A stretch of 64,000 nt of DNA from an uncultured Lachnospiraceae bacterium (GTDB lineage: Bacteria > Bacillota > Clostridia > Lachnospirales > Lachnospiraceae). The position numbers and the translations under genes are program-made. Where the stretch lies: the NCBI GenBank assembly GCA_949949005.1, contig CATLHM010000002.1, forward strand, positions 124,001 to 188,000, in the 5' to 3' direction. A model generated the notes under the pieces. That model was given only the letters and a program-made list of their open reading frames with translations, ran no database searches and was not told the origin of the DNA. Shown here piece after piece: positions 1 to 64,000 of this stretch (position 1 is its first letter; each line of letters begins with the position of its first letter).

Positions 1-930
1 CTGCCGAAGGGCTCTTGCGCCCATGGCAGTTTTGGTCTTGTCCAGCACCCACAAAAGGGACCCCCGCTTTTGTTTCTCCCGCAGGGTTTCCGTCAGCTCC
101 AGATTCCTTCTGGTAGAACTGTCAAGCAGCATATATTTGCTGGTCAAATAGGGATAAAGATGGGTGAAATGCTCCAGCGACGTCTTCTGGGTATCCACCA
201 AATACTGCATAAGACTTCCGGCGGCGATCAGTCCCGCCGGGAAATCCTCGATTCCCATTCCCTGCAAGGTATTTACATGAAAATGCTTCAGCAGGCTCTT
301 TCTGCACCTGTCCTCGTCAAAAAAATGAGGCTCCAGGGCATAGAGGGCTATGTGGAGCCGCCCCTTCAAATCCTCCAGATCGATTCCGCTCACCAGAAAA
401 GCGTCGTTGCAGATGATTTCCCTGGGCGTATACTTATTGATCTCATCCACCAGCTTCTTGTTATCCTCCACCTCCGTGAGGTAATAATCTCCCGTGGTCA
501 CGTCCCCGATGGAAATGCCTGTTTTCCCCTGGAAATAGGCAATACTCATGATAAAGTGGTTTCTCTCTTCCTCGTTTCCCTGGATGTTTAAGTTGGTGCC
601 AGGAGTGACGATTCTGGTTACTTCCCTTTTGACCAGCCCCTTGGCCTGCTTGGGATCCTCCACCTGCTCGCAGATGGCCACCTTGTAGCCCTTGGAAACC
701 AGCTTGTTCAGATAACCGTCCACCGCATGATAGGGCACGCCGCACATGGGCGCACGCTCCTTTAATCCGCAGCTTTTTCCGGTCAGGGTGATTTCCAGCT
801 CCTTGGAGGCCGTCAGGGCGTCCTCGAAAAACATTTCATAAAAGTCCCCTAACCGGTAAAAGAGAATACAATCCGGATGCTCCTTTTTGGTTTCCAGGTA
901 CTTCTGCATCATTGGTGTCAGTTCTTCCAT
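1..930 (-). CDS. mutS: DNA mismatch repair protein MutS, N-terminal part (runs off the left edge)
   Basis: MutS recognises mismatches and small loops in new DNA and recruits MutL. The 310 codons present read from an ATG at 928-930, preceded by a GGGAGG ribosome site, and remain open to base 1. The start MEELTPMMQKYLETKKEHPD, followed by ILFYRLGDFYEMFFEDA, is the mismatch-binding domain I with the Phe-x-Glu motif (FYE) that stacks on the mismatched base; GVPYHA follows. The connector domain begins near residue 130 and the clamp/core region continues past the edge. The start overlaps the end of miaB by 13 bases, so the two are translationally coupled, a common miaB-mutS order in Clostridia. The ATPase domain lies outside the window. 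Confidence 0.95.
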   Translation of the reverse strand, partial: MEELTPMMQKYLETKKEHPDCILFYRLGDFYEMFFEDALTASKELEITLTGKSCGLKERAPMCGVPYHAVDGYLNKLVSKGYKVAICEQVEDPKQAKGLVKREVTRIVTPGTNLNIQGNEEERNHFIMSIAYFQGKTGISIGDVTTGDYYLTEVEDNKKLVDEINKYTPREIICNDAFLVSGIDLEDLKGRLHIALYALEPHFFDEDRCRKSLLKHFHVNTLQGMGIEDFPAGLIAAGSLMQYLVDTQKTSLEHFTHLYPYLTSKYMLLDSSTRRNLELTETLREKQKRGSLLWVLDKTKTAMGARALRQ

Positions 931-2378
931 TTGTCCTCCCTTTCACCTATGTAATAAAATCCGTGACACTCTTTCAGATAAACCGGAACAATGGTTCCGA
1001 TCAGACTCTGATCTCCTTTAAAATGCACGATGGTATTGTTGGAGAGCCTGCCTGTGACGAATTCCGGATCCTGCTCATTGATTTCCTCCACCAGGGCATC
1101 CATGGTTCGGCCCCAGAGCGCAGATACCCTTTCTCTGGCCGTGTCCTGAACCACCTTTAAAACCCGGTCAAACCCTTCCTTCACCGCATCTTCCTCTACC
1201 TGGTTTTCCATGGCGGCAGCAGGGGTTCCCGTCCTCTTGGAGTAGATAAAGGTAAAAGCATTGTCATAGCCCACCTTCTTTATCACGTCGATGGTCTCGT
1301 CCACATCCTCCTTTGTCTCCCCCGGAAAGCCCACAATAATATCCGTGGTAATGGAAATATCCGGTATCTCCTTTCTGATCTTATCTGCAAGGGCAAGATA
1401 CTGCTCTTTGGTGTACCTTCGGTTCATGGCCTTCAAAATCCTGGTAGAACCGGACTGCAGAGGCAGATGGAGGTGCCTGCATATTTTCGTGGAATGCTTC
1501 ATCACCTGAATCAGCTCGTCCGACAAATCCTTGGGGTGGGAGGTCATAAAGCGGATCCGCCGGATCCCCGGAATCTTCTCCACCTCCTGAATCAGCCGGG
1601 CAAAGCTCACAGGCTCTTTCAGGTTTTTGCCGTAGGAATTTACGTTCTGTCCCAGCAGCATGATTTCCACCACTCCATCATCCGCCAGGGCCCGGATCTC
1701 CTTCAGAATATCCTCCATCTCCCGGCTTCGCTCCCTTCCTCTCACATAGGGAACGATACAGTAGCTGCAGAAATTGTTGCAGCCAAACATGATGTTGATG
1801 CCGGATTTAAAAGGATATTTGCGCTCCACCGGCAGCTCTTCCACAATCCGGTCGGTATCCTCCCAGATGTCCACCACCATCCCCTGAGCCTCAAACATGT
1901 TCGCCAAAAGCTCCGCAAACTTAAAGATATTGTGGGTGCCAAAAATCAAATCCACAAAGCGGTAGCTTTTTCTGATCTTCTCAATGACAGAGGGCTCCTG
2001 CATCATACAGCCGCACAGGGCTGCTCTCATGTGAGGATTCTTTTTTTTCAGGGAATTGATATGCCCAAGACGGCCGTACACTCTCTGGTTGGCGTTATCC
2101 CGCACGGTGCAGGTGTTGTAGATTACAAAATCCGCTTCTTCCGTCTCAGTCAGTTCATAGCCAACGGCTTCCAGAATTCCCGAGAGCTTTTCGGAGTCGC
2201 GGGCGTTCATTTGACAGCCGAAGGTTACCGTACACGCATATAGCGGACGGCCAAGACGTTCGCTTTCTTCTTTCACATATTTGCGGCACTTTGCTATAAA
2301 ATAATGCTGGCGGGCCGGTTCCTCTTCCGGCGGTTCTGCATTTATCTCTATTTTATCTAAATCAATTTCATTATACAT
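918..2378 (-). CDS. miaB: tRNA-2-methylthio-N6-dimethylallyladenosine synthase MiaB
   Basis: MiaB is a radical-SAM methylthiotransferase that converts i6A37 to ms2i6A37 in tRNAs reading UNN codons. The 486-residue protein has the family order: an N-terminal UPF0004 domain with TFGCQMN and further cysteines (TCTVRDNA, CGCMMQ) that bind the auxiliary cluster, then the radical-SAM motif CNNFCSYC (C-x3-C-x2-C) followed by VPYVRGRERSR, and a C-terminal TRAM domain near residues 410-475 (GRTMDALVEE). It is slightly longer than the usual 440-450 residues because of an acidic N-terminal extension. It is the first gene of a unit with mutS. A divergent promoter-like signal lies just upstream. Confidence 0.97.
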   Translation of the reverse strand: MYNEIDLDKIEINAEPPEEEPARQHYFIAKCRKYVKEESERLGRPLYACTVTFGCQMNARDSEKLSGILEAVGYELTETEEADFVIYNTCTVRDNANQRVYGRLGHINSLKKKNPHMRAALCGCMMQEPSVIEKIRKSYRFVDLIFGTHNIFKFAELLANMFEAQGMVVDIWEDTDRIVEELPVERKYPFKSGINIMFGCNNFCSYCIVPYVRGRERSREMEDILKEIRALADDGVVEIMLLGQNVNSYGKNLKEPVSFARLIQEVEKIPGIRRIRFMTSHPKDLSDELIQVMKHSTKICRHLHLPLQSGSTRILKAMNRRYTKEQYLALADKIRKEIPDISITTDIIVGFPGETKEDVDETIDVIKKVGYDNAFTFIYSKRTGTPAAAMENQVEEDAVKEGFDRVLKVVQDTARERVSALWGRTMDALVEEINEQDPEFVTGRLSNNTIVHFKGDQSLIGTIVPVYLKECHGFYYIGEREDKWKN

Positions 2379-2383
2379 TTTTC

Positions 2384-2479
2384 TTGATTTTTTTCCTTTT
2401 CTACTATATAATATATAAAAGAAGCGGGTTTTTTACCGTACAGCTTATGGCTCAAGCGGGGTACTCGTTTCTTTTTTTA
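2384..2479 (+). ncRNA. Candidate small structured RNA with its own promoter and terminator
   Basis: A plus-strand promoter is visible: TTGATT at 2384-2389, a 17-base spacer and a perfect TATAAT at 2407-2412. The transcript would start near 2419. The segment 2419-2429 pairs with 2463-2473 over 11 positions, two of them G-U in the plus-strand RNA and A-C mismatches in the minus-strand RNA, which favours plus-strand transcription. Inside are ACC/GGT (2435-2437 with 2460-2462) and GCTT/AAGC (2443-2446 with 2454-2457). A run of T (2472-2478) follows the outer stem, as in an intrinsic terminator. No reading frame is apparent. It could instead be only a terminator or a mobile-element remnant. Family not recognised. 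Confidence 0.35.
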
Positions 2480-2611
2480 TGTTTATAGTAAGTTCCTGCA
2501 CGTCAGTCATGCTTTTTTTATCGTCATTATATCCCATTTTTCGATTCCACATTTCCTGATTGATACCCGCCCATTATAGCACAAGAAAGAATGAAAATAA
2601 AGAACGAAAAA

Positions 2612-2652
2612 CGACTGTTTTTTTGACAGTCGCCCTTTGCCCGTGATATACT
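2612..2652 (+). promoter_or_regulatory. Promoter of the cytidine deaminase gene, with overlapping hairpin
   Basis: TTGACA at 2623-2628 (perfect -35), an 18-base spacer and TATACT at 2647-2652 form a strong vegetative promoter. An inverted repeat CGACTG (2612-2617) / CAGTCG (2627-2632) overlaps the -35 box and may be an operator; that role is an inference. The start codon is at 2699, giving a leader of about 40 bases. Confidence 0.7.
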
Positions 2653-2698
2653 TATTTCCTTGGGGAGAATGTAATATTCAAAAAGGGACAGTATAAGT

Positions 2699-3109
2699 AT
2701 GAATCAATATTATGTATATGAAAAATACGAATTGAATGACAACGATAAAATGCTTATAGACATTGCCCTTACAGTGTTAAAAGAAAATTTTGATGACGGA
2801 ATCTACAATCATACGGTTGGTTGTGCAATTCTATGTAAAAACGGCAGAATCTATAAGGGCGTTAATTGTGACGGAATTCATGGATCCTGCGCAGAATATA
2901 TAACAATCGGCACCGCTATTTCAGCAGGTGAAAGAGATTTTGATACGATTGTCGCGGTTCACGATCAACACTTGAACTATGTCATTTCGCCATGTGGAAA
3001 TTGCAGGCAAATGCTGTTTGAGTATTGTCCTGATATAAAAGTAATCGTGAACGATGAAAACGGAAATTTGATTAAAGTTAAAGCAAAAGATTTGCTGCCA
3101 TTTGCTTGA
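2699..3109 (+). CDS. Cytidine deaminase family protein, blasticidin-S-deaminase-like
   Basis: A zinc-dependent deaminase of 136 residues. The zinc site is clear: C64-A-E66 (CAE, with the proton-shuttling Glu) and P98-C-G-N-C102 (PCxxC). The surrounding text (GVNCDGIHGSCAEY, ISPCGNCRQML, a closing DLLPFA) resembles blasticidin-S deaminases as much as housekeeping Cdd, so the substrate may be cytidine, deoxycytidine or a cytosine-nucleoside antibiotic. The ribosome site AAAGGGA is modest. The gene stands alone on the plus strand in AT-rich sequence, with its own strong promoter, and converges on the CPBP/TetR pair 12 bases away. Those features suggest an acquired gene. Family call secure; substrate uncertain. 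Confidence 0.85.
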   Translation: MNQYYVYEKYELNDNDKMLIDIALTVLKENFDDGIYNHTVGCAILCKNGRIYKGVNCDGIHGSCAEYITIGTAISAGERDFDTIVAVHDQHLNYVISPCGNCRQMLFEYCPDIKVIVNDENGNLIKVKAKDLLPFA

Positions 3110-3121
3110 CAATCTAACTTA

Positions 3122-3862
3122 TCATTCCTCTTTGCATACTGGTTTGGGAAGCACTTTTGTAAGGATTAAGGTATAGACAACCGCTATGAGTATCATAACA
3201 AACCCATGAATAATGTGCTTTTCCACTGTAACTCCCTCCTCGTTTGCAAAAGTACCAAGAGTGTTAATGGCAGAATGGGTAATAATACAGGGGAGCAGAC
3301 TTTGGCCGCGGTAAAAAATCGTTACAAGCAAAAAGCCTACCGCAACCGCAAAGCAAATTTGGCACAAATTGTTTACCAGCTTCATACCGCTGCCGTTGAA
3401 CAAATTGAGTAAATGCCCTATACCGAAAGTTACGCTTGAAATCAGAATTGCAGATCGCACATTCTCTTTCGCAAGCGCTTTAAATAGGAAGCCTCTGAAA
3501 ATCACTTCCTCTAAAAATCCAACGCAAAGCATGCAGACAATACGGCAAACCGTAGCTGGCAGCGAATAATTGACAGCAACGCCGTTCCACAGATTTCCTG
3601 TCGCCAGGATAAAAAGCGGCACATAATAAAGAAATTGGCGGGCGGGTACAGAAGTCTTACAAAGTCCGTACCGTTTTGTCAAATCATTTCTCCGGAGAAA
3701 GGCAAAAAGGATAATGGACTGCAAAATACAAAAGGCAGCGCTTGCTGAGTATTCAATTCCGATTTTTTTGTTCAGCGGGTTTGCTGCGGATTGCAGAACA
3801 CAGTAAATCACAATCCACAAGGTCGCAAATGTCTGTTCGTTTTTCTCATACAACTTTTTCAT
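3122..3862 (-). CDS. CPBP-family intramembrane glutamic endopeptidase
   Basis: A polytopic membrane protein of 246 residues with about seven or eight hydrophobic segments. It carries the three CPBP/Abi motifs: GFLEEVIFRG (EExxxR, the catalytic glutamates), FGIGHLLN (FxxxH) and IITHSAIN (HxxxN/D). The family includes type II CAAX prenyl proteases and bacterial self-immunity proteins for bacteriocins. The start overlaps the stop of the upstream TetR gene as ATGA (3859-3862), so the two are coupled and the regulator probably controls this membrane protease. No bacteriocin precursor is visible nearby, so its target is unknown. Confidence 0.9.
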   Translation of the reverse strand: MKKLYEKNEQTFATLWIVIYCVLQSAANPLNKKIGIEYSASAAFCILQSIILFAFLRRNDLTKRYGLCKTSVPARQFLYYVPLFILATGNLWNGVAVNYSLPATVCRIVCMLCVGFLEEVIFRGFLFKALAKENVRSAILISSVTFGIGHLLNLFNGSGMKLVNNLCQICFAVAVGFLLVTIFYRGQSLLPCIITHSAINTLGTFANEEGVTVEKHIIHGFVMILIAVVYTLILTKVLPKPVCKEE

Positions 3863-4449
3863 TTCAATCCTCCCTTTGGAGGATTTTCCTCCTGTATTGC
3901 CAATACGGCGCCTGTGTATACCCGCTCCAAATGCGTCGTTATCAGTTTTTCATCATACTCTAACGCGTTGTTGACAATAAGACTGGCATATCCGTGAACG
4001 AACATTGCAAATGTTATAAAAACTTCTTTTGTCTGTTCTATCGGTATATCCATTTCCTCCTGCATTGCGGAAATAACAGGTATCAGCTCCACGGAATTGA
4101 TCATTTCAAGGAGATTATTGTGTGGGACAAACCCTGACTGAAAAAGAAAACGGAACAAATTAGGTTCTTCAACTGCAAAGCAAATATAATTCAACCCGAT
4201 TCCAAGCATAACATCCTTCTGCGTATCCGGAATACTCATCAGATATTGCGAGTGAAATTCGTCTGTTTTTTCATAAGCGGCTTTTTTAAGTTCTTCAATT
4301 GTTGAAAAATGGTACATAACGGGCTGGGTGGAACAATTCAGCTTTTTTGATACTGTCCTTGCATTGATATTTTCTGCGCCTGTTTGGCGGGCAACCTCAA
4401 ATGCAGCGGCAATAACCATATTCCTTGTGATTTTGGCTTTTGGCGGCAT
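3859..4449 (-). CDS. TetR/AcrR-family transcriptional regulator
   Basis: A repressor-type protein of 196 residues. Residues about 5-52 form the TetR helix-turn-helix (ARTVSKKLNCSTQPVMYHFS is the recognition region, with the typical YxxF end). The remainder is a helical ligand-binding domain containing an NLFRFLFQSG segment, as in regulators with a TetR_C_33/WHG-type C-terminus. It is the first gene of a two-gene unit with the CPBP protease, overlapping it by four bases. AT-rich sequence lies upstream, but no convincing palindromic operator could be picked out by eye. The ligand is unknown. Confidence 0.9.
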   Translation of the reverse strand: MPPKAKITRNMVIAAAFEVARQTGAENINARTVSKKLNCSTQPVMYHFSTIEELKKAAYEKTDEFHSQYLMSIPDTQKDVMLGIGLNYICFAVEEPNLFRFLFQSGFVPHNNLLEMINSVELIPVISAMQEEMDIPIEQTKEVFITFAMFVHGYASLIVNNALEYDEKLITTHLERVYTGAVLAIQEENPPKGGLK

Positions 4450-4593
4450 TGCTTTTCCTCTCGTTTAATTATTCTCATTATATAACAGCAATTATATTAT
4501 AGGTTGGGGAACGGATTTTGTCAATTTAATTTTTGTATTATAAATCAAAGCTCTTCGCCTATCCCCGAAACATCTCTGGAAGAAGAAAGCATG

Positions 4594-5009
4594 TCATAAT
4601 TTTATAGACGGAATAGTGCGCAAAACAAACCTTCTAAACTCTGAAAACCTGGCTTCATATCTTGTTTTCTCTTCCGCGGACAACATATGTTCATGATCAA
4701 AATCTTCAAAAATCATCCTGTTATCTTCCTGCTTTGGATTGGAAAAATATTTGCTATCCCCCTTCTTCTTACACATTTTCCCAATAAGCTTCAAGAAATC
4801 CCTGTACGCAAAGGATGGGCTGCCATAATGCTTCAGCAGCAAATAATGAAACTTCCCTCTTGACTTTTTAAATCATCATAATTAAAAATCCCGCACTCCT
4901 TATCCTTTAAAATGATGATTATGCTTATTTTATCCTTGGTTATCACTGCATAGCTGCAATCTAAACTATTTTCATCCCGCATGGAAACTTTTACAGTAGA
5001 TTCCGTCAT
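4594..5009 (-). pseudogene. Small unknown gene split by a single-base frameshift
   Basis: An ATG at 5007-5009, with GGAGAAAGGA upstream, opens a frame of 58 codons beginning MTESTVKVSMRDENSLDCSY and stopping at 4833-4835. A second frame from about 4842 continues to 4594 with LLLKHYGSPSFAYRDFLKL and a C-terminal FRRFVLRTIPSIKL, but has no ribosome site. Adding one A in the A5 run (4865-4869, T on the plus strand) joins the frames as ...NYDDLKKSRGKFHYLLLKHY..., giving one protein of about 138 residues. Either the gene has decayed or the assembly lost a base. The product is not recognised; it is charged, with no membrane segment, and lies in AT-rich sequence between a TetR gene and the aminopeptidase gene. 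Confidence 0.6.
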
Positions 5010-5063
5010 TTTATTTTGTCCTTTCTCCGGTGCGTTGCCTTTATGCTTCGAAATTGCCTTTTC

Positions 5064-6509
5064 TCATCCCTTACAAAGCTCATACAGGGTCAATACCCCC
5101 ACCCCGGTTGCCCGTTTTTCCTGGTAGGCAAACACCGGCTTATCCACATCGGCGGTTCCTGCAATGTCCAGGTGAATCCAGGGCTTTCCCTTTGCAAAGT
5201 GCCGGATAAAAAGTCCCGCTGTGATGGCCGGGCAGGCGTCGCTCACATTCTTAATATCCGCCATGTCGCTCTCGATCATCTTTTCGTGCTCCCGGTACCA
5301 GGGAACACGGCAAAAACGCTCTCCTGTGCGCCCGGCCGCATCGAGAAATTCCTGACAGAACGCTTCCCCCTGTGCCATCAGGCCGGAAATGCTGTTTCCA
5401 AACATCCGCGCCATAGCTCCCGTCAGGGTGGCAATATCCACAACCCTGTCCGCATGTTCCCTGCGCAGGGCAAAGCTCACCGCGTCGGCAAGGATCAAAC
5501 GCCCTTCCGCGTCCGTATTCAAAATTTCTATCAGGGTTCCGTCTCCGGCTCTTACCACGTCTCCCGGGATCATGCTTCCCGGAGCAATCCGGTTTTCGCA
5601 CATGGGAATCACGCCGATCACATTGGCAGATATGCCGTTTGCGGCCAGGGCATACACCGTGGCGGCCACGGCGGCGCCTCCCGCCATATCCCCCTTGATG
5701 CCTGCCATGCTCTGGGCTCCTTTGAGGCAATAACCACCCGTATCACACATCACGCCTTTTCCCACCAGGGCGGTAATCTCCTCCGTCATTTCTTCGGATG
5801 GGGACTTCCCCGGCAGGTAACGCAGCACCAGCATACAGGGCGGATAGGCGCTGCTCTCCCCCACGGCCAGAAAGGCCCCCATGCCCTCCTCCTGAAGCCT
5901 TGCCAGGGGAAGAATCTCCGTTTCCACAGGAAGCCCCTCCATCAAAGCACTGATCTCAGCGGCAAAATCCTCCGGGCGCAGGTAATTGGCGGGCCGGTTC
6001 ACCATATCCCTTGCAAAAATCACCGCGCCTGCCAGTGTCCGCCCTTCCTGAATCAATCTCTCTGCCCTGGGGCTTTGCGCTATCCCTGTAAAAGTGACCT
6101 TCCGTCTTTGTTCCTCCTGATTTGAAAGCTTCTCCATCCGGTACAGCCCAAGTACGATCCCTTCCGCAGCCTCCTTTAAGACTTCCTCCCCCCACGCGGC
6201 AACAAGCGGCTTTATATCGCAGGAAAAATCTTCTATTCCCCGCTTTCCCATCTCCTTTGCCGCACAGGCGCAGATTTCACGGACCTTGCCGCTCTCCTTC
6301 CCTGCATCTCCCGCGCCCACCAGAAGCCGGAAGCCATTCTCCCCGGAGAGCTCCGCCCACTTTTCCAAAAATTTTCCATGGAACACCTTTGTCTCCCTGT
6401 CCCCTTCAAATTGGAACATCACATGGTTTTCCCTGATCTGATCCTGCACTTCAATCGCTACGGCATTCATTCTCTTCCGATCATAAGCTCTTTCCTGTCT
6501 TTTTTCCAT
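5064..6509 (-). CDS. pepA: Leucyl aminopeptidase, M17 family
   Basis: A cytosolic two-metal aminopeptidase that removes N-terminal residues from peptides. The 481-residue protein has a variable N-terminal macro-like domain and a catalytic domain from about residue 170. The metal and catalytic residues are present: GKGVMCDTGG (Lys and Asp), CLK (catalytic Lys), IKGDMAGGAAV (Asp), and the signature NTDAEGRL. The C-terminus keeps the usual HLDIAGTA. It is the last gene of a minus-strand run and its start overlaps the HD gene by 29 bases. The ATG at 6509 follows a GGGGAG site; a later ATG at 6470, behind GGAAGAG, is an alternative. Confidence 0.95.
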   Translation of the reverse strand: MEKRQERAYDRKRMNAVAIEVQDQIRENHVMFQFEGDRETKVFHGKFLEKWAELSGENGFRLLVGAGDAGKESGKVREICACAAKEMGKRGIEDFSCDIKPLVAAWGEEVLKEAAEGIVLGLYRMEKLSNQEEQRRKVTFTGIAQSPRAERLIQEGRTLAGAVIFARDMVNRPANYLRPEDFAAEISALMEGLPVETEILPLARLQEEGMGAFLAVGESSAYPPCMLVLRYLPGKSPSEEMTEEITALVGKGVMCDTGGYCLKGAQSMAGIKGDMAGGAAVAATVYALAANGISANVIGVIPMCENRIAPGSMIPGDVVRAGDGTLIEILNTDAEGRLILADAVSFALRREHADRVVDIATLTGAMARMFGNSISGLMAQGEAFCQEFLDAAGRTGERFCRVPWYREHEKMIESDMADIKNVSDACPAITAGLFIRHFAKGKPWIHLDIAGTADVDKPVFAYQEKRATGVGVLTLYELCKG

Positions 6510-7194
6510 TTTCTCCCCATACTCCTTTCAAAAGCTCTGTTCCCTTCTCATAAGAGGAGCCGACCTCGCGAACCAAAGCCTCATAAAAGGCCTCCGCCGC
6601 CTGTTGCCTTTCCTCTGCAATCGCTCTTGCTCTTTTTGTATAAAAACCGGAATACAAGTTTTTCAATTTATACTGATATTCCTGAAAAAAAGAAGGGGTT
6701 CCATCCTCTTTCCCGTCTGATACCGCCCCGTCGGGCAGAACGCAGTACAACGGCTCCGAAAGAATCCCTTTATACATCAGTGTCCGCGCAATTCCCACCG
6801 CCCCGGCAACATCAATTTTATCCGCATCAAACAAAATCCGGGCTTCTATGCTTTGGGGCGGAGTATCGCAGCGGTAACGGTGCGCCCGTATACATTCCGC
6901 CACCGCCTGTGCAACCCCCTCCTCAAAATGATTCTCAACCAGAAAACGAAAGGCCTTATCCGCTCCAACCCTTGCATGGCAGAGCTTTGGATTTTCAAGC
7001 TGCTCTTTCCTACCAATATCATGCAAAAGACAGGCACAGATCAGCACGTCATAATCCACCTTTTCCTCGCTCTGCGCTATGTCCAGCGCGTAATACAGAA
7101 CACGGTAAATATGCTGCCTGTCATGAACGCTGTCGCTCTCGTCCATGCATAAAATCATATAATTTTCCAGTAACTGATAAGTGCCTTTTTCCAT
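6481..7194 (-). CDS. HD-domain phosphohydrolase
   Basis: A soluble HD-superfamily hydrolase of about 237 residues. The metal-binding motif is CACLLHDIGRKEQ, with an upstream His in the DRQHIYRV segment and a downstream FDADKIDVAGAVGIAR, a pattern shared with YedJ-like uncharacterised phosphohydrolases. The ATG at 7194 is chosen because AGGAGAA lies about ten bases upstream; a GTG at 7224 keeps the frame open but lacks a site. It overlaps the aminopeptidase start by 29 bases. The substrate (a nucleotide or other phosphoester) cannot be told from sequence. Confidence 0.88.
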   Translation of the reverse strand: MEKGTYQLLENYMILCMDESDSVHDRQHIYRVLYYALDIAQSEEKVDYDVLICACLLHDIGRKEQLENPKLCHARVGADKAFRFLVENHFEEGVAQAVAECIRAHRYRCDTPPQSIEARILFDADKIDVAGAVGIARTLMYKGILSEPLYCVLPDGAVSDGKEDGTPSFFQEYQYKLKNLYSGFYTKRARAIAEERQQAAEAFYEALVREVGSSYEKGTELLKGVWGENGKKTGKSL

Positions 7195-7240
7195 CGCAAT
7201 TCTTCTCCTCTGCCTAAAAACCACCAGAGCTTCTTTGCCG

Positions 7241-7978
7241 TCACAAAGCCCTCCGGTAGGTATAAAATCTTCCTCTGTTTTCGCACCTCTCTAACACATT
7301 CAGGTAATTCAAAACGTGCAGGACGATTCCCGCAATCTGCTTTTTCTCCCCCACAGCCTTTCCAAACTCCAGAGCGGTGAAGGGCTCAGGCAGGTTTTCC
7401 GGAATCAGACTTAAGTAATCCTCCGGCTTTTCCAGACGGATTTCGTCAAGCAGCGCACGGGGAATCCTGTCATAGCGGCAGGAACCCTTCTTTTTATCCT
7501 GGCTCCATCCGTTCAAAAGCCGGTACTCCTCCACCTCCAGCAGGGGAAAGCAAAGACAGAGATTTTCCTGGGAAAGAATACTCTTGATCTTATACAATTC
7601 CACAAAGGCTCTGTAAACGGAGCCTCTCGCCGGGCTTTTGCGGGGCTTTGAGCATTCTCCTGTGGCCTCGTCAATCCAGCTTAAATACTTAATTCTGGCA
7701 ATAGGATATACCACCGTTACCGGGTAGTTGGGAAGAAAACAGTTCAGTTTCGCCCGCATCTTATTAAAATTCGCTGTCTGGATTTCGATGATCTCCTGTC
7801 CGGTATAAATATCCGCCACGTAGCCGTCCACAGAAATTTCCTGCATACTCTTATCCGGCGCATAGTAATCCTTCAGAATCGCGTGAAGCGTCTTTTCTTT
7901 ATAAGTGCCGATACTGCGGCCCTCTCTCCCTGAGCTGACCGCAGCATCCCTGATCTCTTCAAATCTTTTCGTATCCAT
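7241..7978 (-). CDS. Conserved protein with PD-(D/E)XK-like core and C-terminal winged helix (unknown function)
   Basis: A 245-residue soluble protein. Residues about 20-110 contain EGRSIGTYKEKTLH, then GYVADIYTGQEIIEIQT and an R-x-KL segment; the spacing D...E-x-Q fits a restriction-endonuclease-like fold with the final Lys replaced by Gln/Thr. The middle has VTVVYPIARIKYLSWID and RKSPARGSVY. Residues about 200-245 (FTALEFGKAVG... RGRFYTYRR) look like a winged helix. I recall similar hypothetical proteins in many Clostridia, often without defence neighbours. It follows GtrA by three bases and so belongs to the ATPase-nuclease transcription unit. The nuclease-like reading is an inference from motif spacing. 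Confidence 0.75.
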   Translation of the reverse strand: MDTKRFEEIRDAAVSSGREGRSIGTYKEKTLHAILKDYYAPDKSMQEISVDGYVADIYTGQEIIEIQTANFNKMRAKLNCFLPNYPVTVVYPIARIKYLSWIDEATGECSKPRKSPARGSVYRAFVELYKIKSILSQENLCLCFPLLEVEEYRLLNGWSQDKKKGSCRYDRIPRALLDEIRLEKPEDYLSLIPENLPEPFTALEFGKAVGEKKQIAGIVLHVLNYLNVLERCENRGRFYTYRRAL

Positions 7979-7981
7979 AGC

Positions 7982-8407
7982 CTATTTTCTTTCCAGAAAA
8001 AGCTTTCTTGAAATGAAATTGTAAACCATCACAATCCCCGTAGCCAGTATCGAACTGAGCGCCACCATATTTGCATGGCTCACAAGCTCCTGCAACTGTC
8101 CGCTGTGGGCATAGATACCGTCGATACACAGATACATCACAATTTCGTTGATGAGAAGCCCAAAGGCCGACAAAATCAAGAAAACCGTAAATTCCTTCTT
8201 TTTGTCCATCTCTTTTTTCTGGGTAAACACAAATTTGATGCTCAGAAGATAATTCACCACCGCGGATACCACAAATCCAAGAAACTTGGAAATCAGGTAA
8301 TGGATCCCCAGAAGATTGGTAAAGCCTGTGGTGATCCCAAAGTCAATCAGGAAACAGAACAGCCCCACAATGCCGAATTTTATGATCTGGTTTAATAGAT
8401 TCTTCAT
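7982..8407 (-). CDS. GtrA-like four-helix membrane protein
   Basis: A 141-residue membrane protein with four hydrophobic helices (about residues 8-28, 35-56, 72-95 and 112-134). The N-terminus KFGIVGLFCFLIDFGITTGF and the VNYLLSIKFVF segment are typical of the GtrA/DPMS family, which is thought to flip polyprenyl-phosphate sugars or assist cell-wall glycosylation. The ATG overlaps the stop of the upstream nuclease-like gene as ATGA (8404-8407), so it is translated together with that gene. There is no glycosyltransferase next to it, which is unusual for a GtrA with a sugar role. Confidence 0.88.
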   Translation of the reverse strand: MKNLLNQIIKFGIVGLFCFLIDFGITTGFTNLLGIHYLISKFLGFVVSAVVNYLLSIKFVFTQKKEMDKKKEFTVFLILSAFGLLINEIVMYLCIDGIYAHSGQLQELVSHANMVALSSILATGIVMVYNFISRKLFLERK

Positions 8408-9057
8408 GTTGTTTCTCCTCCGTTATACGCTTTGCATATGGATACTGTCAGATTTCCTTCCAGCGTCCCTTCTCTATTTCTTTCCATTTGAACCGGCAGA
8501 TGGATAAATGAAATACGCTCTCCAAAATTCAGCCCGAAATTTTCTCCCCTCCATTCCTGCTCCATCCTGACTGCAGGAATGCCTGTCCTTACCCGTCTGG
8601 CAGCAGGCATGGTGTCCGGGGGATTGAACCGCACCTTTTCAAAGGCCGTATACATAACAACATCCGAAACAGTAAGCTCCAGCATTCCTGCGATTGCCTG
8701 CGCCAGTAAATAACTGGCCCGGAATTTCCCTTTGATCTCAATCCACTTTCCCTCTCCCACACTGCTCTTCATCTCGATCAGATGAAGTCTCCAGCGCCTG
8801 GAATCCAGATGCTCAAAAATAATGTGATCCACCCTCTTATACATGGACTTGGACCTGTCGTTTTGAAAAAACAGCATGTCTGTCTTTTTCCCGTCCACAT
8901 TGGCAATACAAAGATTCTCCTTTGATGGCAGACATACCTTCAATTTACTTCTTCCCGTCTCCTCATATTCTTCCAGATCCACTTCATTTCCCCGAATCTG
9001 TATAAAATCCGGTGCCATCAGTTCTTTTATGATAAATTCTCTTTTGGTATTCTCCAC
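8404..9057 (-). CDS. PD-(D/E)XK-like putative nuclease paired with an OLD/SMC-like ATPase
   Basis: A 217-residue soluble protein not assigned to a named family by me. The stretch RVDHIIFEH, then LHLIEMKSSVGEGKW about fifteen residues later, then FRASYLLAQAIAGM has the Asp...Glu-x-Lys...Gln order of PD-(D/E)XK nucleases of the RecB/REase type. The GTG start at 9057 follows a CAGGAG site located in the end of the ATPase gene, only three bases after that stop codon; its own stop overlaps the GtrA start. Such tight packing with an ATPase suggests they act as a complex. Alternative reading: a non-catalytic member of the fold. Confidence 0.7.
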   Translation of the reverse strand: MENTKREFIIKELMAPDFIQIRGNEVDLEEYEETGRSKLKVCLPSKENLCIANVDGKKTDMLFFQNDRSKSMYKRVDHIIFEHLDSRRWRLHLIEMKSSVGEGKWIEIKGKFRASYLLAQAIAGMLELTVSDVVMYTAFEKVRFNPPDTMPAARRVRTGIPAVRMEQEWRGENFGLNFGERISFIHLPVQMERNREGTLEGNLTVSICKAYNGGETT

Positions 9058-9060
9058 GTC

Positions 9061-10434
9061 TTACTCCTGGATCCTGTAGGCTTCATCCATGATCTTATCC
9101 AACGCCTCGTTAAATGTGGGTATGACAAAGCCGTTCTGACCGCACTTAAGTTCCTCAACGGTTGTTTTTCCTTCCGGTCTGGATTTCAGTTGATAAACCT
9201 TAACCTGCCGTGGCTGCAAAAGCTCCTCCGAAGTATACCCCAGCTCCTGACAAATTTCGTTTTGCTCCTCCCGGCCAGATAAACAGATCATATTGTTGAT
9301 ATGCTGTAAAATAATATCGCTGTGCGTCGTTATGGCCAGAACAAGGCCACAGTTTACCATACGACAGATCACTTTCGCCATTTTGTGCTGAAGCTGGGGA
9401 TGCAGGCACATTTCGGGCTCTTCATAAAAAAGTGTTTGTAAATATTCTTTGTGCTTTAAGATCAGAATCAGCGGCGAAAGCTCTGTCACAACTGCCGAGA
9501 CCACCCGAAGCGGGAGCCCACTGCTCCTCCCTGCCGGGATATAGTCTCCTGCCGGCACGTAAGAAAGCTCCTTATTGGGAAGCGCGCTGATCTCAAGCGT
9601 TCCCTCCGCCATTCCGCTTTCAAGATATTGGGTAATCTCACTAAATTTTTTGTTTCCGCCGCTATCCGCGGTCAGATCGTTTATCACATCCAAAAACTGA
9701 TTTACCGGCCTTGAAAACGGGATTACCGTTTCCCGTTCCATCCTTATATTGAATGCGGTATTTCTCCCCACCTTATTGATAATGTCCTTTGTGAGCATGA
9801 AGCCCGTTCTCGACGAGGGAAGATAAATATCGGAATTGATATTGCTTTCTGCGAGATCAATATCCAAAACCATGCTGAAAACCGTAAAGATCATAAATCT
9901 GTCAATTTTCTCTTCTGCGTCCAGAAGCTTTTTGCTGGAATAGAACCTTCCAAATCTCTGAGTCTGTTCATTTCCGAAGGTAAACCCGCTGTCTTCATTG
10001 GCTTTTCTGTCCCTTTTTATCTTAAAGGTAACCTCTTCCAGGCCTTTCAGCTTAAGCCGGAGCCCTTTTATCCTTACATCCTTACTGTTAAATATCTTTT
10101 TAACCAGACCGTCCTTATTTCTTTTAAGCCATTTATCCAAAATCGACTGGCATATGTCTGCCACCTGGCTTACTTTGCAGATACAACTGCCCTTTTCCCA
10201 TGCAACTTTGATCTGCTCCCTGAGCCAGTTCATCAAAAGGTATTCTTCTTTCAGGGGCTTTCCGTCAACATCCCCGAGAAGTCCCTCCACTCCAAGATTT
10301 TTTATTCCCCACAAAAGCGTAAGCAAATAGCTTTTTCCACTGTTATTATCTCCCACGAAAAGAGTAAGCGGTGCCATCTCTATTTCTGCATATTCAATTT
10401 TCCCGTATTCCTGTACCTCCAATTTCCAATGCAT
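9061..10434 (-). CDS. AAA/ABC-type ATPase of the OLD/SMC-like (AAA_15/AAA_21) class
   Basis: A 457-residue ATPase. Walker A is GDNNSGKS at residues 28-35; the C-terminal half has the RSSGL segment near the signature position, Walker B LFYEEPEMCLHP and the switch region ITTHSD. The region between (about 60-290) is helical but too short for a long SMC coiled coil. This layout is found in ATPase subunits of many anti-phage systems (OLD, PARIS AriA, Septu PtuA, retron-associated ATPases) but no Toprim domain is fused. It is the first gene behind a good promoter (10490-10518) and is followed three bases later by the nuclease-like gene. The function as a defence sensor is an inference. Confidence 0.85.
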   Translation of the reverse strand: MHWKLEVQEYGKIEYAEIEMAPLTLFVGDNNSGKSYLLTLLWGIKNLGVEGLLGDVDGKPLKEEYLLMNWLREQIKVAWEKGSCICKVSQVADICQSILDKWLKRNKDGLVKKIFNSKDVRIKGLRLKLKGLEEVTFKIKRDRKANEDSGFTFGNEQTQRFGRFYSSKKLLDAEEKIDRFMIFTVFSMVLDIDLAESNINSDIYLPSSRTGFMLTKDIINKVGRNTAFNIRMERETVIPFSRPVNQFLDVINDLTADSGGNKKFSEITQYLESGMAEGTLEISALPNKELSYVPAGDYIPAGRSSGLPLRVVSAVVTELSPLILILKHKEYLQTLFYEEPEMCLHPQLQHKMAKVICRMVNCGLVLAITTHSDIILQHINNMICLSGREEQNEICQELGYTSEELLQPRQVKVYQLKSRPEGKTTVEELKCGQNGFVIPTFNEALDKIMDEAYRIQE

Positions 10435-10489
10435 CTTCCCGCCCCTCTCCGGCTGTCCTGGTAACGCCCGTAAGCAATGCTCTTTTTCC

Positions 10490-10518
10490 AGTATATCTGT
10501 TTGTCACTTACATTTCAA
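10490..10518 (-). promoter_or_regulatory. Promoter of the ATPase-nuclease operon
   Basis: On the minus strand TTGAAA (10513-10518), a 17-base spacer and TATACT (10490-10495) form a sigma-A type promoter. The transcript would start near 10483, leaving a leader of about 50 bases before the ATPase start at 10434, which has a GGGCGGGAAG ribosome site. Confidence 0.65.
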
Positions 10519-10632
10519 TCATTATTTGTTCAAAAAGAAGCAGTCTTTTGGAGCGTTCACTTAGGGATTATCGATAAGTATAATCCACCCTGCATCAGTC
10601 GAAAATGAAATAAAAACAAACATTTTGCTTCT

Positions 10633-10697
10633 TTATTTCAAGTTTGATTGTTTTCTTGAAATAAGGATAGTATAATAGATACATATATTTCAAGTTT
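10633..10697 (+). promoter_or_regulatory. Fic promoter inside an inverted repeat, plus a third half-site
   Basis: The perfect inverted repeat TTATTTCAAG (10633-10642) / CTTGAAATAA (10655-10664) brackets a -35 box TTGTTT (10648-10653), and TATAAT follows at 10671-10676 after 17 bases. A third copy of the half-site, TATTTCAAGTTT, lies at 10686-10697, just before the ribosome site, and matches 10634-10645 exactly. This is the layout of an operator; binding there would block the promoter. The likely binder is the winged-helix C-terminus of the Fic protein encoded downstream, which is an inference. Confidence 0.65.
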
Positions 10698-10717
10698 CCA
10701 GAAAGGAGCCAAGACTG

Positions 10718-11860
10718 ATGAATAGCCGTGCAGGTCATTATAAATCAAATTTATCAGGCGAAATGGCATACAAGTCTTTCGTGCCGAATCCTCTGCCTCC
10801 GGCTCCGCCTATCGAGCTAACAGAGGATATTGTCAGCTTACTCGTAAAAGCCAATTCCCAGCTCGCCATTTTGGAAAGTGTTGCTACCCGCATTCCCAAT
10901 GTGGAATTATTCGTATCTATGTATGTACGTAAAGAAGCATTGATGTCTTCGCAGATTGAGGGTACACAGGCAACCCTGGAAGATGTTCTTGATCCAATGC
11001 TGGAAGCCAACACAAACCGTAATGTTGCAGATGTTATAAATTATATTAAGGCGACCGAGTTTGCGATTGAGCGATTAAAGACTCTTCCGTTATGTAATCG
11101 CCTGATTAGGGAAACCCATGCAGCCTTGATGGACGGTGTACGAGGCCAAGAAAAAAGTCCCGGTGAGTTCAGACATTCTCAGAACTGGATTGGCGGTCAG
11201 GGCAGCACTCTCAAAAACGCCCGATACATTCCTCCAGCTCCCGATGATATGCTAGATGCAATGTCTGACCTCGAAAAATATATCAATGCCGATGATGAAC
11301 TTGATACTTTAATCCAAGCGGCATTGATACATTACCAGTTTGAAACCATCCATCCCTTCCTTGACGGAAATGGCCGTGTCGGCCGCTTGCTGATTACGCT
11401 GTTCTTAATGGAGAAAAAGGTCCTCACGACACCCGCTTTATACATTTCTTACTTCCTGAAAAAAAATCGTGTGGAATATTACGACCGCATGACTGAAGTA
11501 AGAACAAAAGGAAATTACGAGCAGTGGGTCAAGTTCTTCCTGCAAGCTATTATGGAATCTGCCGAAGATGCCACTGCAACAATTGATGAACTGATTGTTC
11601 TTCACGATGCCAATGTAACTATCATTTCCAAGCTGGGTCGTGCAGCTAAAAATGCAATACTCGTTTTTAACTACTTGGAGTCCAATCCTATTATCGAAAT
11701 TCGAAAAACGGCTGAGGCTTTAGGTATTACCTTTAATACTACATCCAGCGCAGTCAATCGTTTAGTCGATGCCGGTATTTTGTTCCAAACATCTGATACC
11801 AGCAGAAACCGTACTTTTGCCTATGAAGCATATCTGGATATTCTGCGCAAAGGAACTTGA
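10718..11860 (+). CDS. Fic-family protein (putative AMPylase) with internal inhibitory helix and winged-helix C-terminus
   Basis: Fic enzymes transfer AMP or related groups from nucleotides to target proteins. The 380-residue protein has an N-terminal Fic_N region with the inhibitory motif S77-SQI-E81-G82 ((S/T)xxxE(G/N)), a Fic core with the catalytic HPFLDGNGRVGR at residues 212-223, and a C-terminal winged-helix part (about 310-375: IRKTAEALGITFNTTSSAVN). The inhibitory motif lies N-terminal to the core, making this a class II Fic. The ATG at 10718 follows AAAGGAG. It is transcribed alone, divergent from the ATPase operon, and an inverted repeat overlies its promoter, suggesting autoregulation. 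The protein target is unknown. Confidence 0.93.
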   Translation: MNSRAGHYKSNLSGEMAYKSFVPNPLPPAPPIELTEDIVSLLVKANSQLAILESVATRIPNVELFVSMYVRKEALMSSQIEGTQATLEDVLDPMLEANTNRNVADVINYIKATEFAIERLKTLPLCNRLIRETHAALMDGVRGQEKSPGEFRHSQNWIGGQGSTLKNARYIPPAPDDMLDAMSDLEKYINADDELDTLIQAALIHYQFETIHPFLDGNGRVGRLLITLFLMEKKVLTTPALYISYFLKKNRVEYYDRMTEVRTKGNYEQWVKFFLQAIMESAEDATATIDELIVLHDANVTIISKLGRAAKNAILVFNYLESNPIIEIRKTAEALGITFNTTSSAVNRLVDAGILFQTSDTSRNRTFAYEAYLDILRKGT

Positions 11861-11939
11861 AATTACAGCTAACAATCAAAAAGCTGACCATCCTCATTCA
11901 TTGGAACTTTATCGGAGCAGCCGAACTGCCTCAAGAAAC

Positions 11940-12006
11940 GTGCGCCGCAAGGCGCACCAGAAAATCGGCATAGCCGGATCACTCCAAACTATGCCGAAAT
12001 TTTTTA
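11940..12006 (+). terminator. Tandem hairpins and terminator after the Fic gene
   Basis: A perfect 7-bp hairpin GTGCGCC-GCAA-GGCGCAC spans 11940-11957. A second, TCGGCATAG (11965-11973) / CTATGCCGA (11989-11997), is followed by a T run at 12000-12005, as in an intrinsic terminator. It would end the plus-strand Fic transcript before the convergent gene at 12064. Confidence 0.65.
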
Positions 12007-12063
12007 AGGTATAAAATCTCTTACTGAGCCCCGATTTCTTCTGCCGCTTCTTTCGCATCCATT

Positions 12064-13653
12064 TTACTTTTCCGCTCCTGCCCCAGTCCCCGGCAAATAA
12101 TAAAAGAATGTCTTCTCCGGAATCCGCTCTCCCCGTTCCATGCCGTACTCGTCCGTCACCCGGCGATATTCCGTGGACGCAGCCAGCAGAATCCTTCCGT
12201 CGGGAAGACCGCAGCGCAGTGAGCCCTCCACATTGCAGGGAGTCTCCCAGGCGGGCATGACAAGTTCTGCCTGCTCCTCCCCTATATTATAGGAAAAGAT
12301 TCCGCTGTAGCCCCAGATCACAAAGTCCGCATCACTTCCCCTGGTCACCACGTCAAAGCTGATGGTATCCTCTGGCACGATTCCCATATAAACTTCCTCC
12401 AGCGTCCCTTCCCTTGGATTGATACTGGCGATTCCCAGCCGGTTCTTCCGGTCAAAAAGGGCGGTATATACCTTTTTATCCCTGCCGATCCCCATTCCGG
12501 AAACCGGGCCGGTGTAATAATCCCCCTGATCGATACGGGAGACCAGCTTCCCGTCCTGATCCAGGATCAGCATGATAGCCGCGTCCTGAAATCCCGAACC
12601 CCTCAGATACAAAAAGCCTTCCTCGTCCACTGTCATATTCCAGATCTGACCGGTGCTTTCGGGCCCGTCCGGGCTGCCTATATGGAAAACCTTATCGGAA
12701 CGAAACGGTGCAAGGTCAATTTCCTTAAGGAAATTTCCTTCCCGATCCAGCACCCACAGGCCGTTTTCCCAGCTTCCGTCCTCCTGCTGCTCTAAAAGCC
12801 CCAGATAGACCTGCCCATCCTTATCCTGGCACATGGCGCTCACGCTGGTTTTTTTGTCGAAATCATCAAAAAACACTGTGGAATCGCCGCTGCCAAGCTC
12901 CATCCGGTGTACGGTATTCTGCCCCGCAAGGAAGATACAGTCATTCCCTGCCGCCATGGACGAAATGGAAAGCTCTCCGGTATAAGATATGGTAAGCTTC
13001 TGATCCGACTCTCCCAAAACGGGGGCTGTTTCCTCCGGCATCACAGGCTCCGGCTGCACTGGCTCCGCCTCTCCGGCGGCGATCATTTCATTCATCTTCC
13101 GCAGGCTGTAATCTCTTTTGTACCTGAAATCAATCACCTGCAACAGCTCCTCATCGCTCATTTCCTTTTCCGGGAAAAAGAAGGTGCTGGTCCCTTTCAG
13201 AAAACCCACATTTTTTCCCTTATAATCTTCTGCCGTATCCAGCATTACAAGCTCTCCCTCCGGGAAACGCCCCTTCGCCTCATAGTCTGCAGCCAGCGCC
13301 TCCATCCGGATATTTTCCGACTCTGTAAAGGGACGGTTATAGTTATCCGCAGGCAGCTTTGAGGTGTAAATCTGGGCAAAATATTCCTCCAGCTTTTCCC
13401 CATTCATAGACTCCATTCTCTGCTTCCATGCGCTCACTGCCGCAGTGACTGTGACGGAAAACAGCATGGTCAGGGCCGCCGCTAAAATAACGGCTCTTTT
13501 CAGCCCAAAGGCCCGCTTTTTCCGCTTCCGGTCAGTCCCCTGCTTTTCCAAGCTTAAAAGCTGTCTGTGCAGCTTTTGGTTCAGGGAATCCGGCACGATG
13601 ATCTGCTCCTTCCCTGCCATCTCAAACAATTTTCTTTCCCACATATTGCTCAT
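12064..13653 (-). CDS. Membrane protein with propeller-like extracellular part, partner of the ECF sigma factor
   Basis: About 529 residues: a cytoplasmic N-terminus of some 70 residues rich in Lys/Arg, one transmembrane helix (FGLKRAVILAAALTMLFSVT region), and a large outer domain. The outer domain has repeated short units such as DGQVYLGLLEQ, EEGFLYLRGSG and DKKVYTALFD, resembling beta-propeller blades, preceded by a Pro/Glu-rich linker. It follows the ECF sigma gene directly, so the short cytoplasmic region is a good candidate for an anti-sigma segment and the propeller for a sensor, by context. The ATG at 13653, with AAAGGG six bases upstream, is preferred over a GTG at 13683. Confidence 0.7.
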   Translation of the reverse strand: MSNMWERKLFEMAGKEQIIVPDSLNQKLHRQLLSLEKQGTDRKRKKRAFGLKRAVILAAALTMLFSVTVTAAVSAWKQRMESMNGEKLEEYFAQIYTSKLPADNYNRPFTESENIRMEALAADYEAKGRFPEGELVMLDTAEDYKGKNVGFLKGTSTFFFPEKEMSDEELLQVIDFRYKRDYSLRKMNEMIAAGEAEPVQPEPVMPEETAPVLGESDQKLTISYTGELSISSMAAGNDCIFLAGQNTVHRMELGSGDSTVFFDDFDKKTSVSAMCQDKDGQVYLGLLEQQEDGSWENGLWVLDREGNFLKEIDLAPFRSDKVFHIGSPDGPESTGQIWNMTVDEEGFLYLRGSGFQDAAIMLILDQDGKLVSRIDQGDYYTGPVSGMGIGRDKKVYTALFDRKNRLGIASINPREGTLEEVYMGIVPEDTISFDVVTRGSDADFVIWGYSGIFSYNIGEEQAELVMPAWETPCNVEGSLRCGLPDGRILLAASTEYRRVTDEYGMERGERIPEKTFFYYLPGTGAGAEK

Positions 13654-13689
13654 ATGAATCCCTTTGCCCTTTCTGTCAAACACTGTCCT

Positions 13690-14151
13690 CTACGAAAGCA
13701 TCTCCTTCAGCAGCCTCTTTCCTCTGGAAAGCCTTGACTTCACCGTTCCCTCCGCAATATGGAGGGCTTTGCCGATCTCCTTTATGGACAGGCGCTCATA
13801 AAAGTACAGAATAATCACTGCGCGGTATCCCTCATCCAGCTTTATCACCGCGTCCCAAAGCGCATGTCTCTCGTCCTCAAAGGATACGGACTCCCTTTCT
13901 TCCAGGTACTCTGCACAGCTTACCCTTTGGGCATGACGGTAGAGCTTTCTGGCTTCGTTGGCTGTAATCTGCATGATCCAGGCCCTGAAGCTCTCCGGAT
14001 TTTTCAGGCGATCCAGATTTTCCCAGGCTTTCAGCACCGCCTCGCTGACAGCGTCCTCAGCGTCCGCCCTGCTGCGGAGTATCCCATAAGAAAGCCTGTA
14101 CATATTCGGTGTATATTGTTCGATCAATGTGGTAAATCTTTCATAATCCAT
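13690..14151 (-). CDS. ECF-type RNA polymerase sigma factor
   Basis: A 153-residue sigma-70 family protein with region 2 (residues about 10-75: YRLSYGILRSRADAEDAVSE, then SFRAWIMQITANEARKLYR) and region 4 (about 98-150: YRAVIILYFYERLSIKEIGK and AEGTVKSRLSRGKRLLKEML). Its length is typical of ECF sigmas without extra domains. The ribosome site AGGAGGTG precedes the ATG. It is followed by the membrane propeller-like protein after a six-base gap, the usual sigma/anti-sigma arrangement. An ECF-type promoter motif upstream suggests it controls itself. Confidence 0.94.
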   Translation of the reverse strand: MDYERFTTLIEQYTPNMYRLSYGILRSRADAEDAVSEAVLKAWENLDRLKNPESFRAWIMQITANEARKLYRHAQRVSCAEYLEERESVSFEDERHALWDAVIKLDEGYRAVIILYFYERLSIKEIGKALHIAEGTVKSRLSRGKRLLKEMLS

Positions 14152-14230
14152 AATAGCCGCTTATCACCTCCTGGCAGGCTGCCCCGATTTACGGTGCAGC
14201 GTTTTCTTTCGCCGGCTTTCACTATATAAG

Positions 14231-14255
14231 ATCGCCCACGGGGCAAAAAGGTTCC
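14231..14255 (-). promoter_or_regulatory. ECF-type autoregulatory promoter upstream of the sigma gene
   Basis: On the minus strand GGAACC (14250-14255) is followed by a T-run (TTTTTG), a 15-base spacer in total, and CGAT (14231-14234). The AAC-type -35 box with a following T-run and a CG-containing -10 box is the pattern recognised by many Firmicute ECF sigmas. It lies about 80 bases before the sigma gene start. Confidence 0.5.
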
Positions 14256-14282
14256 CGGAAAGAAAAAGTTTTTCTGTGCCGC

Positions 14283-15065
14283 TTACGAGCCGGTGGATTT
14301 ATACTTACGGACTCCGTAATAGAAAAAAGCAACACAGGGAACCAGAAAGAGCAGCGCCAGAACCGGGCATAGAGCATAAAATCCGTTTGTCTCCCGATCC
14401 GTGAGATATAACAGCGGATAATATTGAACCAACGCCAGGGGAATCACACAGGTCAGAAATTTCAGCACCTTTTCCCCATAGATCGAGAAAGGATAACGGC
14501 CAAAATCCCTTGCGCCATAGGTAAAAATATCCAGAAACTGCAGGCTTTCCACCGTAAAAAAGGAGAAAGAGGCATTTAACAGAAAGAGGCTGAAAAACAC
14601 TGCGCTCCCGCTTAACACCATAAGAAAAAGAAGCGCCGCTTTCCCTGCCGTCCAGGATATGCCGCACCCAGGAATCACAAGCGCTAAAACAAGCACGGCC
14701 TGGAGCAGCAGTCCAATCCGGACAAAATCCATATGAGGAGCCAGCACCTGCAAAAGAATCCCTCCCGGCCTGCACAGGATCCGGTCAAATTCCCCGTCTC
14801 CCAAAATCCGGGCAAAAACCGCAAATCCTGCCCCGATCAATTCTCCGATGGAGAAAGAGAGCATGATCACCGCATAGCATATGCTCACCTGTCCTTTGGT
14901 AAAGCCGTCTATGGCCTCCACCTTCTGCAGCACAAAAATCAACCCAAACCAGGCGGTAAAGGCCGTAATAAACTGCCCCGCCACCGTCAGAAGAAAGGAC
15001 ATTTTATACTGCATCTGACTTTTTAAATTCACCGAAATAAAATCCATACACAATCGCATATTCAT
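14283..15065 (-). CDS. ABC-2 type exporter, permease subunit (COG3694-like)
   Basis: A six-helix membrane permease of about 260 residues. It opens with LCMDFISVNLKSQMQYKMSF and contains the GDGEFDRILCRPGGILLQVL segment common to this permease family, in which the DR(I/L)L-x-RP motif precedes helix 3. The start codon at 15065 overlaps the stop of the upstream permease as ATGA; a second ATG at 15059 has better spacing from the GGGGGG ribosome site. Together with the next permease and the ATPase it forms a complete exporter of the COG4586/COG4587/COG3694 type; the substrate is unknown. Confidence 0.88.
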   Translation of the reverse strand: MNMRLCMDFISVNLKSQMQYKMSFLLTVAGQFITAFTAWFGLIFVLQKVEAIDGFTKGQVSICYAVIMLSFSIGELIGAGFAVFARILGDGEFDRILCRPGGILLQVLAPHMDFVRIGLLLQAVLVLALVIPGCGISWTAGKAALLFLMVLSGSAVFFSLFLLNASFSFFTVESLQFLDIFTYGARDFGRYPFSIYGEKVLKFLTCVIPLALVQYYPLLYLTDRETNGFYALCPVLALLFLVPCVAFFYYGVRKYKSTGS

Positions 15066-15865
15066 CCCCCCTGTACCACCACTCTCTTTAACGCCTGTTC
15101 CATCCAGGCATATCCCGTCACAACCAGCACCCCAAGCCAGAAGATCTGAAGCAGCATTCCCCGGCAGGCATCCGCTCCTGACAGAGTCCCGCACCAGATC
15201 TGCAAGGGCACGTCCCTCATGGAGGCGAACGGAAGCAATACTACCACCCGCCGAACCGAATCCGGAAAAAAGCTTAAGGGAATCATGCCTCCTGAAAAGA
15301 AATGGGTTGTTACGGAAACAATCATTCTGATCCCTCTATGGGTCGTTAAATAAAACAGCGAAATATTCATCAGCATGGCAAAGGCCACCACCACCCCCAG
15401 AGCAAGCACGCAAGAGACCAGAAACAGCAAAATCTGGCCCGCCGAGGCAGGAAAAACCATCCTGTAATCCCCCGGCATGAAGGGCACAATCGCAAGCAAG
15501 GGCAGGCTGCCCAGAAGCGTGGGCACAATCCGGTTGGCCGCCGACTGGGAAAACCAGCGGCCATACAGGCTTACAGGCCGCACCAGCTCATAGGCAATGG
15601 AGCCCTCCGCAATGGTGGAGTAGATTTCCGCATCTCCCACAACTCCCCGGAACAAGACAAACAGAATCTGCTGCATCCACACATAGGATACGGTCTGCGT
15701 AAGGGTCATGGAAAAGTTTTCCGAGCCCATGCGAAAGAGTGCGGCATAGGCCAGAATTTCCATCAGCCCCCAGAAAAAACGCATCAGAACCTCACCTATA
15801 GCCACCGCCCTGTACTGCAGGCCATTGATAATTCGTATTAGAAAAATTGATTTGAAAGCCTTCAT
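15062..15865 (-). CDS. ABC-2 type exporter, permease subunit (COG4587-like)
   Basis: A 267-residue membrane protein with six predicted helices. The segment EGSIAYELVRPVSLYGRWFSQ is the matching cytoplasmic motif (G-x-I-x-x-x-L-x-RP) of this permease class. It overlaps the ATPase gene by four bases at its start (ATGA at 15862-15865) and the other permease gene by four at its end, so all three are coupled. The two permeases probably form a heterodimer. Confidence 0.88.
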   Translation of the reverse strand: MKAFKSIFLIRIINGLQYRAVAIGEVLMRFFWGLMEILAYAALFRMGSENFSMTLTQTVSYVWMQQILFVLFRGVVGDAEIYSTIAEGSIAYELVRPVSLYGRWFSQSAANRIVPTLLGSLPLLAIVPFMPGDYRMVFPASAGQILLFLVSCVLALGVVVAFAMLMNISLFYLTTHRGIRMIVSVTTHFFSGGMIPLSFFPDSVRRVVVLLPFASMRDVPLQIWCGTLSGADACRGMLLQIFWLGVLVVTGYAWMEQALKRVVVQGG

Positions 15866-16899
15866 ATCTGATACTCCTCATACAACTCCGCAACCATTTC
15901 CTCTGCGGTAATATCCGTAACCGAAACATCCAAAAGCTCCGTCTGCGCCGCCAGATCGGCGATGGCCGCCGAGACCGACTTCACATGGGGATCCAGACTC
16001 AGTGTCAGCTCCCCTGCGCTTTCCCCGCCAGGGTCCTCCCCAGGGCCTGCCTCCCCACAGGCGAATCCCTGCTTCTCCAAAAGGGCGGCTCCCTCGAAAA
16101 GCTTCGGCACCTGCCCCCTGTATTTAATCCGAAGGGTCTTTTTGGTGGAACAGTGCCTTTTCAGCTCGTCCAGCTTTCCGTCCATCAAGAGCCTTCCCTT
16201 TCCGATCAGCAGTACTCTCTCTGTCAGCGCCTCAATATCCTGCATATCATGGGTGGTCAGAATCACGGTTGTCCCATGCTCCCGGTTCCGTTTTTTTATA
16301 AACCTTCTCACATTTAATTTGGATACGGCGTCCAGGCCGATGGTGGGCTCGTCCAGAAAAAGAATCCGCGGATCATGCAACAGAGAAGCCGCAATCTCAC
16401 AGCGCATCCGCTGTCCCAGGCTTAAATTCCTCACCGGAGTCCTTAAAATTTCTTTCAGCGCCAAAAGCTCCGTCAGCTCCTCAAGATTTCTTTTATAGAC
16501 CACAGGTTCGATCTTATACATGTCCCGCAGCAAATGAAAGCTATCCATAACCGGAATGTCCCACCAGAGCTGGGATCTTTGCCCGAACACCACCCCGATT
16601 TCCCTGACATGCTTTTTGCGCTCCTTCCAGGGAGTCCTGCCGTTGATCACACACTCTCCCGCATCCGGCGTGAGAATTCCGCACATGGTCTTTATGGTGG
16701 TGCTCTTGCCTGCCCCGTTTGGCCCTATGTACCCGACAATTTCCCCGTCCTGCACCGTAAAGCTCACCTCGCGCAGCGCCCGGACTAACTCATACTCCCT
16801 GGAAAACAGGGCTTTTACCGCATTGCCAAAGCCCGCTTCACGTTTTGCAACACGGTAGGTTTTGCACAGACCTCTACATTCTATCATTACCTTCTCCAT
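15862..16899 (-). CDS. ABC-2 type exporter, ATP-binding subunit (COG4586-like)
   Basis: A 345-residue ATPase with Walker A GPNGAGKST (about residue 58), Q-loop VVFGQRSQLWWDIP, signature NLSLGQRMRCEIA, Walker B ILFLDEPTIGLD and a switch His in LTTHDM. The GQRSQLWWD sequence around the Q-loop marks the family that pairs with two dissimilar ABC-2 permeases (COG3694 and COG4587). A C-terminal extension of about 100 residues (from TKKTLRIKYRG) is typical. It is the first gene of the unit, with an AT-rich promoter and a leader hairpin upstream. Substrate unknown; drug or lipid export is usual for relatives. Confidence 0.93.
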   Translation of the reverse strand: MEKVMIECRGLCKTYRVAKREAGFGNAVKALFSREYELVRALREVSFTVQDGEIVGYIGPNGAGKSTTIKTMCGILTPDAGECVINGRTPWKERKKHVREIGVVFGQRSQLWWDIPVMDSFHLLRDMYKIEPVVYKRNLEELTELLALKEILRTPVRNLSLGQRMRCEIAASLLHDPRILFLDEPTIGLDAVSKLNVRRFIKKRNREHGTTVILTTHDMQDIEALTERVLLIGKGRLLMDGKLDELKRHCSTKKTLRIKYRGQVPKLFEGAALLEKQGFACGEAGPGEDPGGESAGELTLSLDPHVKSVSAAIADLAAQTELLDVSVTDITAEEMVAELYEEYQI

Positions 16900-16929
16900 C
16901 CTTTCCTCTGTTTTTCTTCTTTATACCCC

Positions 16930-17020
16930 GGCATACCACAGGCTGTGCCTGCGGTACTGCCTTTAATCAGTAGTTTGTTTTGCATCTGCTCTACTTATTA
17001 TAAGGATTTTTTCGAAAAAA
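16930..17020 (-). promoter_or_regulatory. Promoter region of the ABC exporter, with palindrome and leader hairpin
   Basis: On the minus strand TATAAT lies at 16997-17002. Just upstream, at 17007-17020, is the perfect 14-base palindrome TTTTTTCGAAAAAA, in the -10/-35 spacer where a repressor would act. The -35 hexamer is poor. Downstream, 16930-16943 pairs with 16947-16961 (GGCATACCACAGGC against GCCTGCGGTACTGCC, one bulge and a G-U pair) as a strong hairpin in the leader; no T run follows on the minus strand, so it is not a simple terminator. Confidence 0.5.
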
Positions 17021-17079
17021 TATAGACTTATAATATTTTGTATAGTATGATGTATAATTAGCAAGCCCCAAAAGCAAAA

Positions 17080-17262
17080 GTGAAATTTGAGGGCGGTTTA
17101 TCGGACTTAATGGCAAAAGAACGGATGCCAGACTTGCCTGCCGAAACGGCAAGGCGCATAAGGAAAATGTGCTCGTTGAGCGCAAGAAAAGACGGTACAG
17201 CCCTTACAACCGAGGCTGTACCGCCTAATCTGAAATCACTTCCTTATCACCGCAAACCTTGA
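17080..17262 (+). pseudogene. Short coding-like remnant between the exporter and the DUF5674 pair
   Basis: A 60-codon plus-strand frame from a GTG (LMAKERMPDLPAETARRIRK region) has protein-like composition but no ribosome site, and an in-frame stop lies seven codons upstream of the GTG. A 10-bp inverted repeat, CGGTACAGCC (17193-17202) / GGCTGTACCG (17214-17223), lies within it. I read it as a fragment of a larger, lost gene, perhaps from a mobile element; the family is not recognised. The rest of 16900-17372 holds the exporter promoter and the tRNA-like sequence. Confidence 0.3.
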
Positions 17263-17280
17263 CGTTTATAAGCTTTCGCT

Positions 17281-17354
17281 AGCTCCCTGAGCAGGGATCA
17301 AACCTACAACAACTCGGTTAACAGCCATGTATGCTACCAATGAATGCGGTCGCA
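17281..17354 (-). other. Degenerate tRNA-Asn(GUU)-like sequence
   Basis: Read on the minus strand, the 3' half looks like tRNA-Asn: an anticodon loop CTGTTAA with GTT at 17320-17322, stem GG/CC next to it, a T arm GTAGG-TTTGATC-CCTGC (17291-17307), then a 7-base segment TCAGGGA, G and CTA in place of CCA. The D-loop GGTA is present at about 17335. The anticodon stem has an A-A mismatch, the D stem hardly pairs, and no 5' acceptor strand pairs with TCAGGGA. It is therefore a tRNA pseudogene, a decayed mobile-element tRNA, or a scar of integration at a tRNA gene. Confidence 0.45.
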
Positions 17355-17372
17355 CACCAAAAATTCAATCTT

Positions 17373-17666
17373 TCAAAGAAACGCATCGTAATATTTGATC
17401 AATTGTTCTTCAGTTGTATTATAAAAATTTTCACCCATTAAATAATCCTGTAACTCATCAATACAGCAATCCAGTTCACCCGTTCTATAGCGATTTTTAG
17501 GATCCTTTTTCATTAATTCAAGAAACTCAATTGCTTTCATACAAAAACTATTTCTTTTCTGTACATCACCTCTGTTTTTCCATCTAATGGCACGATGAAC
17601 TTCACTGCCAACATTAGAAATCTGAACCCCGACTGGCATTGCAAACCAGCTTATTGTTTTATCCAT
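17373..17666 (-). CDS. Conserved small protein of unknown function, partner of a DUF5674-like gene
   Basis: A 97-residue soluble helical protein beginning MDKTISWFAMPVGVQISNVG and containing SEVHRAIRWKNRGD, KAIEFLELMKKDPKN, ELDCCIDELQDYLMGENFYN and a closing LIKYYDAFL. I recognise it as a recurrent hypothetical in Firmicutes but know no function. If the two frameshifts upstream are repaired, the preceding gene ends at 17651, overlapping this start, so the pair would be translationally coupled like many toxin-antitoxin or two-subunit modules. A GAGGTGG ribosome site lies before the ATG. No RNase or nucleotidyltransferase motif is visible. Confidence 0.75.
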   Translation of the reverse strand: MDKTISWFAMPVGVQISNVGSEVHRAIRWKNRGDVQKRNSFCMKAIEFLELMKKDPKNRYRTGELDCCIDELQDYLMGENFYNTTEEQLIKYYDAFL

Positions 17667-18002
17667 TTATTTACCACCTCTACAATTTTTCTCTTGCCTT
17701 TGGATCAGCAACCCCTCGCCCAACTCGTGGATATCCAGCCTCTCTGTTTCTGGGCGGATTAATCAAAGAGTCAAACTCTATCTCACCATTATCATAATAA
17801 ATATTGATTCCATATAAATATTTCTGGTTTGATCCATTTTCCAAAAGCATCTGTTCCAAATCCGAATGAAGCTCTGCATTGACTGCTAAAATTTCTCTAT
17901 CAATATCCACAACAGCTTTCATCATACTCATATCTGAAAAAAAGTCTTTTCCTCTAAACAACCAAGTTCATCAACAGGAATTATCTCATTCAGTATTGTC
18001 AA
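17651..18002 (-). pseudogene. DUF5674-like protein gene with two single-base frameshifts
   Basis: The start is a TTG at 18000-18002 behind GGAGGAG (ILNEIIPVDELGCLEEKTFF follows). The frame then breaks in the T7 run near 17941; adding one T leads into DMSMMKAVVDIDREILAVNA, AELHSDLEQMLLENGSNQKY, a GINIYYDNGEIEFDSLINPP segment and GRGVADPKAREK. At the end, adding one A in the A5 run near 17687 replaces the early stop with IVEVVNKWIKQ and a stop at 17651. Restored length is 117 residues. The ELHxDLE...LLExGSxQ and EFDSLIN features fit DUF5674 as I recall it. Two repairs in one gene mean real decay or homopolymer assembly errors. Confidence 0.6.
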
Positions 18003-18281
18003 GTTCTCTCCTCCATTTTCTTTTCCAATTAGATTCAATTAGTAATTCTTAATAAATCATGGCCTATTGTATTAGTAGTTATAGAATTATCATCCAGCAC
18101 AATAATTATAATCTATTTTCTGCTTATCTTCAATCAGTTAATACAAAAAAAGAACCCCTGCATAATATATAGAATCCCCTTTGTCCGCACACAGGATAAT
18201 GCCAACCGGCGATATATCACCGTCATTCATTATCTTACGGGTATGATAATTCACATACATTTGCACCTGTTCTTTTTTTAC
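18003..18281. other. AT-rich intergenic stretch, no gene seen
   Basis: About 280 bases upstream of the DUF5674-like gene. All frames are short and broken, and no RNA fold stood out. It presumably holds the promoter of the pair, but no hexamer pair was convincing. Confidence 0.5.
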
Positions 18282-18311
18282 GAAAATGTGCGGGAACCCC
18301 CGCACATTTTC
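18282..18311 (-). terminator. Terminator hairpin after the cysteine-rich gene
   Basis: A perfect 13-bp inverted repeat, GAAAATGTGCGGG (18282-18294) / CCCGCACATTTTC (18299-18311), with a 4-base loop, lies 20 bases after the stop of the cysteine-rich gene. The T-rich end of the stem gives a terminator-like tail on either strand. Confidence 0.7.
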
Positions 18312-18330
18312 AGCTTACATTCAATTTTAA

Positions 18331-18672
18331 TTACTGCCTGTCGCAGTCGCAGCCCTTATTCTTGGGTTCGTCACAGCCGCAGTCAGAGCTCTGGTTAAAC
18401 AAAAAAGGTCTCTGCTCAAAACGGGACTCCGAACGGAAGTCGGAATTGCAGCCGCAGTCTTCCCGCTCAGGCCTTTCTCTTCTGCCACCGTTATTTCCGC
18501 AGCCACAGTCTTCCTCTCTGCCGCCGCAGCCTCTCCTGTCCTCACTGTCCCTTCTCCCGCCGCACGGGCCGCCGAAAGGCCAGCCACAGCCGCAGCCTCC
18601 CTTATTGCCGCAGTTCCCTGCGCAGTTGCCGCCACAGCACAAAAGTATTGCTACTAAAATCAGACAATTCAT
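18331..18672 (-). CDS. Small cysteine- and glycine-rich protein with hydrophobic N-terminus
   Basis: A 113-residue protein with 17 cysteines and about 25 glycines. It begins with a hydrophobic stretch (NCLILVAILLCCGG), then GNCGNKGGCGCGWPFGGPCG, and charged Arg/Glu-rich spacers separating DCGC/GCDC units (near residues 54, 73, 95 and 108). The Cys-x-Cys pairs could bind metal or form disulfides, as in spore-coat or exosporium proteins or metallothionein-like proteins; the sequence does not decide. It is a single gene with a ribosome site (AAGGAGTGAT) and its own terminator. No modification enzymes lie beside it, arguing against a RiPP. Confidence 0.7.
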   Translation of the reverse strand: MNCLILVAILLCCGGNCAGNCGNKGGCGCGWPFGGPCGGRRDSEDRRGCGGREEDCGCGNNGGRRERPEREDCGCNSDFRSESRFEQRPFLFNQSSDCGCDEPKNKGCDCDRQ

Positions 18673-18727
18673 GCTCTTATCACTCCTTTTTCATATGCTA
18701 TATCATATGCAAAGGAGGGAAATGATG

Positions 18728-19279
18728 TCACGATTTTTCAAAAAGTCCTCCTGTCCTGTGCAGGAGCTTTCGCCTGACATAGGCAAAGGTTTTCTTTTCT
18801 CCCTTTTGCGCCAGCATCCGAAGAAGCTTTTCAAGCAGCGCAGCCGTGTCCGGATGAATGGGCGCTTTTTCCACGCCCTTTAAGTAATATTTCAAAGGAG
18901 AAGCGTCTGTATAATTCTTTCCTTCATAAATCTTGCTGGCCGCGATGCGGTCCATCAGCATTTCCGCCACATATTTCATAGGCATGGCTACCGGAACCAT
19001 CCCTCCCGCCTTAGCGCTATAGTCGATCCAGTATTCATAATGATGCTTATTGCGCCCCTTATGATGGAGCCACGAGGAGGAATACCCGATATCCTCTCTC
19101 TCGGCGTTATTGGGGCTTTTGTTTCCCTGAAAATATTTTGCTCCTACCCAGAATTCGCTGGGACTGTATTTCGACAAATCATGAAGCAGCCCCTGCTTAT
19201 ATAAGCCCACTTTAAAGCACCCCTTCATCACAAGGTACTTATGATGGGTTATGGTTTTAAAATGCTTCCACGCATTCAT
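18728..19279 (-). CDS. DUF5662 family protein (HD-like metal site)
   Basis: A 183-residue soluble protein with the family landmarks ITHHKYLVMKGCFKVGLYKQ, LLHDLSKYSPSEF, a GAKYFQGNKSPNNAERE segment, SSSWLHHKGRNKHHYEYW and ILYEGK-like KIYEGKNY. The conserved HHK, LHD and WLHHKGRNKHHYEYW residues give many His/Asp ligands and suggest an HD-type metallohydrolase. The family is common in gut Firmicutes and in their phages. The substrate is not known. The ribosome site is weak and the gene stands alone between the cysteine-rich gene and the GH13 gene. Confidence 0.85.
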   Translation of the reverse strand: MNAWKHFKTITHHKYLVMKGCFKVGLYKQGLLHDLSKYSPSEFWVGAKYFQGNKSPNNAEREDIGYSSSWLHHKGRNKHHYEYWIDYSAKAGGMVPVAMPMKYVAEMLMDRIAASKIYEGKNYTDASPLKYYLKGVEKAPIHPDTAALLEKLLRMLAQKGEKKTFAYVRRKLLHRTGGLFEKS

Positions 19280-19358
19280 AGTTTATGCCCTCTTTGCTCA
19301 CAGATTTCGTTTTCAATCCATTATGGGGCTGATTCCCCGTAGCTTGCAGCGGAGTGAT

Positions 19359-21299
19359 TCAATTCTTCTTAGACCTCGGGAGGACACGGGAATTACCTTT
19401 TACAGGAACCGTCCTGAAAATGGCGATGCTCCTGCTGTCAATGGAAAAGACCCTCTCTTCCCCGGCTTTGGCCTTTGCCTCATTCTCCTTAAGGTCTTCT
19501 GTAAAGTCGCCGATGGGCTGAAAGGTATCCGCGATCTTGATCCACTTTTTATTTTTGGCAAGCTTCGGGAGGGCCAGCTCATGGTTCTCCCAGTGCATGT
19601 TACAGGCAATATAAAAGGATTCCCCCTTTCCCGGAGAATATTTCCCACAGAGCAAAATCCCCACGATTCGGCTGATATAGCTTAAATCCGGCCGCCATGC
19701 CTCTATCCCATGGTAAGAAATATCCGGATAGCCGCAGCCGATGGGATCCATGGCAAGCAGCTCATCCTTCATATGCAGAATACTGTTGGACTTGCGAAGC
19801 CCGATCAAAAATCTGGTATAGGCCAGTATCTCCTTTGCAAAGCCTGTTTTTCTCCATTTCACCCATCCGGTCTCGTTGTCCTGGCAATAGCTGTTATTAT
19901 TGCCATAGCGGGAATTGGCAAACTCATCACCGCCAAAAAGATAAGGCACTCCCTGGGACAGGAGTACAAAGGAAAGGGCATTTTTGATCTGCCTCTGGCG
20001 CAGCTCCCCAATCCCCTTTCTATGGCTCTCGCCCTCCACGCCGCAGTTCCACGTATCATTTATCTCAGCGCCGTCCCGGTTATCTTCACCGTTGGCCTCA
20101 TTATGCTTTCGCTCATAACACACACTGTCATACAGGGAAAAGCCGTCGTAATCCGCCATATAATTCACGACGCCATATTCCCTGGGGTTGCGCCGCTGAT
20201 AGAACAGCGCCTGATTGATCAGCCCTTCATCCCCTTTCAAAAACCGCCTCATGTCTCTTCTGAAGTTCAGGTTATCTGTGATAAAGTTTTTGAAGGAAGG
20301 ATTGTATATCACGGGCAAATCTTCCCGCTGTACATAACTGCACCGGATCTTGGTGTTTTTCAGTATGGCGTCCTCCGCGATCAGCCGAAGGGGAAGGTGG
20401 AAACCGCCAAGACGCACCCCATCTATATGATATTCCATCACCCAATATTTGATCACATCCAGCATATACATCTGCCCCACCTCCGGCGGAAAATAAAACT
20501 GCATGATCACTTCGATTCCATTTTGGTGGAGCTTTCTCACCAGCCTTTTAAAGGAAATCACCGGCGATTTTCCGGCACTGTAAGCCGCCTTGGGAGCGAA
20601 ATAAAATCCCTTCTGAAATCCCCAGCAGTTTAGGCGGATTGGCTTTTCCTCCTGTTTGCTCTCCCCCTTTTCCTCCTCCTGAACGCTCTCCTTAGAGAGG
20701 ACGGCCAGGGCAGGGGGCAGCGAGGCATAAGTCTCCGGCTCCTCCATGCACTCATCATATTCATAGCAGGGCATCAGCTCCAGGGCCGTAACCCCCAGCT
20801 CCCTGAAATAGGGAATTTTTTCGGCAATCCCTTCAAAGGTTCCCTTTTTCTTCACCCCCGAGCTCTTGTGCATGGTAAAGGAACGCACATTCAGCCCATA
20901 CAGAATGCTCTCTTCCAGGGGAATCGCCAAGGGCTCGTCCCCCTGCCAGTCAAAATCCCTCTTTCCCAGAAATCCTCTGGTTTCCCGCTTTCTTTTTTCT
21001 CCCCAATGTTCCAACCCTGAAATTTCCCAGGCAAAGGGGTCTGTTTTGATTCTATCTCCCTCATAATAATTATAATAACAGTTGTTAAGGCCTTCACCCT
21101 CTATCTTAAGTCCGTAGAGATTCCCCCTTTTCCCTTCTTTCTGAAAAGGAAAACGAAAGCTGCCACCTTCCGTGTCATATAAAATAACTCCGCATTCTTT
21201 ATCCGCTGTTAATTCCGCGGCAAAACTTACACTGCTTTTCGTACAAACAACTCCCTGCTTCATCGGTCTGAAACAAGTCACTCTCCAATTTGTCTCCAT
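19359..21299 (-). CDS. GlgX-like GH13 family protein with lost catalytic residues
   Basis: About 646 residues: an N-terminal beta-sandwich (CBM48-like, about 1-120), a TIM-barrel region (about 130-540) and a C-terminal beta domain. Aligned by eye to glycogen debranching enzyme GlgX, the match is best at KHNEANGEDNRDG and the GGDEFANSRYGNNNSYCQDN region. The catalytic nucleophile of DGFRFD is replaced (DGVRLGG, Gly at about residue 298, codon 20406-20408); the acid Glu of AEPWD corresponds to CSYVQ; the HD pair of AHDGF is YD in NYMADYDGF. So two of three catalytic carboxylates and a substrate-binding His are gone. The ATG at 21299 has an AGGAGGGG site. It may bind glucan rather than cut it. 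Confidence 0.85.
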   Translation of the reverse strand: METNWRVTCFRPMKQGVVCTKSSVSFAAELTADKECGVILYDTEGGSFRFPFQKEGKRGNLYGLKIEGEGLNNCYYNYYEGDRIKTDPFAWEISGLEHWGEKRKRETRGFLGKRDFDWQGDEPLAIPLEESILYGLNVRSFTMHKSSGVKKKGTFEGIAEKIPYFRELGVTALELMPCYEYDECMEEPETYASLPPALAVLSKESVQEEEKGESKQEEKPIRLNCWGFQKGFYFAPKAAYSAGKSPVISFKRLVRKLHQNGIEVIMQFYFPPEVGQMYMLDVIKYWVMEYHIDGVRLGGFHLPLRLIAEDAILKNTKIRCSYVQREDLPVIYNPSFKNFITDNLNFRRDMRRFLKGDEGLINQALFYQRRNPREYGVVNYMADYDGFSLYDSVCYERKHNEANGEDNRDGAEINDTWNCGVEGESHRKGIGELRQRQIKNALSFVLLSQGVPYLFGGDEFANSRYGNNNSYCQDNETGWVKWRKTGFAKEILAYTRFLIGLRKSNSILHMKDELLAMDPIGCGYPDISYHGIEAWRPDLSYISRIVGILLCGKYSPGKGESFYIACNMHWENHELALPKLAKNKKWIKIADTFQPIGDFTEDLKENEAKAKAGEERVFSIDSRSIAIFRTVPVKGNSRVLPRSKKN

Positions 21300-21521
21300 G
21301 CGCCCCTCCTGCCCAAAACAACGGATGTAAAGCTTTATCAGCCATTGTCGTATTTCACAACAAATATAGCCTCGCTTCACCCTACTAAATAATTAAGTCA
21401 ACTGCGCCATGTATATCATATCATAAAAATTCCGATATGTGCATAAAAATATAATATTTTGTTGCATCTTCGGGAATTAATGAGTAAAATGATGTTAAAA
21501 AAATACGCGGAGGTCTTATTT

Positions 21522-21878
21522 ATGGGTAAAAATAGACAAGCACCGGCCAATGGGCCTATCAGCCAGCCGGAAGAAAACGACGAGGAAATGACCGTCACCC
21601 TTGATTTGGAGGACGGAACCACTGTGACCTGCTCCATTGTCACCATACTCACGGTCAGAGACCGGGATTATATAGTGCTCCTTCCCCTTGACGAGGAGGG
21701 AGAAAACGACGACGGCAACGTGTGGTTTTATCGCTACCACGAAAATGAAAAGGATCCGAACGAGGAACCAGAGCTTGGCTACATTGACGATGATGAGGAA
21801 TATGAGATCGTTTCAGACGCCTTTGACGAATATCTGGACAGTGTGGAATTTGATGAGCTGGTGGAGGAATCGGATTAA
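21522..21878 (+). CDS. DUF1292 domain protein
   Basis: A 118-residue acidic protein with the DUF1292 core: TVTLDLEDGTTVTCSIVTIL, then YIVLLPLDEEGE and NVWFYRYHEN, followed by DDDEEYEIVSDAFDEYLD. DUF1292 proteins are small, acidic, Firmicute-specific and of unknown role, often beside yrrK/yqgF genes, which are absent here. The ATG at 21522 follows GGAGG eight bases upstream; upstream in-frame starts lack a site. Its end overlaps the convergent helicase gene by four bases. Confidence 0.9.
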   Translation: MGKNRQAPANGPISQPEENDEEMTVTLDLEDGTTVTCSIVTILTVRDRDYIVLLPLDEEGENDDGNVWFYRYHENEKDPNEEPELGYIDDDEEYEIVSDAFDEYLDSVEFDELVEESD

Positions 21879-23809
21879 CCGTCAGAAGAAGGGCCATGCC
21901 GGCCGTTTAGGGACAGTCCTTCCAGATAGCGGGAGGGCTTCCGTCCCCTCTCCTTGCAGCAATAAAGATAAAGCTCTTTTTTGGCTCTTGTAACCGCCAC
22001 GTACAGGAGCCTTCTTTCTTCCTCTAAAGCCTCTGGCGTCAGGCAGTCCTTTCCCGGAATCACCCCTTCATTTAAATCCGGAAGGAATACCCGGTCAAAT
22101 TCCAGCCCCTTAGCTCCATGCATGGTGAGAATGTGGACGCCTCCCTCCTCCTGCCTCTGCGGTAAATGGGCTTCCTCTTTCAAGGCTTTTTGCTCCACAA
22201 AGGCTCTCACTGGCGCCCCCGGCCTGCAATCCTTAAAGCACTGCTGCACCTGATCCGCCAGTGTACAGAGCCGCCGATACTCTCTTTCCTCCCCTGCCCT
22301 GATATGCAGATACTCATTATATCCAAGGCTTTTTCTGAAAAAGGAAACCGCAAGATAAGGCGTAAGCCCTTCCGCAATCGCTAGCTGCCGGAAAAAACGC
22401 CTGACCATCCCAAGCATCTGGGGATTTTTTTCATAATACCGCTCCAATGCGTTTATGCTCACCCTCTCCTGTGGCAGCGCTTTTCGGGTCAGAAAGCGGT
22501 TCGGCTTGTTCATAAAGCCAATAAAATCCCCCCGCCTTTTGCCCTCATAGAGATAGCTCAGAAAGGACAGCATATCCTCCATAATAAATCCATGATAGAT
22601 ATCCCCTTCCTTAATGCGGCTTCCCTTCACCGCAACTTTCGCCTCCCTCAAATATCCGGCGTACAGAGCCGCCTCCCGGTTTGTCCTGACAATCACGGCG
22701 CTGTCAAGGAGCTCTTCTTCCCGCAAAGCCAAAAGAATCTCCGCCATCCCCCTCTCCTGCTCCCTGTGGGAATCGAAACAGGTAAAAACCACCTTCCCCT
22801 CGGGCTGGATCGGGTAGAACTCTTTGGAAAAACGCTGGCTGTTTTGGCCGATCATTTCTCCCGCAAGCCTGACGATCGGGGCGCCGCACCGATAGTTTTC
22901 CGTAAGCATGATCTGCTTTGCCCCTGTGAAATCCTCCGAAAACTGCTTCATGATTCCGGGGCTGGCTCCCCGAAAGCCGTAAATGGCCTGATCGTCATCC
23001 CCCACCACAAAGAGATTGTTCCTGGGATGGGCAAGGAGCTTTAGGATTTCATATTGGGGAGGGTTGATATCCTGAAATTCGTCCACCAGAATATAATGGA
23101 AAAGCTTTCGGTAAGTTCCAAGGCAATTCTCATCCTGAGAGAAAAGCCTAAGACACAGAAGAATCATATCGTCAAAATCAATCATACCCTGTTCCCTTAA
23201 GTGTCTCTCGTACTCCCTCTCTATGGCTGTCAGCTCCTGCCGGGAAATCCGGGATTGGGAGGCGGCATAGGGGGACGCTTCCTCTTCCTTCTGTTCCCCT
23301 TCTCTTTGTTGTCCTTCTCTTTGCAATCCTTCTTTTTGTAGTCCTTCTTTTTGTTCTCCTTCTTTTCGGGGAGGGCTAAAGCGGTTTTTGTTCTTGCTTA
23401 TGGCATTGATGACCTGGGTAACTTCGTCATAGCCGGATTGGGAGGCCAGCCCTATGGTTCCCAGAATGACCTGAAGTAGCTTTCTTTTTTCGCTTTCCTT
23501 GATGAGGGAATTTTCTTTGATCTTACCGGATTGTTTCAGGATATGATAACAGATGCTGTGAAAGGTTCCGAAATTGACGCTGCCACCTCCTGTATAGGCC
23601 TTTTCAAAACGATCCTTCATTTCAGCGGCCGCCGCCTTGGTGTAAGTAATTACAAGAATATTAGAGGGAGAAATATGATGATCACAGATCAGAGATAAGA
23701 TGCGCTGAACAATGGTGAATGTCTTCCCACTGCCGGGGCCCGCGATCACCATAGCGGGCCCTGAAAGATGGGCAATTGCCCGTTGCTGTAACTTACTGGG
23801 TATTCTCAA
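21875..23809 (-). CDS. UvrD/PcrA-like superfamily 1 DNA helicase
   Basis: An ATP-dependent 3'-5' helicase, about 644 residues. It has the Q-motif ([10 protein letters not shown]), Walker A AGPGSGKT, motif Ia [12 protein letters not shown], motif [14 protein letters not shown], motif [18 protein letters not shown], motif IV TENYRCG, motif [21 protein letters not shown] and motif [18 protein letters not shown]. It is shorter than PcrA (about 720) and its 1B region contains a repeat of Lys/Glu/Gly/Gln units. A TTG at 23809, ten bases after AAAGGA, gives the usual distance to the Q-motif; upstream frame to 23857 overlaps gltX. Probably a repair helicase of the UvrD family. Confidence 0.9.
23285..23359. 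repeat. 15-bp minisatellite within the helicase gene
   Basis: Five consecutive units of 15 bases: 23285-23299 (degenerate), 23300-23314, 23315-23329, 23330-23344 and 23345-23359, all close to TTCTTTTTGTTGTCC on the plus strand. On the coding strand they read as (Q-K/R-E-G-x) pentapeptides inside a loop of the helicase. Units have diverged at three to five positions, and the length keeps the reading frame. Confidence 0.9.
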
Positions 23810-25253
23810 GCAGTTCAATTCCTTTCTTAATGCGCAGGAGCGATTCCTCCTTGCCAAGAAGCTCCATGATTTCCGTAGCGCCGGCAGGGGTCATCTGCTT
23901 TCCCGAAACCGCCGTGCGCACCGGCCAGAGCACGTAGCCGTTCTTGCAGCCCTTCTGCTCCACATAGGATACCAACAGCCCATAGAGGGCATCGTTGGAA
24001 TAGTCCTCCTGTGCCTCCAACAGGGGAAGAAGCTCCTTTAAAACCTCCAGAGAGGATTCTTTGGTGGTTTTCATTTTTTTGTGCTGGTACATAGCCGGGT
24101 CATACTCCGGCAGCTCCTGAAAAAAGTCCACCAGAGCGGGGATATCCGGGAACACCTCGATTCTTGTCTTGACCATGGATGCAATTTTGTGTAAATCCAT
24201 CTCTCTTTGGATGGCCCCCTTGAGATAAGGCTCTGCTTTCTCATAAAAAGCCTCATCCTCCATGGCTTTAATGTATTCCCCATTCATCCATTTCAGCTTG
24301 GTGTAATCGAACACCGCAGGAGATTTGGATATATGGCGGTAATCAAAAATCTCTGCCAGCTCCTTTAAGGAAAAGATTTCCTCATTGCTCTCAGAAGGGC
24401 TCCATCCGAGAAGGGCCACAAAATTCACCACCGCCTCCGTCAAAAAGCCCTGGCCGATCAAGTCCTCATAGGAGGAATGGCCGCAGCGCTTGCTCAGCTT
24501 CTGGTGGTTCTCGTCGGTAATCAAGGGACAGTGTACATACACCGGCACTTCCCAGCCAAAGGCCTCATAGAGCCTGTTGTATTTGGGGGATGAAGAAAGA
24601 TATTCATTTCCCCGCACCACGTGGGTGATCCCCATCAGATGGTCGTCCACCACATTGGCGAAATTGTAGGTGGGATAGCCGTCGGACTTGATCAGGATCA
24701 TATCGTCCAGCTCCCCGTTATCTACTGAGATATCTCCGTAAATCTCATCATGGAAGGTGGTTTTGCCCTCTCTGGGATTGTTCTGGCGAATCACATAGGA
24801 CGCGCCGGACTTTAACTTTTCCTCCACCTCTTCCGGGGACAGGGACAGGCAATGCTTGTCATAGACTGTGATCTCCTTTCCCTCCACCACCTGGGACTTC
24901 AGCCCGGCAAGGCGCTCTTTATCACAAAAACAATAATATGCCTCTCCCTTTTCGATCAGCTTTTTGGCGTATTCCAGATAGATCCCCTGCTTTTGCCGCT
25001 CTGACTGCACATAGGGGCCCACTCCACCGTCTTTATCAGGCCCCTCGTCATGAATTAAGCCTGTCTCCTGCAAGGTATGGTAGATGATCTCCACCGCCCC
25101 CTCCACAAACCGCTCCTGATCCGTATCCTCGATCCTGAGCATGAAATCTCCTCCCTCATGCTTTGCAATCAGATACGCATAGAGCGCCGTCCTTAAATTT
25201 CCCACATGCATCCGCCCGGTGGGACTGGGGGCATATCTTGTTCTTATCTTCAC
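23793..25253 (-). CDS. gltX: Glutamyl-tRNA synthetase
   Basis: A class I aminoacyl-tRNA synthetase of about 486 residues that charges tRNA-Glu. The Rossmann start has [20 protein letters not shown], where HVGN is the HIGH motif, and KLSKR is the KMSKS-type loop ([17 protein letters not shown]). A class-typical C-terminal helical anticodon-binding region follows. The GTG at 25253, behind AAAGGAG, is chosen because the protein then begins [13 protein letters not shown] as in relatives; the frame stays open to 25325. The stop at 23793 lies 16 bases inside the preferred downstream helicase start, so the two genes may be coupled. Confidence 0.96.
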
Positions 25254-25364
25254 TTCTCTTCTTACTCCTTTCAAAATTTCCATCAAAATTCCTTGGGCAG
25301 GCTCCCGCCTTGGAAAAATTTTCACTTTTCAGATTTCCCACTTTAGAAACTTCAGGCTCCCGCT

Positions 25365-26864
25365 TTAGGAAATATTTCCCTCACCAGGATTTTTATCCGG
25401 AATCTTCTGCTTGGCCGCCGCCTTAAATCCGGCCACTTCCTTCATAGCCTGGGGAATAGCGATGTTGGTTCCCGCTCCGGCCACGCACCCTCCGGGACAG
25501 GCCATGCCCTCGATGAGGCAGCCGTTCTTTTTTCCGGCCTTGGCAAGCATGAGAATTTTTTTACACTCTGTGAGGCTCTCCGCATGTTCGATATTGACCT
25601 CCACATCCGGATAGTATTCCCGGATACATTCCTCAATGGCGCTGGCAACGCCTCCTGCCACGCCGTAACCACGGCCGGCTCCCGTGGCGTCCGCCATGGC
25701 CTCGCCCTTCTCTTCCTCTTCCGGCAAAAGGCCTTTGGCCTCGAACATGCCCGCCAGCTCTTCAAAGGTGATAACAAAGTCCACGTCAGAGCGGATAGTT
25801 CTGCGGGATGCCTCCAACTTCTTGGAGGCGCAGGGCCCGATAAACACCACGGAAGCGTCCGGATGATCTTCCTTAATCTTCCGGGCCGTGGCTACCATGG
25901 GGGTCAGCGCATTGGAAATCTTGTCGATGGTCTCCGGGAAAAACTTCTTGGCAAGCACCGACCAGGAAGGGCAGCAGGAGGTGAGAAGGAAGGGAAGCTC
26001 CCCGGTGGAGACCTCCTTCACATAGTGCTCTGCCTCCGCCATAGCACCCATATCCGCGCCGATGGCTGTCTCATATACGTCATAAAAACCAAGCTCCTTG
26101 AGAGCCGCCTTGATTTTGTCAGGAGTGGCGCTCTTTCCGAACTGGCCCACAAAGGAGGGGGCTACCTGGGCAATGATCTTCCTGCCCGACTGCATGGCCC
26201 TTATCAACTGGAAAATCTGGGATTTATCCGCGATGGCCCCAAAGGGGCAGCTCACCATACACTGGCCACAGGAGACGCACAAGTCCGTATCAATATAAGC
26301 CCGCCCTTTTTTGTCACTCTTAATGGCGTTCACACCGCAATGGGCCAGGCAGGGACGAACCTGATGGGAAATGGCATCGTAGGGGCAAATGGATTTACAT
26401 TTTCCACACCGAATGCACTTTTCCTGGTCAATCACGGATTTTCCGTTCTTCATGCTGATGGCCCCTCTGGGACATACCTCCCGGCAGGGATGGGCCACGC
26501 ATCCCATACATCTGTCGGTAATCTCATATTTATTCTCAGGACAGGCATTGCAGGCCGAGGGAATCACCTGCATCAGAGGCGGTTCATAGTATTTCTCATC
26601 AATATTACTCTCCTCAAGGCCCTGGGTCACATGAACCGGCGCATTTTCGGGGCGCAGGGAGAGCCCCATGGCCAGACGGATCCGCTCTCTTACGATGGCC
26701 CGCTCCCGGTATATACTCTCATATTCCGATTCATCATAGTCAACGATCTTATAGGGCAATGCCTCCACATCATCCTTGAGATTCTCGGAGGTGTATGCCA
26801 GATTTGCCACTTCTTTAAAAATACGTCTTCTGATTTTACGTACCTGTGTATCTATTCCTCTCAT
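25365..26864 (-). CDS. Monomeric [FeFe]-hydrogenase with N-terminal 4Fe-4S domains
   Basis: About 499 residues. Residues about 100-215 carry cysteine-rich clusters: CNACPENKYEITDRCMGC, CIRCGKCKSICPYDAI, and CVSCGQCMVSCPFGAI. The H-cluster domain has L1 TSCCPSW, L2 IGPCASKKLEASR and L3 EGMACPGGCVAGAGT, so all four cysteines that hold the active-site cluster are present. L2 begins IGPC rather than the MPC of the best studied enzymes, as in the less studied group B/C type. It probably oxidises or makes hydrogen with ferredoxin, but a sensory role cannot be excluded. The ATG at 26864 has GGAGG seven bases upstream. It stands alone, with no HydEFG nearby. Confidence 0.88.
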   Translation of the reverse strand: MRGIDTQVRKIRRRIFKEVANLAYTSENLKDDVEALPYKIVDYDESEYESIYRERAIVRERIRLAMGLSLRPENAPVHVTQGLEESNIDEKYYEPPLMQVIPSACNACPENKYEITDRCMGCVAHPCREVCPRGAISMKNGKSVIDQEKCIRCGKCKSICPYDAISHQVRPCLAHCGVNAIKSDKKGRAYIDTDLCVSCGQCMVSCPFGAIADKSQIFQLIRAMQSGRKIIAQVAPSFVGQFGKSATPDKIKAALKELGFYDVYETAIGADMGAMAEAEHYVKEVSTGELPFLLTSCCPSWSVLAKKFFPETIDKISNALTPMVATARKIKEDHPDASVVFIGPCASKKLEASRRTIRSDVDFVITFEELAGMFEAKGLLPEEEEKGEAMADATGAGRGYGVAGGVASAIEECIREYYPDVEVNIEHAESLTECKKILMLAKAGKKNGCLIEGMACPGGCVAGAGTNIAIPQAMKEVAGFKAAAKQKIPDKNPGEGNIS

Positions 26865-27004
26865 CACGAATCCTCCCCGTCAGAACAAACTTAACTCTTC
26901 CGTTTTATTTTTACACATGTGTGCCGGGAAATCAAGACTGCTTTTCACTTAGCTGCCCAGCCCACAGGCTGCCCGAAAAAAGCATACTGATCCGGCGGCC
27001 GGGC

Positions 27005-28264
27005 TCAGCTCCTGACCTGCCCGTTTCCCCTGATCCTGTATTTGTAGGAGGTCAGCTCCCCAAGTCCCATAGGCCCTCTGGCGTGAAGCTTTTGAGTGCT
27101 GATGCCAATCTCCGCCCCGAATCCGAATTCAAACCCGTCCGTAAACCTGGTGGATGCGTTCAGGTAAACGCAGGCTGCGTCAATCTCCCGCAAAAATTTC
27201 TCCCCGCTTTCTTTATTTTCGGTGATGATGGCTTCCGAATGCCGGGTGCTGTACCGATTGATATGGGCGATCGCCTCCTCCAACGATGCCACTGTCTTCA
27301 TGGAAATAACCAGATCCAGGTACTCCGTGGCATAGTCCTCCTGGGTAGCAGGAATGCAGTCAATCACCTCCCGCACCCTTTCATCCCCCCTGATCTCCAC
27401 TCCCCGCTCCCGCAAAGCCTGGGATAACCGGGGCAGGAGCCTATCCTTTATGGCTTCATGAATTACCAGGGATTCACAGGCATTGCACACCCCGATCCGC
27501 TGGGTTTTGGCATTGATGATAATGGGGATGGCTTTTTCCAGGTCGGCGTCCTTATCCACATAAATATGGCAATTCCCCGTCCCTGTCTCTATCACCGGTA
27601 TGGTACTGTTCTCAACCACGCTTCTGATCAGCCCTGCGCCGCCCCTGGGAATCAGAAGATCCACATACTCTTTCATCCCCATAAACTGCCGGGTAATCTC
27701 CCTGTCGGTGGACTCAATAAGCTGCAAAGCATCCGCCGTAATTCCTGCCTTATCAAGGGCCCCCCGTATCACGCCGGCGATTGCCATATTGGAAAAGAGA
27801 GCGTCGCTTCCTCCCTTTAAAATCACGGCATTCCCACTTTTAAAACACAGCCCGAAAGCGTCCGCCGTCACATTGGGACGGGACTCGTAAATGATGCCGA
27901 TCACCCCCATGGGAACCCGGCATTTTTCAATCGCAAGGCCGTTGGGTCGCTCTATAGTCTCCAACACCTGGCCGATAGGATCCGGAAGGGCAACCACCTC
28001 CCGAAGCCCCTGGGCCATCCCCTCTATCCGTTCCCTGGTAAGGCGGAGCCTGTCAAGAAGGCCGGGAGACATTCCCTTTTCCTCCCCCCGCTCCACATCC
28101 CTGTCATTCTCCCTCAGTATCGCGTCGCTCTGTGCCACAAGCGCATCTGCTACCGCCTGCAACGCCTGATTCTTTTGCCCGGAAGAAAGAATCTGCAATT
28201 GATATTTTGCCGCTACCCCATTCCTCCCAAGCTGCATCAGTTTTTCATCCATCTCACCCATCAT
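27005..28264 (-). CDS. proA: Glutamate-5-semialdehyde dehydrogenase (gamma-glutamyl phosphate reductase)
   Basis: The second enzyme of proline synthesis from glutamate, reducing gamma-glutamyl phosphate with NADPH. The 419-residue protein has ALDH-fold signatures: [32 protein letters not shown], the catalytic cysteine in [20 protein letters not shown] and [20 protein letters not shown]. The ATG at 28264 has AGGAGGG eight bases upstream; the frame continues to 28321 without a site. The usual partner proB is not in the window. It is the last gene of the block that includes the folate and flavoprotein genes. Confidence 0.97.
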
Positions 28265-28385
28265 CCTCTCTCCCTCCTGCCCGCCCTGGAGCTGCCAACC
28301 AAATCTATCGTAAACAACCATGCAGAATCAGCGCGGTGGACGCCAAAACAAAAATTTTGCCGCCTGCATTTTGCCGCCTGCTATC

Positions 28386-29012
28386 TCACCGGATAATCCC
28401 CGTCTCCGTTACGATCATATCCACTCTCCGGTCATGGGCCTCCAGGGCAATCTTCTTGGCAAGCTGACAATCAAAGGCAAGGCCCGCGCTGCAAACAAAG
28501 GCTCCCTCCTCTTCCCATCCGCCTTTCTCAACGGCTTCGGAAAGCTTTCCCAAAAACCGGTCGTAAAATCCCTTCCCATAGCCGAGCCGCCCCCGCTGCC
28601 TGTCAAATACCGCTCCCGGAACCAGCACCAGAATGTTCTGCCCTTTGCACTTTCCGGGTACAAAAAGCTTCTCTTCCTCTCCCCGGGGTTCCCGGATACC
28701 CTGATAGCCTTTTATGAAATCCTCCATAGAGCCCACCTCATAAAAACTGATATCCATCCCCTCCACCTTTGGGGCAAAGATCCGTTTTGTGCCCTCGGCA
28801 AAGAGATCCTCCACCAGCCCCGTAGTGATCACCTCGCTGCGATAATCCATATATACCAGCACCGCCTGTGCCTGTTGATAAAAAATTTCGCCTTGAAGCA
28901 GCTCTTTGATGCGTTCGCTTTTTTCCTTCCGCTCCCTGAAGGAAAGCCCGTCCCTGCAGGCAAGATATCTACTTCGCAGCTCCTGCTTACGGTTAAAGAA
29001 ATTTTGATCCAT
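28386..29012 (-). CDS. 5-formyltetrahydrofolate cyclo-ligase
   Basis: Converts 5-formyl-THF to 5,10-methenyl-THF with ATP. The 208-residue protein has the family features: a basic N-terminus, YMDYRSEVITTGLVEDLF, the folate-binding VPGAVFDRQRGRLGYGKGFY and DRFLG. It sits 21 bases after the FAD-oxidoreductase gene and is followed by proA. It complements folD and fhs further along the window in one-carbon metabolism. Confidence 0.95.
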   Translation of the reverse strand: MDQNFFNRKQELRSRYLACRDGLSFRERKEKSERIKELLQGEIFYQQAQAVLVYMDYRSEVITTGLVEDLFAEGTKRIFAPKVEGMDISFYEVGSMEDFIKGYQGIREPRGEEEKLFVPGKCKGQNILVLVPGAVFDRQRGRLGYGKGFYDRFLGKLSEAVEKGGWEEEGAFVCSAGLAFDCQLAKKIALEAHDRRVDMIVTETGIIR

Positions 29013-29033
29013 AAGCCTCCCCCTTTCGTAACG

Positions 29034-30713
29034 TCAAATACCACACTCCCCATGGCTTTCTTTGGTTATACTAACCTGCTCCTTCTCCTGCCCGGCAATG
29101 CAAAGCGCAATCTCCTCCGCCACCCGGATTCCGTCCATAGCCGCCGAGGTGATTCCTCCCGCATAGCCAGCCCCTTCCCCACAGGGATAGAGCCCTTTCA
29201 GGGAGGACTCCAGGCTATCATCCCGCAGGATCCTCACCGGGGAGGAAGTTCTGCTCTCCACGCCCTCCACCAGCACATCCGGATCGTTAAATCCCCTAAT
29301 CATCCCGCCAAAGCGCTCCATCCCTTCCACAAAAGCCTTTCCCAGAGGCTTTGGCAGGATCTCATGAACCGGCGCAAAGGCCCATCCGCCTTTTATGCTG
29401 GGGGAAAAGCCCTTTCGACCGGAAGAAAAGTCCTCTCCTGCCAGAGCTGCTTCCTCCCCCTGGTCTGCAGCCCCTATAAGGGCTCTTTTGTAATCGCCGT
29501 AACGCTCTACAGGCACCTTCCCCCCGGCCGCCTCGAAGGCTCTTTTTTCCAGGCTTCTCTGAAAGGCTACGCCCGCCAGCGGATGGTCGCTGCCATAATC
29601 CTCTGGTGATACCGACACCACAATGGCACTGTTGGCATTTTTCCCACTTCTTCCGCTGTAGCTCATGCCGTTTACAGCCAGATGGCCGGGCTCCGAGGAA
29701 GCATTCACCACATAGCCTCCAGGACACATACAGAAGGAATAGACGCCTCTCTGGTCAGAAGTCTTTGCCGTCACCTTGTAGGGCGCGTTTCCCAGAACCC
29801 TCACCTCTTTTTGCCCGTATTGGGAGAGATTGATAACTTCCTGGGGATGTTCCACCCTGAGACCCACCGCAAAAGGCTTGGCCTCCATGGCTACCCCTTT
29901 TTCCCAGAGCATAGCGAAAGTGTCCCGGGCGCTGTGGCCCACAGCCAGGACAACGTAATCCGCGGATAACCTTTCACTGCCGTTAATCACAAGCCCCGAA
30001 ATATGTTTCCCCTCACTTTCTATCCCGGTAACTTTTGCGCCAAAGCGCACTTCCCCGCCCATATCCTCAATGGCTTTCCGCAGATTCACCACCACTTTCC
30101 GCAAAACGTCAGTGCCGATATGGGGCTTATGGTCATAGAGAATTTCCGGCGGCGCTCCCGCCTTTATAAAAATAGAAAGAGTCTCCCGGTTCCTTCCGTG
30201 GGTATCTTTTACCAGAGTATTGAGCTTTCCGTCGGAAAAAGTACCTGCCCCGCCCTCCCCAAACTGTACGTTGGATTCCGGGTTTAAGAGTCCCGTCTCC
30301 CAGAAAGACTCCACATCCTTTACCCTCTGCTCCACAGGCCTCCCCCGTTCTAAAAGGATGGGGGAAAGCCCTGCCTGGGCCAGCATATAGCCGCAAAATA
30401 ATCCTGCGGGCCCACTGCCGATGATCACAGGCCTGGTCTTTGTCTTTAAGCCAAAGACCGGAAAATGGTAAGGCTTTTCCTCCCAAATCTGAACCTGCCT
30501 TTGGTCGCACCGGCGATAGACCTGCTCCTGATTCTTCACCCGGACATTCAGGATATAATTAAAAGAAAGCTCCGGCTTTTTTCTGGCATCTATGGAACGC
30601 CTGACAATAATGATCTCAGGCGTTTCCTTACATCTTAAAATCTTTTTGACTTTCTGCACAAGGTCTTTGTCTGTGTGGTCTACAGGAAGTCGTAATTGAG
30701 AAATTCTCAGCAT
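29034..30713 (-). CDS. FAD-dependent oxidoreductase of the COG2509 family
   Basis: A flavoprotein of about 559 residues. After an N-terminal region with SFNYILNVRVK and others comes the dinucleotide-binding motif VIIGSGPAGLFCGYML (about residue 104), ERGRPVEQRV and the FGEGGAGTFSDGKL segment. The C-terminal FYPCGEGAGYAGGITSAAMD-like part (YPCGEGAGYAGG) completes the FAD site. The family is often described as NAD(P)/FAD-dependent dehydrogenase of unknown substrate. The ATG at 30713 overlaps the end of the upstream flavoprotein gene by seven bases, so the two flavoproteins are coupled. Confidence 0.88.
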   Translation of the reverse strand: MLRISQLRLPVDHTDKDLVQKVKKILRCKETPEIIIVRRSIDARKKPELSFNYILNVRVKNQEQVYRRCDQRQVQIWEEKPYHFPVFGLKTKTRPVIIGSGPAGLFCGYMLAQAGLSPILLERGRPVEQRVKDVESFWETGLLNPESNVQFGEGGAGTFSDGKLNTLVKDTHGRNRETLSIFIKAGAPPEILYDHKPHIGTDVLRKVVVNLRKAIEDMGGEVRFGAKVTGIESEGKHISGLVINGSERLSADYVVLAVGHSARDTFAMLWEKGVAMEAKPFAVGLRVEHPQEVINLSQYGQKEVRVLGNAPYKVTAKTSDQRGVYSFCMCPGGYVVNASSEPGHLAVNGMSYSGRSGKNANSAIVVSVSPEDYGSDHPLAGVAFQRSLEKRAFEAAGGKVPVERYGDYKRALIGAADQGEEAALAGEDFSSGRKGFSPSIKGGWAFAPVHEILPKPLGKAFVEGMERFGGMIRGFNDPDVLVEGVESRTSSPVRILRDDSLESSLKGLYPCGEGAGYAGGITSAAMDGIRVAEEIALCIAGQEKEQVSITKESHGECGI

Positions 30714-32008
30714 ATCGGGCTTCCCTTCAGCTTTTCTTCCTCGTAGCCGCTGCCTGACGCGATCTCCCTTGTAGAGCTGCCCGCCGCATTCCTGCCCGCC
30801 ACATAGCCGCTGGTAAAGGCCCACTGCAGGTTATAACCGCCGCATTTTCCGTCCACGTCCAGCAGCTCCCCCGTAAAGTAAAGCCCGCTGACGAGTTCAG
30901 ACTCAAGTTCTGTGCCAACCTGCGCAAAATCTACGCCTCCGGCGCAGATCTGGGCGTTTTCCATAGAATTGGTGTTGCTGATATGTATGGGGAATTGACG
31001 ACATATCTGCATCAGCTCCCTGATCTTCTCCCAGCCAATTTCCTCTGCTCTCATTCCCGGCTTAAGGCCCAGCCGCTTAATGATTACCATATTAATTTTC
31101 TTGTTCAACAGCCCGGTCATATAATCTTCCAGGTTCTTATCACCCTGGGTTTCAAAACGCAGCCGGGCCATGCAGGCATAGGCCTTCGTTTCCTGATCCG
31201 GGAAAAAGTCAACGTATACTTCCACATCTTTCTTTTCCGCCAAAGCCTTAGCCCCGATACGGCTCAGTTGAAAGATAGGAATGCCGGAAACACCATAGTC
31301 TGTAAACTGCAATTCTCCGCATTCCGCCGCCTTTTCCTCACCGTCCACCAACAGCCGGACACCAGCCTGGCACCTGACACCCCCCAGGGCCCTGATAAAA
31401 CTCTCGTCACTTTGTAGCTGTACCAGCCCCGGAAGAAGCCTCCCCACTCTGTGTCCGAACCCTTCTGCCAGACAATACCCCGTCATTCCCTGACCTTTTT
31501 TCAGAGACGCCGGGCTCCCGCAGGCCACGATCACTCTCTGAAAGCTATGGTTCTCTCCGGCATCGTCCGTCAATTCAAAGACTTCCTCCCCGTTTTTGCA
31601 TCTGGCCGCCTTTATGCCAATCCCTGTCTTAACCGTGATCTGTTGCCGCACAAGCTCCATACGCAGGATATCCAGCACTGTGGATGCCTGTTCCGAATAG
31701 GGATAGAGATACCCGTTCTTATTTTTGACCATCAGCCCCATACTTTCAAAAAAGGAGATACTGTCCCATACGGAAAAAACCCGAAAGACTTTTTCCAGCT
31801 TTTCCTTGTCCCTGCAATAATACTGATCCATGGAAAAATCCAGATTACCCAGATTGCATTTTCCGTTTCCGGTGGCGAGAATCTTTTTTCCCACCCTCTC
31901 CTCTTTCTCGAACAGAGTAACCTCAGCACCATATCTGGCCGCTGTAATTGCCGCTGTCATCCCCGATGCTCCGCCGCCTATTACGGCTATTTTCACTTTA
32001 TTGTCCAT
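30707..32008 (-). CDS. NAD(P)/FAD-dependent oxidoreductase, HI0933/BaiN-like family
   Basis: A flavoprotein of 433 residues starting with the FAD motif IAVIGGGASGMTAAITAARY, then VGKKILATGNGKCNL, which marks the HI0933/YhiN group that includes bile-acid enzyme BaiN. Near the C-terminus are TGELLDVDGKCGGYNLQWAF and TSGYVAG, the family ending. Most relatives have no proven reaction. It lies between the BofC-like gene and the second flavoprotein gene. Confidence 0.9.
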   Translation of the reverse strand: MDNKVKIAVIGGGASGMTAAITAARYGAEVTLFEKEERVGKKILATGNGKCNLGNLDFSMDQYYCRDKEKLEKVFRVFSVWDSISFFESMGLMVKNKNGYLYPYSEQASTVLDILRMELVRQQITVKTGIGIKAARCKNGEEVFELTDDAGENHSFQRVIVACGSPASLKKGQGMTGYCLAEGFGHRVGRLLPGLVQLQSDESFIRALGGVRCQAGVRLLVDGEEKAAECGELQFTDYGVSGIPIFQLSRIGAKALAEKKDVEVYVDFFPDQETKAYACMARLRFETQGDKNLEDYMTGLLNKKINMVIIKRLGLKPGMRAEEIGWEKIRELMQICRQFPIHISNTNSMENAQICAGGVDFAQVGTELESELVSGLYFTGELLDVDGKCGGYNLQWAFTSGYVAGRNAAGSSTREIASGSGYEEEKLKGSPIC

Positions 32009-32035
32009 CTATCCCTCCTGTTTTGGTTGGCAAAA

Positions 32036-32731
32036 TTAACTGGTATATGTTTCAAGAAACTGGTATAACTCTTTTTCATCCTCCACAAATTTCATATTCA
32101 AAATTTCTTCCTGTAAATCCTCTGGCAGATTTTCCACCAGGATTTCTGTGTCCATATACACGTTGGACAGACTATGATCATAGACAACCACATAATGGTT
32201 TTCATTCAGCAGAAAAAATCCCTTCTCCCCCTCTTCCAGCTCATAGCTTTTCCTGACTACCACTCTGCCGGCCGAAAAAGACACAAGCTCCATATAGGTA
32301 AAGCCCTGCTCCAAATCGGTCAGCGAGGGATTGCGGTTATATTCCTCAATCTCGTCCACCAACTTCTCTCTGTTTAATCCAATAAATTTATCAGGCATCA
32401 GAGCCTCGTCGTCCTCGCTGCTCTCGCCGCTTATGGCATCATAACGCTCAAGCACATAGTGGGTATTGGCATTTACCACAGGCTCCTCGCTCATTGCCAC
32501 CTCAACTGGCTTTGGTTCGCCTGGCAAAAGGAAGTTCTCGTCTTTTTGGGAGTCGGATAGATCGTCCCTGGCCGGACTCGTCCCCAATACTGCCGGGTAA
32601 TCCTGCTTCACAGGGATATTTTGTTCCCCTGGATAAAAGAATTCCATAATAGCCATATTCGAGGCAAAACCCAGCGCAAACATTGTAAGCGGATAAATAA
32701 AAAACAAGCTGAGACGTTTTACGAATTTCAT
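32036..32731 (-). CDS. Membrane-anchored protein with BofC-like C-terminal domain
   Basis: About 231 residues: a short cytoplasmic N-terminus, one hydrophobic helix (LSLFFIYPLTMFALGFASNM), an acidic spacer, and a C-terminal region from about 140. The end (VVVYDHSLSNVYMDTEILVE, then LPEDLQEEIL and ELYQFLETYTS) resembles the C-terminal domain of BofC, the forespore protein that checks SpoIVB protease during sigma-K signalling. The match is by eye and weak over the rest of the protein. Neighbouring sporulation genes support such a role. The ATG at 32731 has AAAGGTG upstream. Confidence 0.55.
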   Translation of the reverse strand: MKFVKRLSLFFIYPLTMFALGFASNMAIMEFFYPGEQNIPVKQDYPAVLGTSPARDDLSDSQKDENFLLPGEPKPVEVAMSEEPVVNANTHYVLERYDAISGESSEDDEALMPDKFIGLNREKLVDEIEEYNRNPSLTDLEQGFTYMELVSFSAGRVVVRKSYELEEGEKGFFLLNENHYVVVYDHSLSNVYMDTEILVENLPEDLQEEILNMKFVEDEKELYQFLETYTS

Positions 32732-32817
32732 AGTATGCACACCTTTACACTTTATAAGGCAAATCCATTCCCTGCCTTATAAACAGTATCGGCAAAAAGT
32801 ATGAAATTATACTTCTA

Positions 32818-34500
32818 TTATGTATAATGGAGAAGCTCCGAGAGCAGGATCAATAGCCTGCCTCCTACCATCTCGTCCATTTCCTCTCTCCTAAAGGCCC
32901 TGGTCACCACCAAAAGAAGCAAATACACTGCCACCCCCACCGCCAGAGAGATCACCATTGAAAGAAGGGAGCCCAAAAACGTGTGGAGCAGCCTGTCAAG
33001 CAACATGGTCAAAAGGCCGGAAATGGCAGAGACCACAATCGTAAGCGCAAAACACTTGATCCATTCCTGTTCATACTGAAAAAAACGACTGACCAGGAAG
33101 AACCCTGCAAGAGTCACCCCTGCGTAGAATACAATCTCTGAAACGATCACTCCCATAATGCCTATTTTCGCAATGCTGACCAGCAGTACCGCTGCCGCCA
33201 GGTGTAAAAGAAAGGCCGCCGCCCCCGTCCCCACCACATAAATCAGCTTTCGGTTCCGCATGAGAACCTCCGTAAATATCAAGGCAAATACCTGGAAAAC
33301 AACCACAAGGCTGCCCACCCGCAGCCAGGAAACGATCTGCTCATTGTTTCCCTTGAACAATACGTCTGCCAGATCCTGTCCCAGCACACCCAGAAAAACC
33401 GCCGCCGGGATGGTTATAGTTGCGCACTGATGGATCCATATTCCCAGCTTTTCCCTGGCAGCACGGTTTGCCTCTCTCTCCAAAGTAATGATGATCCGCC
33501 TGATTGGCAGAAGGCAGGCCATACCTATAAATCCCCCCACAATACCGATCACCACCGCACTTTTTCCATAATATGCCCCCCACTGAAGGGTAAGCTGTCC
33601 CATATATTCCTCCGGTGCCATTCCCTCATCTATCGGGGCTCTGGTTCCTGCCGAAAAAAACAGGATCTGATCTAAAAGTGTCAGGGCGTGAAAAGAAAAC
33701 CAGTAAAGTGCATACAGTATTCCCGTCCCGGAAAGCACCTTCAAAGCTCCCAGCAAAGTCTCCTGGTTTCTGGACTGCTCCCTTTCCGCTTGCTTTTTCA
33801 GGTTTCTTTTGAAGATAAGATAGAGAACCAACATATGGAGAAATCCAAAGAAAGAGGCGCTTACCAGGCCGATAGAGGCTCCTATGGCTCCATAGGCCCC
33901 GGCAAAATCCTCATTTTGCAGTAGGGCCGCCACCTTCCTGCCATATCCATGGAGCGCTGCCGCTCCTGTCAGCCCTCCCAGATAGAGAAAAAGGATATAT
34001 AACACCTTGGAATGCATAGTAGCCCTTTTCGAACCGTTCCCCTGAAAATAACCTCTGAAAATCCCTGTCAAGATACTGAAGAACACGGCAGGGGCCATCC
34101 ATACAATCGCCATGCCCGCAGGCCCAAGATGCATGACCTTCTCTGCCAGGCCATAGCCTGTAAAGATCAGAAGCAGACTCAACAGCAGCCCAATAGCTCC
34201 TCCTTCCAGCAACGCTCCCCTTAAAATCCTCCCGGCGCTTTTCACCTGGCCTCTTTTCATGCGGTATCGTATCTGTACGGCAGCCGCCTCCGAAAATCCG
34301 TAGGCCACGGTTCCTGCCAGAACGGCCAGAATTTCATTGGCTGTCCCAAAATATGCCATCCCCTTATCCCCAATCATATACCCCAGAGGAATACGGAAAA
34401 TAAGTATGGCTATCAAAGTAATCTGTCCTACAATCGTAAAATAATCCTTTCCAAAAGAGGAGGGCCGCAAGGCTGTCCTTCCTTTTACCGGTCTTTTCAT
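32818..34500 (-). CDS. MOP-superfamily flippase (SpoVB/MurJ-type polysaccharide transporter)
   Basis: A membrane protein of 560 residues with about 14 hydrophobic helices, a basic N-terminus (KRPVKGRTALRPSSFGKDYF), an FRGYFQGNGSKRATMHSKVL segment at the helix 4/5 loop and a C-terminal pair of helices. This is the fold of lipid-linked glycan flippases such as SpoVB, MurJ and Wzx. Its place directly after ybeY and before the BofC-like gene suggests sporulation-related wall or cortex synthesis, though it could serve another polysaccharide. It is longer than SpoVB by about 40 residues. Confidence 0.8.
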   Translation of the reverse strand: MKRPVKGRTALRPSSFGKDYFTIVGQITLIAILIFRIPLGYMIGDKGMAYFGTANEILAVLAGTVAYGFSEAAAVQIRYRMKRGQVKSAGRILRGALLEGGAIGLLLSLLLIFTGYGLAEKVMHLGPAGMAIVWMAPAVFFSILTGIFRGYFQGNGSKRATMHSKVLYILFLYLGGLTGAAALHGYGRKVAALLQNEDFAGAYGAIGASIGLVSASFFGFLHMLVLYLIFKRNLKKQAEREQSRNQETLLGALKVLSGTGILYALYWFSFHALTLLDQILFFSAGTRAPIDEGMAPEEYMGQLTLQWGAYYGKSAVVIGIVGGFIGMACLLPIRRIIITLEREANRAAREKLGIWIHQCATITIPAAVFLGVLGQDLADVLFKGNNEQIVSWLRVGSLVVVFQVFALIFTEVLMRNRKLIYVVGTGAAAFLLHLAAAVLLVSIAKIGIMGVIVSEIVFYAGVTLAGFFLVSRFFQYEQEWIKCFALTIVVSAISGLLTMLLDRLLHTFLGSLLSMVISLAVGVAVYLLLLVVTRAFRREEMDEMVGGRLLILLSELLHYT

Positions 34501-34526
34501 AGGTACTCCAATCTAACTTAAAATGA

Positions 34527-35030
34527 TTAATTATCTCTGGTGATCCCAATCTCTCTGAGAATCTTATCCTGTTTTTGCTCCATCACCCGTGCCTCTTTTT
34601 CGGTCATATGATCGTAACCGCAGAGGTGGAACATACTGTGGGCTATGAGAAAGGCCAGTTCTCTCTTAGTGGAATGGCCGTATTGATCCGCCTGCTGTCT
34701 GACCCTCTGTGCCGAGATAATAATATCTCCCAGCAAAAGCTCTCCGCTGTCAGGGTCAAAATACCCGGCTTCATCGGTTTCCGCCACAGAAAAATCACCC
34801 TCCCGCTCAAATGCGATCATAGGAAACGAAAGGACATCCGTAGGGGCATCCACCTCTCGCAGACGCCTGTTGAATTCCCAAATCCCCTGATCATCCGTGA
34901 TCAAAAGGTTTACCTGGGCTTCATAGGGGCAGCCCTCTTCTTCCAGGACTTCCTCCATCACCGCATCCATAATCTCTTTAATATCAAATCCAAATTCGGC
35001 TTCCACTTCATTTTCAACGTAAGAACTCAT
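34527..35030 (-). CDS. ybeY: Endoribonuclease YbeY (rRNA maturation factor)
   Basis: A zinc-dependent RNase for 16S rRNA 3' end maturation and ribosome quality control. The 167-residue protein has VNLLITDDQGIWEFNRRLRE, TDVLSFPM, LLGDIIIS and the metal motif HSMFHLCGYDHMTEKE (H-x3-H-x5-H), where a Ser-Met-Phe replaces the usual Gly-x-Leu. Its start overlaps the end of the pgpH-like gene by 17 bases, as in the conserved phoH-pgpH-ybeY order. Confidence 0.96.
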   Translation of the reverse strand: MSSYVENEVEAEFGFDIKEIMDAVMEEVLEEEGCPYEAQVNLLITDDQGIWEFNRRLREVDAPTDVLSFPMIAFEREGDFSVAETDEAGYFDPDSGELLLGDIIISAQRVRQQADQYGHSTKRELAFLIAHSMFHLCGYDHMTEKEARVMEQKQDKILREIGITRDN

Positions 35031-36261
35031 AGTAAAGCTGCTCCTCTAACAATATCCTTCTGATTGCCTGTATTTCCCCAAAGGAAACGGCACTGTGATT
35101 AATCCTGCCGCTTTCAATGGTTTCTTTTAGTACCAGATTTATGATTGGGGAATACTCCAACTCTGCCGATGCGTCCTGAGAAAAGAGATACCTGATGGAC
35201 GATACAAGGGAATCACAGATCATAAGTACCGCTGCCTCCTTAGAGACCATCCTCTCCTCATCATCTGCATACTCCTGCAACACACTTTTCATTTCCTCGG
35301 GAAAATGCTGCTCTTCCAGAATCATCTGAAGGTTTACCCAGTTGTTGCCACCTTTCAGAACGCCTATTCTGTGATAATAGCCGCAGGCTTTGATCACCCG
35401 ATCCCTGAGCCCTAAGCGCTTACCTATCCTGTCGCAAAGATATGCCGTATGGATGGCATGATAATATTCTTCTTTTGAAAACTCTTTCAGCTCCACCAGC
35501 AGGGGATATTCAGGGTCGTTGATCTCCATATACAAATCCCGGTTCCGGTAGACCAGGGAAAAACTGAAATACTTTAACAACAAAAGCAGCAGAATAAAAC
35601 AGACCACAAGATTCAGCGCCATAACCGAGAGCATCGCCGCCGTTACCGGCCCCTCCGCAAGCAAAAGCTCCTGGACTAAAAGGCACACTGCCTGAATCAT
35701 CAGAGAGATCATCAGCGGGAACCATATCTTAAACGTTTCATATATATAAGAAAATACCAGAATCCCCACAAGGCCGCTGATAAAATAATTCAGGAAAGGA
35801 ACGATACCATTCTCCTTAATCAGAACCGTGATCATAAGAAGGACGCATCCGGCGCAAAGGCCTGTTATCCTGTTGCTGAAAAACATCAGCCCCACGAAGA
35901 TCACCAAATACGGCCATCCCCCCGCCGGTATCATAGGAAAAAGGACACTGGCTCCAAAAGAGAGAAGATAAATGATCACAAATCTCCACAAATGCTCGTC
36001 GTTGTCATAAAGAAAACTCTCGTTTTCGATACTTTGCTCCATGGCAAACAGCACGCAGCCAAAACCTGCTCCTGCCAGGATTGCAATCCCCGCAATCTCA
36101 ATCACAGTCTTTTCGTACAGATAGGCGGCCAGCGCACTGTATATAATTGTCAGAAGGAACATGAGGATTTCCTGAAAGTATAACAGCCATCTGTCCGGCC
36201 TGACCGGAAAGGATATACTTTCGATCTCCCTCAGCTCCCTTTTTTCAATGCTTTTTTCCAT
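35014..36261 (-). CDS. PgpH/YqfF-like membrane protein with truncated N-terminus and degenerate HD domain
   Basis: By position (between phoH and ybeY) this is the PgpH gene, whose standard product is a c-di-AMP phosphodiesterase of about 700 residues. This one has only 415: roughly seven or eight helices (about 28-235) and no extracellular 7TMR-HDED domain. The C-terminal domain keeps the order YYHAIHTAYLCDRIGKRLGL and GYYHRIG, but HD is HR (His297-Arg298) and the later HH pair is absent (a WVNLQMILEEQHFPEEMKSV segment stands there). Catalysis is therefore unlikely; the protein may be a regulator or be decaying. It overlaps the phoH end and ybeY start by 17 bases each. Confidence 0.8.
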   Translation of the reverse strand: MEKSIEKRELREIESISFPVRPDRWLLYFQEILMFLLTIIYSALAAYLYEKTVIEIAGIAILAGAGFGCVLFAMEQSIENESFLYDNDEHLWRFVIIYLLSFGASVLFPMIPAGGWPYLVIFVGLMFFSNRITGLCAGCVLLMITVLIKENGIVPFLNYFISGLVGILVFSYIYETFKIWFPLMISLMIQAVCLLVQELLLAEGPVTAAMLSVMALNLVVCFILLLLLLKYFSFSLVYRNRDLYMEINDPEYPLLVELKEFSKEEYYHAIHTAYLCDRIGKRLGLRDRVIKACGYYHRIGVLKGGNNWVNLQMILEEQHFPEEMKSVLQEYADDEERMVSKEAAVLMICDSLVSSIRYLFSQDASAELEYSPIINLVLKETIESGRINHSAVSFGEIQAIRRILLEEQLYYEFLR

Positions 36262-37291
36262 GATCTATGTTCCTGCTTTTTCGCTGAGGATAGGAATTCC
36301 CCGATGCATAGGGAAACCGCTGTTTTACACCGCTCTCCTTTGCCTCGTAATTCTCATAAGCCTTAACGATCTTCTGTACCAGCGGATGTCTGACCACATC
36401 CCGGCTTGTCAGCCTGCAAAAGGCGATCCCCTCTATATTAGAAAGCACCTTTGCCGCCACATCCAGTCCTGATGCCGTGCCCGGGGCCAAATCCTTCTGG
36501 GAAGCGTCCCCCGTCACAATGACCTTGGAGCCGAATCCGATTCTGGTGAGAAACATCTTCATTTGAGCCGATGTGGTATTCTGGGCCTCGTCCAGAATAA
36601 TATAAGCGTTATCCAGCGTCCGCCCCCTCATATACGCCAGTGGGGCAACCTCGATGGCGCCTTTCTCCATGTTTTTCTGGAAGGCCTCCGCCCCCATGAT
36701 CTGATAAAGCGCATCGTACAGAGGGCGCAGATAAGGATCCACCTTGCTCTGCAAATCTCCGGGAAGAAATCCCAGTTTCTCCCCCGCCTCTATAGCCGGA
36801 CGGGTTAAGATAATCCTTTCCACTTCCTGGCTCTTAAAGGCTGTGATCGCCATTGCCATGGCAAGATAAGTTTTTCCTGTACCTGCCGGGCCGAGTCCAA
36901 AAACGATCATGTTATTGCGGATTGCATCCACATACTCCTTCTGTCCCAAGGTCTTGGGCTTCACCGGCTTGCCTGAAACCGTATGGCAGATACAGTCCTT
37001 GTCTATTTCAAGCAAAACGTCTTCATTTTCTTCCATACTCATCGTAATTGCATAATCCACATTCTGTTCCTGGATTATATTTCCTCTCTTTGATAATTCT
37101 GTCAATTCCCGAATGACTGCCCTGGCCCTTTTTACTCCCTTAGAGCTCCCGCTGATCCTCACTTCCCCGTTCCGATCAACAATTGAAACGCCAAGCTGTC
37201 TTTCCAGCTTTTTGATATGAGAGTCAAACTGACCAAAGACATTGACCTGGTCGCTGACCGGTACTTCCATCACCTGCGAAATTTCTTCCAT
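36245..37291 (-). CDS. phoH: PhoH family protein (ATPase/RNase-associated)
   Basis: A 348-residue P-loop protein. An N-terminal KH-like part (residues about 10-80, with VFGQFDSHIKKLERQLGVSI) precedes the PhoH domain: QKEYVDAIRNNMIVFGLGPA, Walker A GPAGTGKTYLAMAMA, the EAGEKLGFLPGDLQSKVDPY segment, Walker B IILDEAQNTT and a VTGDASQKDL end. The ATG at 37291, with GAGGGA upstream, removes an upstream extension of the frame to 37420 that lies within yqfD. It is in the conserved yqfC-yqfD-phoH-pgpH-ybeY order. Its role in RNA metabolism is probable but not proven. Confidence 0.95.
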   Translation of the reverse strand: MEEISQVMEVPVSDQVNVFGQFDSHIKKLERQLGVSIVDRNGEVRISGSSKGVKRARAVIRELTELSKRGNIIQEQNVDYAITMSMEENEDVLLEIDKDCICHTVSGKPVKPKTLGQKEYVDAIRNNMIVFGLGPAGTGKTYLAMAMAITAFKSQEVERIILTRPAIEAGEKLGFLPGDLQSKVDPYLRPLYDALYQIMGAEAFQKNMEKGAIEVAPLAYMRGRTLDNAYIILDEAQNTTSAQMKMFLTRIGFGSKVIVTGDASQKDLAPGTASGLDVAAKVLSNIEGIAFCRLTSRDVVRHPLVQKIVKAYENYEAKESGVKQRFPYASGNSYPQRKSRNIDHGKKH

Positions 37292-37314
37292 CCATATCCC
37301 TCTGAATCCGTAGC

Positions 37315-38559
37315 CTATTCCTGTTTTTCCTCTTCCGGCGCTTCCTCCGCCGCCGGAATCTGTGTTTTTCTTGTGATGCCGGTTTTTTCCAGCGCAAGGA
37401 AGTCCACATTCATCTTCCATACTCCGGCATTCTTATTTATTGTAACATTTTTTTCAATAATTTGAACCCCTTTTTCCTGTAAACTTTCTATAAATTTTTG
37501 AATTTTTTCCTCAAAGAGCTCTTTTACCTCCTCTTTGGTGTATGTCCTTTCCTCCGAAACATACTCCCTTGCCAGATCATACCCATAGTATACCGGCAGG
37601 TAATAATTTCCAAACAGCTTTAACTGCCTTTTTTCCTCTATGATATCCTGCTGCCCATATTTTTTGCCAAGCTCCAAAGGCTGCAATTTTTTTGTACCCA
37701 CCATAAGAAAGGGACGCTTTTTTTCATTGCCTGTATACAATTTTTGCTCGTATTTTTCCTGCAGCTCCTCCTTCATATCATAGACGCAGCGAAGCATGAT
37801 ATCCGCATCCGCCCTGCAATAATCATACCGCCTTACGGTTCCATCCTCATTTAAGATGGGAATACTGCCCTCCACCAGGATATCTCCCCGGGCCACCGGC
37901 GTCCCCGCTGTCACCTTGGGGACTCCGCTGCGGGTCACAATACTGATGACCTCCCCTTCCTTCTCGGCCACCAGATCCATCCCCTCCCCCTCACTGAGTT
38001 CAGAGCACTTATCCTCCCTTATGATCAGATCGTTTTCCTTTACCTGAATCAACAATCTGGTGCCGTCGATCCGGGCCGAAGTCCATGTGACGATGTTAAA
38101 CTGAGCCCTGATGGCCTTTTCCAATGCTTCTATCTCCACATTCCCCTTTTTCATCCCCACAAAAATACCGCTCTCTTCCAGAAAATCCTGAAAAACGTCG
38201 GTGGTCACATAATAATTTCCCTCCACCTCCACCGCCCAGATAAACCGGGACATCCAAATCCAGAATACCAGACTCCCCAATAGCCCCAGCATAAATATCC
38301 GGCGCTTCCACATTTTCGTAGAAAGAAAGGGCAGCCCATAACGCTTTGTTATGACTACCCTCGTCCCTGTTTTTCTGGTGATTCCTTTCAGCCTGTAAAA
38401 CCCCTGGAGGCTGATCTTCATCGTATAATAATCGCCGTGATTTTCCACATCCCACAGAAAAATTTTGTGATGGCTGCAAAGATTCATGAACCGCTCCGGC
38501 GAAAAGCCAAAAACCTTGATGGCCAGATATCCCTTCAAGTAACGAATGACCTGTATCAT
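37315..38559 (-). CDS. yqfD: Sporulation protein YqfD (SpoIV-like)
   Basis: A 414-residue sporulation membrane protein, needed for spore formation in the mother cell. Features are the IQVIRYLKGYLAIKVFGFSP start, the LWDVENHGDYYTMKISLQGF segment, a transmembrane helix around residues 93-110 (RRIFMLGLLGSLVFWIWMSR), and a POTRA-like outer region with GMKKGNVEIEALEKAIRAQF. The ATG at 38559 follows GAGGTG; a GTG at 38571 also has a site. The upstream yqfC ends 30 bases before it. Confidence 0.9.
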   Translation of the reverse strand: MIQVIRYLKGYLAIKVFGFSPERFMNLCSHHKIFLWDVENHGDYYTMKISLQGFYRLKGITRKTGTRVVITKRYGLPFLSTKMWKRRIFMLGLLGSLVFWIWMSRFIWAVEVEGNYYVTTDVFQDFLEESGIFVGMKKGNVEIEALEKAIRAQFNIVTWTSARIDGTRLLIQVKENDLIIREDKCSELSEGEGMDLVAEKEGEVISIVTRSGVPKVTAGTPVARGDILVEGSIPILNEDGTVRRYDYCRADADIMLRCVYDMKEELQEKYEQKLYTGNEKKRPFLMVGTKKLQPLELGKKYGQQDIIEEKRQLKLFGNYYLPVYYGYDLAREYVSEERTYTKEEVKELFEEKIQKFIESLQEKGVQIIEKNVTINKNAGVWKMNVDFLALEKTGITRKTQIPAAEEAPEEEKQE

Positions 38560-38589
38560 ACCACACCTCACACTCTCCTGTAATCTTCC

Positions 38590-38931
38590 TTACACCAGAT
38601 ACCGGATCGACTCTATCCATCCGCTAATCTTCATGTCCTCATCGGTATAGTAAACGATATTCAGTCTTCTGCCGCAGATCTCGATCTTGCAGGTCTTTCC
38701 CTGGAGAAGGATCTGCTGGTTGGTATATTCAATAATTCCCTTATAATTCTCCACAAAAGCGTCTGTATTGCCCGTGACAGTCACGATAGACGCGCCCAGA
38801 AGAGAATCCTTGGGAAGCTTTAGGGACTCCACCATCAGCTCTTTGCCGGAAACTTTTCTCTCGTCTGCCCGCTCCTGTCTTGATTGGTTCCAGTTGTATT
38901 TTCGACTGCGTTTCTTCATTTCTACCACCAT
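38590..38931 (-). CDS. yqfC: Sporulation protein YqfC (YabP/YqfC family)
   Basis: A 113-residue member of the YabP/YqfC family, made in the mother cell. The conserved part is ESLKLPKDSLLGASIVTVTG, then NYKGIIEYTNQQILLQGKTC and ISGWIESIRYL. The family is thought to act in spore coat or envelope morphogenesis together with YqfD, encoded next. Two starts fit: ATG at 38931 behind GGCGGAAG, or ATG at 38919; the longer one is used. It is the first gene of the sporulation block. Confidence 0.9.
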   Translation of the reverse strand: MVVEMKKRSRKYNWNQSRQERADERKVSGKELMVESLKLPKDSLLGASIVTVTGNTDAFVENYKGIIEYTNQQILLQGKTCKIEICGRRLNIVYYTDEDMKISGWIESIRYLV

Positions 38932-39551
38932 TCTTCCGCCGTCAAGCGGCTCTCAAATCAAGGGGGATTTGTACTACAGTGCAAATTCTCCTATATGCCG
39001 CTGACTCTTGCGGAATCCGTCCTGTTTCATTATATGGGGGAAAAATGAATGCTAGACCTGTTTCCATAATACCGGAAATTCATTAGATATTTTTAAGATT
39101 TTGGATATTATTTGCCTCTGATCCTTACTTTTTTGTCGGCAAAATCCCTTATTCTCGGAATCTCATTCCTATATGGAAGAAGGTTCCTCTTAAGCTTAAA
39201 TGCCACTAACTCAGGGATTTCCGGCTTTTCTTCCCGAAACAGCCGCTCCCATCATCCTGAAATTGATATTGATCAATTGTCGTATCTCCCCAATCTAATT
39301 GCTTCCTCATAAAGCTGCATGGCAGAATCGGTAAACAAATCGAACTGAAATCCTGTCTTCTCATTTCCCTCTATCTCTTTTACTGATCAGCAGGAACAGG
39401 CTTTTATAGCCTATCATGTATCCCAGAACATTTCGCAACAGACTGATTTTAAATCGTGAGGTAAACTCAGAATATCCAAATCTAAAATATTCCCATTGTT
39501 CATTACCATACAAAAAATTTTCCCTTACAAACATCCCCCTGCTTACATACT
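38932..39551. other. Gene-poor 620-base stretch with decayed coding sequence
   Basis: No complete gene is seen. On the minus strand, 39275-39383 reads SVKEIEGNEKTGFQFDLFTD and SAMQLYEEAIRLGRYDN, then stops; after a break, 39112-39243 reads LFREEKPEIPELVAFKLKRN and IPRIRDFADKKVRIRGK in another frame. The two parts look like one former gene with at least one frameshift and no visible start. The family is not recognised. The yqfC-proximal part should hold the yqfC promoter; a CAAATC/GATTTG hairpin lies near 38955-38972. Confidence 0.45.
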
Positions 39552-41432
39552 TTACGATAGTTCTATCTTATCTGCATAATGCCTTGCCTGCGCGAGCCAC
39601 AATTCCTTATATTTTCCGGATTTAGTGACAAGGTCATCATGATTTCCCTGCTGAACAATCTCACCTTGATCCATCACAATAATTTCATCGCAGAAACGGC
39701 ATGTTGACAGACGATGGCTGATGAAGATGGTTGACTTATCACCGGCAATTTTGTCAAGTCTGGTATATATTTCATGCTCTGTTATGGGATCAAGGGCTGC
39801 CGTAGGTTCGTCCAGGACAAAGACAGCTGCCCCCTTATATACTGCCCTGGCCATGGCAACCAATTGCTCCTCGCCACCGGATAATTCAACGCCGTCTTCC
39901 TCATAATCATGATATATTGCCTGCTCCAGACCCTTGGGCAAACGCTCCAGTTTAGAAGCAAATCCTGATGCACGCAGACTTTGATCGACCCGGTCTCCAT
40001 CATATCCCTCAGAAGCCGCAACATTCTGTCCCAGAGAAAACGCAAGCAGCCTAAAATCCTGAAAGACAACGGAAAACAATTTGATATACTCAGTGTAGCT
40101 ATAGTCGGAAATCGGATGATTCCCCAACATGATCTGCCCCTTCGTTGGTTTATATAATCCACATAACAGTTTTACTAATGTTGTCTTTCCGGAGCCATTC
40201 ATTCCGACAATGACAATTCTCCGCCCTGATGGGATTGAAAATGATACATTATGAACCGCATCCTTCTCACTTCCCGGATAATGAAAACTCACATTTTCAA
40301 ACCGTATTTCCGTATGATCAATAAGTTCCTGACCGACAGACAACTCCTCTTCCTCCTTCTGTTCAGGTAATGTCATATATCGGAAATACCTCTTCAAATG
40401 TTCATTATTATTGCGCAGATCCGTAAAAATCATGGAACATTCACTGAATGCAAGGATCATCATCGTGACAGAGGAATATGCCATAACTACATCACCAATA
40501 TTGACCGTCCCGGACATCGCCTTTAACCCTATTAACAGATAAACGGTTCCACCCATCAGGGCGCTCAATAAAAGTTTGATGCCGTCATACTTGTTGGAAG
40601 CGCTCTTTTCACGCTTGTCGCCCTCGGAAAAGGGGATGTAACAACGGTTCAATGCTTCTTCTACAATCAGTTTCCTTTGGGAGAATATCCTGACGTCCTT
40701 TGCCGCTTTCTCGTCTGACAGGTAATCCAGAGTATAGAAATTTCCATATCGATGATAACGGGCCCCATTTGAATAAACTTCAAATGCTACATCAAACAGC
40801 TTCCCTGTCATTTTTGATGATATCCAAACGCTGACCGCGATAAGGCCTGCCAGAATAAAAATTGCGTAAGGAGAGTTCACCACTCCATATACACCTGTAA
40901 ATTTCTTGTCTGATGCCATACAGAATATATCTGCACACAACACGATTCCGATCAACGCAGAACACAGGTTTCTCACCATAATTTCCATATCCCAGTAAAG
41001 GCTGGCCATGCCGGCCCCTGTCGCATCGCTATTATCAGAAACCTGATCGCGCAGTTCTCTTATTTCAGGATCTTCTATATTCATATACGGCAGTCTGTGG
41101 CCTTTTTCATTCAGCAGTATCTCCTGAGACGTAAAAAGCTGATGATATCCAACATCTATTCTTTTTTTAAGATAAGAGGATAATGCCGCAAGCAGCAGCG
41201 TTGTAGTTATTGCCAGCAAAATATAACCAGTCAATAATTTTATGCTCTGCCCTCCGGCAAGCTCATTGAGCATACGCGATGACATATATACCGGAACATA
41301 TGGTGTCAGTGCCGCGAGAAAAGAATTGAAAACTACCATCTGCATTTGTCCTGGCAAAATGGAATCAAATTCCTTCATTCCACGAAAAATCAAACTAAGA
41401 TCTTCTCTTAAACTTCTCTCATTCTTCTTCAA
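39552..41432 (-). CDS. ABC exporter half-transporter, second gene of a pair
   Basis: A 626-residue fused permease-ATPase. Six helices occupy about residues 30-320; the ATPase has Walker A GMNGSGKTT (about 410), signature LSGGEEQ (about 515), Walker B VFVLDEPTAALDP (about 538) and a switch His in FISHRLST. It is the second of two adjacent half-transporters that probably form a heterodimer. Neither has a C39 protease domain, so a peptide substrate would need another maturation protease. Neighbouring sequence gives no substrate clue. AT-rich codon use differs from the sporulation block. Confidence 0.92.
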   Translation of the reverse strand: MKKNERSLREDLSLIFRGMKEFDSILPGQMQMVVFNSFLAALTPYVPVYMSSRMLNELAGGQSIKLLTGYILLAITTTLLLAALSSYLKKRIDVGYHQLFTSQEILLNEKGHRLPYMNIEDPEIRELRDQVSDNSDATGAGMASLYWDMEIMVRNLCSALIGIVLCADIFCMASDKKFTGVYGVVNSPYAIFILAGLIAVSVWISSKMTGKLFDVAFEVYSNGARYHRYGNFYTLDYLSDEKAAKDVRIFSQRKLIVEEALNRCYIPFSEGDKREKSASNKYDGIKLLLSALMGGTVYLLIGLKAMSGTVNIGDVVMAYSSVTMMILAFSECSMIFTDLRNNNEHLKRYFRYMTLPEQKEEEELSVGQELIDHTEIRFENVSFHYPGSEKDAVHNVSFSIPSGRRIVIVGMNGSGKTTLVKLLCGLYKPTKGQIMLGNHPISDYSYTEYIKLFSVVFQDFRLLAFSLGQNVAASEGYDGDRVDQSLRASGFASKLERLPKGLEQAIYHDYEEDGVELSGGEEQLVAMARAVYKGAAVFVLDEPTAALDPITEHEIYTRLDKIAGDKSTIFISHRLSTCRFCDEIIVMDQGEIVQQGNHDDLVTKSGKYKELWLAQARHYADKIELS

Positions 41433-41450
41433 TGATCGGTTTCCTTTCCA

Positions 41451-43253
41451 TCAATCAGTGTAGTATTGGCTTTGAATCCGGAACATTTCAGCATATTTTT
41501 TATTATTTGCCATCAATTCATCGTGGTTTCCTGTTTCCGCAATTCCTTTATCATCAAGCAGGATAATACGGTCGCAAAAACGTGTGGACGAAAGTCTGTG
41601 GGAAATAAATATCGCTGTCCTGCCACGAGTCAGCTCATTATATGACTGGTAAATACGACTCTCAGCAATGGGATCAAGGGCTGCCGTTGGTTCATCGAGA
41701 ATGATAACAGGTGCATTCTTATACAAAGCCCGTGCAAGCAATAATTTTTGTATTTCGCCGCCTGAAAATTCTGCACCATTATCGGAAATATATCTGACCA
41801 GATTTGTTTCAAGCCCTGATGGAAGTGATTTGATTTTTTCTGTAAGCCCTGCTAACGAGATACATTCTTCGATACGCTTATAATCTTTATGCCCACCCAT
41901 ATTAAGCGCTATATTATCCGCTATGCTGACAGGTAAAACGCCTGAGTCCTGAAATACTGCCGAAAACAGTTCATAATAATCATCACGGGCAAACCGGTTA
42001 ATTTCAACGCCATTAATAGATACATTACCTTCTGACGCGCGTAATAAGCCGCAGATAATCTTGATCAAAGTCGTCTTTCCGGCTCCATTACTCCCAACGA
42101 TTGCGAGCTTCTCACCCGCCTTAATATGCAGATTTATGCCCTCCAACACATTTCCTTTCGCAGTATCATAAGCATAAGAGACATTTTCAAGTCTGATCGA
42201 TACAGTTTCATCCGGGCCCGGCAGCCGCTTTGTTCCTTCACGGCTTAAGGAATCCGGAATATCAACGAAATCTCTAAAATCGGTCACATAATTATTTGCT
42301 TCTGCCATTTCCCCAATATTTACTGCTAATTGGGCAAACCAGTCCCCCAGCCCTGTAATTGTCGCAAAGTAGAGGGCAAAATCACCAATTGTGATATGAC
42401 CAAGCAACACCATATAGATTAAATAGGCATAAGCCCCGCCATCTCTGACAAATACAAGTACAATATTAAAAAGATTCACAATAAACTGGCGGTCTGCTAC
42501 TTTTGTCTGTATCTGAATATTTTCCCTTTTCGCTTTAAATGCCATAGCCCGCAGCCAGCCTGCCATTGAATAAAGTCGGATATCTTTGCCTATGTCAAGT
42601 CCTCTGGTCCGATAAGCAATATAATTCAGTTTCCTGTTCGCTTTCGCGATGTCGTCCTTCGCCGCCTTTTTTACCCTTTCCACATACAACGCTCCGCCCA
42701 GATTAAGCAGATAGAAAATAAGAAGTATGGGTACGATAAACGGGTTAAGATTGATAATGACCGCACTATAAGAAACAAATCCGGCTGTATTAATAAGCAT
42801 CGTGACAAATCTCGGGAAATATGTGCCTACCCCTCTTCGGCTCTCGCCCTCCAGCGCCTCACGGGCTTTTTCTGCTTTCTGCTTTCCCGATTCCGACGTA
42901 AAGGCTTCATAATCCATATCAGCTGCTTTATTCAGCCATATACCATGCATATGAGTAAGAATGAAAGCATTCGCGCAATGTTCTGCTATATTATGCGCAT
43001 AAAGTTCCAAAATGAACATAAATGCAAGAAGTATGGTGACCGCTATGATCGTTAGGACAAATTCTTTCACTGTAGCTGGTTTTTGGATCGCATCCAAAAC
43101 AATTTTAGGTATATAAACAATAATCAGCGCAACTATTACTTTCGCCGGAACTTCCATAAAGGAGATCAGTACGCTGCTCATACTGAATCTTTTTAATTCC
43201 TGAAAGATATATTTGAAATTACTGTATAACGAATATTTTTTCTTCTCTTGCAT
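41451..43253 (-). CDS. ABC exporter half-transporter, first gene of a pair
   Basis: A 600-residue fused permease-ATPase with six helices (about residues 20-300), Walker A GSNGAGKTT (about 388), signature FSGGEIQ (about 496), Walker B VIILDEPTAALDP (about 518) and switch His in FISHRLSS. It lies 18 bases before the second half-transporter gene. The two differ in their N-terminal membrane parts, as expected for a heterodimer. No precursor peptide or regulator was seen in the 280 bases upstream, which hold a terminator of the Rpn gene and AT-rich sequence. Confidence 0.92.
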   Translation of the reverse strand: MQEKKKYSLYSNFKYIFQELKRFSMSSVLISFMEVPAKVIVALIIVYIPKIVLDAIQKPATVKEFVLTIIAVTILLAFMFILELYAHNIAEHCANAFILTHMHGIWLNKAADMDYEAFTSESGKQKAEKAREALEGESRRGVGTYFPRFVTMLINTAGFVSYSAVIINLNPFIVPILLIFYLLNLGGALYVERVKKAAKDDIAKANRKLNYIAYRTRGLDIGKDIRLYSMAGWLRAMAFKAKRENIQIQTKVADRQFIVNLFNIVLVFVRDGGAYAYLIYMVLLGHITIGDFALYFATITGLGDWFAQLAVNIGEMAEANNYVTDFRDFVDIPDSLSREGTKRLPGPDETVSIRLENVSYAYDTAKGNVLEGINLHIKAGEKLAIVGSNGAGKTTLIKIICGLLRASEGNVSINGVEINRFARDDYYELFSAVFQDSGVLPVSIADNIALNMGGHKDYKRIEECISLAGLTEKIKSLPSGLETNLVRYISDNGAEFSGGEIQKLLLARALYKNAPVIILDEPTAALDPIAESRIYQSYNELTRGRTAIFISHRLSSTRFCDRIILLDDKGIAETGNHDELMANNKKYAEMFRIQSQYYTD

Positions 43254-43451
43254 CCTTTTTGCTCCTGATCACTATAAATCATATATTTTTTAATAGATCG
43301 TCGGCATCCATTTTTCATAAAATTTTTGCAAATATTCTACGTAATACATTTGCAAGCAGGGCGTAGCTATGCCCCACAATGGGAGGAGACAGCATATTGT
43401 TCAGTAACAGGTTCAACACATTTGGGACACTGCTATTGTCTAAAACCAAAA

Positions 43452-43482
43452 AAGGATCCATCATCCACCATGATGAACCCTT
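43452..43482 (-). terminator. Intrinsic terminator downstream of the Rpn gene
   Basis: On the minus strand 43470-43482 pairs with 43452-43464 over 13 positions (two G-U) with a 5-base loop, followed by a T run (43448-43453). It ends the Rpn transcript before the ABC pair. Confidence 0.75.
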
Positions 43483-43533
43483 CAACTCTAAAAAACCTTG
43501 GTTTTAAGCCAATTCTCTTTATTTCCTTGATAA

Positions 43534-44517
43534 TTACAGTTTAAGTCCAAGCCATCCCTTTACCGTTTCCACAGCATAACCGACCGCCTGAGCTATCTTC
43601 TCTGTATCAAGCCCCATTTCATACAATTTTCCGGCCGCTTCCCTAGCTTTCTTTAATTCCCCATCCAGTTCAGATTGTTTCCTCATTTCCTGAATTGCCT
43701 GGCACACATTAACCACCTCGTCCTCTTTATTATATTTTAGACCTGAATTTGTAATTGCTTCAATCACGTCTGCCGCCCTGCGCTCCACTCCCCGGAAACG
43801 TTTCTCATTGGCTTTCAGTATCCGACTTAAATTCTCCCTGTCCTTTGAATATTTGATGAACAGCATGACCTCCCGCAGGCTGGACTGGAATTTCATAATC
43901 TCCTCATCCGACATCTGAGCCGGGGCAATCAACCGCACATGGTAATTATCCATGCAGGCAAGTACATACGGGTCTGGCACGTCCATCATATCAAGCAAGC
44001 TTAATGGCCCATCCCATTCTTCCGAACCAAAAAATATGGTCACCGTGATAGATGGTATCAGCTTGTCTTCCACCCAAAATCCGCTTAAAAATTCGCCTGC
44101 GCTTGGTGTTTTCCTGGCTTCTTCAGCAGATATCTTTCCCTGCTCCTTTTTTCGCTTCATTTCCTTTCGATGTGACTTTGCCGCCTCTTCCACCTGTCCT
44201 GCGTACTCCAAGGCATCATAAAGATTGTTTTTCACGGCCATAGCATAATGGATCTCCGCCTGATTCTCCGCGCCGTAAAGAACATACTCTATCTTCCCAT
44301 CCGTCATTGCTGCATACAGCTTCTGCACATCACGGAATTTCTGAATAGGAACCACTGCACCATCTGTACCATAAGGTAGCGCAACTTTTGTAGAATCACG
44401 CTCCACAAGCTGCTCTGGCAGGATTACCTGCCTCCCGCCATAAATATAGTAATTGAAAATATCGGCAAAAACACCTACATCCTTTACATAATCCTTTGTA
44501 ACTGTATCTGCTTTCAA
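43534..44517 (-). CDS. Rpn family recombination-promoting nuclease / PDDEXK-type putative transposase
   Basis: About 327 residues. It begins KADTVTKDYVKDVGVFADIF as in the many Lachnospiraceae Rpn-type proteins, followed by the LPYGTDGAVVPIQKFRD region, YVLYGAENQAEIHYAMAVKN (with Glu-x-Gln of the nuclease fold), and ITVTIFFGSEEWDGPLSLLD. A C-terminal helix region (EMGLDTEKIAQAVGYAVETV) is common. Rpn proteins are degenerate PD-(D/E)XK nucleases linked to RecA-independent recombination. The TTG at 44517, six bases after GGAGG, is preferred because relatives begin there; an ATG at 44523 abuts the site. Product of an accessory, often multicopy family. Confidence 0.85.
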   Translation of the reverse strand: MKADTVTKDYVKDVGVFADIFNYYIYGGRQVILPEQLVERDSTKVALPYGTDGAVVPIQKFRDVQKLYAAMTDGKIEYVLYGAENQAEIHYAMAVKNNLYDALEYAGQVEEAAKSHRKEMKRKKEQGKISAEEARKTPSAGEFLSGFWVEDKLIPSITVTIFFGSEEWDGPLSLLDMMDVPDPYVLACMDNYHVRLIAPAQMSDEEIMKFQSSLREVMLFIKYSKDRENLSRILKANEKRFRGVERRAADVIEAITNSGLKYNKEDEVVNVCQAIQEMRKQSELDGELKKAREAAGKLYEMGLDTEKIAQAVGYAVETVKGWLGLKL

Positions 44518-44663
44518 CAGCATCCTCCGACTTTCCACATAATATATGACAGACATTAGCCTGATGAAATTCTTACCCTGCCACAGCTTCATTATACTAA
44601 GGAAACTGCTTTATTTCAAGCGCATCCAGGCCAATTTCAGGATAAACTTATAAACAGTTTATG

Positions 44664-44695
44664 GCACCAGGCACCTTCTGGTGTCAGTTTTTTTT
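44664..44695 (+). terminator. Hairpin with T8 run; REP-like sequence
   Basis: GCACCAG (44664-44670) pairs with CTGGTGT (44678-44684) around a 7-base loop and is followed by T8 (44688-44695). It has the look of an intrinsic terminator on the plus strand, where no gene ends nearby. The CACC-rich sequence recalls short palindromes dispersed in Clostridial genomes. It lies in the 280-base gap between the Rpn gene and the YD-type gene; the rest of that gap shows nothing. Confidence 0.45.
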
Positions 44696-44799
44696 CTATA
44701 AAGAACTATGATATGTATCATCTGTGGGGGTGCAATATGCTGCCTATAACATGATCAGGAACCTTTTTTGAAAGTGATAAGGTGGACAATATCCTGTTT

Positions 44800-46401
44800 C
44801 TACTCTTGTATGTCAATTCCATCCGGATTGCTTTCCCTTGAGAGTTCTTCCCATACGCCGTCCCGATAAGCCACCGTGAGCCTTTCATCCACAAACAAAA
44901 CCGGCCCTTCCTCTGAGAGAATCTTGTCATAAGAATCCATCTGCAAAACTATCCCATATTCCGCACCGGATTGCTCCACGATTTCGGTTACCCAGTATGC
45001 GGCTTCCTTCCGAAATTCTGCAAACGGAGATAAATCCGCCACGTTCCCCTCCTGCACCTGGTAAATGGCAATCCGGTAATATTGATCGGTATAATTATTA
45101 GGCATGTTAATAAATACGAGCGCCTCACAGACTCTATCCCCGGTAATATCCCTGTACTCCACATGATCCACCAGTCCGTCATACGTTGCTTCACGCTCGG
45201 TCACGGTTCCATTTTCCAGAACGAACCTCAGAGTTCTCTTTGCAAAGTAGTCTTCCTCTTCTTCCCATGTAACTTCCTTAATCCCACAATTATTTTGCAA
45301 AACTGACCGATTATAGGTTGCAATTACTGTCTCGAATTCGCTCTCCGTACAGCTTTTTTTGATATTTCCCATGCTGTCATACTCATAGGTACAGGAAGCC
45401 TTTTGCGAAAGTGTCCCGTCCGCCATATGATAGTCATAGATTTCCTGCAAATTTCCTTCCCCGTCATAGCGATATACCTCGATCGGCATATCATCCTCAT
45501 ATTCCATTATCAGTGATTCAAGAGATACCGGCTTCTCCGATTCTTGTAATATTTCCGCCATCTCCTGTTTGATTTCTTCTTCCGTTTTATTATACATATG
45601 GTACTGTGCCATATATGCATCTTGATAGCGCGCGGTTATCCTGCCTTGTTCATCATAACTGCTTACCTCATGATTGCTGAAACCGCTGCTTGTATATTCT
45701 TCATTTTCATCGAAATACAGCGCCATATAGTCACAATACCACAAATTTTCCTGTTCATCATAGTCATAAGAAAAAGGAAGTGTCCATGTCACTCTGCCCT
45801 CATCATCGTAACCATTTCTATTTATAACTCTTTCTTCTCCGTCAAATTCCTCGAAGGAATAGCTGTACAAGGAACTCTGGCTTATAATGCCACTTCTTCT
45901 CGCAAGCTTTCCTTCTCTGTTGTACCGATTATTCCACACGGTCTCTGTAGATAGACTTCCATCCTCATCATAGGAACACTCCCTGACCACATTGTCCCTG
46001 CTGTCATACTCTATCAATTTGTGTAAATATTCCCCACCCTCTTGCGTATGACGGTAACATTCCTCCGTTTTCCATACATTTGTTTCCACATCGGAATACT
46101 CCCTGCGTAACAGAGCCTCTTTTTCTGCGTCTGAGGGCTCACTCTCTGCGCCAAACGGCTCCTGCTCTCCATCAGGGGAGCTGTTTTCACTCTGCTTTTC
46201 CAGCGCGGCAGAGGATTCTTCCTCCGTCTGCTGCGTCTGTACGGTTTTCTCTTCCTCATCCGTACCGGAGACGGCAGCAGCTATGGTTACACCTGCATCA
46301 TCCTCCTGCTTAGTGTGGCCATCCTTGACAAACAAAAGTATGGCCGCCACAGCCGCGCATACAATCAAAAATCCTATAACAACTTTACGTCCTAACTTCA
46401 T
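44800..46401 (-). CDS. Membrane-anchored protein with YD-like repeats
   Basis: About 533 residues: a cytoplasmic tag, one transmembrane helix (GRKVVIGFLIVCAAVAAILL), an acidic Glu/Ser-rich stalk (about 35-105), and an outer part with repeated Y-D-x-x-G units such as IEYDSRDNVVRE, CSYDEDGSLS, GYDDEGRVTW, SSYDEQGRIT and YRYDGEGNLQ. These are RHS/YD-type repeats but without an RHS core or toxin end, so a secreted polymorphic toxin is unlikely. The C-terminal part (EEYGIVLQMDS..) looks globular. Role unknown. The ATG at 46401 has GGAGGG upstream. Confidence 0.75.
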   Translation of the reverse strand: MKLGRKVVIGFLIVCAAVAAILLFVKDGHTKQEDDAGVTIAAAVSGTDEEEKTVQTQQTEEESSAALEKQSENSSPDGEQEPFGAESEPSDAEKEALLRREYSDVETNVWKTEECYRHTQEGGEYLHKLIEYDSRDNVVRECSYDEDGSLSTETVWNNRYNREGKLARRSGIISQSSLYSYSFEEFDGEERVINRNGYDDEGRVTWTLPFSYDYDEQENLWYCDYMALYFDENEEYTSSGFSNHEVSSYDEQGRITARYQDAYMAQYHMYNKTEEEIKQEMAEILQESEKPVSLESLIMEYEDDMPIEVYRYDGEGNLQEIYDYHMADGTLSQKASCTYEYDSMGNIKKSCTESEFETVIATYNRSVLQNNCGIKEVTWEEEEDYFAKRTLRFVLENGTVTEREATYDGLVDHVEYRDITGDRVCEALVFINMPNNYTDQYYRIAIYQVQEGNVADLSPFAEFRKEAAYWVTEIVEQSGAEYGIVLQMDSYDKILSEEGPVLFVDERLTVAYRDGVWEELSRESNPDGIDIQE

Positions 46402-46473
46402 CCCAACCCTCCATGCAGCCCTATCAGAGAGCTTTCCTATCAGAAAAACTTTGTGCGGCAACACCTACGCCCT

Positions 46474-46953
46474 TCACTTATGATACGGTTCTCCATTCAT
46501 AATCCGATAGCTTCTATAGATCTGTTCCAACAAAATCACACGCATTAACTGGTGGGGAAATGTCATGTTTGAAAAACTGATTGCCTGGTCAGCGGCAAGA
46601 GAAACGCTTTTGTGGAGCCCCAGAGAACCTCCGATGATAAACTGAAAATGACTTTTGCCCTGAATGATCAGGCGGGAAAGCATCTGAGAAAAAGCAACGG
46701 AGTCCGGCTGTCTGCCTTCTATCTCCAAGGTAAACACATAGGCATCCTCTTTCACGTGCTTTAAGATTCTGGCGGCTTCCTTCTCCCTGATCTGATCCTC
46801 CATGGCCGCCCCCGCATCCTCAGGGGTCTTCTCATCCGCCACTTCGATGATCTCCAGTCTGCAATATCTGCCAAGGCGCTTTGCATACTCGGAAACCGCC
46901 TTTCTATAAAAATCCTCTTTCAGCTTTCCCACACAGATTATTGTAATCTTCAT
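46474..46953 (-). CDS. rlmH: 23S rRNA pseudouridine-1915 N3-methyltransferase RlmH
   Basis: A SPOUT-family methyltransferase of 159 residues that methylates pseudouridine 1915 in helix 69. Signatures: ITIICVGKLKEDFYRKAVSE, the SAM-binding knot FIIGGSLGLHKSV, and the ending PHQLMRVILLEQIYRSYRIM with EPYHK. It overlaps the upstream zinc-ribbon gene by four bases. Confidence 0.97.
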   Translation of the reverse strand: MKITIICVGKLKEDFYRKAVSEYAKRLGRYCRLEIIEVADEKTPEDAGAAMEDQIREKEAARILKHVKEDAYVFTLEIEGRQPDSVAFSQMLSRLIIQGKSHFQFIIGGSLGLHKSVSLAADQAISFSNMTFPHQLMRVILLEQIYRSYRIMNGEPYHK

Positions 46954-47768
46954 CCGGCTTTTTCCTTAATGATAGGATGATCCGACGATTTCTCTTCGGA
47001 GTCATTCTCCCCAAAAACAGGGGCATTTGATAATTCCTCTTCTTCTGAACCTTCCTCCTCAAAAATTTCAGAATAAACTTCCTCGATCAGCCTGTCCAGA
47101 TAGCCCTCATCCAGATTCATGAACTGTCTCTGAACCGCTGCCTTCATATAATCGAAGCGCTGGAAATATTGAAGCTCTGCCTGCACCGACAAATTTAAAG
47201 CATCGTCGATCTGGCTCTTTTTCAAATTCGCAACGCACCATTTTTTGATTTCCATGGTCAGATTATTTTCTTTGGAGGCTTTTTTGCGGAAGATTTTGGA
47301 GTTTCTCATAGACACAATTCCCATGATGATAAAGAGGATGAAGAGAACTCCCATCACCCCAGTGACTATGTACTTATTGGTAATCGACATTCCTATGTCG
47401 ATCACCTCCAAAAAGACCAGGGTGACCAACAGGATCCCCAGGGTGCCTACCGTAAGAAGGGTATAGGCCGAGGTTCTGTTCTCCTGGGCCTTTTCTTCAT
47501 TGTTGACATAAAAGGGGCGGTACGTATTTACCGGTTCCTCCTCAAAAAAGGGCTCCTCCTCTGGCACTGCTTCTGGCGCAGCCCCCGCTATTTCCTCATG
47601 AGAAATGTCTTCCTTTGCCTGAAGAACCGAAAAAGCCCTCCTCTCTTCTGGGATTTCCGATTCTCTCTTCGTTTCCTTTGTCAGGGATTCCACCAATTCA
47701 CAGCCACAGTCCGCACATACCCTAATGCCTTCCACATACTCACTTCCGCATTTTGGACACCATGCCAT
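46950..47768 (-). CDS. Zinc-ribbon membrane protein of unknown function
   Basis: A 272-residue protein. The N-terminus MAWCPKCGSEYVEGIRVCAD has CxxC...CxxC of a zinc ribbon; two transmembrane helices follow (about 105-125 and 135-155), and the rest is charged and helical, with an acidic end. The protein is probably a membrane-bound regulator or adaptor. It is coupled to rlmH (overlap of four bases) in a conserved Lachnospiraceae-looking arrangement, but no function can be assigned. Confidence 0.8.
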   Translation of the reverse strand: MAWCPKCGSEYVEGIRVCADCGCELVESLTKETKRESEIPEERRAFSVLQAKEDISHEEIAGAAPEAVPEEEPFFEEEPVNTYRPFYVNNEEKAQENRTSAYTLLTVGTLGILLVTLVFLEVIDIGMSITNKYIVTGVMGVLFILFIIMGIVSMRNSKIFRKKASKENNLTMEIKKWCVANLKKSQIDDALNLSVQAELQYFQRFDYMKAAVQRQFMNLDEGYLDRLIEEVYSEIFEEEGSEEEELSNAPVFGENDSEEKSSDHPIIKEKAG

Positions 47769-47835
47769 AAGCCATACCTCCTTTTGCCTCCCCTTTTACA
47801 TTTTACTACGGATTGGCAGAGGTTTCCACTAGTTT

Positions 47836-48978
47836 TTACTTGGGAACGCCGTTCTTGTCCCGATTTTTTGAGAGAAGACAGGGAACGCCAATATTGACAT
47901 TGTTGTTTGGATGCATCCAGGTATAGTTATTGGGGTCGTGAACGTCTACATAGACCGTTCTGTTTCCTTTTTTATCCTTTGTATCGTTCTGATAGTTCCA
48001 CACACCGTTCTTAGCCTGGGCATTCCACTCTTCGTTCTTCCCATCCTCATAAATGCTTGTCAGATAGAACTCTCCATTCACCAGCCCCTTGGCATAGCTG
48101 CCGATCAAATTTGTTACATACCTTGTATTCTCCTGTAGGAGAGATTCATCATAGTCATAATGCTCCGAGCCCTCTCCGTCCGGAAGATCCCCAGCCCAGC
48201 CTCCGGTATACTGATGATAGGTATACAGATCATTCTTATTCTCCGTCAGATGAATGTGGTAGTGAATCCAGGTACCGTTTCCGCTCCTTGCGCCGTCCTT
48301 CCAATCTCCATAATAGTACTGGTTATCCGCGTACACGGCGATTCCCTTTCCGTTGGGATTTCCATTCCCGTCCGTATCTCCGTAATAATAAAAATCCGTA
48401 GTGTCTCGCAGGCTATAGGACATGGCAATATAGTGATCCAGGTAGACCAGATCGTTTAGAGCTTTTTGATTATTATCCGCCCAATAGGCCATCATATCCT
48501 TAAGCTGCTCTTCCTTGTGGAACGTAATTTTGCTGTAATCCTTCTTTCCGACCGTCATAACCTCCTTGTAGGGGGTAGGACTGGAAGGTTTTCCCGGCTG
48601 GGTCTGGGACTGGTTTGTTCCGCTCGCTCCCTCCCCGTCTGCCCCATCTGTTTTACGGGGACTTTCCGTAGAGGACGGTGATGCCAGGGCTTCCTTATCC
48701 CCATCGCCTTCCGGCGCGATACTTGGGACTGTGGTTGCCGCCAGAGAATTGGCCGGAACGCTTGCATCTGTTCCCTGGCCGTCATTGGTTTCATCCGCAT
48801 AATCCATAATACTCTGCTGCAAATCATCCCTGTCTTCTTTTCCCTGATCCATACGGCTCTTGATCAGCATGAAAGCCAGAATCAGAAGGATAAGAACCAC
48901 CGGAATCACCACCACAAATATTCTGGCCCTCTCCAATCTATCCTGTCCCTCGTCGTCTTCTTCAAATAATTTTTTCAT
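47836..48978 (-). CDS. Membrane-anchored MORN-repeat protein
   Basis: A 380-residue protein with one N-terminal transmembrane helix (about 20-40), a Ser/Thr/Pro-rich stalk (about 60-140), and an outer domain with MORN-like units: YYGDTDGNGNPNGKG, YYYGDWKDGARSGNG, YTGGWAGDLPDGEG and AKGLVNGEF. MORN repeats form a beta-sheet used for binding lipids or proteins. The gene is placed between the zinc-ribbon gene and NfnB with no functional clue. Confidence 0.78.
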   Translation of the reverse strand: MKKLFEEDDEGQDRLERARIFVVVIPVVLILLILAFMLIKSRMDQGKEDRDDLQQSIMDYADETNDGQGTDASVPANSLAATTVPSIAPEGDGDKEALASPSSTESPRKTDGADGEGASGTNQSQTQPGKPSSPTPYKEVMTVGKKDYSKITFHKEEQLKDMMAYWADNNQKALNDLVYLDHYIAMSYSLRDTTDFYYYGDTDGNGNPNGKGIAVYADNQYYYGDWKDGARSGNGTWIHYHIHLTENKNDLYTYHQYTGGWAGDLPDGEGSEHYDYDESLLQENTRYVTNLIGSYAKGLVNGEFYLTSIYEDGKNEEWNAQAKNGVWNYQNDTKDKKGNRTVYVDVHDPNNYTWMHPNNNVNIGVPCLLSKNRDKNGVPK

Positions 48979-49198
48979 AGCTTCCTTTTCCTTTTTGAAA
49001 AAAATTTATCCCAAACATCTCTGGCTCCCGCCCCTGAAAATCAGGTTTTGTCGCGCAGGTCTATCCATGATATATGATCACAATACTACAAAGATTTTAA
49101 TTTGATGAGAAAAAATTATTAATTCTTTCTTAGTTTCTGACTTTTGCCGCCGTGCCCAATTCAAGCAATGGATGCCAGGAGCCAGACGTCCTTTTTCG

Positions 49199-49231
49199 AA
49201 AAATTGTGCCGGAAGTAATTCCCGGCACAAT
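49199..49231 (-). terminator. Terminator after nfnB
   Basis: ATTGTGCCGG / CCGGCACAAT (49222-49231 with 49203-49212) forms a perfect 10-bp stem with a 9-base loop, followed by U5 on the minus strand. The remaining gap 48979-49198 shows no gene and is AT-rich near 49080-49135. Confidence 0.8.
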
Positions 49232-49285
49232 GATAACACAGCGCTTCCTGGCAAAGCGTGCCATCCGCTGTTTTTCTTTTTCCTA

Positions 49286-50674
49286 TTACTGTTTTCCACT
49301 CAGGTATTCGTGGATTCCTCTGGCTCCTGCCCTTCCTGCTCCCATGGCAAGAATTACGGTAGCAGCTCCTGTCACCGCGTCTCCCCCTGCATAAACCCCC
49401 TCCTTGGTGGTTTTGCCAAACTCTTCGTCCGCCACAATACATTTCCATTTATTGACCTCAAGACCTTCGGTGGTGGAGGAAATCAGCGGATTGGGAGAGG
49501 TTCCAAGGGACATGATCACCGTGTCCACATCAATGACAAACTCGGAACCGGGAACCTCCACCGGTCTTCTTCTGCCGGAATCGTCGGGCTCCCCTAACTC
49601 CATACGGATACACTTCATGCCCTTCACCCAGCCTTTTTCATCCTCCAGAATTTCTACAGGATTGGTGAGCAAATCGAAGATAATGCCTTCCTCCTTGGCA
49701 TGATGCACCTCCTCCACACGGGCGGGCAGCTCTTCCTCACTCCTTCTGTACACAATATGTACCTCCGCACCAAGACGCAGAGCCGTTCTTGCGGCGTCCA
49801 TAGCAACGTTTCCGCCGCCTACCACCGCTACCTTCTCCCCCCGCATAATAGGGGTGTTGGACTGCTGGTCAAAGGCTTTCATGAGGTTGCTTCGGGTGAG
49901 ATACTCATTGGCTGAAAATACGCCGTTTGCCTGCTCCCCGGGAATTCCCATAAATTTGGGAAGTCCGGCCCCGGATCCGATAAACACCGCATCAAACCCT
50001 TCCTCTGTAAGAAGCTGGTCAATGGTGACGGACTTGCCGATCACCACATTGGTCTCGATCTTTACGCCCAGAGATTTCACATTCTCAATTTCTTTGGCAA
50101 CCACTCTTTCTTTGGGAAGACGAAATTCCGGAATTCCATAGACAAGCACGCCGCCGGGTTCATGCAGGGCCTCGAAAATGGTAACCTCGTAGCCAAGCTT
50201 TGCCAGATCCCCTGCGCAGGTAAGGCCGGCCGGCCCGGAGCCGATCACCGCCACCTTTTTACCGTTCTTTTGTGCCGCTCCCTCGGGCTTTATCCCGTTT
50301 TCGCTTGCCCAATCCGCCACAAAGCGTTCCAGCTTGCCGATGGAAATGGGCTCTCCCTTGATCCCTCTGATGCATTTGCCCTCGCACTGGCTCTCCTGGG
50401 GGCATACCCGTCCGCACACGGCGGGTAGGGAGGACGCCTGGCTGATCACCTGATAGGCCGCCTCCACGTCTCCGGTTTTAACCTTCTCTATAAAGCCAGG
50501 AATATCAATAGCCACCGGACAGCCCTTGATGCACTGCGCATTTTTGCAGTTAATGCACCTTGCCGCCTCCTCCATGGCCTCTTCCTTATTATAACCAAGG
50601 CAGACCTCCTCAAAGTTAGCTGCCCGCACCTTCGCATCCTGTTCCCTTACCGGAACTTTTTTCAGTATATCCAT
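49286..50674 (-). CDS. NADH-dependent ferredoxin:NADP+ oxidoreductase subunit NfnB (GltD-like flavoprotein)
   Basis: The large subunit of NfnAB, which couples NADPH oxidation to reduction of ferredoxin and NAD+ by electron bifurcation. 462 residues: two 4Fe-4S cluster motifs at the N-terminus (CINCKNAQCIKGCPVAIDI, CGRVCPQESQCEGKCIRG), then an FAD motif VAVIGSGPAGLTCAG and an NADP motif VAVVGGGNVAMDAARTA. It is also annotated as glutamate synthase small subunit (gltD) in databases, but no large subunit is present here, and the nfnA gene lies immediately upstream (the stop and start codons share one base, TAATG). Not to be confused with citrate synthase gltA. Confidence 0.93.
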   Translation of the reverse strand: MDILKKVPVREQDAKVRAANFEEVCLGYNKEEAMEEAARCINCKNAQCIKGCPVAIDIPGFIEKVKTGDVEAAYQVISQASSLPAVCGRVCPQESQCEGKCIRGIKGEPISIGKLERFVADWASENGIKPEGAAQKNGKKVAVIGSGPAGLTCAGDLAKLGYEVTIFEALHEPGGVLVYGIPEFRLPKERVVAKEIENVKSLGVKIETNVVIGKSVTIDQLLTEEGFDAVFIGSGAGLPKFMGIPGEQANGVFSANEYLTRSNLMKAFDQQSNTPIMRGEKVAVVGGGNVAMDAARTALRLGAEVHIVYRRSEEELPARVEEVHHAKEEGIIFDLLTNPVEILEDEKGWVKGMKCIRMELGEPDDSGRRRPVEVPGSEFVIDVDTVIMSLGTSPNPLISSTTEGLEVNKWKCIVADEEFGKTTKEGVYAGGDAVTGAATVILAMGAGRAGARGIHEYLSGKQ

Positions 50675-51561
50675 TATTCAGTACCTCCGCAATTTCCGCA
50701 TCCGCCGTGATGGGTATCTCCCTCTTTCGCCTTAAGGAAAGCTCTTCCCTCCGCAGTCTTGTAGATCTGCTGGCGCTGCATGGCCTCGTCAAAATTCACC
50801 TGATGCCCATCAAACTCCGGCCCGTCCACACAGGCAAACTTTACCTTTCCTCCCACCGTTACCCGGCAGGCGCCGCACATACCGGTGCCGTCCACCATGA
50901 TAGGGTTTAAGCTGACAATGGTGGGGATTCCCAGCTCTTTGGTGAGCTTGGAGACGAATTTCATCATGATCATAGGACCTATGGCAACGCACACGTCATA
51001 ATGCTTTCCCTCATTGACCAGATCCGTGATAGTCTGGGTCACCATGCCGCTTCTGCCATAGGAGCCGTCGTCCGTGGTCACATACAGATTACCCGCCACT
51101 TCCTTCATTTCCTCCTCCAGAATCAGAAGCTCCCTGGTCTTGGCTCCCACGATCACATCCGCCTCAATACCTCTCTCATGGAGCCATTTCACCTGGGGAT
51201 AAACCGGGGCCGTTCCCACGCCTCCTGCCACAAACAGCATTTTCTTTTGCTTTAAGGTCTCCAAATCCTCGCTCACAAACTCAGAAGCACAGCCCAAAGG
51301 GCCCACGAAATCATGAAAAGCATCCCCTGCCTTCAAGGCCGACATCATCTGGGTTGCCGCCCCCACAATCTGGAACACAATGGTCACGGTTCCCTTTTCC
51401 CTGTCATAATCGCAGATGGTAAGTGGGATTCTCTCCGCCTCCGCATCCGTCCTGACGATCACAAACTGTCCGGGCTTACAGCCCTTTGCCACCCGTTTTG
51501 CCTCCACCACCATGTAAAAGATATTGGTGGCAAGCTCTTTTGCCTCTAAAATTTTGTACAT
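50674..51561 (-). CDS. NfnAB electron-bifurcating transhydrogenase subunit NfnA (ferredoxin-NADP reductase/DHOD-K-like)
   Basis: The small subunit of Nfn, 295 residues, with a PyrK-like fold: FAD-binding barrel (GQFVIVRTDAEAERIPLTIC), NAD-binding domain (FVAGGVGTAPVYPQ) and a C-terminal [2Fe-2S] site (VDGTGMCGACRVTVGGKVKF with DGPEFDGHQV). It carries an extra His/Gly/Cys-rich tail (HHGGCGNCGG). The gene precedes nfnB and shares a base with it. A stand-alone PyrK is excluded because no pyrD is nearby. Confidence 0.93.
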   Translation of the reverse strand: MYKILEAKELATNIFYMVVEAKRVAKGCKPGQFVIVRTDAEAERIPLTICDYDREKGTVTIVFQIVGAATQMMSALKAGDAFHDFVGPLGCASEFVSEDLETLKQKKMLFVAGGVGTAPVYPQVKWLHERGIEADVIVGAKTRELLILEEEMKEVAGNLYVTTDDGSYGRSGMVTQTITDLVNEGKHYDVCVAIGPMIMMKFVSKLTKELGIPTIVSLNPIMVDGTGMCGACRVTVGGKVKFACVDGPEFDGHQVNFDEAMQRQQIYKTAEGRAFLKAKEGDTHHGGCGNCGGTE

Positions 51562-51614
51562 TCTTATCCTCTCCTGATTTTTGATATTTTTAGCCGCTAA
51601 AGCCTGGTATCCTA

Positions 51615-53111
51615 TTATTGAAGGGAAATCAGCCCCATCTGACCCTTTTCGTCATAAATGAGACGGTTGGGTGCCCCCGTATACACCTCCACCGCATAGA
51701 GCCGCTCCGTCCTGGTCTGATTGCCGCTTTCATCCTCCACATATTCATTCAAAACATAATAATAGCCTAAATTGGGAATTTCCACAATAGTATCATATTT
51801 AAATACATATTTTCCCACAACTCCGTGAGAGTGCCCCTGGAGATCTGTAAGCACCTGACGGTTATAAAGGGCCTGCATCACGTTGGCAATGGCCTTATCC
51901 GTGGTTATCTGTGTTTCTAAGGAAAAGTCAAAGCTTCTGCTGATGATGTCGCTGGAAACCCCATCCTGTGAGATCGTTGCAAACTTAAAATTGGATTTGC
52001 CCAAAGGCATGGGAATCGGCCCCGTGTACTCCTGGCTGTAAATGCTGGGATTCGTGCCGTCCGTGGTATAATATACGGTTCCGCCTTGGGGCACAAAAAC
52101 CTCAATCATTGTGGGAAGCTTATAGTTGCCGCTTGTCAGGGGGATTTCAGGCGGCTCGGGCGTAGTGAGATTAATCACATACCAGTTTCTTGCGGTCTCA
52201 CTGCGTATCCCGTACTCATTTACAAAGACAGCAGCAATCTGATATTCCCCCGATTCCAGAAACAAAGGCGCCGTATAGAGCTGGCTTCTTTTTTCCTCCG
52301 GCTCGCTTCCGTCCGTGGTGTAGTAAATGCTGCCCGCCGTATTGGAACTGAGTCTGAGCACGATCACTTCGTCATAGCTTCCTGATTCATATCCAAACTC
52401 GGGAACCCTTGCCATATATTGTTGGAAATGGTTGGTGATCCCTTCATCCCCGCAGCTCTCAAGAAGGGCGTTAATATCCTCATACCGCCCCTGCTCATCA
52501 TAGATTCCAATTACATTCTCGTATACTGTCTCCTTTTCCTCATAGGTAAGAACCTCCCTATCCGCCAGCGCAAGAAGGATATCCACCGCTTTTTGCTTTT
52601 CTCCCATCTTATAATAATACCCTGACTCAAGAAGAACAATATTCACATCATCGCTTTTCAAATGTCTGGCTCTTTCCAGATATTCGATAGCGCCTTCATA
52701 ATCCGGTATTTCCGCACATATCCTGGCCTGCTCCAACTGATAGGGGACAGAGTATCTATGATAGACAAACACTGCCACGCAGACCACAGCTACCACCAGG
52801 GCAATAAAGATGGCCAGCGTAAGCATCAGCCAGTTTTTTACCATGTTGGCGATGATAGACGCGGCTTTTTTCTTTTTTTCCTCTCTCTTTTCCCTTTTTT
52901 CTCTTGCCTTTTCCGTTTTCCTTTCCGCTTTTTTTCCCTGTCCTGTCTCTTCGCCTTTATCCTCAATCTCCTCCGCCACGGTAGATAAGGTTTCCGTTAT
53001 GCTGTTTTCAATTTCCGGCTCAAAGTCCGGCACCATCCGGATTTCCATTCCGCACCTTTCACAGTACAGATGGCCTTCCTTTATTTCACACCCACACTCG
53101 GGACACTTCAT
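51615..53111 (-). CDS. Zinc-ribbon membrane protein with TPR-like helices and chitobiase-type domains
   Basis: A 498-residue protein. The N-terminal zinc ribbon is MKCPECGCEIKEGHLYCERC; after a Lys/Glu-rich linker comes a transmembrane helix (about residues 92-115), helical repeats (about 120-230; EQARICAEIPDYEGAIEYLE), and two tandem beta domains (YYTTDGSEPEEK, YYTTDGTNPSIY) like the Fn3/CHB_HEX C-terminal domain of chitobiases. This domain order is seen in uncharacterised Firmicute proteins. It is not a glycosidase. The gene stands alone between nfnA and folD. Confidence 0.78.
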   Translation of the reverse strand: MKCPECGCEIKEGHLYCERCGMEIRMVPDFEPEIENSITETLSTVAEEIEDKGEETGQGKKAERKTEKAREKREKREEKKKKAASIIANMVKNWLMLTLAIFIALVVAVVCVAVFVYHRYSVPYQLEQARICAEIPDYEGAIEYLERARHLKSDDVNIVLLESGYYYKMGEKQKAVDILLALADREVLTYEEKETVYENVIGIYDEQGRYEDINALLESCGDEGITNHFQQYMARVPEFGYESGSYDEVIVLRLSSNTAGSIYYTTDGSEPEEKRSQLYTAPLFLESGEYQIAAVFVNEYGIRSETARNWYVINLTTPEPPEIPLTSGNYKLPTMIEVFVPQGGTVYYTTDGTNPSIYSQEYTGPIPMPLGKSNFKFATISQDGVSSDIISRSFDFSLETQITTDKAIANVMQALYNRQVLTDLQGHSHGVVGKYVFKYDTIVEIPNLGYYYVLNEYVEDESGNQTRTERLYAVEVYTGAPNRLIYDEKGQMGLISLQ

Positions 53112-53163
53112 AAATTTGCTCCTATCTATGCGCTTTTGTGCGCCTACAAACCAAAGTGAAACC

Positions 53164-54012
53164 CTATCTGGGCTGTAAATGAACCGATTCCAGGCAGTTG
53201 CTCAGCAGCATGGCAATGGTCATGGGGCCCACGCCTCCCGGGACGGGGGTTATGGCGCTGCATAACGGCGCTACCTCCTGAAAGTCCACGTCCCCGCAGA
53301 GCTTTCCGTTTTCGTCCCTGTTGATTCCCACATCAATGACCACCGCCCCCTCTTTTACGTAATCCCGGGTGATCATCTTCGGCCTTCCTATGGCTGTGAT
53401 CAGGATATCCGCCCTTGAAGTAACCTCCCTCAAATTCCTGGTTTTGGAGTGAGCTATGGTGACAGTAGCGTTTTCCCGCAGAAGCAAAAGGGCCATGGGC
53501 TTGCCCACGATATTGCTCCTTCCCAGAACCACACATTCTTTTCCGGCAATCTCTATCCCGCTCCTTTTCAGAAGCTGAATCACCCCTGCCGGCGTACAGG
53601 ACACAAACCCCGGCTGGCCAATGCTGAGGGCTCCCACGCTTTGAGGGTGGAAACCGTCCACGTCCTTTTTGGGGTCAATTGCCCGGATCACTGCGTCTTC
53701 GTCAATATGCTCCGGCAAAGGAAGCTGAACCAGGATCCCGTTTACATCCTCTCTCCCGTTTAACTGACCAATCAGCGCAATCAATTCCTGCTGGGTAGTC
53801 TCCTGGGGCAGCTCATAAGAAAGAGAGCCGATCCCTATGTACTCGCAGCCCTTTTTCTTATTTCTCACATAAACGGCGGAAGCCGGATCATTTCCCACCT
53901 GCACCACGGCCAGTGTAATCCCGGTTCCCTCCTGCTTAAGAGCCGATACCTTTTCTTTTAATTCGTCCTTAATCTGCAATGAAATTGCCTTACCGTCAAT
54001 GATATGTGCCAT
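53164..54012 (-). CDS. folD: Bifunctional methylene-THF dehydrogenase/methenyl-THF cyclohydrolase FolD
   Basis: 282 residues. It interconverts 5,10-methylene-THF, 5,10-methenyl-THF and 10-formyl-THF with NADP. Signatures: AVVQVGNDPASAVYVRNKKK (with catalytic K), GILVQLPLPEHID, PKKDVDGFHP, VVLGRSNIVGKPMALLL, and TPVPGGVGPMTIAMLL. The ATG at 54012 follows AAAGGA; upstream frame to 54033 is not needed. The fhs gene lies immediately upstream, so FolD and Fhs act together to produce or use formyl-THF. Confidence 0.97.
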   Translation of the reverse strand: MAHIIDGKAISLQIKDELKEKVSALKQEGTGITLAVVQVGNDPASAVYVRNKKKGCEYIGIGSLSYELPQETTQQELIALIGQLNGREDVNGILVQLPLPEHIDEDAVIRAIDPKKDVDGFHPQSVGALSIGQPGFVSCTPAGVIQLLKRSGIEIAGKECVVLGRSNIVGKPMALLLLRENATVTIAHSKTRNLREVTSRADILITAIGRPKMITRDYVKEGAVVIDVGINRDENGKLCGDVDFQEVAPLCSAITPVPGGVGPMTIAMLLSNCLESVHLQPR

Positions 54013-54107
54013 ACTTTCATCCTTTCTATCCATAGTGCCCTGCCAAATCTAATGAATGACAAAATGATTCTGCCACAGACCCTTTCTTTTTACAGGACAC
54101 TTACCAC

Positions 54108-55778
54108 CTAAAAAAGCCCCGTGATCCTTCCATCATCCGCCACATCAATGTCAAAGGCCGCAGGATGCTTCGGAAGCCCAGGCATGGTAACTACCGCCCC
54201 GGTAAGCACTACCACAAAGCCTGCCCCTGCGCTGACATAGACCTCCCGCACATGAATGCTGAAGTGTTCCGGCCTGCCTAAGAGCCCGGGATCGTCCGAG
54301 AGAGAATACTGGGTCTTGGCCATACACACAGGCAGCTTTCCAAAGCCCAGCTTTTGAAGCTGCGCCAACTGTTTTTCCGCCTGCGCCGAGTAAACGACTC
54401 CCTCAGCCCCGTAAATCTCCCCGGCAACCGCACCAATCTTCTCTTTCAGGCTCAGGCCATCCTCATAGAGCACATGGAAATCGCTTTTTTTGTTTTCCAG
54501 GGTCTCCAAAACCTTCTGCGCCAGGGCGATACCGCCCTCGCCGCCCTTTTCCCATACCTGGGAGAGGGCAAACTCACAGCCCCGCTCCTGGCAGAACTGC
54601 CTGACAAAGGCGGTTTCCTCCTCCGTGTCGGAGACAAAGCTGTTGAGCGTCACCACCACAGGCACCCCATACTTCTGAAGATTTTCTATATGCTTCTCCA
54701 GATTCACAATTCCTCTTTTCAGCGCCTCCAGATTTTCCGCTCCAAGCTCTGTCTTGGGGATTCCTCCGTTATATTTCAGAGCCCGAATGGTGGCCACCAG
54801 CACTACCGCATCCGGCGCAAGGCCCCCGATCCGGCACTTGATATCAAGGAACTTCTCGGCCCCCAGATCGGCGCCGAAGCCTGCCTCCGTGACCACATAG
54901 TCCGCCATTTTCAGAGCCGCCTTTGTGGCCCTCAAGGAATTGCAGCCGTGGGCAATATTGGCAAAGGGCCCGCCGTGAACCAGAACAGGGGTATTTTCCA
55001 GGGTCTGAATCAGATTGGGCTTTATGGCGTCCCTAAGCAGGGCGGCCATAGCTCCCACTGCCTGTAAATCCCGGGCCCTCACCGGCTCTCCCTGGTAGTT
55101 GTAAGCCACCACCATTCTCCCAAGTCTTTCCTTCAAATCCTGCATATCCTGGGCCAGGCACAAAACCGCCATGATCTCCGAGGCAACGGTGATCACAAAG
55201 TGATCCTCCCGAACCACCCCGTCCGCTTTAGCCCCCAATCCCACAACCGTATTGCGCAGGACTCTGTCGTTCATATCCAGGCATCTTTTCCAGACAATCT
55301 GCCTTGTGTCGATCTGCAATTCGTTTCCCTGCTGAATATGGTTGTCCAAAAGGGCGGCCAGCAGGTTATTAGCGGAGGTAATGGCATGAAAATCCCCGGT
55401 AAAATGCAGATTTAAGTCTTCCATGGGAACCGCCTGGGCATAGCCCCCGCCTGCGGCTCCTCCCTTGATTCCAAAGCAGGGCCCTAAAGAGGGCTCCCGC
55501 AGGGCAATCACCGCTTTTTTCCCAAGCTTTGCGAAAGCCTGCCCCAGTCCCACACTGGTAGTGGTCTTGCCTTCCCCCGCAGGGGTGGGATTGATGGCTG
55601 TGACCAGTATCAGCTTCCCCTGGGGATTATCGGAAATCTTCTTCAAATATTCCTCGGAGATTTTTGCCTTATAGTTTCCATAGAGCTCTAGCTCCTGCGC
55701 CGGAATATCCAGCTTTTCGGCTACCTTTACAATTGGTTCCAGCTTCGCTTCCTGAGCGATTTGAATGTCTGTTTTCAT
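54108..55778 (-). CDS. fhs: Formate-tetrahydrofolate ligase
   Basis: A 556-residue ATP-dependent enzyme that makes 10-formyl-THF from formate. Signatures: P-loop [55 protein letters not shown], and the [20 protein letters not shown] ending. The ATG at 55778 follows GAGGGAG; the frame stays open to 55835. It feeds one-carbon units from formate to FolD and purine synthesis. Confidence 0.97.
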
Positions 55779-55844
55779 AAACTCCCTCATTTCTGCGCAA
55801 TTTTGAAGGTTCACTGCGAACTTGCCTGTGGGCATTGCCCGCTT

Positions 55845-58478
55845 TTACCCCATCTCTTCTATGTACTGTTCAAACTGCTCCGGACTCATTAAAATCTTGC
55901 GGGGTTTGGTTCCTTCCTCTTCCCCCACCACGCCCGCCACACAGAGCTGATCCATGATCCTGGCTGCCCGGTTAAACCCGACCTTGAACATCCTCTGTAG
56001 CATTCCGATAGAAGCCTTGTCCTTCTCGATGATAAATCTGGCCGCCTCGATAAAATAAGGATCCCGCTCCTCTGCGTCTCCTGACGCCGAGCCGGAGGCT
56101 GTGCTTCCCATTGTGGTTATCTTTTCCTGGATATCCGTGTCATAAATATTCCCCAGCGCCTGGTTTTTCAAGAACTCCACCACATCCGACACTTCCTTGT
56201 CCGATACGAAGGCCCCCTGTACCCGGGCCGGCTTACTGTATCCCTGGGGATAAAAGAGCATATCTCCCTTGCCCAGAAGCTTTTCCGCTCCCACCATGTC
56301 CAGGATTGTCCGGGAATCCGTCCCGCTGGATACACTGAAAGCCACCCGGCTGGGCATGTTGGCCTTGATCAGTCCGGTAATGACGTCCACGGAGGGACGC
56401 TGGGTGGCAATGATCAAATGAATTCCCGCCGCCCTGGCAAGCTGGGCCAGACGGCAGATGGCCTCCTCCACCTCTCCAGGGGCCACCATCATAAGATCCG
56501 CCAGCTCGTCCACGATGATCACGATCTGAGGCAGTATGGCAGGTGCATCCTCTCCCTTTTCTTTCATGGAGGTTACTTTCTTATTATAACCCTTCAAATC
56601 CCTGACATTAAAATCCGCAAATTTCTGATAACGGTCCGTCATCTCCGCAACGCCCCACTGCAGGGCCGCAGAAGCCTTTTTAGGGTCAGTCACCACGGGA
56701 ATGAGAAGATGGGGAATCCCGTTATACACACTGAGCTCAACCACTTTGGGATCCACCATAATCAGCTTCACCTCATCCGGATGAGCCTTATACAGAATGC
56801 TCATGATCAGGGTGTTGATGCATACCGACTTTCCCGAACCGGTAGCTCCCGCAATCAGCATATGCGGCATTTTCGCAATATCTGCTACCACCACCTTGCC
56901 TCCGATATCCTTTCCCACCGCAAACGCCAGCTTGGAAGGGAAATCCTTAAATTCCTTGCTCTCGATCAGCTCCCGCAGGGCCACCGTCATATTTTCTTTG
57001 TTAGGCACCTCAATACCTACTGCCGCCTTTCCTGGAATGGGCGCCTCAATGCGGATATCCGTGGCCGCCAGATTCAGTTTGATATCATCCGAGAGCCCTA
57101 CGATCTTGCTCACCTTAACGCCCTGATCCGGCTGCATCTCGAACCGGGTCACCGAAGGCCCCTGGCTGATATCCGTGATCGTCACACGCACCCCAAAGGT
57201 CTCTAAGGTCTGCTGCAATTTCCGGGCCGTCTCCTTAAGCTCCCTGGCAGAATCCCCGCCCGCCTTGCCTGAGCCCTTGGCCAGCTTGCTGATGGGGGGG
57301 AACAGATACTTTTTGGGGATGCGCTCCTTGGTGATGTTCTCCTTGGGTTTGGGGGGTGCTTCGGTTCCCACAGGCGAAGCCTTTTCCACAGGAGGGAAAA
57401 TCTTTTCGTCCTTTTTAACGGTGATCTCCTCCTCAGGCTCCTCCACTGCCTGGAATCTGGCCGTGATCTCTTCAATCTCATCGGGCTCTTCGAGCTCCTC
57501 AGGCTCTTCCTCCCTAGCCCCGGTGCTTTCCACATAAGCGCTGTTTATGGTAATCCTGTCAAAATCAAACTCCTTCTTTGAAGCCATGGTCTCTTCCACC
57601 TGATCTTCAAAATCATCCAGGTTAATTTCGTGGATATCATCCCTCTCCCGGTTTCTCTCTTCCCCTTTGCCACCCAAATCTGTGTCCAATATAACCCCTG
57701 AAAACTTCTTATCCATACGCAGGATTTTTTCGTTCTCCCGCTCTTCCTGCCGCAGCTTTCTCTCTTCCTCCCTGCGTTTTTTCTCTTCCTCCTGCTCCTC
57801 TCTGCGCTCTCTTGCCCGTTCCCTGCGGTAAGCCTTATCCTCAAGGGAACGCTCATAAACCTTCCTGCCGCTTGATTTCACGCCGGAGACAATAGATTTT
57901 TCTGTCAGAACCACGATGGATATGACGGCGGCCACCAGAAGAAGCAGCACGGTCCCTGTGATTCCCAAAAAAAGATAGCACAAATAAGCCAGCGAACCGC
58001 CGATCACTCCGCCGCCTGCATGTGCCTGCCCACACCTCTCATAGATTGTTTCCACATGGTAGCCCTGGTCTGTTTCCGGAATCCCTGCAAAAAAATCACA
58101 TACAGTCCCTATAATCAAAAACAGCGCCACCCCTGCCATCAGTTTACGTACCGCTATGGAATTTCCGCTGTTTACCATTCCAAAGGCAATCATAAGGAAA
58201 AAAGCCAGCGGCATTATGTACGCGGTCAGGCCAAAAATGCCAAACATGATATCGCTTATCGTGTTGCCTACGATTCCTGCCACGCCAAAATTGCATAAGA
58301 ACAGAAATATAGCCAGCGCAAACAGAAGAATCAGGAAAATCTCATTCCTGATCGCCACGTCCATCGGTTCGCTCTTATTTGCATTGCTGCTCTTTCGCTG
58401 ACCTGCTCTGCCCCCTGTATTTTTTTTGCGGGCAGCAGTGCCGCCCCTGCCCGCGCTGCTTTTCTTTGCCTGTGCCAT
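55845..58478 (-). CDS. DNA translocase FtsK/SpoIIIE
   Basis: 877 residues. An N-terminal membrane part with four helices (about 45-180) is followed by a long acidic/charged linker (about 190-440), then the motor: FTSK alpha/beta regions with Walker [16 protein letters not shown], a [18 protein letters not shown] segment, Walker [15 protein letters not shown] and [14 protein letters not shown]. The C-terminal gamma winged helix (about 800-870; [20 protein letters not shown]) reads the orienting sequences. The only FtsK in this window; in this group it serves chromosome segregation and forespore translocation. Confidence 0.95.
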
Positions 58479-58567
58479 GTTTACGTCTATACCCTTTCCT
58501 ACAGAATCTTATATAGTATAGCATCTTCCTTAAACCTTGTCACCAACAAACAAATTTTAAATCTTAC

Positions 58568-59275
58568 TTATTCTTTATTTCGTTTTGCCTGTTTTTTCTT
58601 TTTATCAATAAGCCCATGAAGCTTTGCCATGGCTTCCTTGATCCCTCCGGTTTCGTTGATGATACCCTCAGAAACCGCTTCTTCTCCCACCAGTATGGTT
58701 CCCACGTCCTTGGTGAGCACTCCGGTTTCCATCATAAGCTCCTCAAACCTTCCCTTGCTGATTTTACAGTGGCCGCAGACAAATCCGGTGATCCTGTTCT
58801 GTATTTGCCTGAAATAATCAAAGGTCTGGGGCACCCCGATCACCATCCCATTCATCCTTACCGGATGGATGACCATGGTTCCCGTGGGAACAATATAGGA
58901 GTAATCCGTACTGACCGCAATAGGCACCCCTATGGAATGGCTTCCCCCCAGCACCAGTGAGACTGTGGGTTTGCTTAAAGAGGCAATCATCTCCGCAATG
59001 GCAAGCCCTGCCTCCACATCCCCTCCCATCGTATTTAAAAGAATGAGGACGCCGTCAATATCGCTGCTATCCTCAATGGCCGCCAGCTCCGGAAGGATAT
59101 GCTCGTATTTGGTGGTTTTGGAATTATTGCTGAGATTATCATGTCCCTCTACCTCCCCGATCACAGAGATCAGATGAATGGTACGGGACTTATTGTTCTT
59201 GTCCAGGGTTACCTGTCCGGTTTCCTCGATTTTTTCGCTTCGATGCTTCTCTTCCTCGATTTTCTTATCTGCCAT
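58568..59275 (-). CDS. tepA: TepA/YmfB-like ClpP-family peptidase
   Basis: 235 residues with the Clp protease fold: IHLISVIGEVEGHD, LLNTMGGDVEAGLAIAEMIA, GGSHSIGVPIAVS (catalytic Ser), TGTMVIHPVRM and FEELMMETGVLTKDVG. This is the TepA/YmfB type found beside FtsK in Bacilli and Clostridia. The linked FtsK gene, reading the same way, is 89 bases downstream. Confidence 0.9.
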   Translation of the reverse strand: MADKKIEEEKHRSEKIEETGQVTLDKNNKSRTIHLISVIGEVEGHDNLSNNSKTTKYEHILPELAAIEDSSDIDGVLILLNTMGGDVEAGLAIAEMIASLSKPTVSLVLGGSHSIGVPIAVSTDYSYIVPTGTMVIHPVRMNGMVIGVPQTFDYFRQIQNRITGFVCGHCKISKGRFEELMMETGVLTKDVGTILVGEEAVSEGIINETGGIKEAMAKLHGLIDKKKKQAKRNKE

Positions 59276-59306
59276 ATTCTCTCCCGCCTGAATTTAGATG
59301 TTTGTA

Positions 59307-59334
59307 AAAGAGGACTGCTTGTACAGTCCTCTTT
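59307..59334 (-). terminator. Terminator-like hairpin in the gap before tepA
   Basis: AAAGAGGACTG (59307-59317) / CAGTCCTCTTT (59324-59334) is an 11-bp perfect stem around CTTGTA, with a run of T at the stem end. It can end transcription from the membrane protein gene upstream. Confidence 0.7.
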
Positions 59335-59394
59335 AGTATGGCTTTCTATCCTGTTTTTATACATTCTTGTCTTTGAGAAAATCGCAAAAAAGCT

Positions 59395-60648
59395 TTATAC
59401 GTCGAAATCGTCATCCTCACCGATTAAAATATCAAAATCGTCCTTTTCCCTTTCAAAATCCAGATCAAAATCCATTTCCTTGTGGACATGCTTTTTGGGG
59501 CCGGGCAGAGGGTTGTCCAAAAGCTTTATTCTTCTGCCATCCTCCGTCACAATATATTTTCCGTCTTCTCCCTGCAATGTCATCTCTCTCTCCCATCCCT
59601 TTCCATTACCAGTCATGACAGGAGATTCCTCACCGTCTTCCAAACTCTTTGATCCCATCCCGGCCTTCTGCCTCTCCCAAATAATGTGAAACAGAATCTG
59701 ACATAAAATGCCGGCAAAGGCGGCACATAAAAGCCGGATAATAAAGGGAATCTGCATCTCACTGTACTGGGCCAGGGGGTTTTTTATCTGTAGAAACCAC
59801 CACTTGACCTGTCCTGCGATGGCTTCCCCACTCACCCCTGTATATTTCATCAGGGTTGCAAAAATTCCGATCAGAATTCCTTCCGTCAGAACAATGGTCT
59901 GGGTACCCCACCCCATTGTCCCCCTTCCCACGCTTTTTTGTCCTGCCTCTGCCTTTTCCTGAACCCTCTTTTCCCTTTTAGAAAAGAGAGTACCCTTAAG
60001 CAGGATAAAAAAAATGGCAAGGGCCAATAATCCGCCCAGAACATTCCAGGTACAGAGAACTCCCACATAAAAACCTATCCCTGCCAGGCATAGCCTGCCA
60101 AAATCGTTTGCTACCCAGCCTTTTTTTCCCGCCCGGTATCCAAAGTACCCTAAAAGCACAAGGGCCAGGGAGAAATGCAGCATATAATAGTTGCCCGGCC
60201 ACACCGTAAGTATGGTTCCCATGAGCCAGGGGGAACAGGCCAGAATGCTCCCGGCTGCGACGCCCGCCGCATAACCAAACAGCAGGCTGATTCCTGCAAA
60301 TAAGAGAATCAGCCACAAAATCTGAAGTACCATCTGATAAAAGCCTACGGCCTCAATCCGGTTTCCCGCAAAGCGAAGAAGGGTGGAAAGGTTTTTGGTA
60401 TAAGCATAGGCAACCCCGGAATCCAGCGGGGGCGTCCCCTCCTTCAGCCGAATCATTGCCCGTGAAAAAAAGCCGTAGGTGTCGGCCATTTTTCCGCCCT
60501 CCAACAAATAATACACGCCTCTGCTTACCACCACTGCCAGAATCCAAAACACAGTAAAAAAAACTTTTACATATTCGTACTTATTACACTTATGTACTTG
60601 TTTATTCGTCCCAATTGTGGTAAACGGCCTGAACATCATCATCCTCAT
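59395..60648 (-). CDS. Polytopic membrane protein of unknown function
   Basis: About 400 residues with roughly nine or ten hydrophobic helices in the first 300 residues (for example FFTVFWILAVVVSRGVYYLL, GFYQMVLQILWLILLFAG), followed by a cytoplasmic acidic tail (DFDLDFEREKDDFDILIGED). It resembles YfhO/glycosyltransferase-type membrane proteins or an O-antigen-like membrane protein only in helix arrangement; no catalytic motif was found. The start is uncertain: ATG triplet at 60648-60640 lies 47 bases inside the end of yebC and has GGATGAGG upstream. Confidence 0.6.
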   Translation of the reverse strand: MRMMMFRPFTTIGTNKQVHKCNKYEYVKVFFTVFWILAVVVSRGVYYLLEGGKMADTYGFFSRAMIRLKEGTPPLDSGVAYAYTKNLSTLLRFAGNRIEAVGFYQMVLQILWLILLFAGISLLFGYAAGVAAGSILACSPWLMGTILTVWPGNYYMLHFSLALVLLGYFGYRAGKKGWVANDFGRLCLAGIGFYVGVLCTWNVLGGLLALAIFFILLKGTLFSKREKRVQEKAEAGQKSVGRGTMGWGTQTIVLTEGILIGIFATLMKYTGVSGEAIAGQVKWWFLQIKNPLAQYSEMQIPFIIRLLCAAFAGILCQILFHIIWERQKAGMGSKSLEDGEESPVMTGNGKGWEREMTLQGEDGKYIVTEDGRRIKLLDNPLPGPKKHVHKEMDFDLDFEREKDDFDILIGEDDDFDV

Positions 60649-61330
60649 CCAAAAGATCCAGTATTTTCTGCAAGCTCTTTATTGCGGCTTCATCCGTAAG
60701 CTCTACATAGTTCTGAGGAATCATTGTCACCTCTGCGGAAACCATGGGAATTGCATTCTCCGAAAGCGCCTTCTCCACCTTATCAAACTCATCAGGATCG
60801 GTGATCACTTCATAGCTGTCTTCTTCCTCGGAGAAATCTTCTGCCCCCGCATCTAAAGCCAGCATCATCAGTTCATCAGAGTCTCCCTCAAATTCCTCCT
60901 TGTCAATGATGATCTGTCCTTTTTTGTCAAACATAAAGGAAACGCAGCCTGGTGTGCCTACATTTCCGTTTCCTTTGGTAAAAGCGTTTCTCACATTTGC
61001 CGCAGTCCGGTTCTGGTTATCCGTAAGGGCATCCACTATGATGGCAATGCCGTTAGGGCCGTACCCTTCATAGGTGACGTATTTGTAATTGACGCTTCCC
61101 ATATCCCCGGCCGCCTTTTTGATTCCTCTCTCAATGGTGTCGTTGGGCATATTGTTGGATTTCGCCTTGGCGATGACCTGGGCCAGCCTGGAATTATTCG
61201 CCGGATCCGCCCCGCCCTCCTTCACTGCCACCGCAATTTCTCTTCCGAGGATGGTAAAAATCTTCCCCTTGGCGGCATCATTCTTTTCTTTTTTGTGTTT
61301 GATATTGGCAAATTTTGAATGTCCTGACAT
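60602..61330 (-). CDS. yebC: YebC/PmpR-family DNA-binding protein
   Basis: 242 residues, beginning MSGHSKFANIKHKKEKNDAA, with RLAQVIAKAKSNNMPNDTIE, the KYVTYEGYGPNGIAIIVDAL segment and a C-terminal LLDEDDDVQAVYHNW. YebC proteins are described as transcriptional regulators; more recent work links them to translation of proline-rich sequences. The N-terminus normally has SKWANIK; here Trp is Phe. It is followed by the membrane gene with overlap of 47 bases. Confidence 0.95.
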   Translation of the reverse strand: MSGHSKFANIKHKKEKNDAAKGKIFTILGREIAVAVKEGGADPANNSRLAQVIAKAKSNNMPNDTIERGIKKAAGDMGSVNYKYVTYEGYGPNGIAIIVDALTDNQNRTAANVRNAFTKGNGNVGTPGCVSFMFDKKGQIIIDKEEFEGDSDELMMLALDAGAEDFSEEEDSYEVITDPDEFDKVEKALSENAIPMVSAEVTMIPQNYVELTDEAAIKSLQKILDLLDEDDDVQAVYHNWDE

Positions 61331-61356
61331 TTTTCTCTCCTTAATCCTTCCTTAAT

Positions 61357-62781
61357 TTATTCCTGTATATTTTTTGTCTCTTTTTCTTCCGATTCCGCCT
61401 CATCCTCTTCTTTCTTGGGCTTTTCAGGAAGTTTGGACATGAGAACGCTCTTGATCATCCTGCTCTCCACCTGGAGGATCTTAAACTCATAACCGTCCAC
61501 ATCAATGGAAAACTCTTCATTCTCCTCGGGAATCTTGTCCATTTTGGAGATCATAAATCCGTTTAAGGTTTCAAATTCCTCTTCCTTAAAGGAGATATCA
61601 AACCTCTCTTCCAGTTCCTCCAAAGGCGTGATTCCCTCTATCATATACTCGCCCGGATTTCCGGTGTCTCTGATGTGCGCCTCATCCTCATCATACTCAT
61701 CCATGATATTTCCCACGATTTCTTCCAGAATATCTTCCATGGCGATCAGCCCTTTGGTCTGGCCATACTCGTCTACCACGATTACCATCTGGGTCTTAGT
61801 ATGCTGCATGGTTTCAAATAAGGCATCTATGTTCTTTGTCTCCGGAACAAACATCGCATCCCGCAAAAGCCCCTCAATCTCCCCCACCGGCCTTGACGGA
61901 TTCTGTCCTGAGCCCTCATGCTCCCTGTAAATACGCATGGCATCTCTGAAATGGAGGATTCCGGTGATATTATCAATATTTTCCTCAATCACCGGGAAAC
62001 GGCTCTTGCTCTCCGCCAACATATAGTCGATGGCTTCTCCAAGAGGCATATCCCGGTCGATAGCCAGAATATTTGTTCTGTGCGTCATAATATCCTGGGC
62101 TTCTTTATCACCCAGGGCAAAGATCTTGGTAATCATCTCCGCCTCTGACGCCATAAGCACTCCCTGCTCATGTCCCTCATTGACCATGGACAGGATTTCT
62201 TCCTCCGTCACATCTTCCGTACTGACATCCACATGAATCCCCAGGAGCCGCAAAACCCCTTTCGCCGTGTAAGACACCAGCCCCGTCACAGGACTAAAGA
62301 TCCTGGTAATGTGATAGATGGGATTGATACAGGCATATGCCCACTTGGACGCATACCGGCTCCCCAACCTTTTGGGAATCAGCACGCCAAAGGTCAATAA
62401 TATGTAAAGAAGTACCGCTCCTGCCAGAATCAGAGCGATCACTGAAATCATCCCCGGCGAAATCACCCTGCCCTCAAACCACTCTCCGGCTCCCTTCTCG
62501 AGAAGGTTACCTGCAATGCGGCCGAATACTCTCAGGAAAAAACCTCCCATCACCAGATTGATCAGTGTGACCACCAGTTGGACCGTATTGATATACTGTC
62601 CGGGGCTTACGGCAATCTCATAAAGCCGTTTGGTCTTTTTATTTTTGGTCTGTGCATACTGTTCTGAGAGCTCCTTGGAATTGAGTTCCTTTACCGCCTC
62701 TCCAAATCCGTAGAACAACATATCAATGAACAGCAACATGAAAAAAACTATAAAACTGGCCGTAGGTCCGCCATCGTCCAT
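61357..62781 (-). CDS. CNNM/CorC-type hemolysin family membrane protein with CBS domains
   Basis: 474 residues. A DUF21/CNNM membrane part with four helices is followed by a CBS pair (about 215-340; GDKEAQDIMTHRTNILAIDR, VVDEYGQTKGLIAMEDILEE) and a C-terminal CorC_HlyC domain (about 350-430). These proteins act in cation (Mg/Co) transport or its control, although called hemolysins. The ATG at 62781 follows a GGGAGAT site; the frame stays open to 62928 without one. The mazF gene lies 74 bases upstream. Confidence 0.93.
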   Translation of the reverse strand: MDDGGPTASFIVFFMLLFIDMLFYGFGEAVKELNSKELSEQYAQTKNKKTKRLYEIAVSPGQYINTVQLVVTLINLVMGGFFLRVFGRIAGNLLEKGAGEWFEGRVISPGMISVIALILAGAVLLYILLTFGVLIPKRLGSRYASKWAYACINPIYHITRIFSPVTGLVSYTAKGVLRLLGIHVDVSTEDVTEEEILSMVNEGHEQGVLMASEAEMITKIFALGDKEAQDIMTHRTNILAIDRDMPLGEAIDYMLAESKSRFPVIEENIDNITGILHFRDAMRIYREHEGSGQNPSRPVGEIEGLLRDAMFVPETKNIDALFETMQHTKTQMVIVVDEYGQTKGLIAMEDILEEIVGNIMDEYDEDEAHIRDTGNPGEYMIEGITPLEELEERFDISFKEEEFETLNGFMISKMDKIPEENEEFSIDVDGYEFKILQVESRMIKSVLMSKLPEKPKKEEDEAESEEKETKNIQE

Positions 62782-62855
62782 TATTTCATCTCCCTTTTTG
62801 CATAAAATTTCATAATAAACTATATCATTTCCTGTCCCTGCCGTCAAGGTCTGTG

Positions 62856-63206
62856 CTATGTATCCAGTTCCAGGCTGATCATAAGTCCCCGATTTACCAT
62901 TCTCATAATATCCTCGTCCAGATGACATACCTTATCCTTCAGGCGCTTTTTGTCTATGGTGCGAAGCTGCTCCAACAAAACCACGGAATCCTTCACCATA
63001 TCATATCTTCCCGCACTTAATTCTATATGGGTGGGCAGCTTTGCCTTATTCATTTTGGATGTGATGGCCGCACAGATCACCGTGGGGCTGTGCCTGTTTC
63101 CCACATCATTTTGTATAATCAGCACCGGGCGTATCCCGCCCTGCTCAGAGCCCACTACCGGGCGTAAATCCGCATAATAAATATCTCCTCTTCTCAATAT
63201 TACCAC
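62856..63206 (-). CDS. MazF/PemK-family endoribonuclease toxin
   Basis: 116 residues, the size of NdoA from Bacillus. Signatures: [40 protein letters not shown] and [16 protein letters not shown]. MazF cuts single-stranded RNA at specific short motifs, normally held in check by a MazE partner. No antitoxin gene lies on either side; the gap of 72 bases to alr holds none. The GTG at 63206 gives the same length and start ([14 protein letters not shown]) as NdoA. Confidence 0.9.
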
Positions 63207-63278
63207 ACCTCTCTCTGCCAATAGGATATTTTCATCAGTAAGTAGTATAACCGTATTGTCAGAAGGTATTCAGGCAGG

Positions 63279-64000
63279 CTAAAAATTCTCTTCCTCCCGG
63301 ATTTCAACCACCCTGCCCTTTTTGATATATACTCTGGGTACCCGCTTTCCAAGGCAGCAGGCGAACTCATAAGAAAACCTCCCGGACATTTCGCCCAGCT
63401 CTTCCATAGTGATTTCCTCCTCCCCCTCCCTTCCGATCAGGGTAACCAGGGTTCCCTCTACGGCCCCGGGGATATCCGTCACATCCACCATAAACTGATC
63501 CATGCAAATTCTCCCAAGGACAGGGGCCCTCCTGCCGCAGATCAGGACATGAGCTTTTCCGGACAATCCCCGGCAGTAGCCGTCCGCATAGCCTGCCGGA
63601 ATGGTAGCGATCCGCATTTTCCTCTCCGCCACAAAATGGCCTCCGTAGCTCACCGCCTCCCCGGCCTCAATTTCCTTCACATACACAATTCTTCCGTAGA
63701 GTGACAAGGCCGGGGTCAGAGAAATTTGATCCCTGCGCATCTCCTGGGAAGGCCACAGTCCATACAGGGCAATCCCTGCCCTTACTCCATCCATACCAGC
63801 CTCTGGCATCTCCATGATACCTGCACTGTTGGCACAGTGCCTCATGGGAATCCGATAGCCCTTCTTCTCCAGCAGCTCCACGAACCGGCAAAAAAGCTTA
63901 AGCTGCCCTTGAGCAGAGGTTTTATCCACCTCATCCGCCCTGGCAAAGTGGGTAAATATTCCCTCCACAGCAACCCCCTCTGTGAGAAAGGCACGCTCCA
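63279..64000 (-). CDS. alr: Alanine racemase, C-terminal part (runs off the right edge)
   Basis: PLP-dependent racemase that provides D-alanine for peptidoglycan. The 240 codons seen are the C-terminal part of the barrel and the beta domain: EGIFTHFARADE (barrel), MRHCANSAGIMEMPEAGMDG, VRAGIALYGLWPS, the SYGGHF catalytic-tyrosine region, and the IATIPAGYADGYCRG and GRICMDQFMVDVTD signatures. The start and the PLP lysine lie outside the window. Followed by mazF, as in many Firmicutes. Confidence 0.96.
   Translation of the reverse strand, partial: ERAFLTEGVAVEGIFTHFARADEVDKTSAQGQLKLFCRFVELLEKKGYRIPMRHCANSAGIMEMPEAGMDGVRAGIALYGLWPSQEMRRDQISLTPALSLYGRIVYVKEIEAGEAVSYGGHFVAERKMRIATIPAGYADGYCRGLSGKAHVLICGRRAPVLGRICMDQFMVDVTDIPGAVEGTLVTLIGREGEEEITMEELGEMSGRFSYEFACCLGKRVPRVYIKKGRVVEIREEENF

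What the first reader, a model, noticed from the sequence alone, without database searches (positions are those of the whole stretch)
7241..10434. ATPase + PD-(D/E)XK-like nuclease + GtrA + second nuclease-like gene in one tight unit: possible uncharacterised defence system
Behind one promoter (10490-10518) come an OLD/SMC-like ATPase without a Toprim, a small protein with the D...E-x-K...Q order of PD-(D/E)XK nucleases (RVDHIIFEH / LHLIEMKSS / LLAQA), a four-helix GtrA-like protein, and a second protein with a D...E-x-Q restriction-fold motif plus winged helix. Spacing is 3 bases, an ATGA overlap and 3 bases. ABC-type ATPase plus separate nuclease is a known anti-phage architecture (PARIS, Septu, retron ATPases), but I do not recognise this pair. 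A tiny membrane protein in the middle could be an effector. The defence role is an inference.
Basis: partly seen in the sequence, partly recalled or inferred. Interest (0 to 1): 0.75.

Follow-up and report, generated by a model that had tools for sequence, protein, structure and literature searches.

The report
Two-gene phage-defence pair, known kind
Two of the four genes form a mobile ATPase-plus-nuclease pair related to known bacterial anti-phage systems (PD-T4-4 and WonAB), while the other two are ordinary genes of the host lineage that merely lie downstream of where the pair landed.

Summary
They are not one system. The ATPase (A, 9061-10434) and the 217-residue protein (B, 8404-9057) form an accessory pair: an A lies directly upstream in 11 of 11 other B loci, none with GtrA or the 245-residue gene nearby. 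GtrA and the 245-residue gene are a core operon, each in 34 of 37 genomes of the genus; A-B is in 2 of 37. In the nearest relative the stretch holding A-B and a Fic gene is missing. A matches PADLOC PD-T4-4_A (1.4e-38). B matches PD-T4-4_B only weakly (0.0081), but profile-profile comparison aligns D77, E95 and K97 with its catalytic motif (E 1.7e-6). Those residues are invariant in 11 of 11 aligned B proteins, on a predicted restriction-endonuclease-like core. The closest studied systems are PD-T4-4 and WonAB (PMC12137116), which aborts infection by stopping translation. Best reading: a divergent clostridial member of this known kind, in which A senses infection and licenses B, a suicidal nuclease.

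The parts
9061..10434 (-). A: OLD/ABC-type ATPase, 457 aa, no Toprim; Walker A K34, R209 (SRTG), Walker B/catalytic E339, H-loop H371, conserved C-terminal extension
   Evidence: PADLOC PD-T4-4_A 1.4e-38; 11 of 11 aligned A proteins, window included, match PD-T4-4_A at E <= 1e-10; motif residues invariant in 11 of 11
8404..9057 (-). B: PD-(D/E)xK-like nuclease, 217 aa, GTG start; D77, E95, K97
   Evidence: Invariant residues; AF2 model pLDDT 78.5 with restriction-endonuclease-like core; hhalign to a PD-T4-4_B set E 1.7e-6
10490..10518 (-). Candidate promoter for A-B (would also read into GtrA)
   Evidence: 10 of 12 consensus match; number of such sites in the region not clearly above shuffles
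8404..8407 (-). ATGA overlap joining B to GtrA; junction of the accessory pair with the core operon
   Evidence: Sequence; empty-site comparison with L043
7982..8407 (-). GtrA-family membrane protein: host core gene, not part of the defence pair
   Evidence: In 34 of 37 genus genomes; no A/B at the locus in 22 of 22 genus neighbourhoods
7241..7978 (-). 245-aa protein with REase-like N-terminal topology (D56, E65-x-Q67) and winged helix: host core gene, not part of the defence pair
   Evidence: In 34 of 37 genus genomes and 46 of 98 relatives, own included; model pLDDT 89.1
10718..11860 (+). Fic-domain gene (SoFic-like), divergent neighbour lying in the same lineage-specific stretch as A-B
   Evidence: PADLOC SoFic 7.1e-120; absent from the empty-site locus L043; 4 of 37 genus genomes, own included, have a match at 1e-40

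Best explanation
A-B is a two-gene anti-phage pair of the OLD-ABC-ATPase + PD-(D/E)xK nuclease kind (PD-T4-4, PDC-M47, WonAB), carried as accessory cargo and inserted upstream of a core GtrA/245-residue operon. Shown here: gene pairing, accessory distribution, intact ATPase motifs, invariant D-E-x-K in B, homology to PD-T4-4 A and B. Inferred, by analogy with WonAB: A forms an ATP-bound dimer whose C-terminal extension holds B until a phage-derived cue changes the ATPase state. B then cuts an essential nucleic acid, more likely tRNA or rRNA than the chromosome, and the infected cell stops growing before phage release.
For: A is best matched by PD-T4-4_A, and all 11 aligned A proteins, the window's included, match it at E <= 1e-10. 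Profile-profile comparison of B with four PD-T4-4_B-matching proteins gives E 1.7e-6 (for that single comparison), probability 90, aligning D77/E95/K97 with the D...(D/E)xK motif; the one control, against the 245-residue family, gives E 0.099, probability 0.6. An A lies upstream in 11 of 11 other B loci. Counterparts of the residues tested in WonA (K34, R182, E300, H333; PMC12137116 section 7) are K34, R209, E339, H371, all invariant; the mapping is by motif and spacing. The pair is in 2 of 37 genus genomes and on two IMG/VR viral contigs. B decayed beside intact A (L069) and interrupted B (L088/L090) fit a costly effector. WonAB biology: PMC12137116 sections 7-9.
Against: The PADLOC B match is weak (0.0081), and none of four other B family members scanned matches PD-T4-4_B. 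Foldseek finds no PDB or viral match at E <= 0.001 for B. WonAB sequences were not obtained (one search found none), so the relation to WonAB rests on the paper and on shared motifs. No functional data exist for this pair. Some A homologues have another partner (L094) or none found (L091).
Confidence: 0.77

Rival explanations
1. Same A-B pair, but B degrades invading DNA directly (restriction-like), with A as a DNA-end or modification sensor, and the cell survives.
For: PD-(D/E)xK folds are mostly DNA nucleases (recalled); the non-significant Foldseek list for B is headed by restriction enzymes such as BsmI, with BbvCI, BstEII and BsaWI below.
Against: In WonAB, phage DNA replication proceeds (with a 2.7-fold defect) and genomic DNA stays intact on WonB overproduction while translation stops (PMC12137116 sections 8-9). 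The same Foldseek list also holds bunyavirus cap-snatching RNA endonucleases.
Confidence: 0.2
2. All four genes form one functional defence operon, with GtrA as a membrane effector and the 245-residue protein as a second nuclease.
For: Spacing of 3 bases, ATGA overlap and 3 bases; the 245-residue protein has a REase-like topology.
Against: GtrA and the 245-residue gene occur together without A-B in 22 of 22 genus neighbourhoods read; A-B occurs without them in 11 of 11 other loci; in G310 A-B and GtrA lie on different contigs.
Confidence: 0.04
3. A-B is a toxin-antitoxin or DNA-repair pair, with defence only a side effect.
For: B decay beside intact A (L069) would fit a toxin with A as its antitoxin.
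Against: For WonAB, WonB was not toxic without WonA, which argues against simple sequestration (PMC12137116 section 9); the sparse distribution does not fit a repair gene.
Confidence: 0.1

Closest known systems
PD-T4-4 (E. coli, Vassallo et al. 2022, PMC9519451; PADLOC PDLC04032-04037)
   Same: Two genes, ATPase then nuclease (order seen in the related pairs); ATPase matches PD-T4-4_A at 1.4e-38; B has the same D...(D/E)xK motif, aligned by profile comparison
   Different: B is so divergent that the best PADLOC B model scores it at 0.0081 only; none of four other family members scanned (L006, L007, L009, L012) matches PD-T4-4_B
WonAB (V. cholerae WASA-1 prophage, PMC12137116) and the 'OLD-ABC ATPase + novel REase' operon it cites (Krishnan et al. 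2020, not seen by me)
   Same: OLD-ABC ATPase without Toprim plus PD-(D/E)xK nuclease, two-gene operon; tested WonA residues have invariant counterparts in A
   Different: Sequences not compared here; B is 217 aa against a 16.1 kDa WonB; the paper describes WonAB homologues as mainly from Gram-negative bacteria
PDC-M47 (PADLOC candidate system)
   Same: A matches PDC-M47A at 1.6e-31; the related locus L071 is a PDC-M47 pair whose A also matches PD-T4-4_A at 4e-143; L072's partner also matches PDC-M47B
   Different: B has no PDC-M47B match at E <= 1
PARIS, Septu, Gabija/OLD
   Same: ABC-type ATPase sensor with a nuclease (recalled)
   Different: Lower A scores (AriA 8e-21, GajA 1e-10, PtuA 2e-8, 25 of 96 families shown) and different effector domains (recalled)

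Membership tests
PD-T4-4 superfamily (PD-T4-4 / PDC-M47 type pairs) | ATPase of the PD-T4-4_A family | tested here: met
   1.4e-38 over residues 4-450; 11 of 11 aligned A proteins, window included, at E <= 1e-10
PD-T4-4 superfamily (PD-T4-4 / PDC-M47 type pairs) | Adjacent downstream small PD-(D/E)xK protein homologous to PD-T4-4_B | tested here: met
   hhalign E 1.7e-6 for a single comparison, probability 90, catalytic residues aligned; direct PADLOC score weak, 0.0081
PD-T4-4 in the strict PADLOC sense | B recognised by PD-T4-4_B models | tested here: inconclusive
   Best 0.0081 over 56 residues; 0 of 4 other family members scanned match a PD-T4-4_B model at E <= 1
PD-T4-4 superfamily | Protects against phage | not testable with these tools
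   Needs experiment
WonAB | ATPase residues K34/R182/E300/H333 of WonA | tested here: met
   Counterparts K34, R209, E339, H371 invariant in 11 of 11; mapped by motif and spacing, not by alignment to WonA
WonAB | Sequence relation to WonA/WonB | not tested
   WonAB sequences not found
WonAB | ATPase C-terminal extension binds the nuclease | not tested
   Extension present and conserved; no complex predicted
OLD family nucleases (class 1/2) / Gabija | C-terminal Toprim domain (recalled) | tested here: not met
   No Toprim among the Pfam matches of A
PARIS | AriB partner (recalled) | tested here: not met
   B has no Pfam match and only one PADLOC match, not AriB, at E <= 1
Septu | HNH partner PtuB (recalled) | tested here: not met
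   B has no HNH or PtuB match at E <= 1

The most novel reading that the evidence does not exclude
A-B is a separate branch of the PD-T4-4/WonAB superfamily, centred on Lachnospiraceae and kin, whose B is an unprofiled PD-(D/E)xK effector family that current defence-finding models miss and which may cut a different target from WonB; capture upstream of GtrA has put a core operon under its promoter.
Probability: 0.4. Interest if true: 0.45.

Novelty: new member of a known kind. Interest (0 to 1): 0.36.

Why it matters
It extends a recently described abortive-infection superfamily to gut-type clostridia, shows that its effector diverges fast enough to be nearly missed by current defence models, and separates the real two-gene system from a misleading four-gene 'operon'. 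The target of the nuclease (suspected tRNA or rRNA in WonAB) is an open question that more divergent members could help settle.

Tried and rejected
Four-gene unit: rejected by neighbourhoods. GtrA as effector: rejected on the same ground. The 245-residue protein as part of the system: it is a core gene. Its nuclease-like topology is read from the model's secondary structure; Foldseek gave no match at E <= 0.001 and the 50 rows shown of 1377 are mostly winged-helix regulators, so no fold search supports the nuclease half. Pfam gave only weak matches, at most 3 of 26 members per family at E <= 0.1, and solved-structure sequences nothing better than 0.07. B against solved structures by sequence: nothing below 0.77. 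Phage and plasmid collections with B: no match at 0.01. One class-wide B hit (L093, 6e-4) lies in a repeat-rich protein and was dropped as chance. Flanking direct repeats that would mark an insertion: none convincing. VIA-align library was not available. The fold of B rests on 11 sequences; the L005 B, whose listed ORF has a different N-terminus, was left out of the B alignment, and the L010 ATPase, cut by its contig start, out of the A alignment.
Full report
Observation. The ORFs lie at 9061-10434 (A, 457 aa), 8404-9057 (B, 217 aa), 7982-8407 (GtrA, 141 aa) and 7241-7978 (245 aa), all on the - strand, with gaps of 3 bases, an ATGA overlap and 3 bases. Close homologues align from the GTG start of B. 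A promoter-like site is at 10518-10490, but the region holds about as many such sites as shuffled sequence (12 against 8.9 +/- 3.0).

What A is. Pfam gives AAA_15 at 9.1e-19 and no Toprim. PADLOC gives PD-T4-4_A 1.4e-38, PDC-M47A 1.6e-31 and AriA 8.3e-21, with Old, GajA and PtuA weaker (25 of 96 families shown). All 11 aligned A proteins, the window's included, match PD-T4-4_A at E <= 1e-10. Walker A (GDNNSGKS, K34), R209 in SRTG, E339 in EEPE and H371 in THS are invariant in 11 of 11. These correspond by motif and spacing to the four WonA positions whose mutation abolished protection (K34, R182, E300, H333; PMC12137116 section 7). The nearest solved sequence relative is an OLD-family nuclease, 6p74, over about 95 residues of the ATPase.

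What B is. B has no Pfam, NCBIfam or PHROGs family at E <= 1 and a weak PD-T4-4_B match (0.0081). Eleven aligned B proteins share six invariant columns, three of them D77, E95 and K97. The AlphaFold2 model (pLDDT 78.5, pTM 0.79) puts a strand at 78-83, a strand 88-100 bearing E95 and K97, a helix 102-125 and a strand 129-142, the layout of a PD-(D/E)xK core. Foldseek found no PDB match at E <= 0.001. By my recalled knowledge of the families, 18 of its top 20 rows are restriction or nicking enzymes (8) or bunyavirus polymerases or endonucleases (10), which carry such a nuclease; but the best E is 0.014 and TM-scores in the top 20 are at most 0.24, so this is suggestive only. The viral library gave nothing at E <= 0.001. 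Profile comparison of the 11 B proteins with four proteins that follow A-like ATPases in named records (L063-L066, all matching PD-T4-4_B at 1.1e-12 or better) gives E 1.7e-6 for that single comparison, probability 90, aligning D77 and E95-x-K97 with their D and (D/E)-x-K. The one control, the same comparison with the 245-residue family, gives E 0.099, probability 0.6.

Pairing. B was found in 4 loci of genome contigs and, in a family sample of 299 genomes, in 7 genomes at 8 places including the window's own. In all 11 loci other than the window (two of them from one genome, G278) an A lies directly upstream; in L010 it is cut by the contig start, and in L005 the A-B junction looks disturbed, since B-like sequence begins at residue 39 inside the end of A. 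By eye the genes that follow B differ from locus to locus, and no GtrA or 245-residue homologue was found in any of the 11 (E <= 1e-3); flanks of L006-L012 are only about 1.5 kb. Starting from A instead, the eight places outside the window were: L068 (the same place as L006) and L095 with a B; L069 with a decayed B; L071 and L072 with PDC-M47B partners, that of L072 cut by the locus end; L070 and L096 with another small protein bearing a D...DxK motif by eye; and L094 with a 463-residue neighbour that matches no PADLOC family at 0.01. Among viral contigs, L089 and L090 carry A with B, the L090 B being interrupted, and L091 has A without a detectable B. B is rare: 2 of 391 class genomes at 1e-3, one of them the window's own and the other (L093) dropped as chance.

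GtrA and the 245-residue gene. The 245-residue gene is in 46 of 98 relatives and 34 of 37 genus genomes, own included, counted from the rows. GtrA is in 34 of 37, one of them a partial match. A is in 3 of 37 and B in 2 of 37 (own and G310), and in G310 the A-B contig (C285) is not the GtrA contig (C23). In 22 of 22 genus neighbourhoods read (19, 3) GtrA directly precedes the 245-residue gene and no A or B is present. Outside the genus GtrA was seen beside the 245-residue gene in 0 of 12 loci, so that pairing is itself a feature of the genus. In the closest relative (G318, L043; GtrA 91%, 245-residue protein 87% identical) the homologue of the 12064-13683 gene is followed after 203 bases by GtrA; in the window 3,656 bases holding A-B and a Fic gene take that place. 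A, B and Fic have 44.5, 45.3 and 43.5% G+C, GtrA 41.5%, and the upstream flank gene 52.7%, so composition is only mild support. No flanking repeat marks the insertion. B ends in a low-confidence tail (residues 208-217) encoded by what looks like the ribosome-binding region of GtrA: I read the tight spacing as a product of the insertion junction, not of co-evolution. That reading is inference.

The 245-residue protein. No fold match supports the nuclease half, and no Pfam family matches more than 3 of 26 members at 0.1. It is a core gene of unknown role and not part of the pair.

Mechanism. Shown in print for WonAB: both genes are needed; ATPase and nuclease residues are needed; infection is aborted after phage DNA replication starts; WonB overproduction kills only with active WonA, leaves DNA intact and stops translation; an rRNA or tRNA target is suggested by the authors (PMC12137116 sections 7-9). 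I carry this to A-B by analogy: the family link to PD-T4-4 is tested here, the mechanism is not. The same paper states that WonAB resembles PD-T4-4 and an 'OLD-ABC ATPase + novel REase' operon. Papers seen: PMC12137116 (outline, sections 7-9, passages); PMC9519451, PMC10952713 and PMC12409358 (passages). Krishnan et al. 2020 was not seen. I make no claim that this exact pair is absent from print; my searches were for PD-T4-4, WonAB and ABC-ATPase/OLD/REase terms (listings only except for the papers named).

Host. The named B relatives are titled Lachnospiraceae, Clostridiaceae and Hungatella (2), from which I infer a gut-type clostridium.

Verdict. A real, accessory two-gene ATPase-nuclease pair of a known anti-phage kind, with a divergent effector, next to a SoFic-like gene; the other two genes are host background.

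Noticed in passing
10718-11860: SoFic-like Fic gene (PADLOC SoFic 7.1e-120) on the opposite strand, in the same lineage-specific stretch as A-B: possibly a two-system defence island.
   Followed up: partly
7241-7978: Widely kept clostridial protein family without a Pfam model: predicted REase-like topology with D...E-x-Q plus winged helix, in 46 of 98 relatives, own included.
   Followed up: partly
6481-7188: HD-domain gene lies between the 245-residue gene and the M17 peptidase gene in the window, but no homologue was detected in the closest relative's matching stretch (L043, E <= 1e-8); a homologue is on L005 about 5 kb from that locus's A-B pair.
   Followed up: no
L069:2838-3100, L088/L090: B is decayed or interrupted beside an intact A, as expected for a costly effector.
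   Followed up: partly
L089 and L090: Much the same A-B pair in two IMG/VR contigs with different upstream genes, one beside an integrase-like ORF (by eye): perhaps a mobile cassette.
   Followed up: no
L096:712-1416 and L070:2900-3577: A-family ATPases paired with another small protein bearing a D...DxKK motif; L070's has no PADLOC match at 0.01, L096's was not scanned; perhaps a further effector branch.
   Followed up: no
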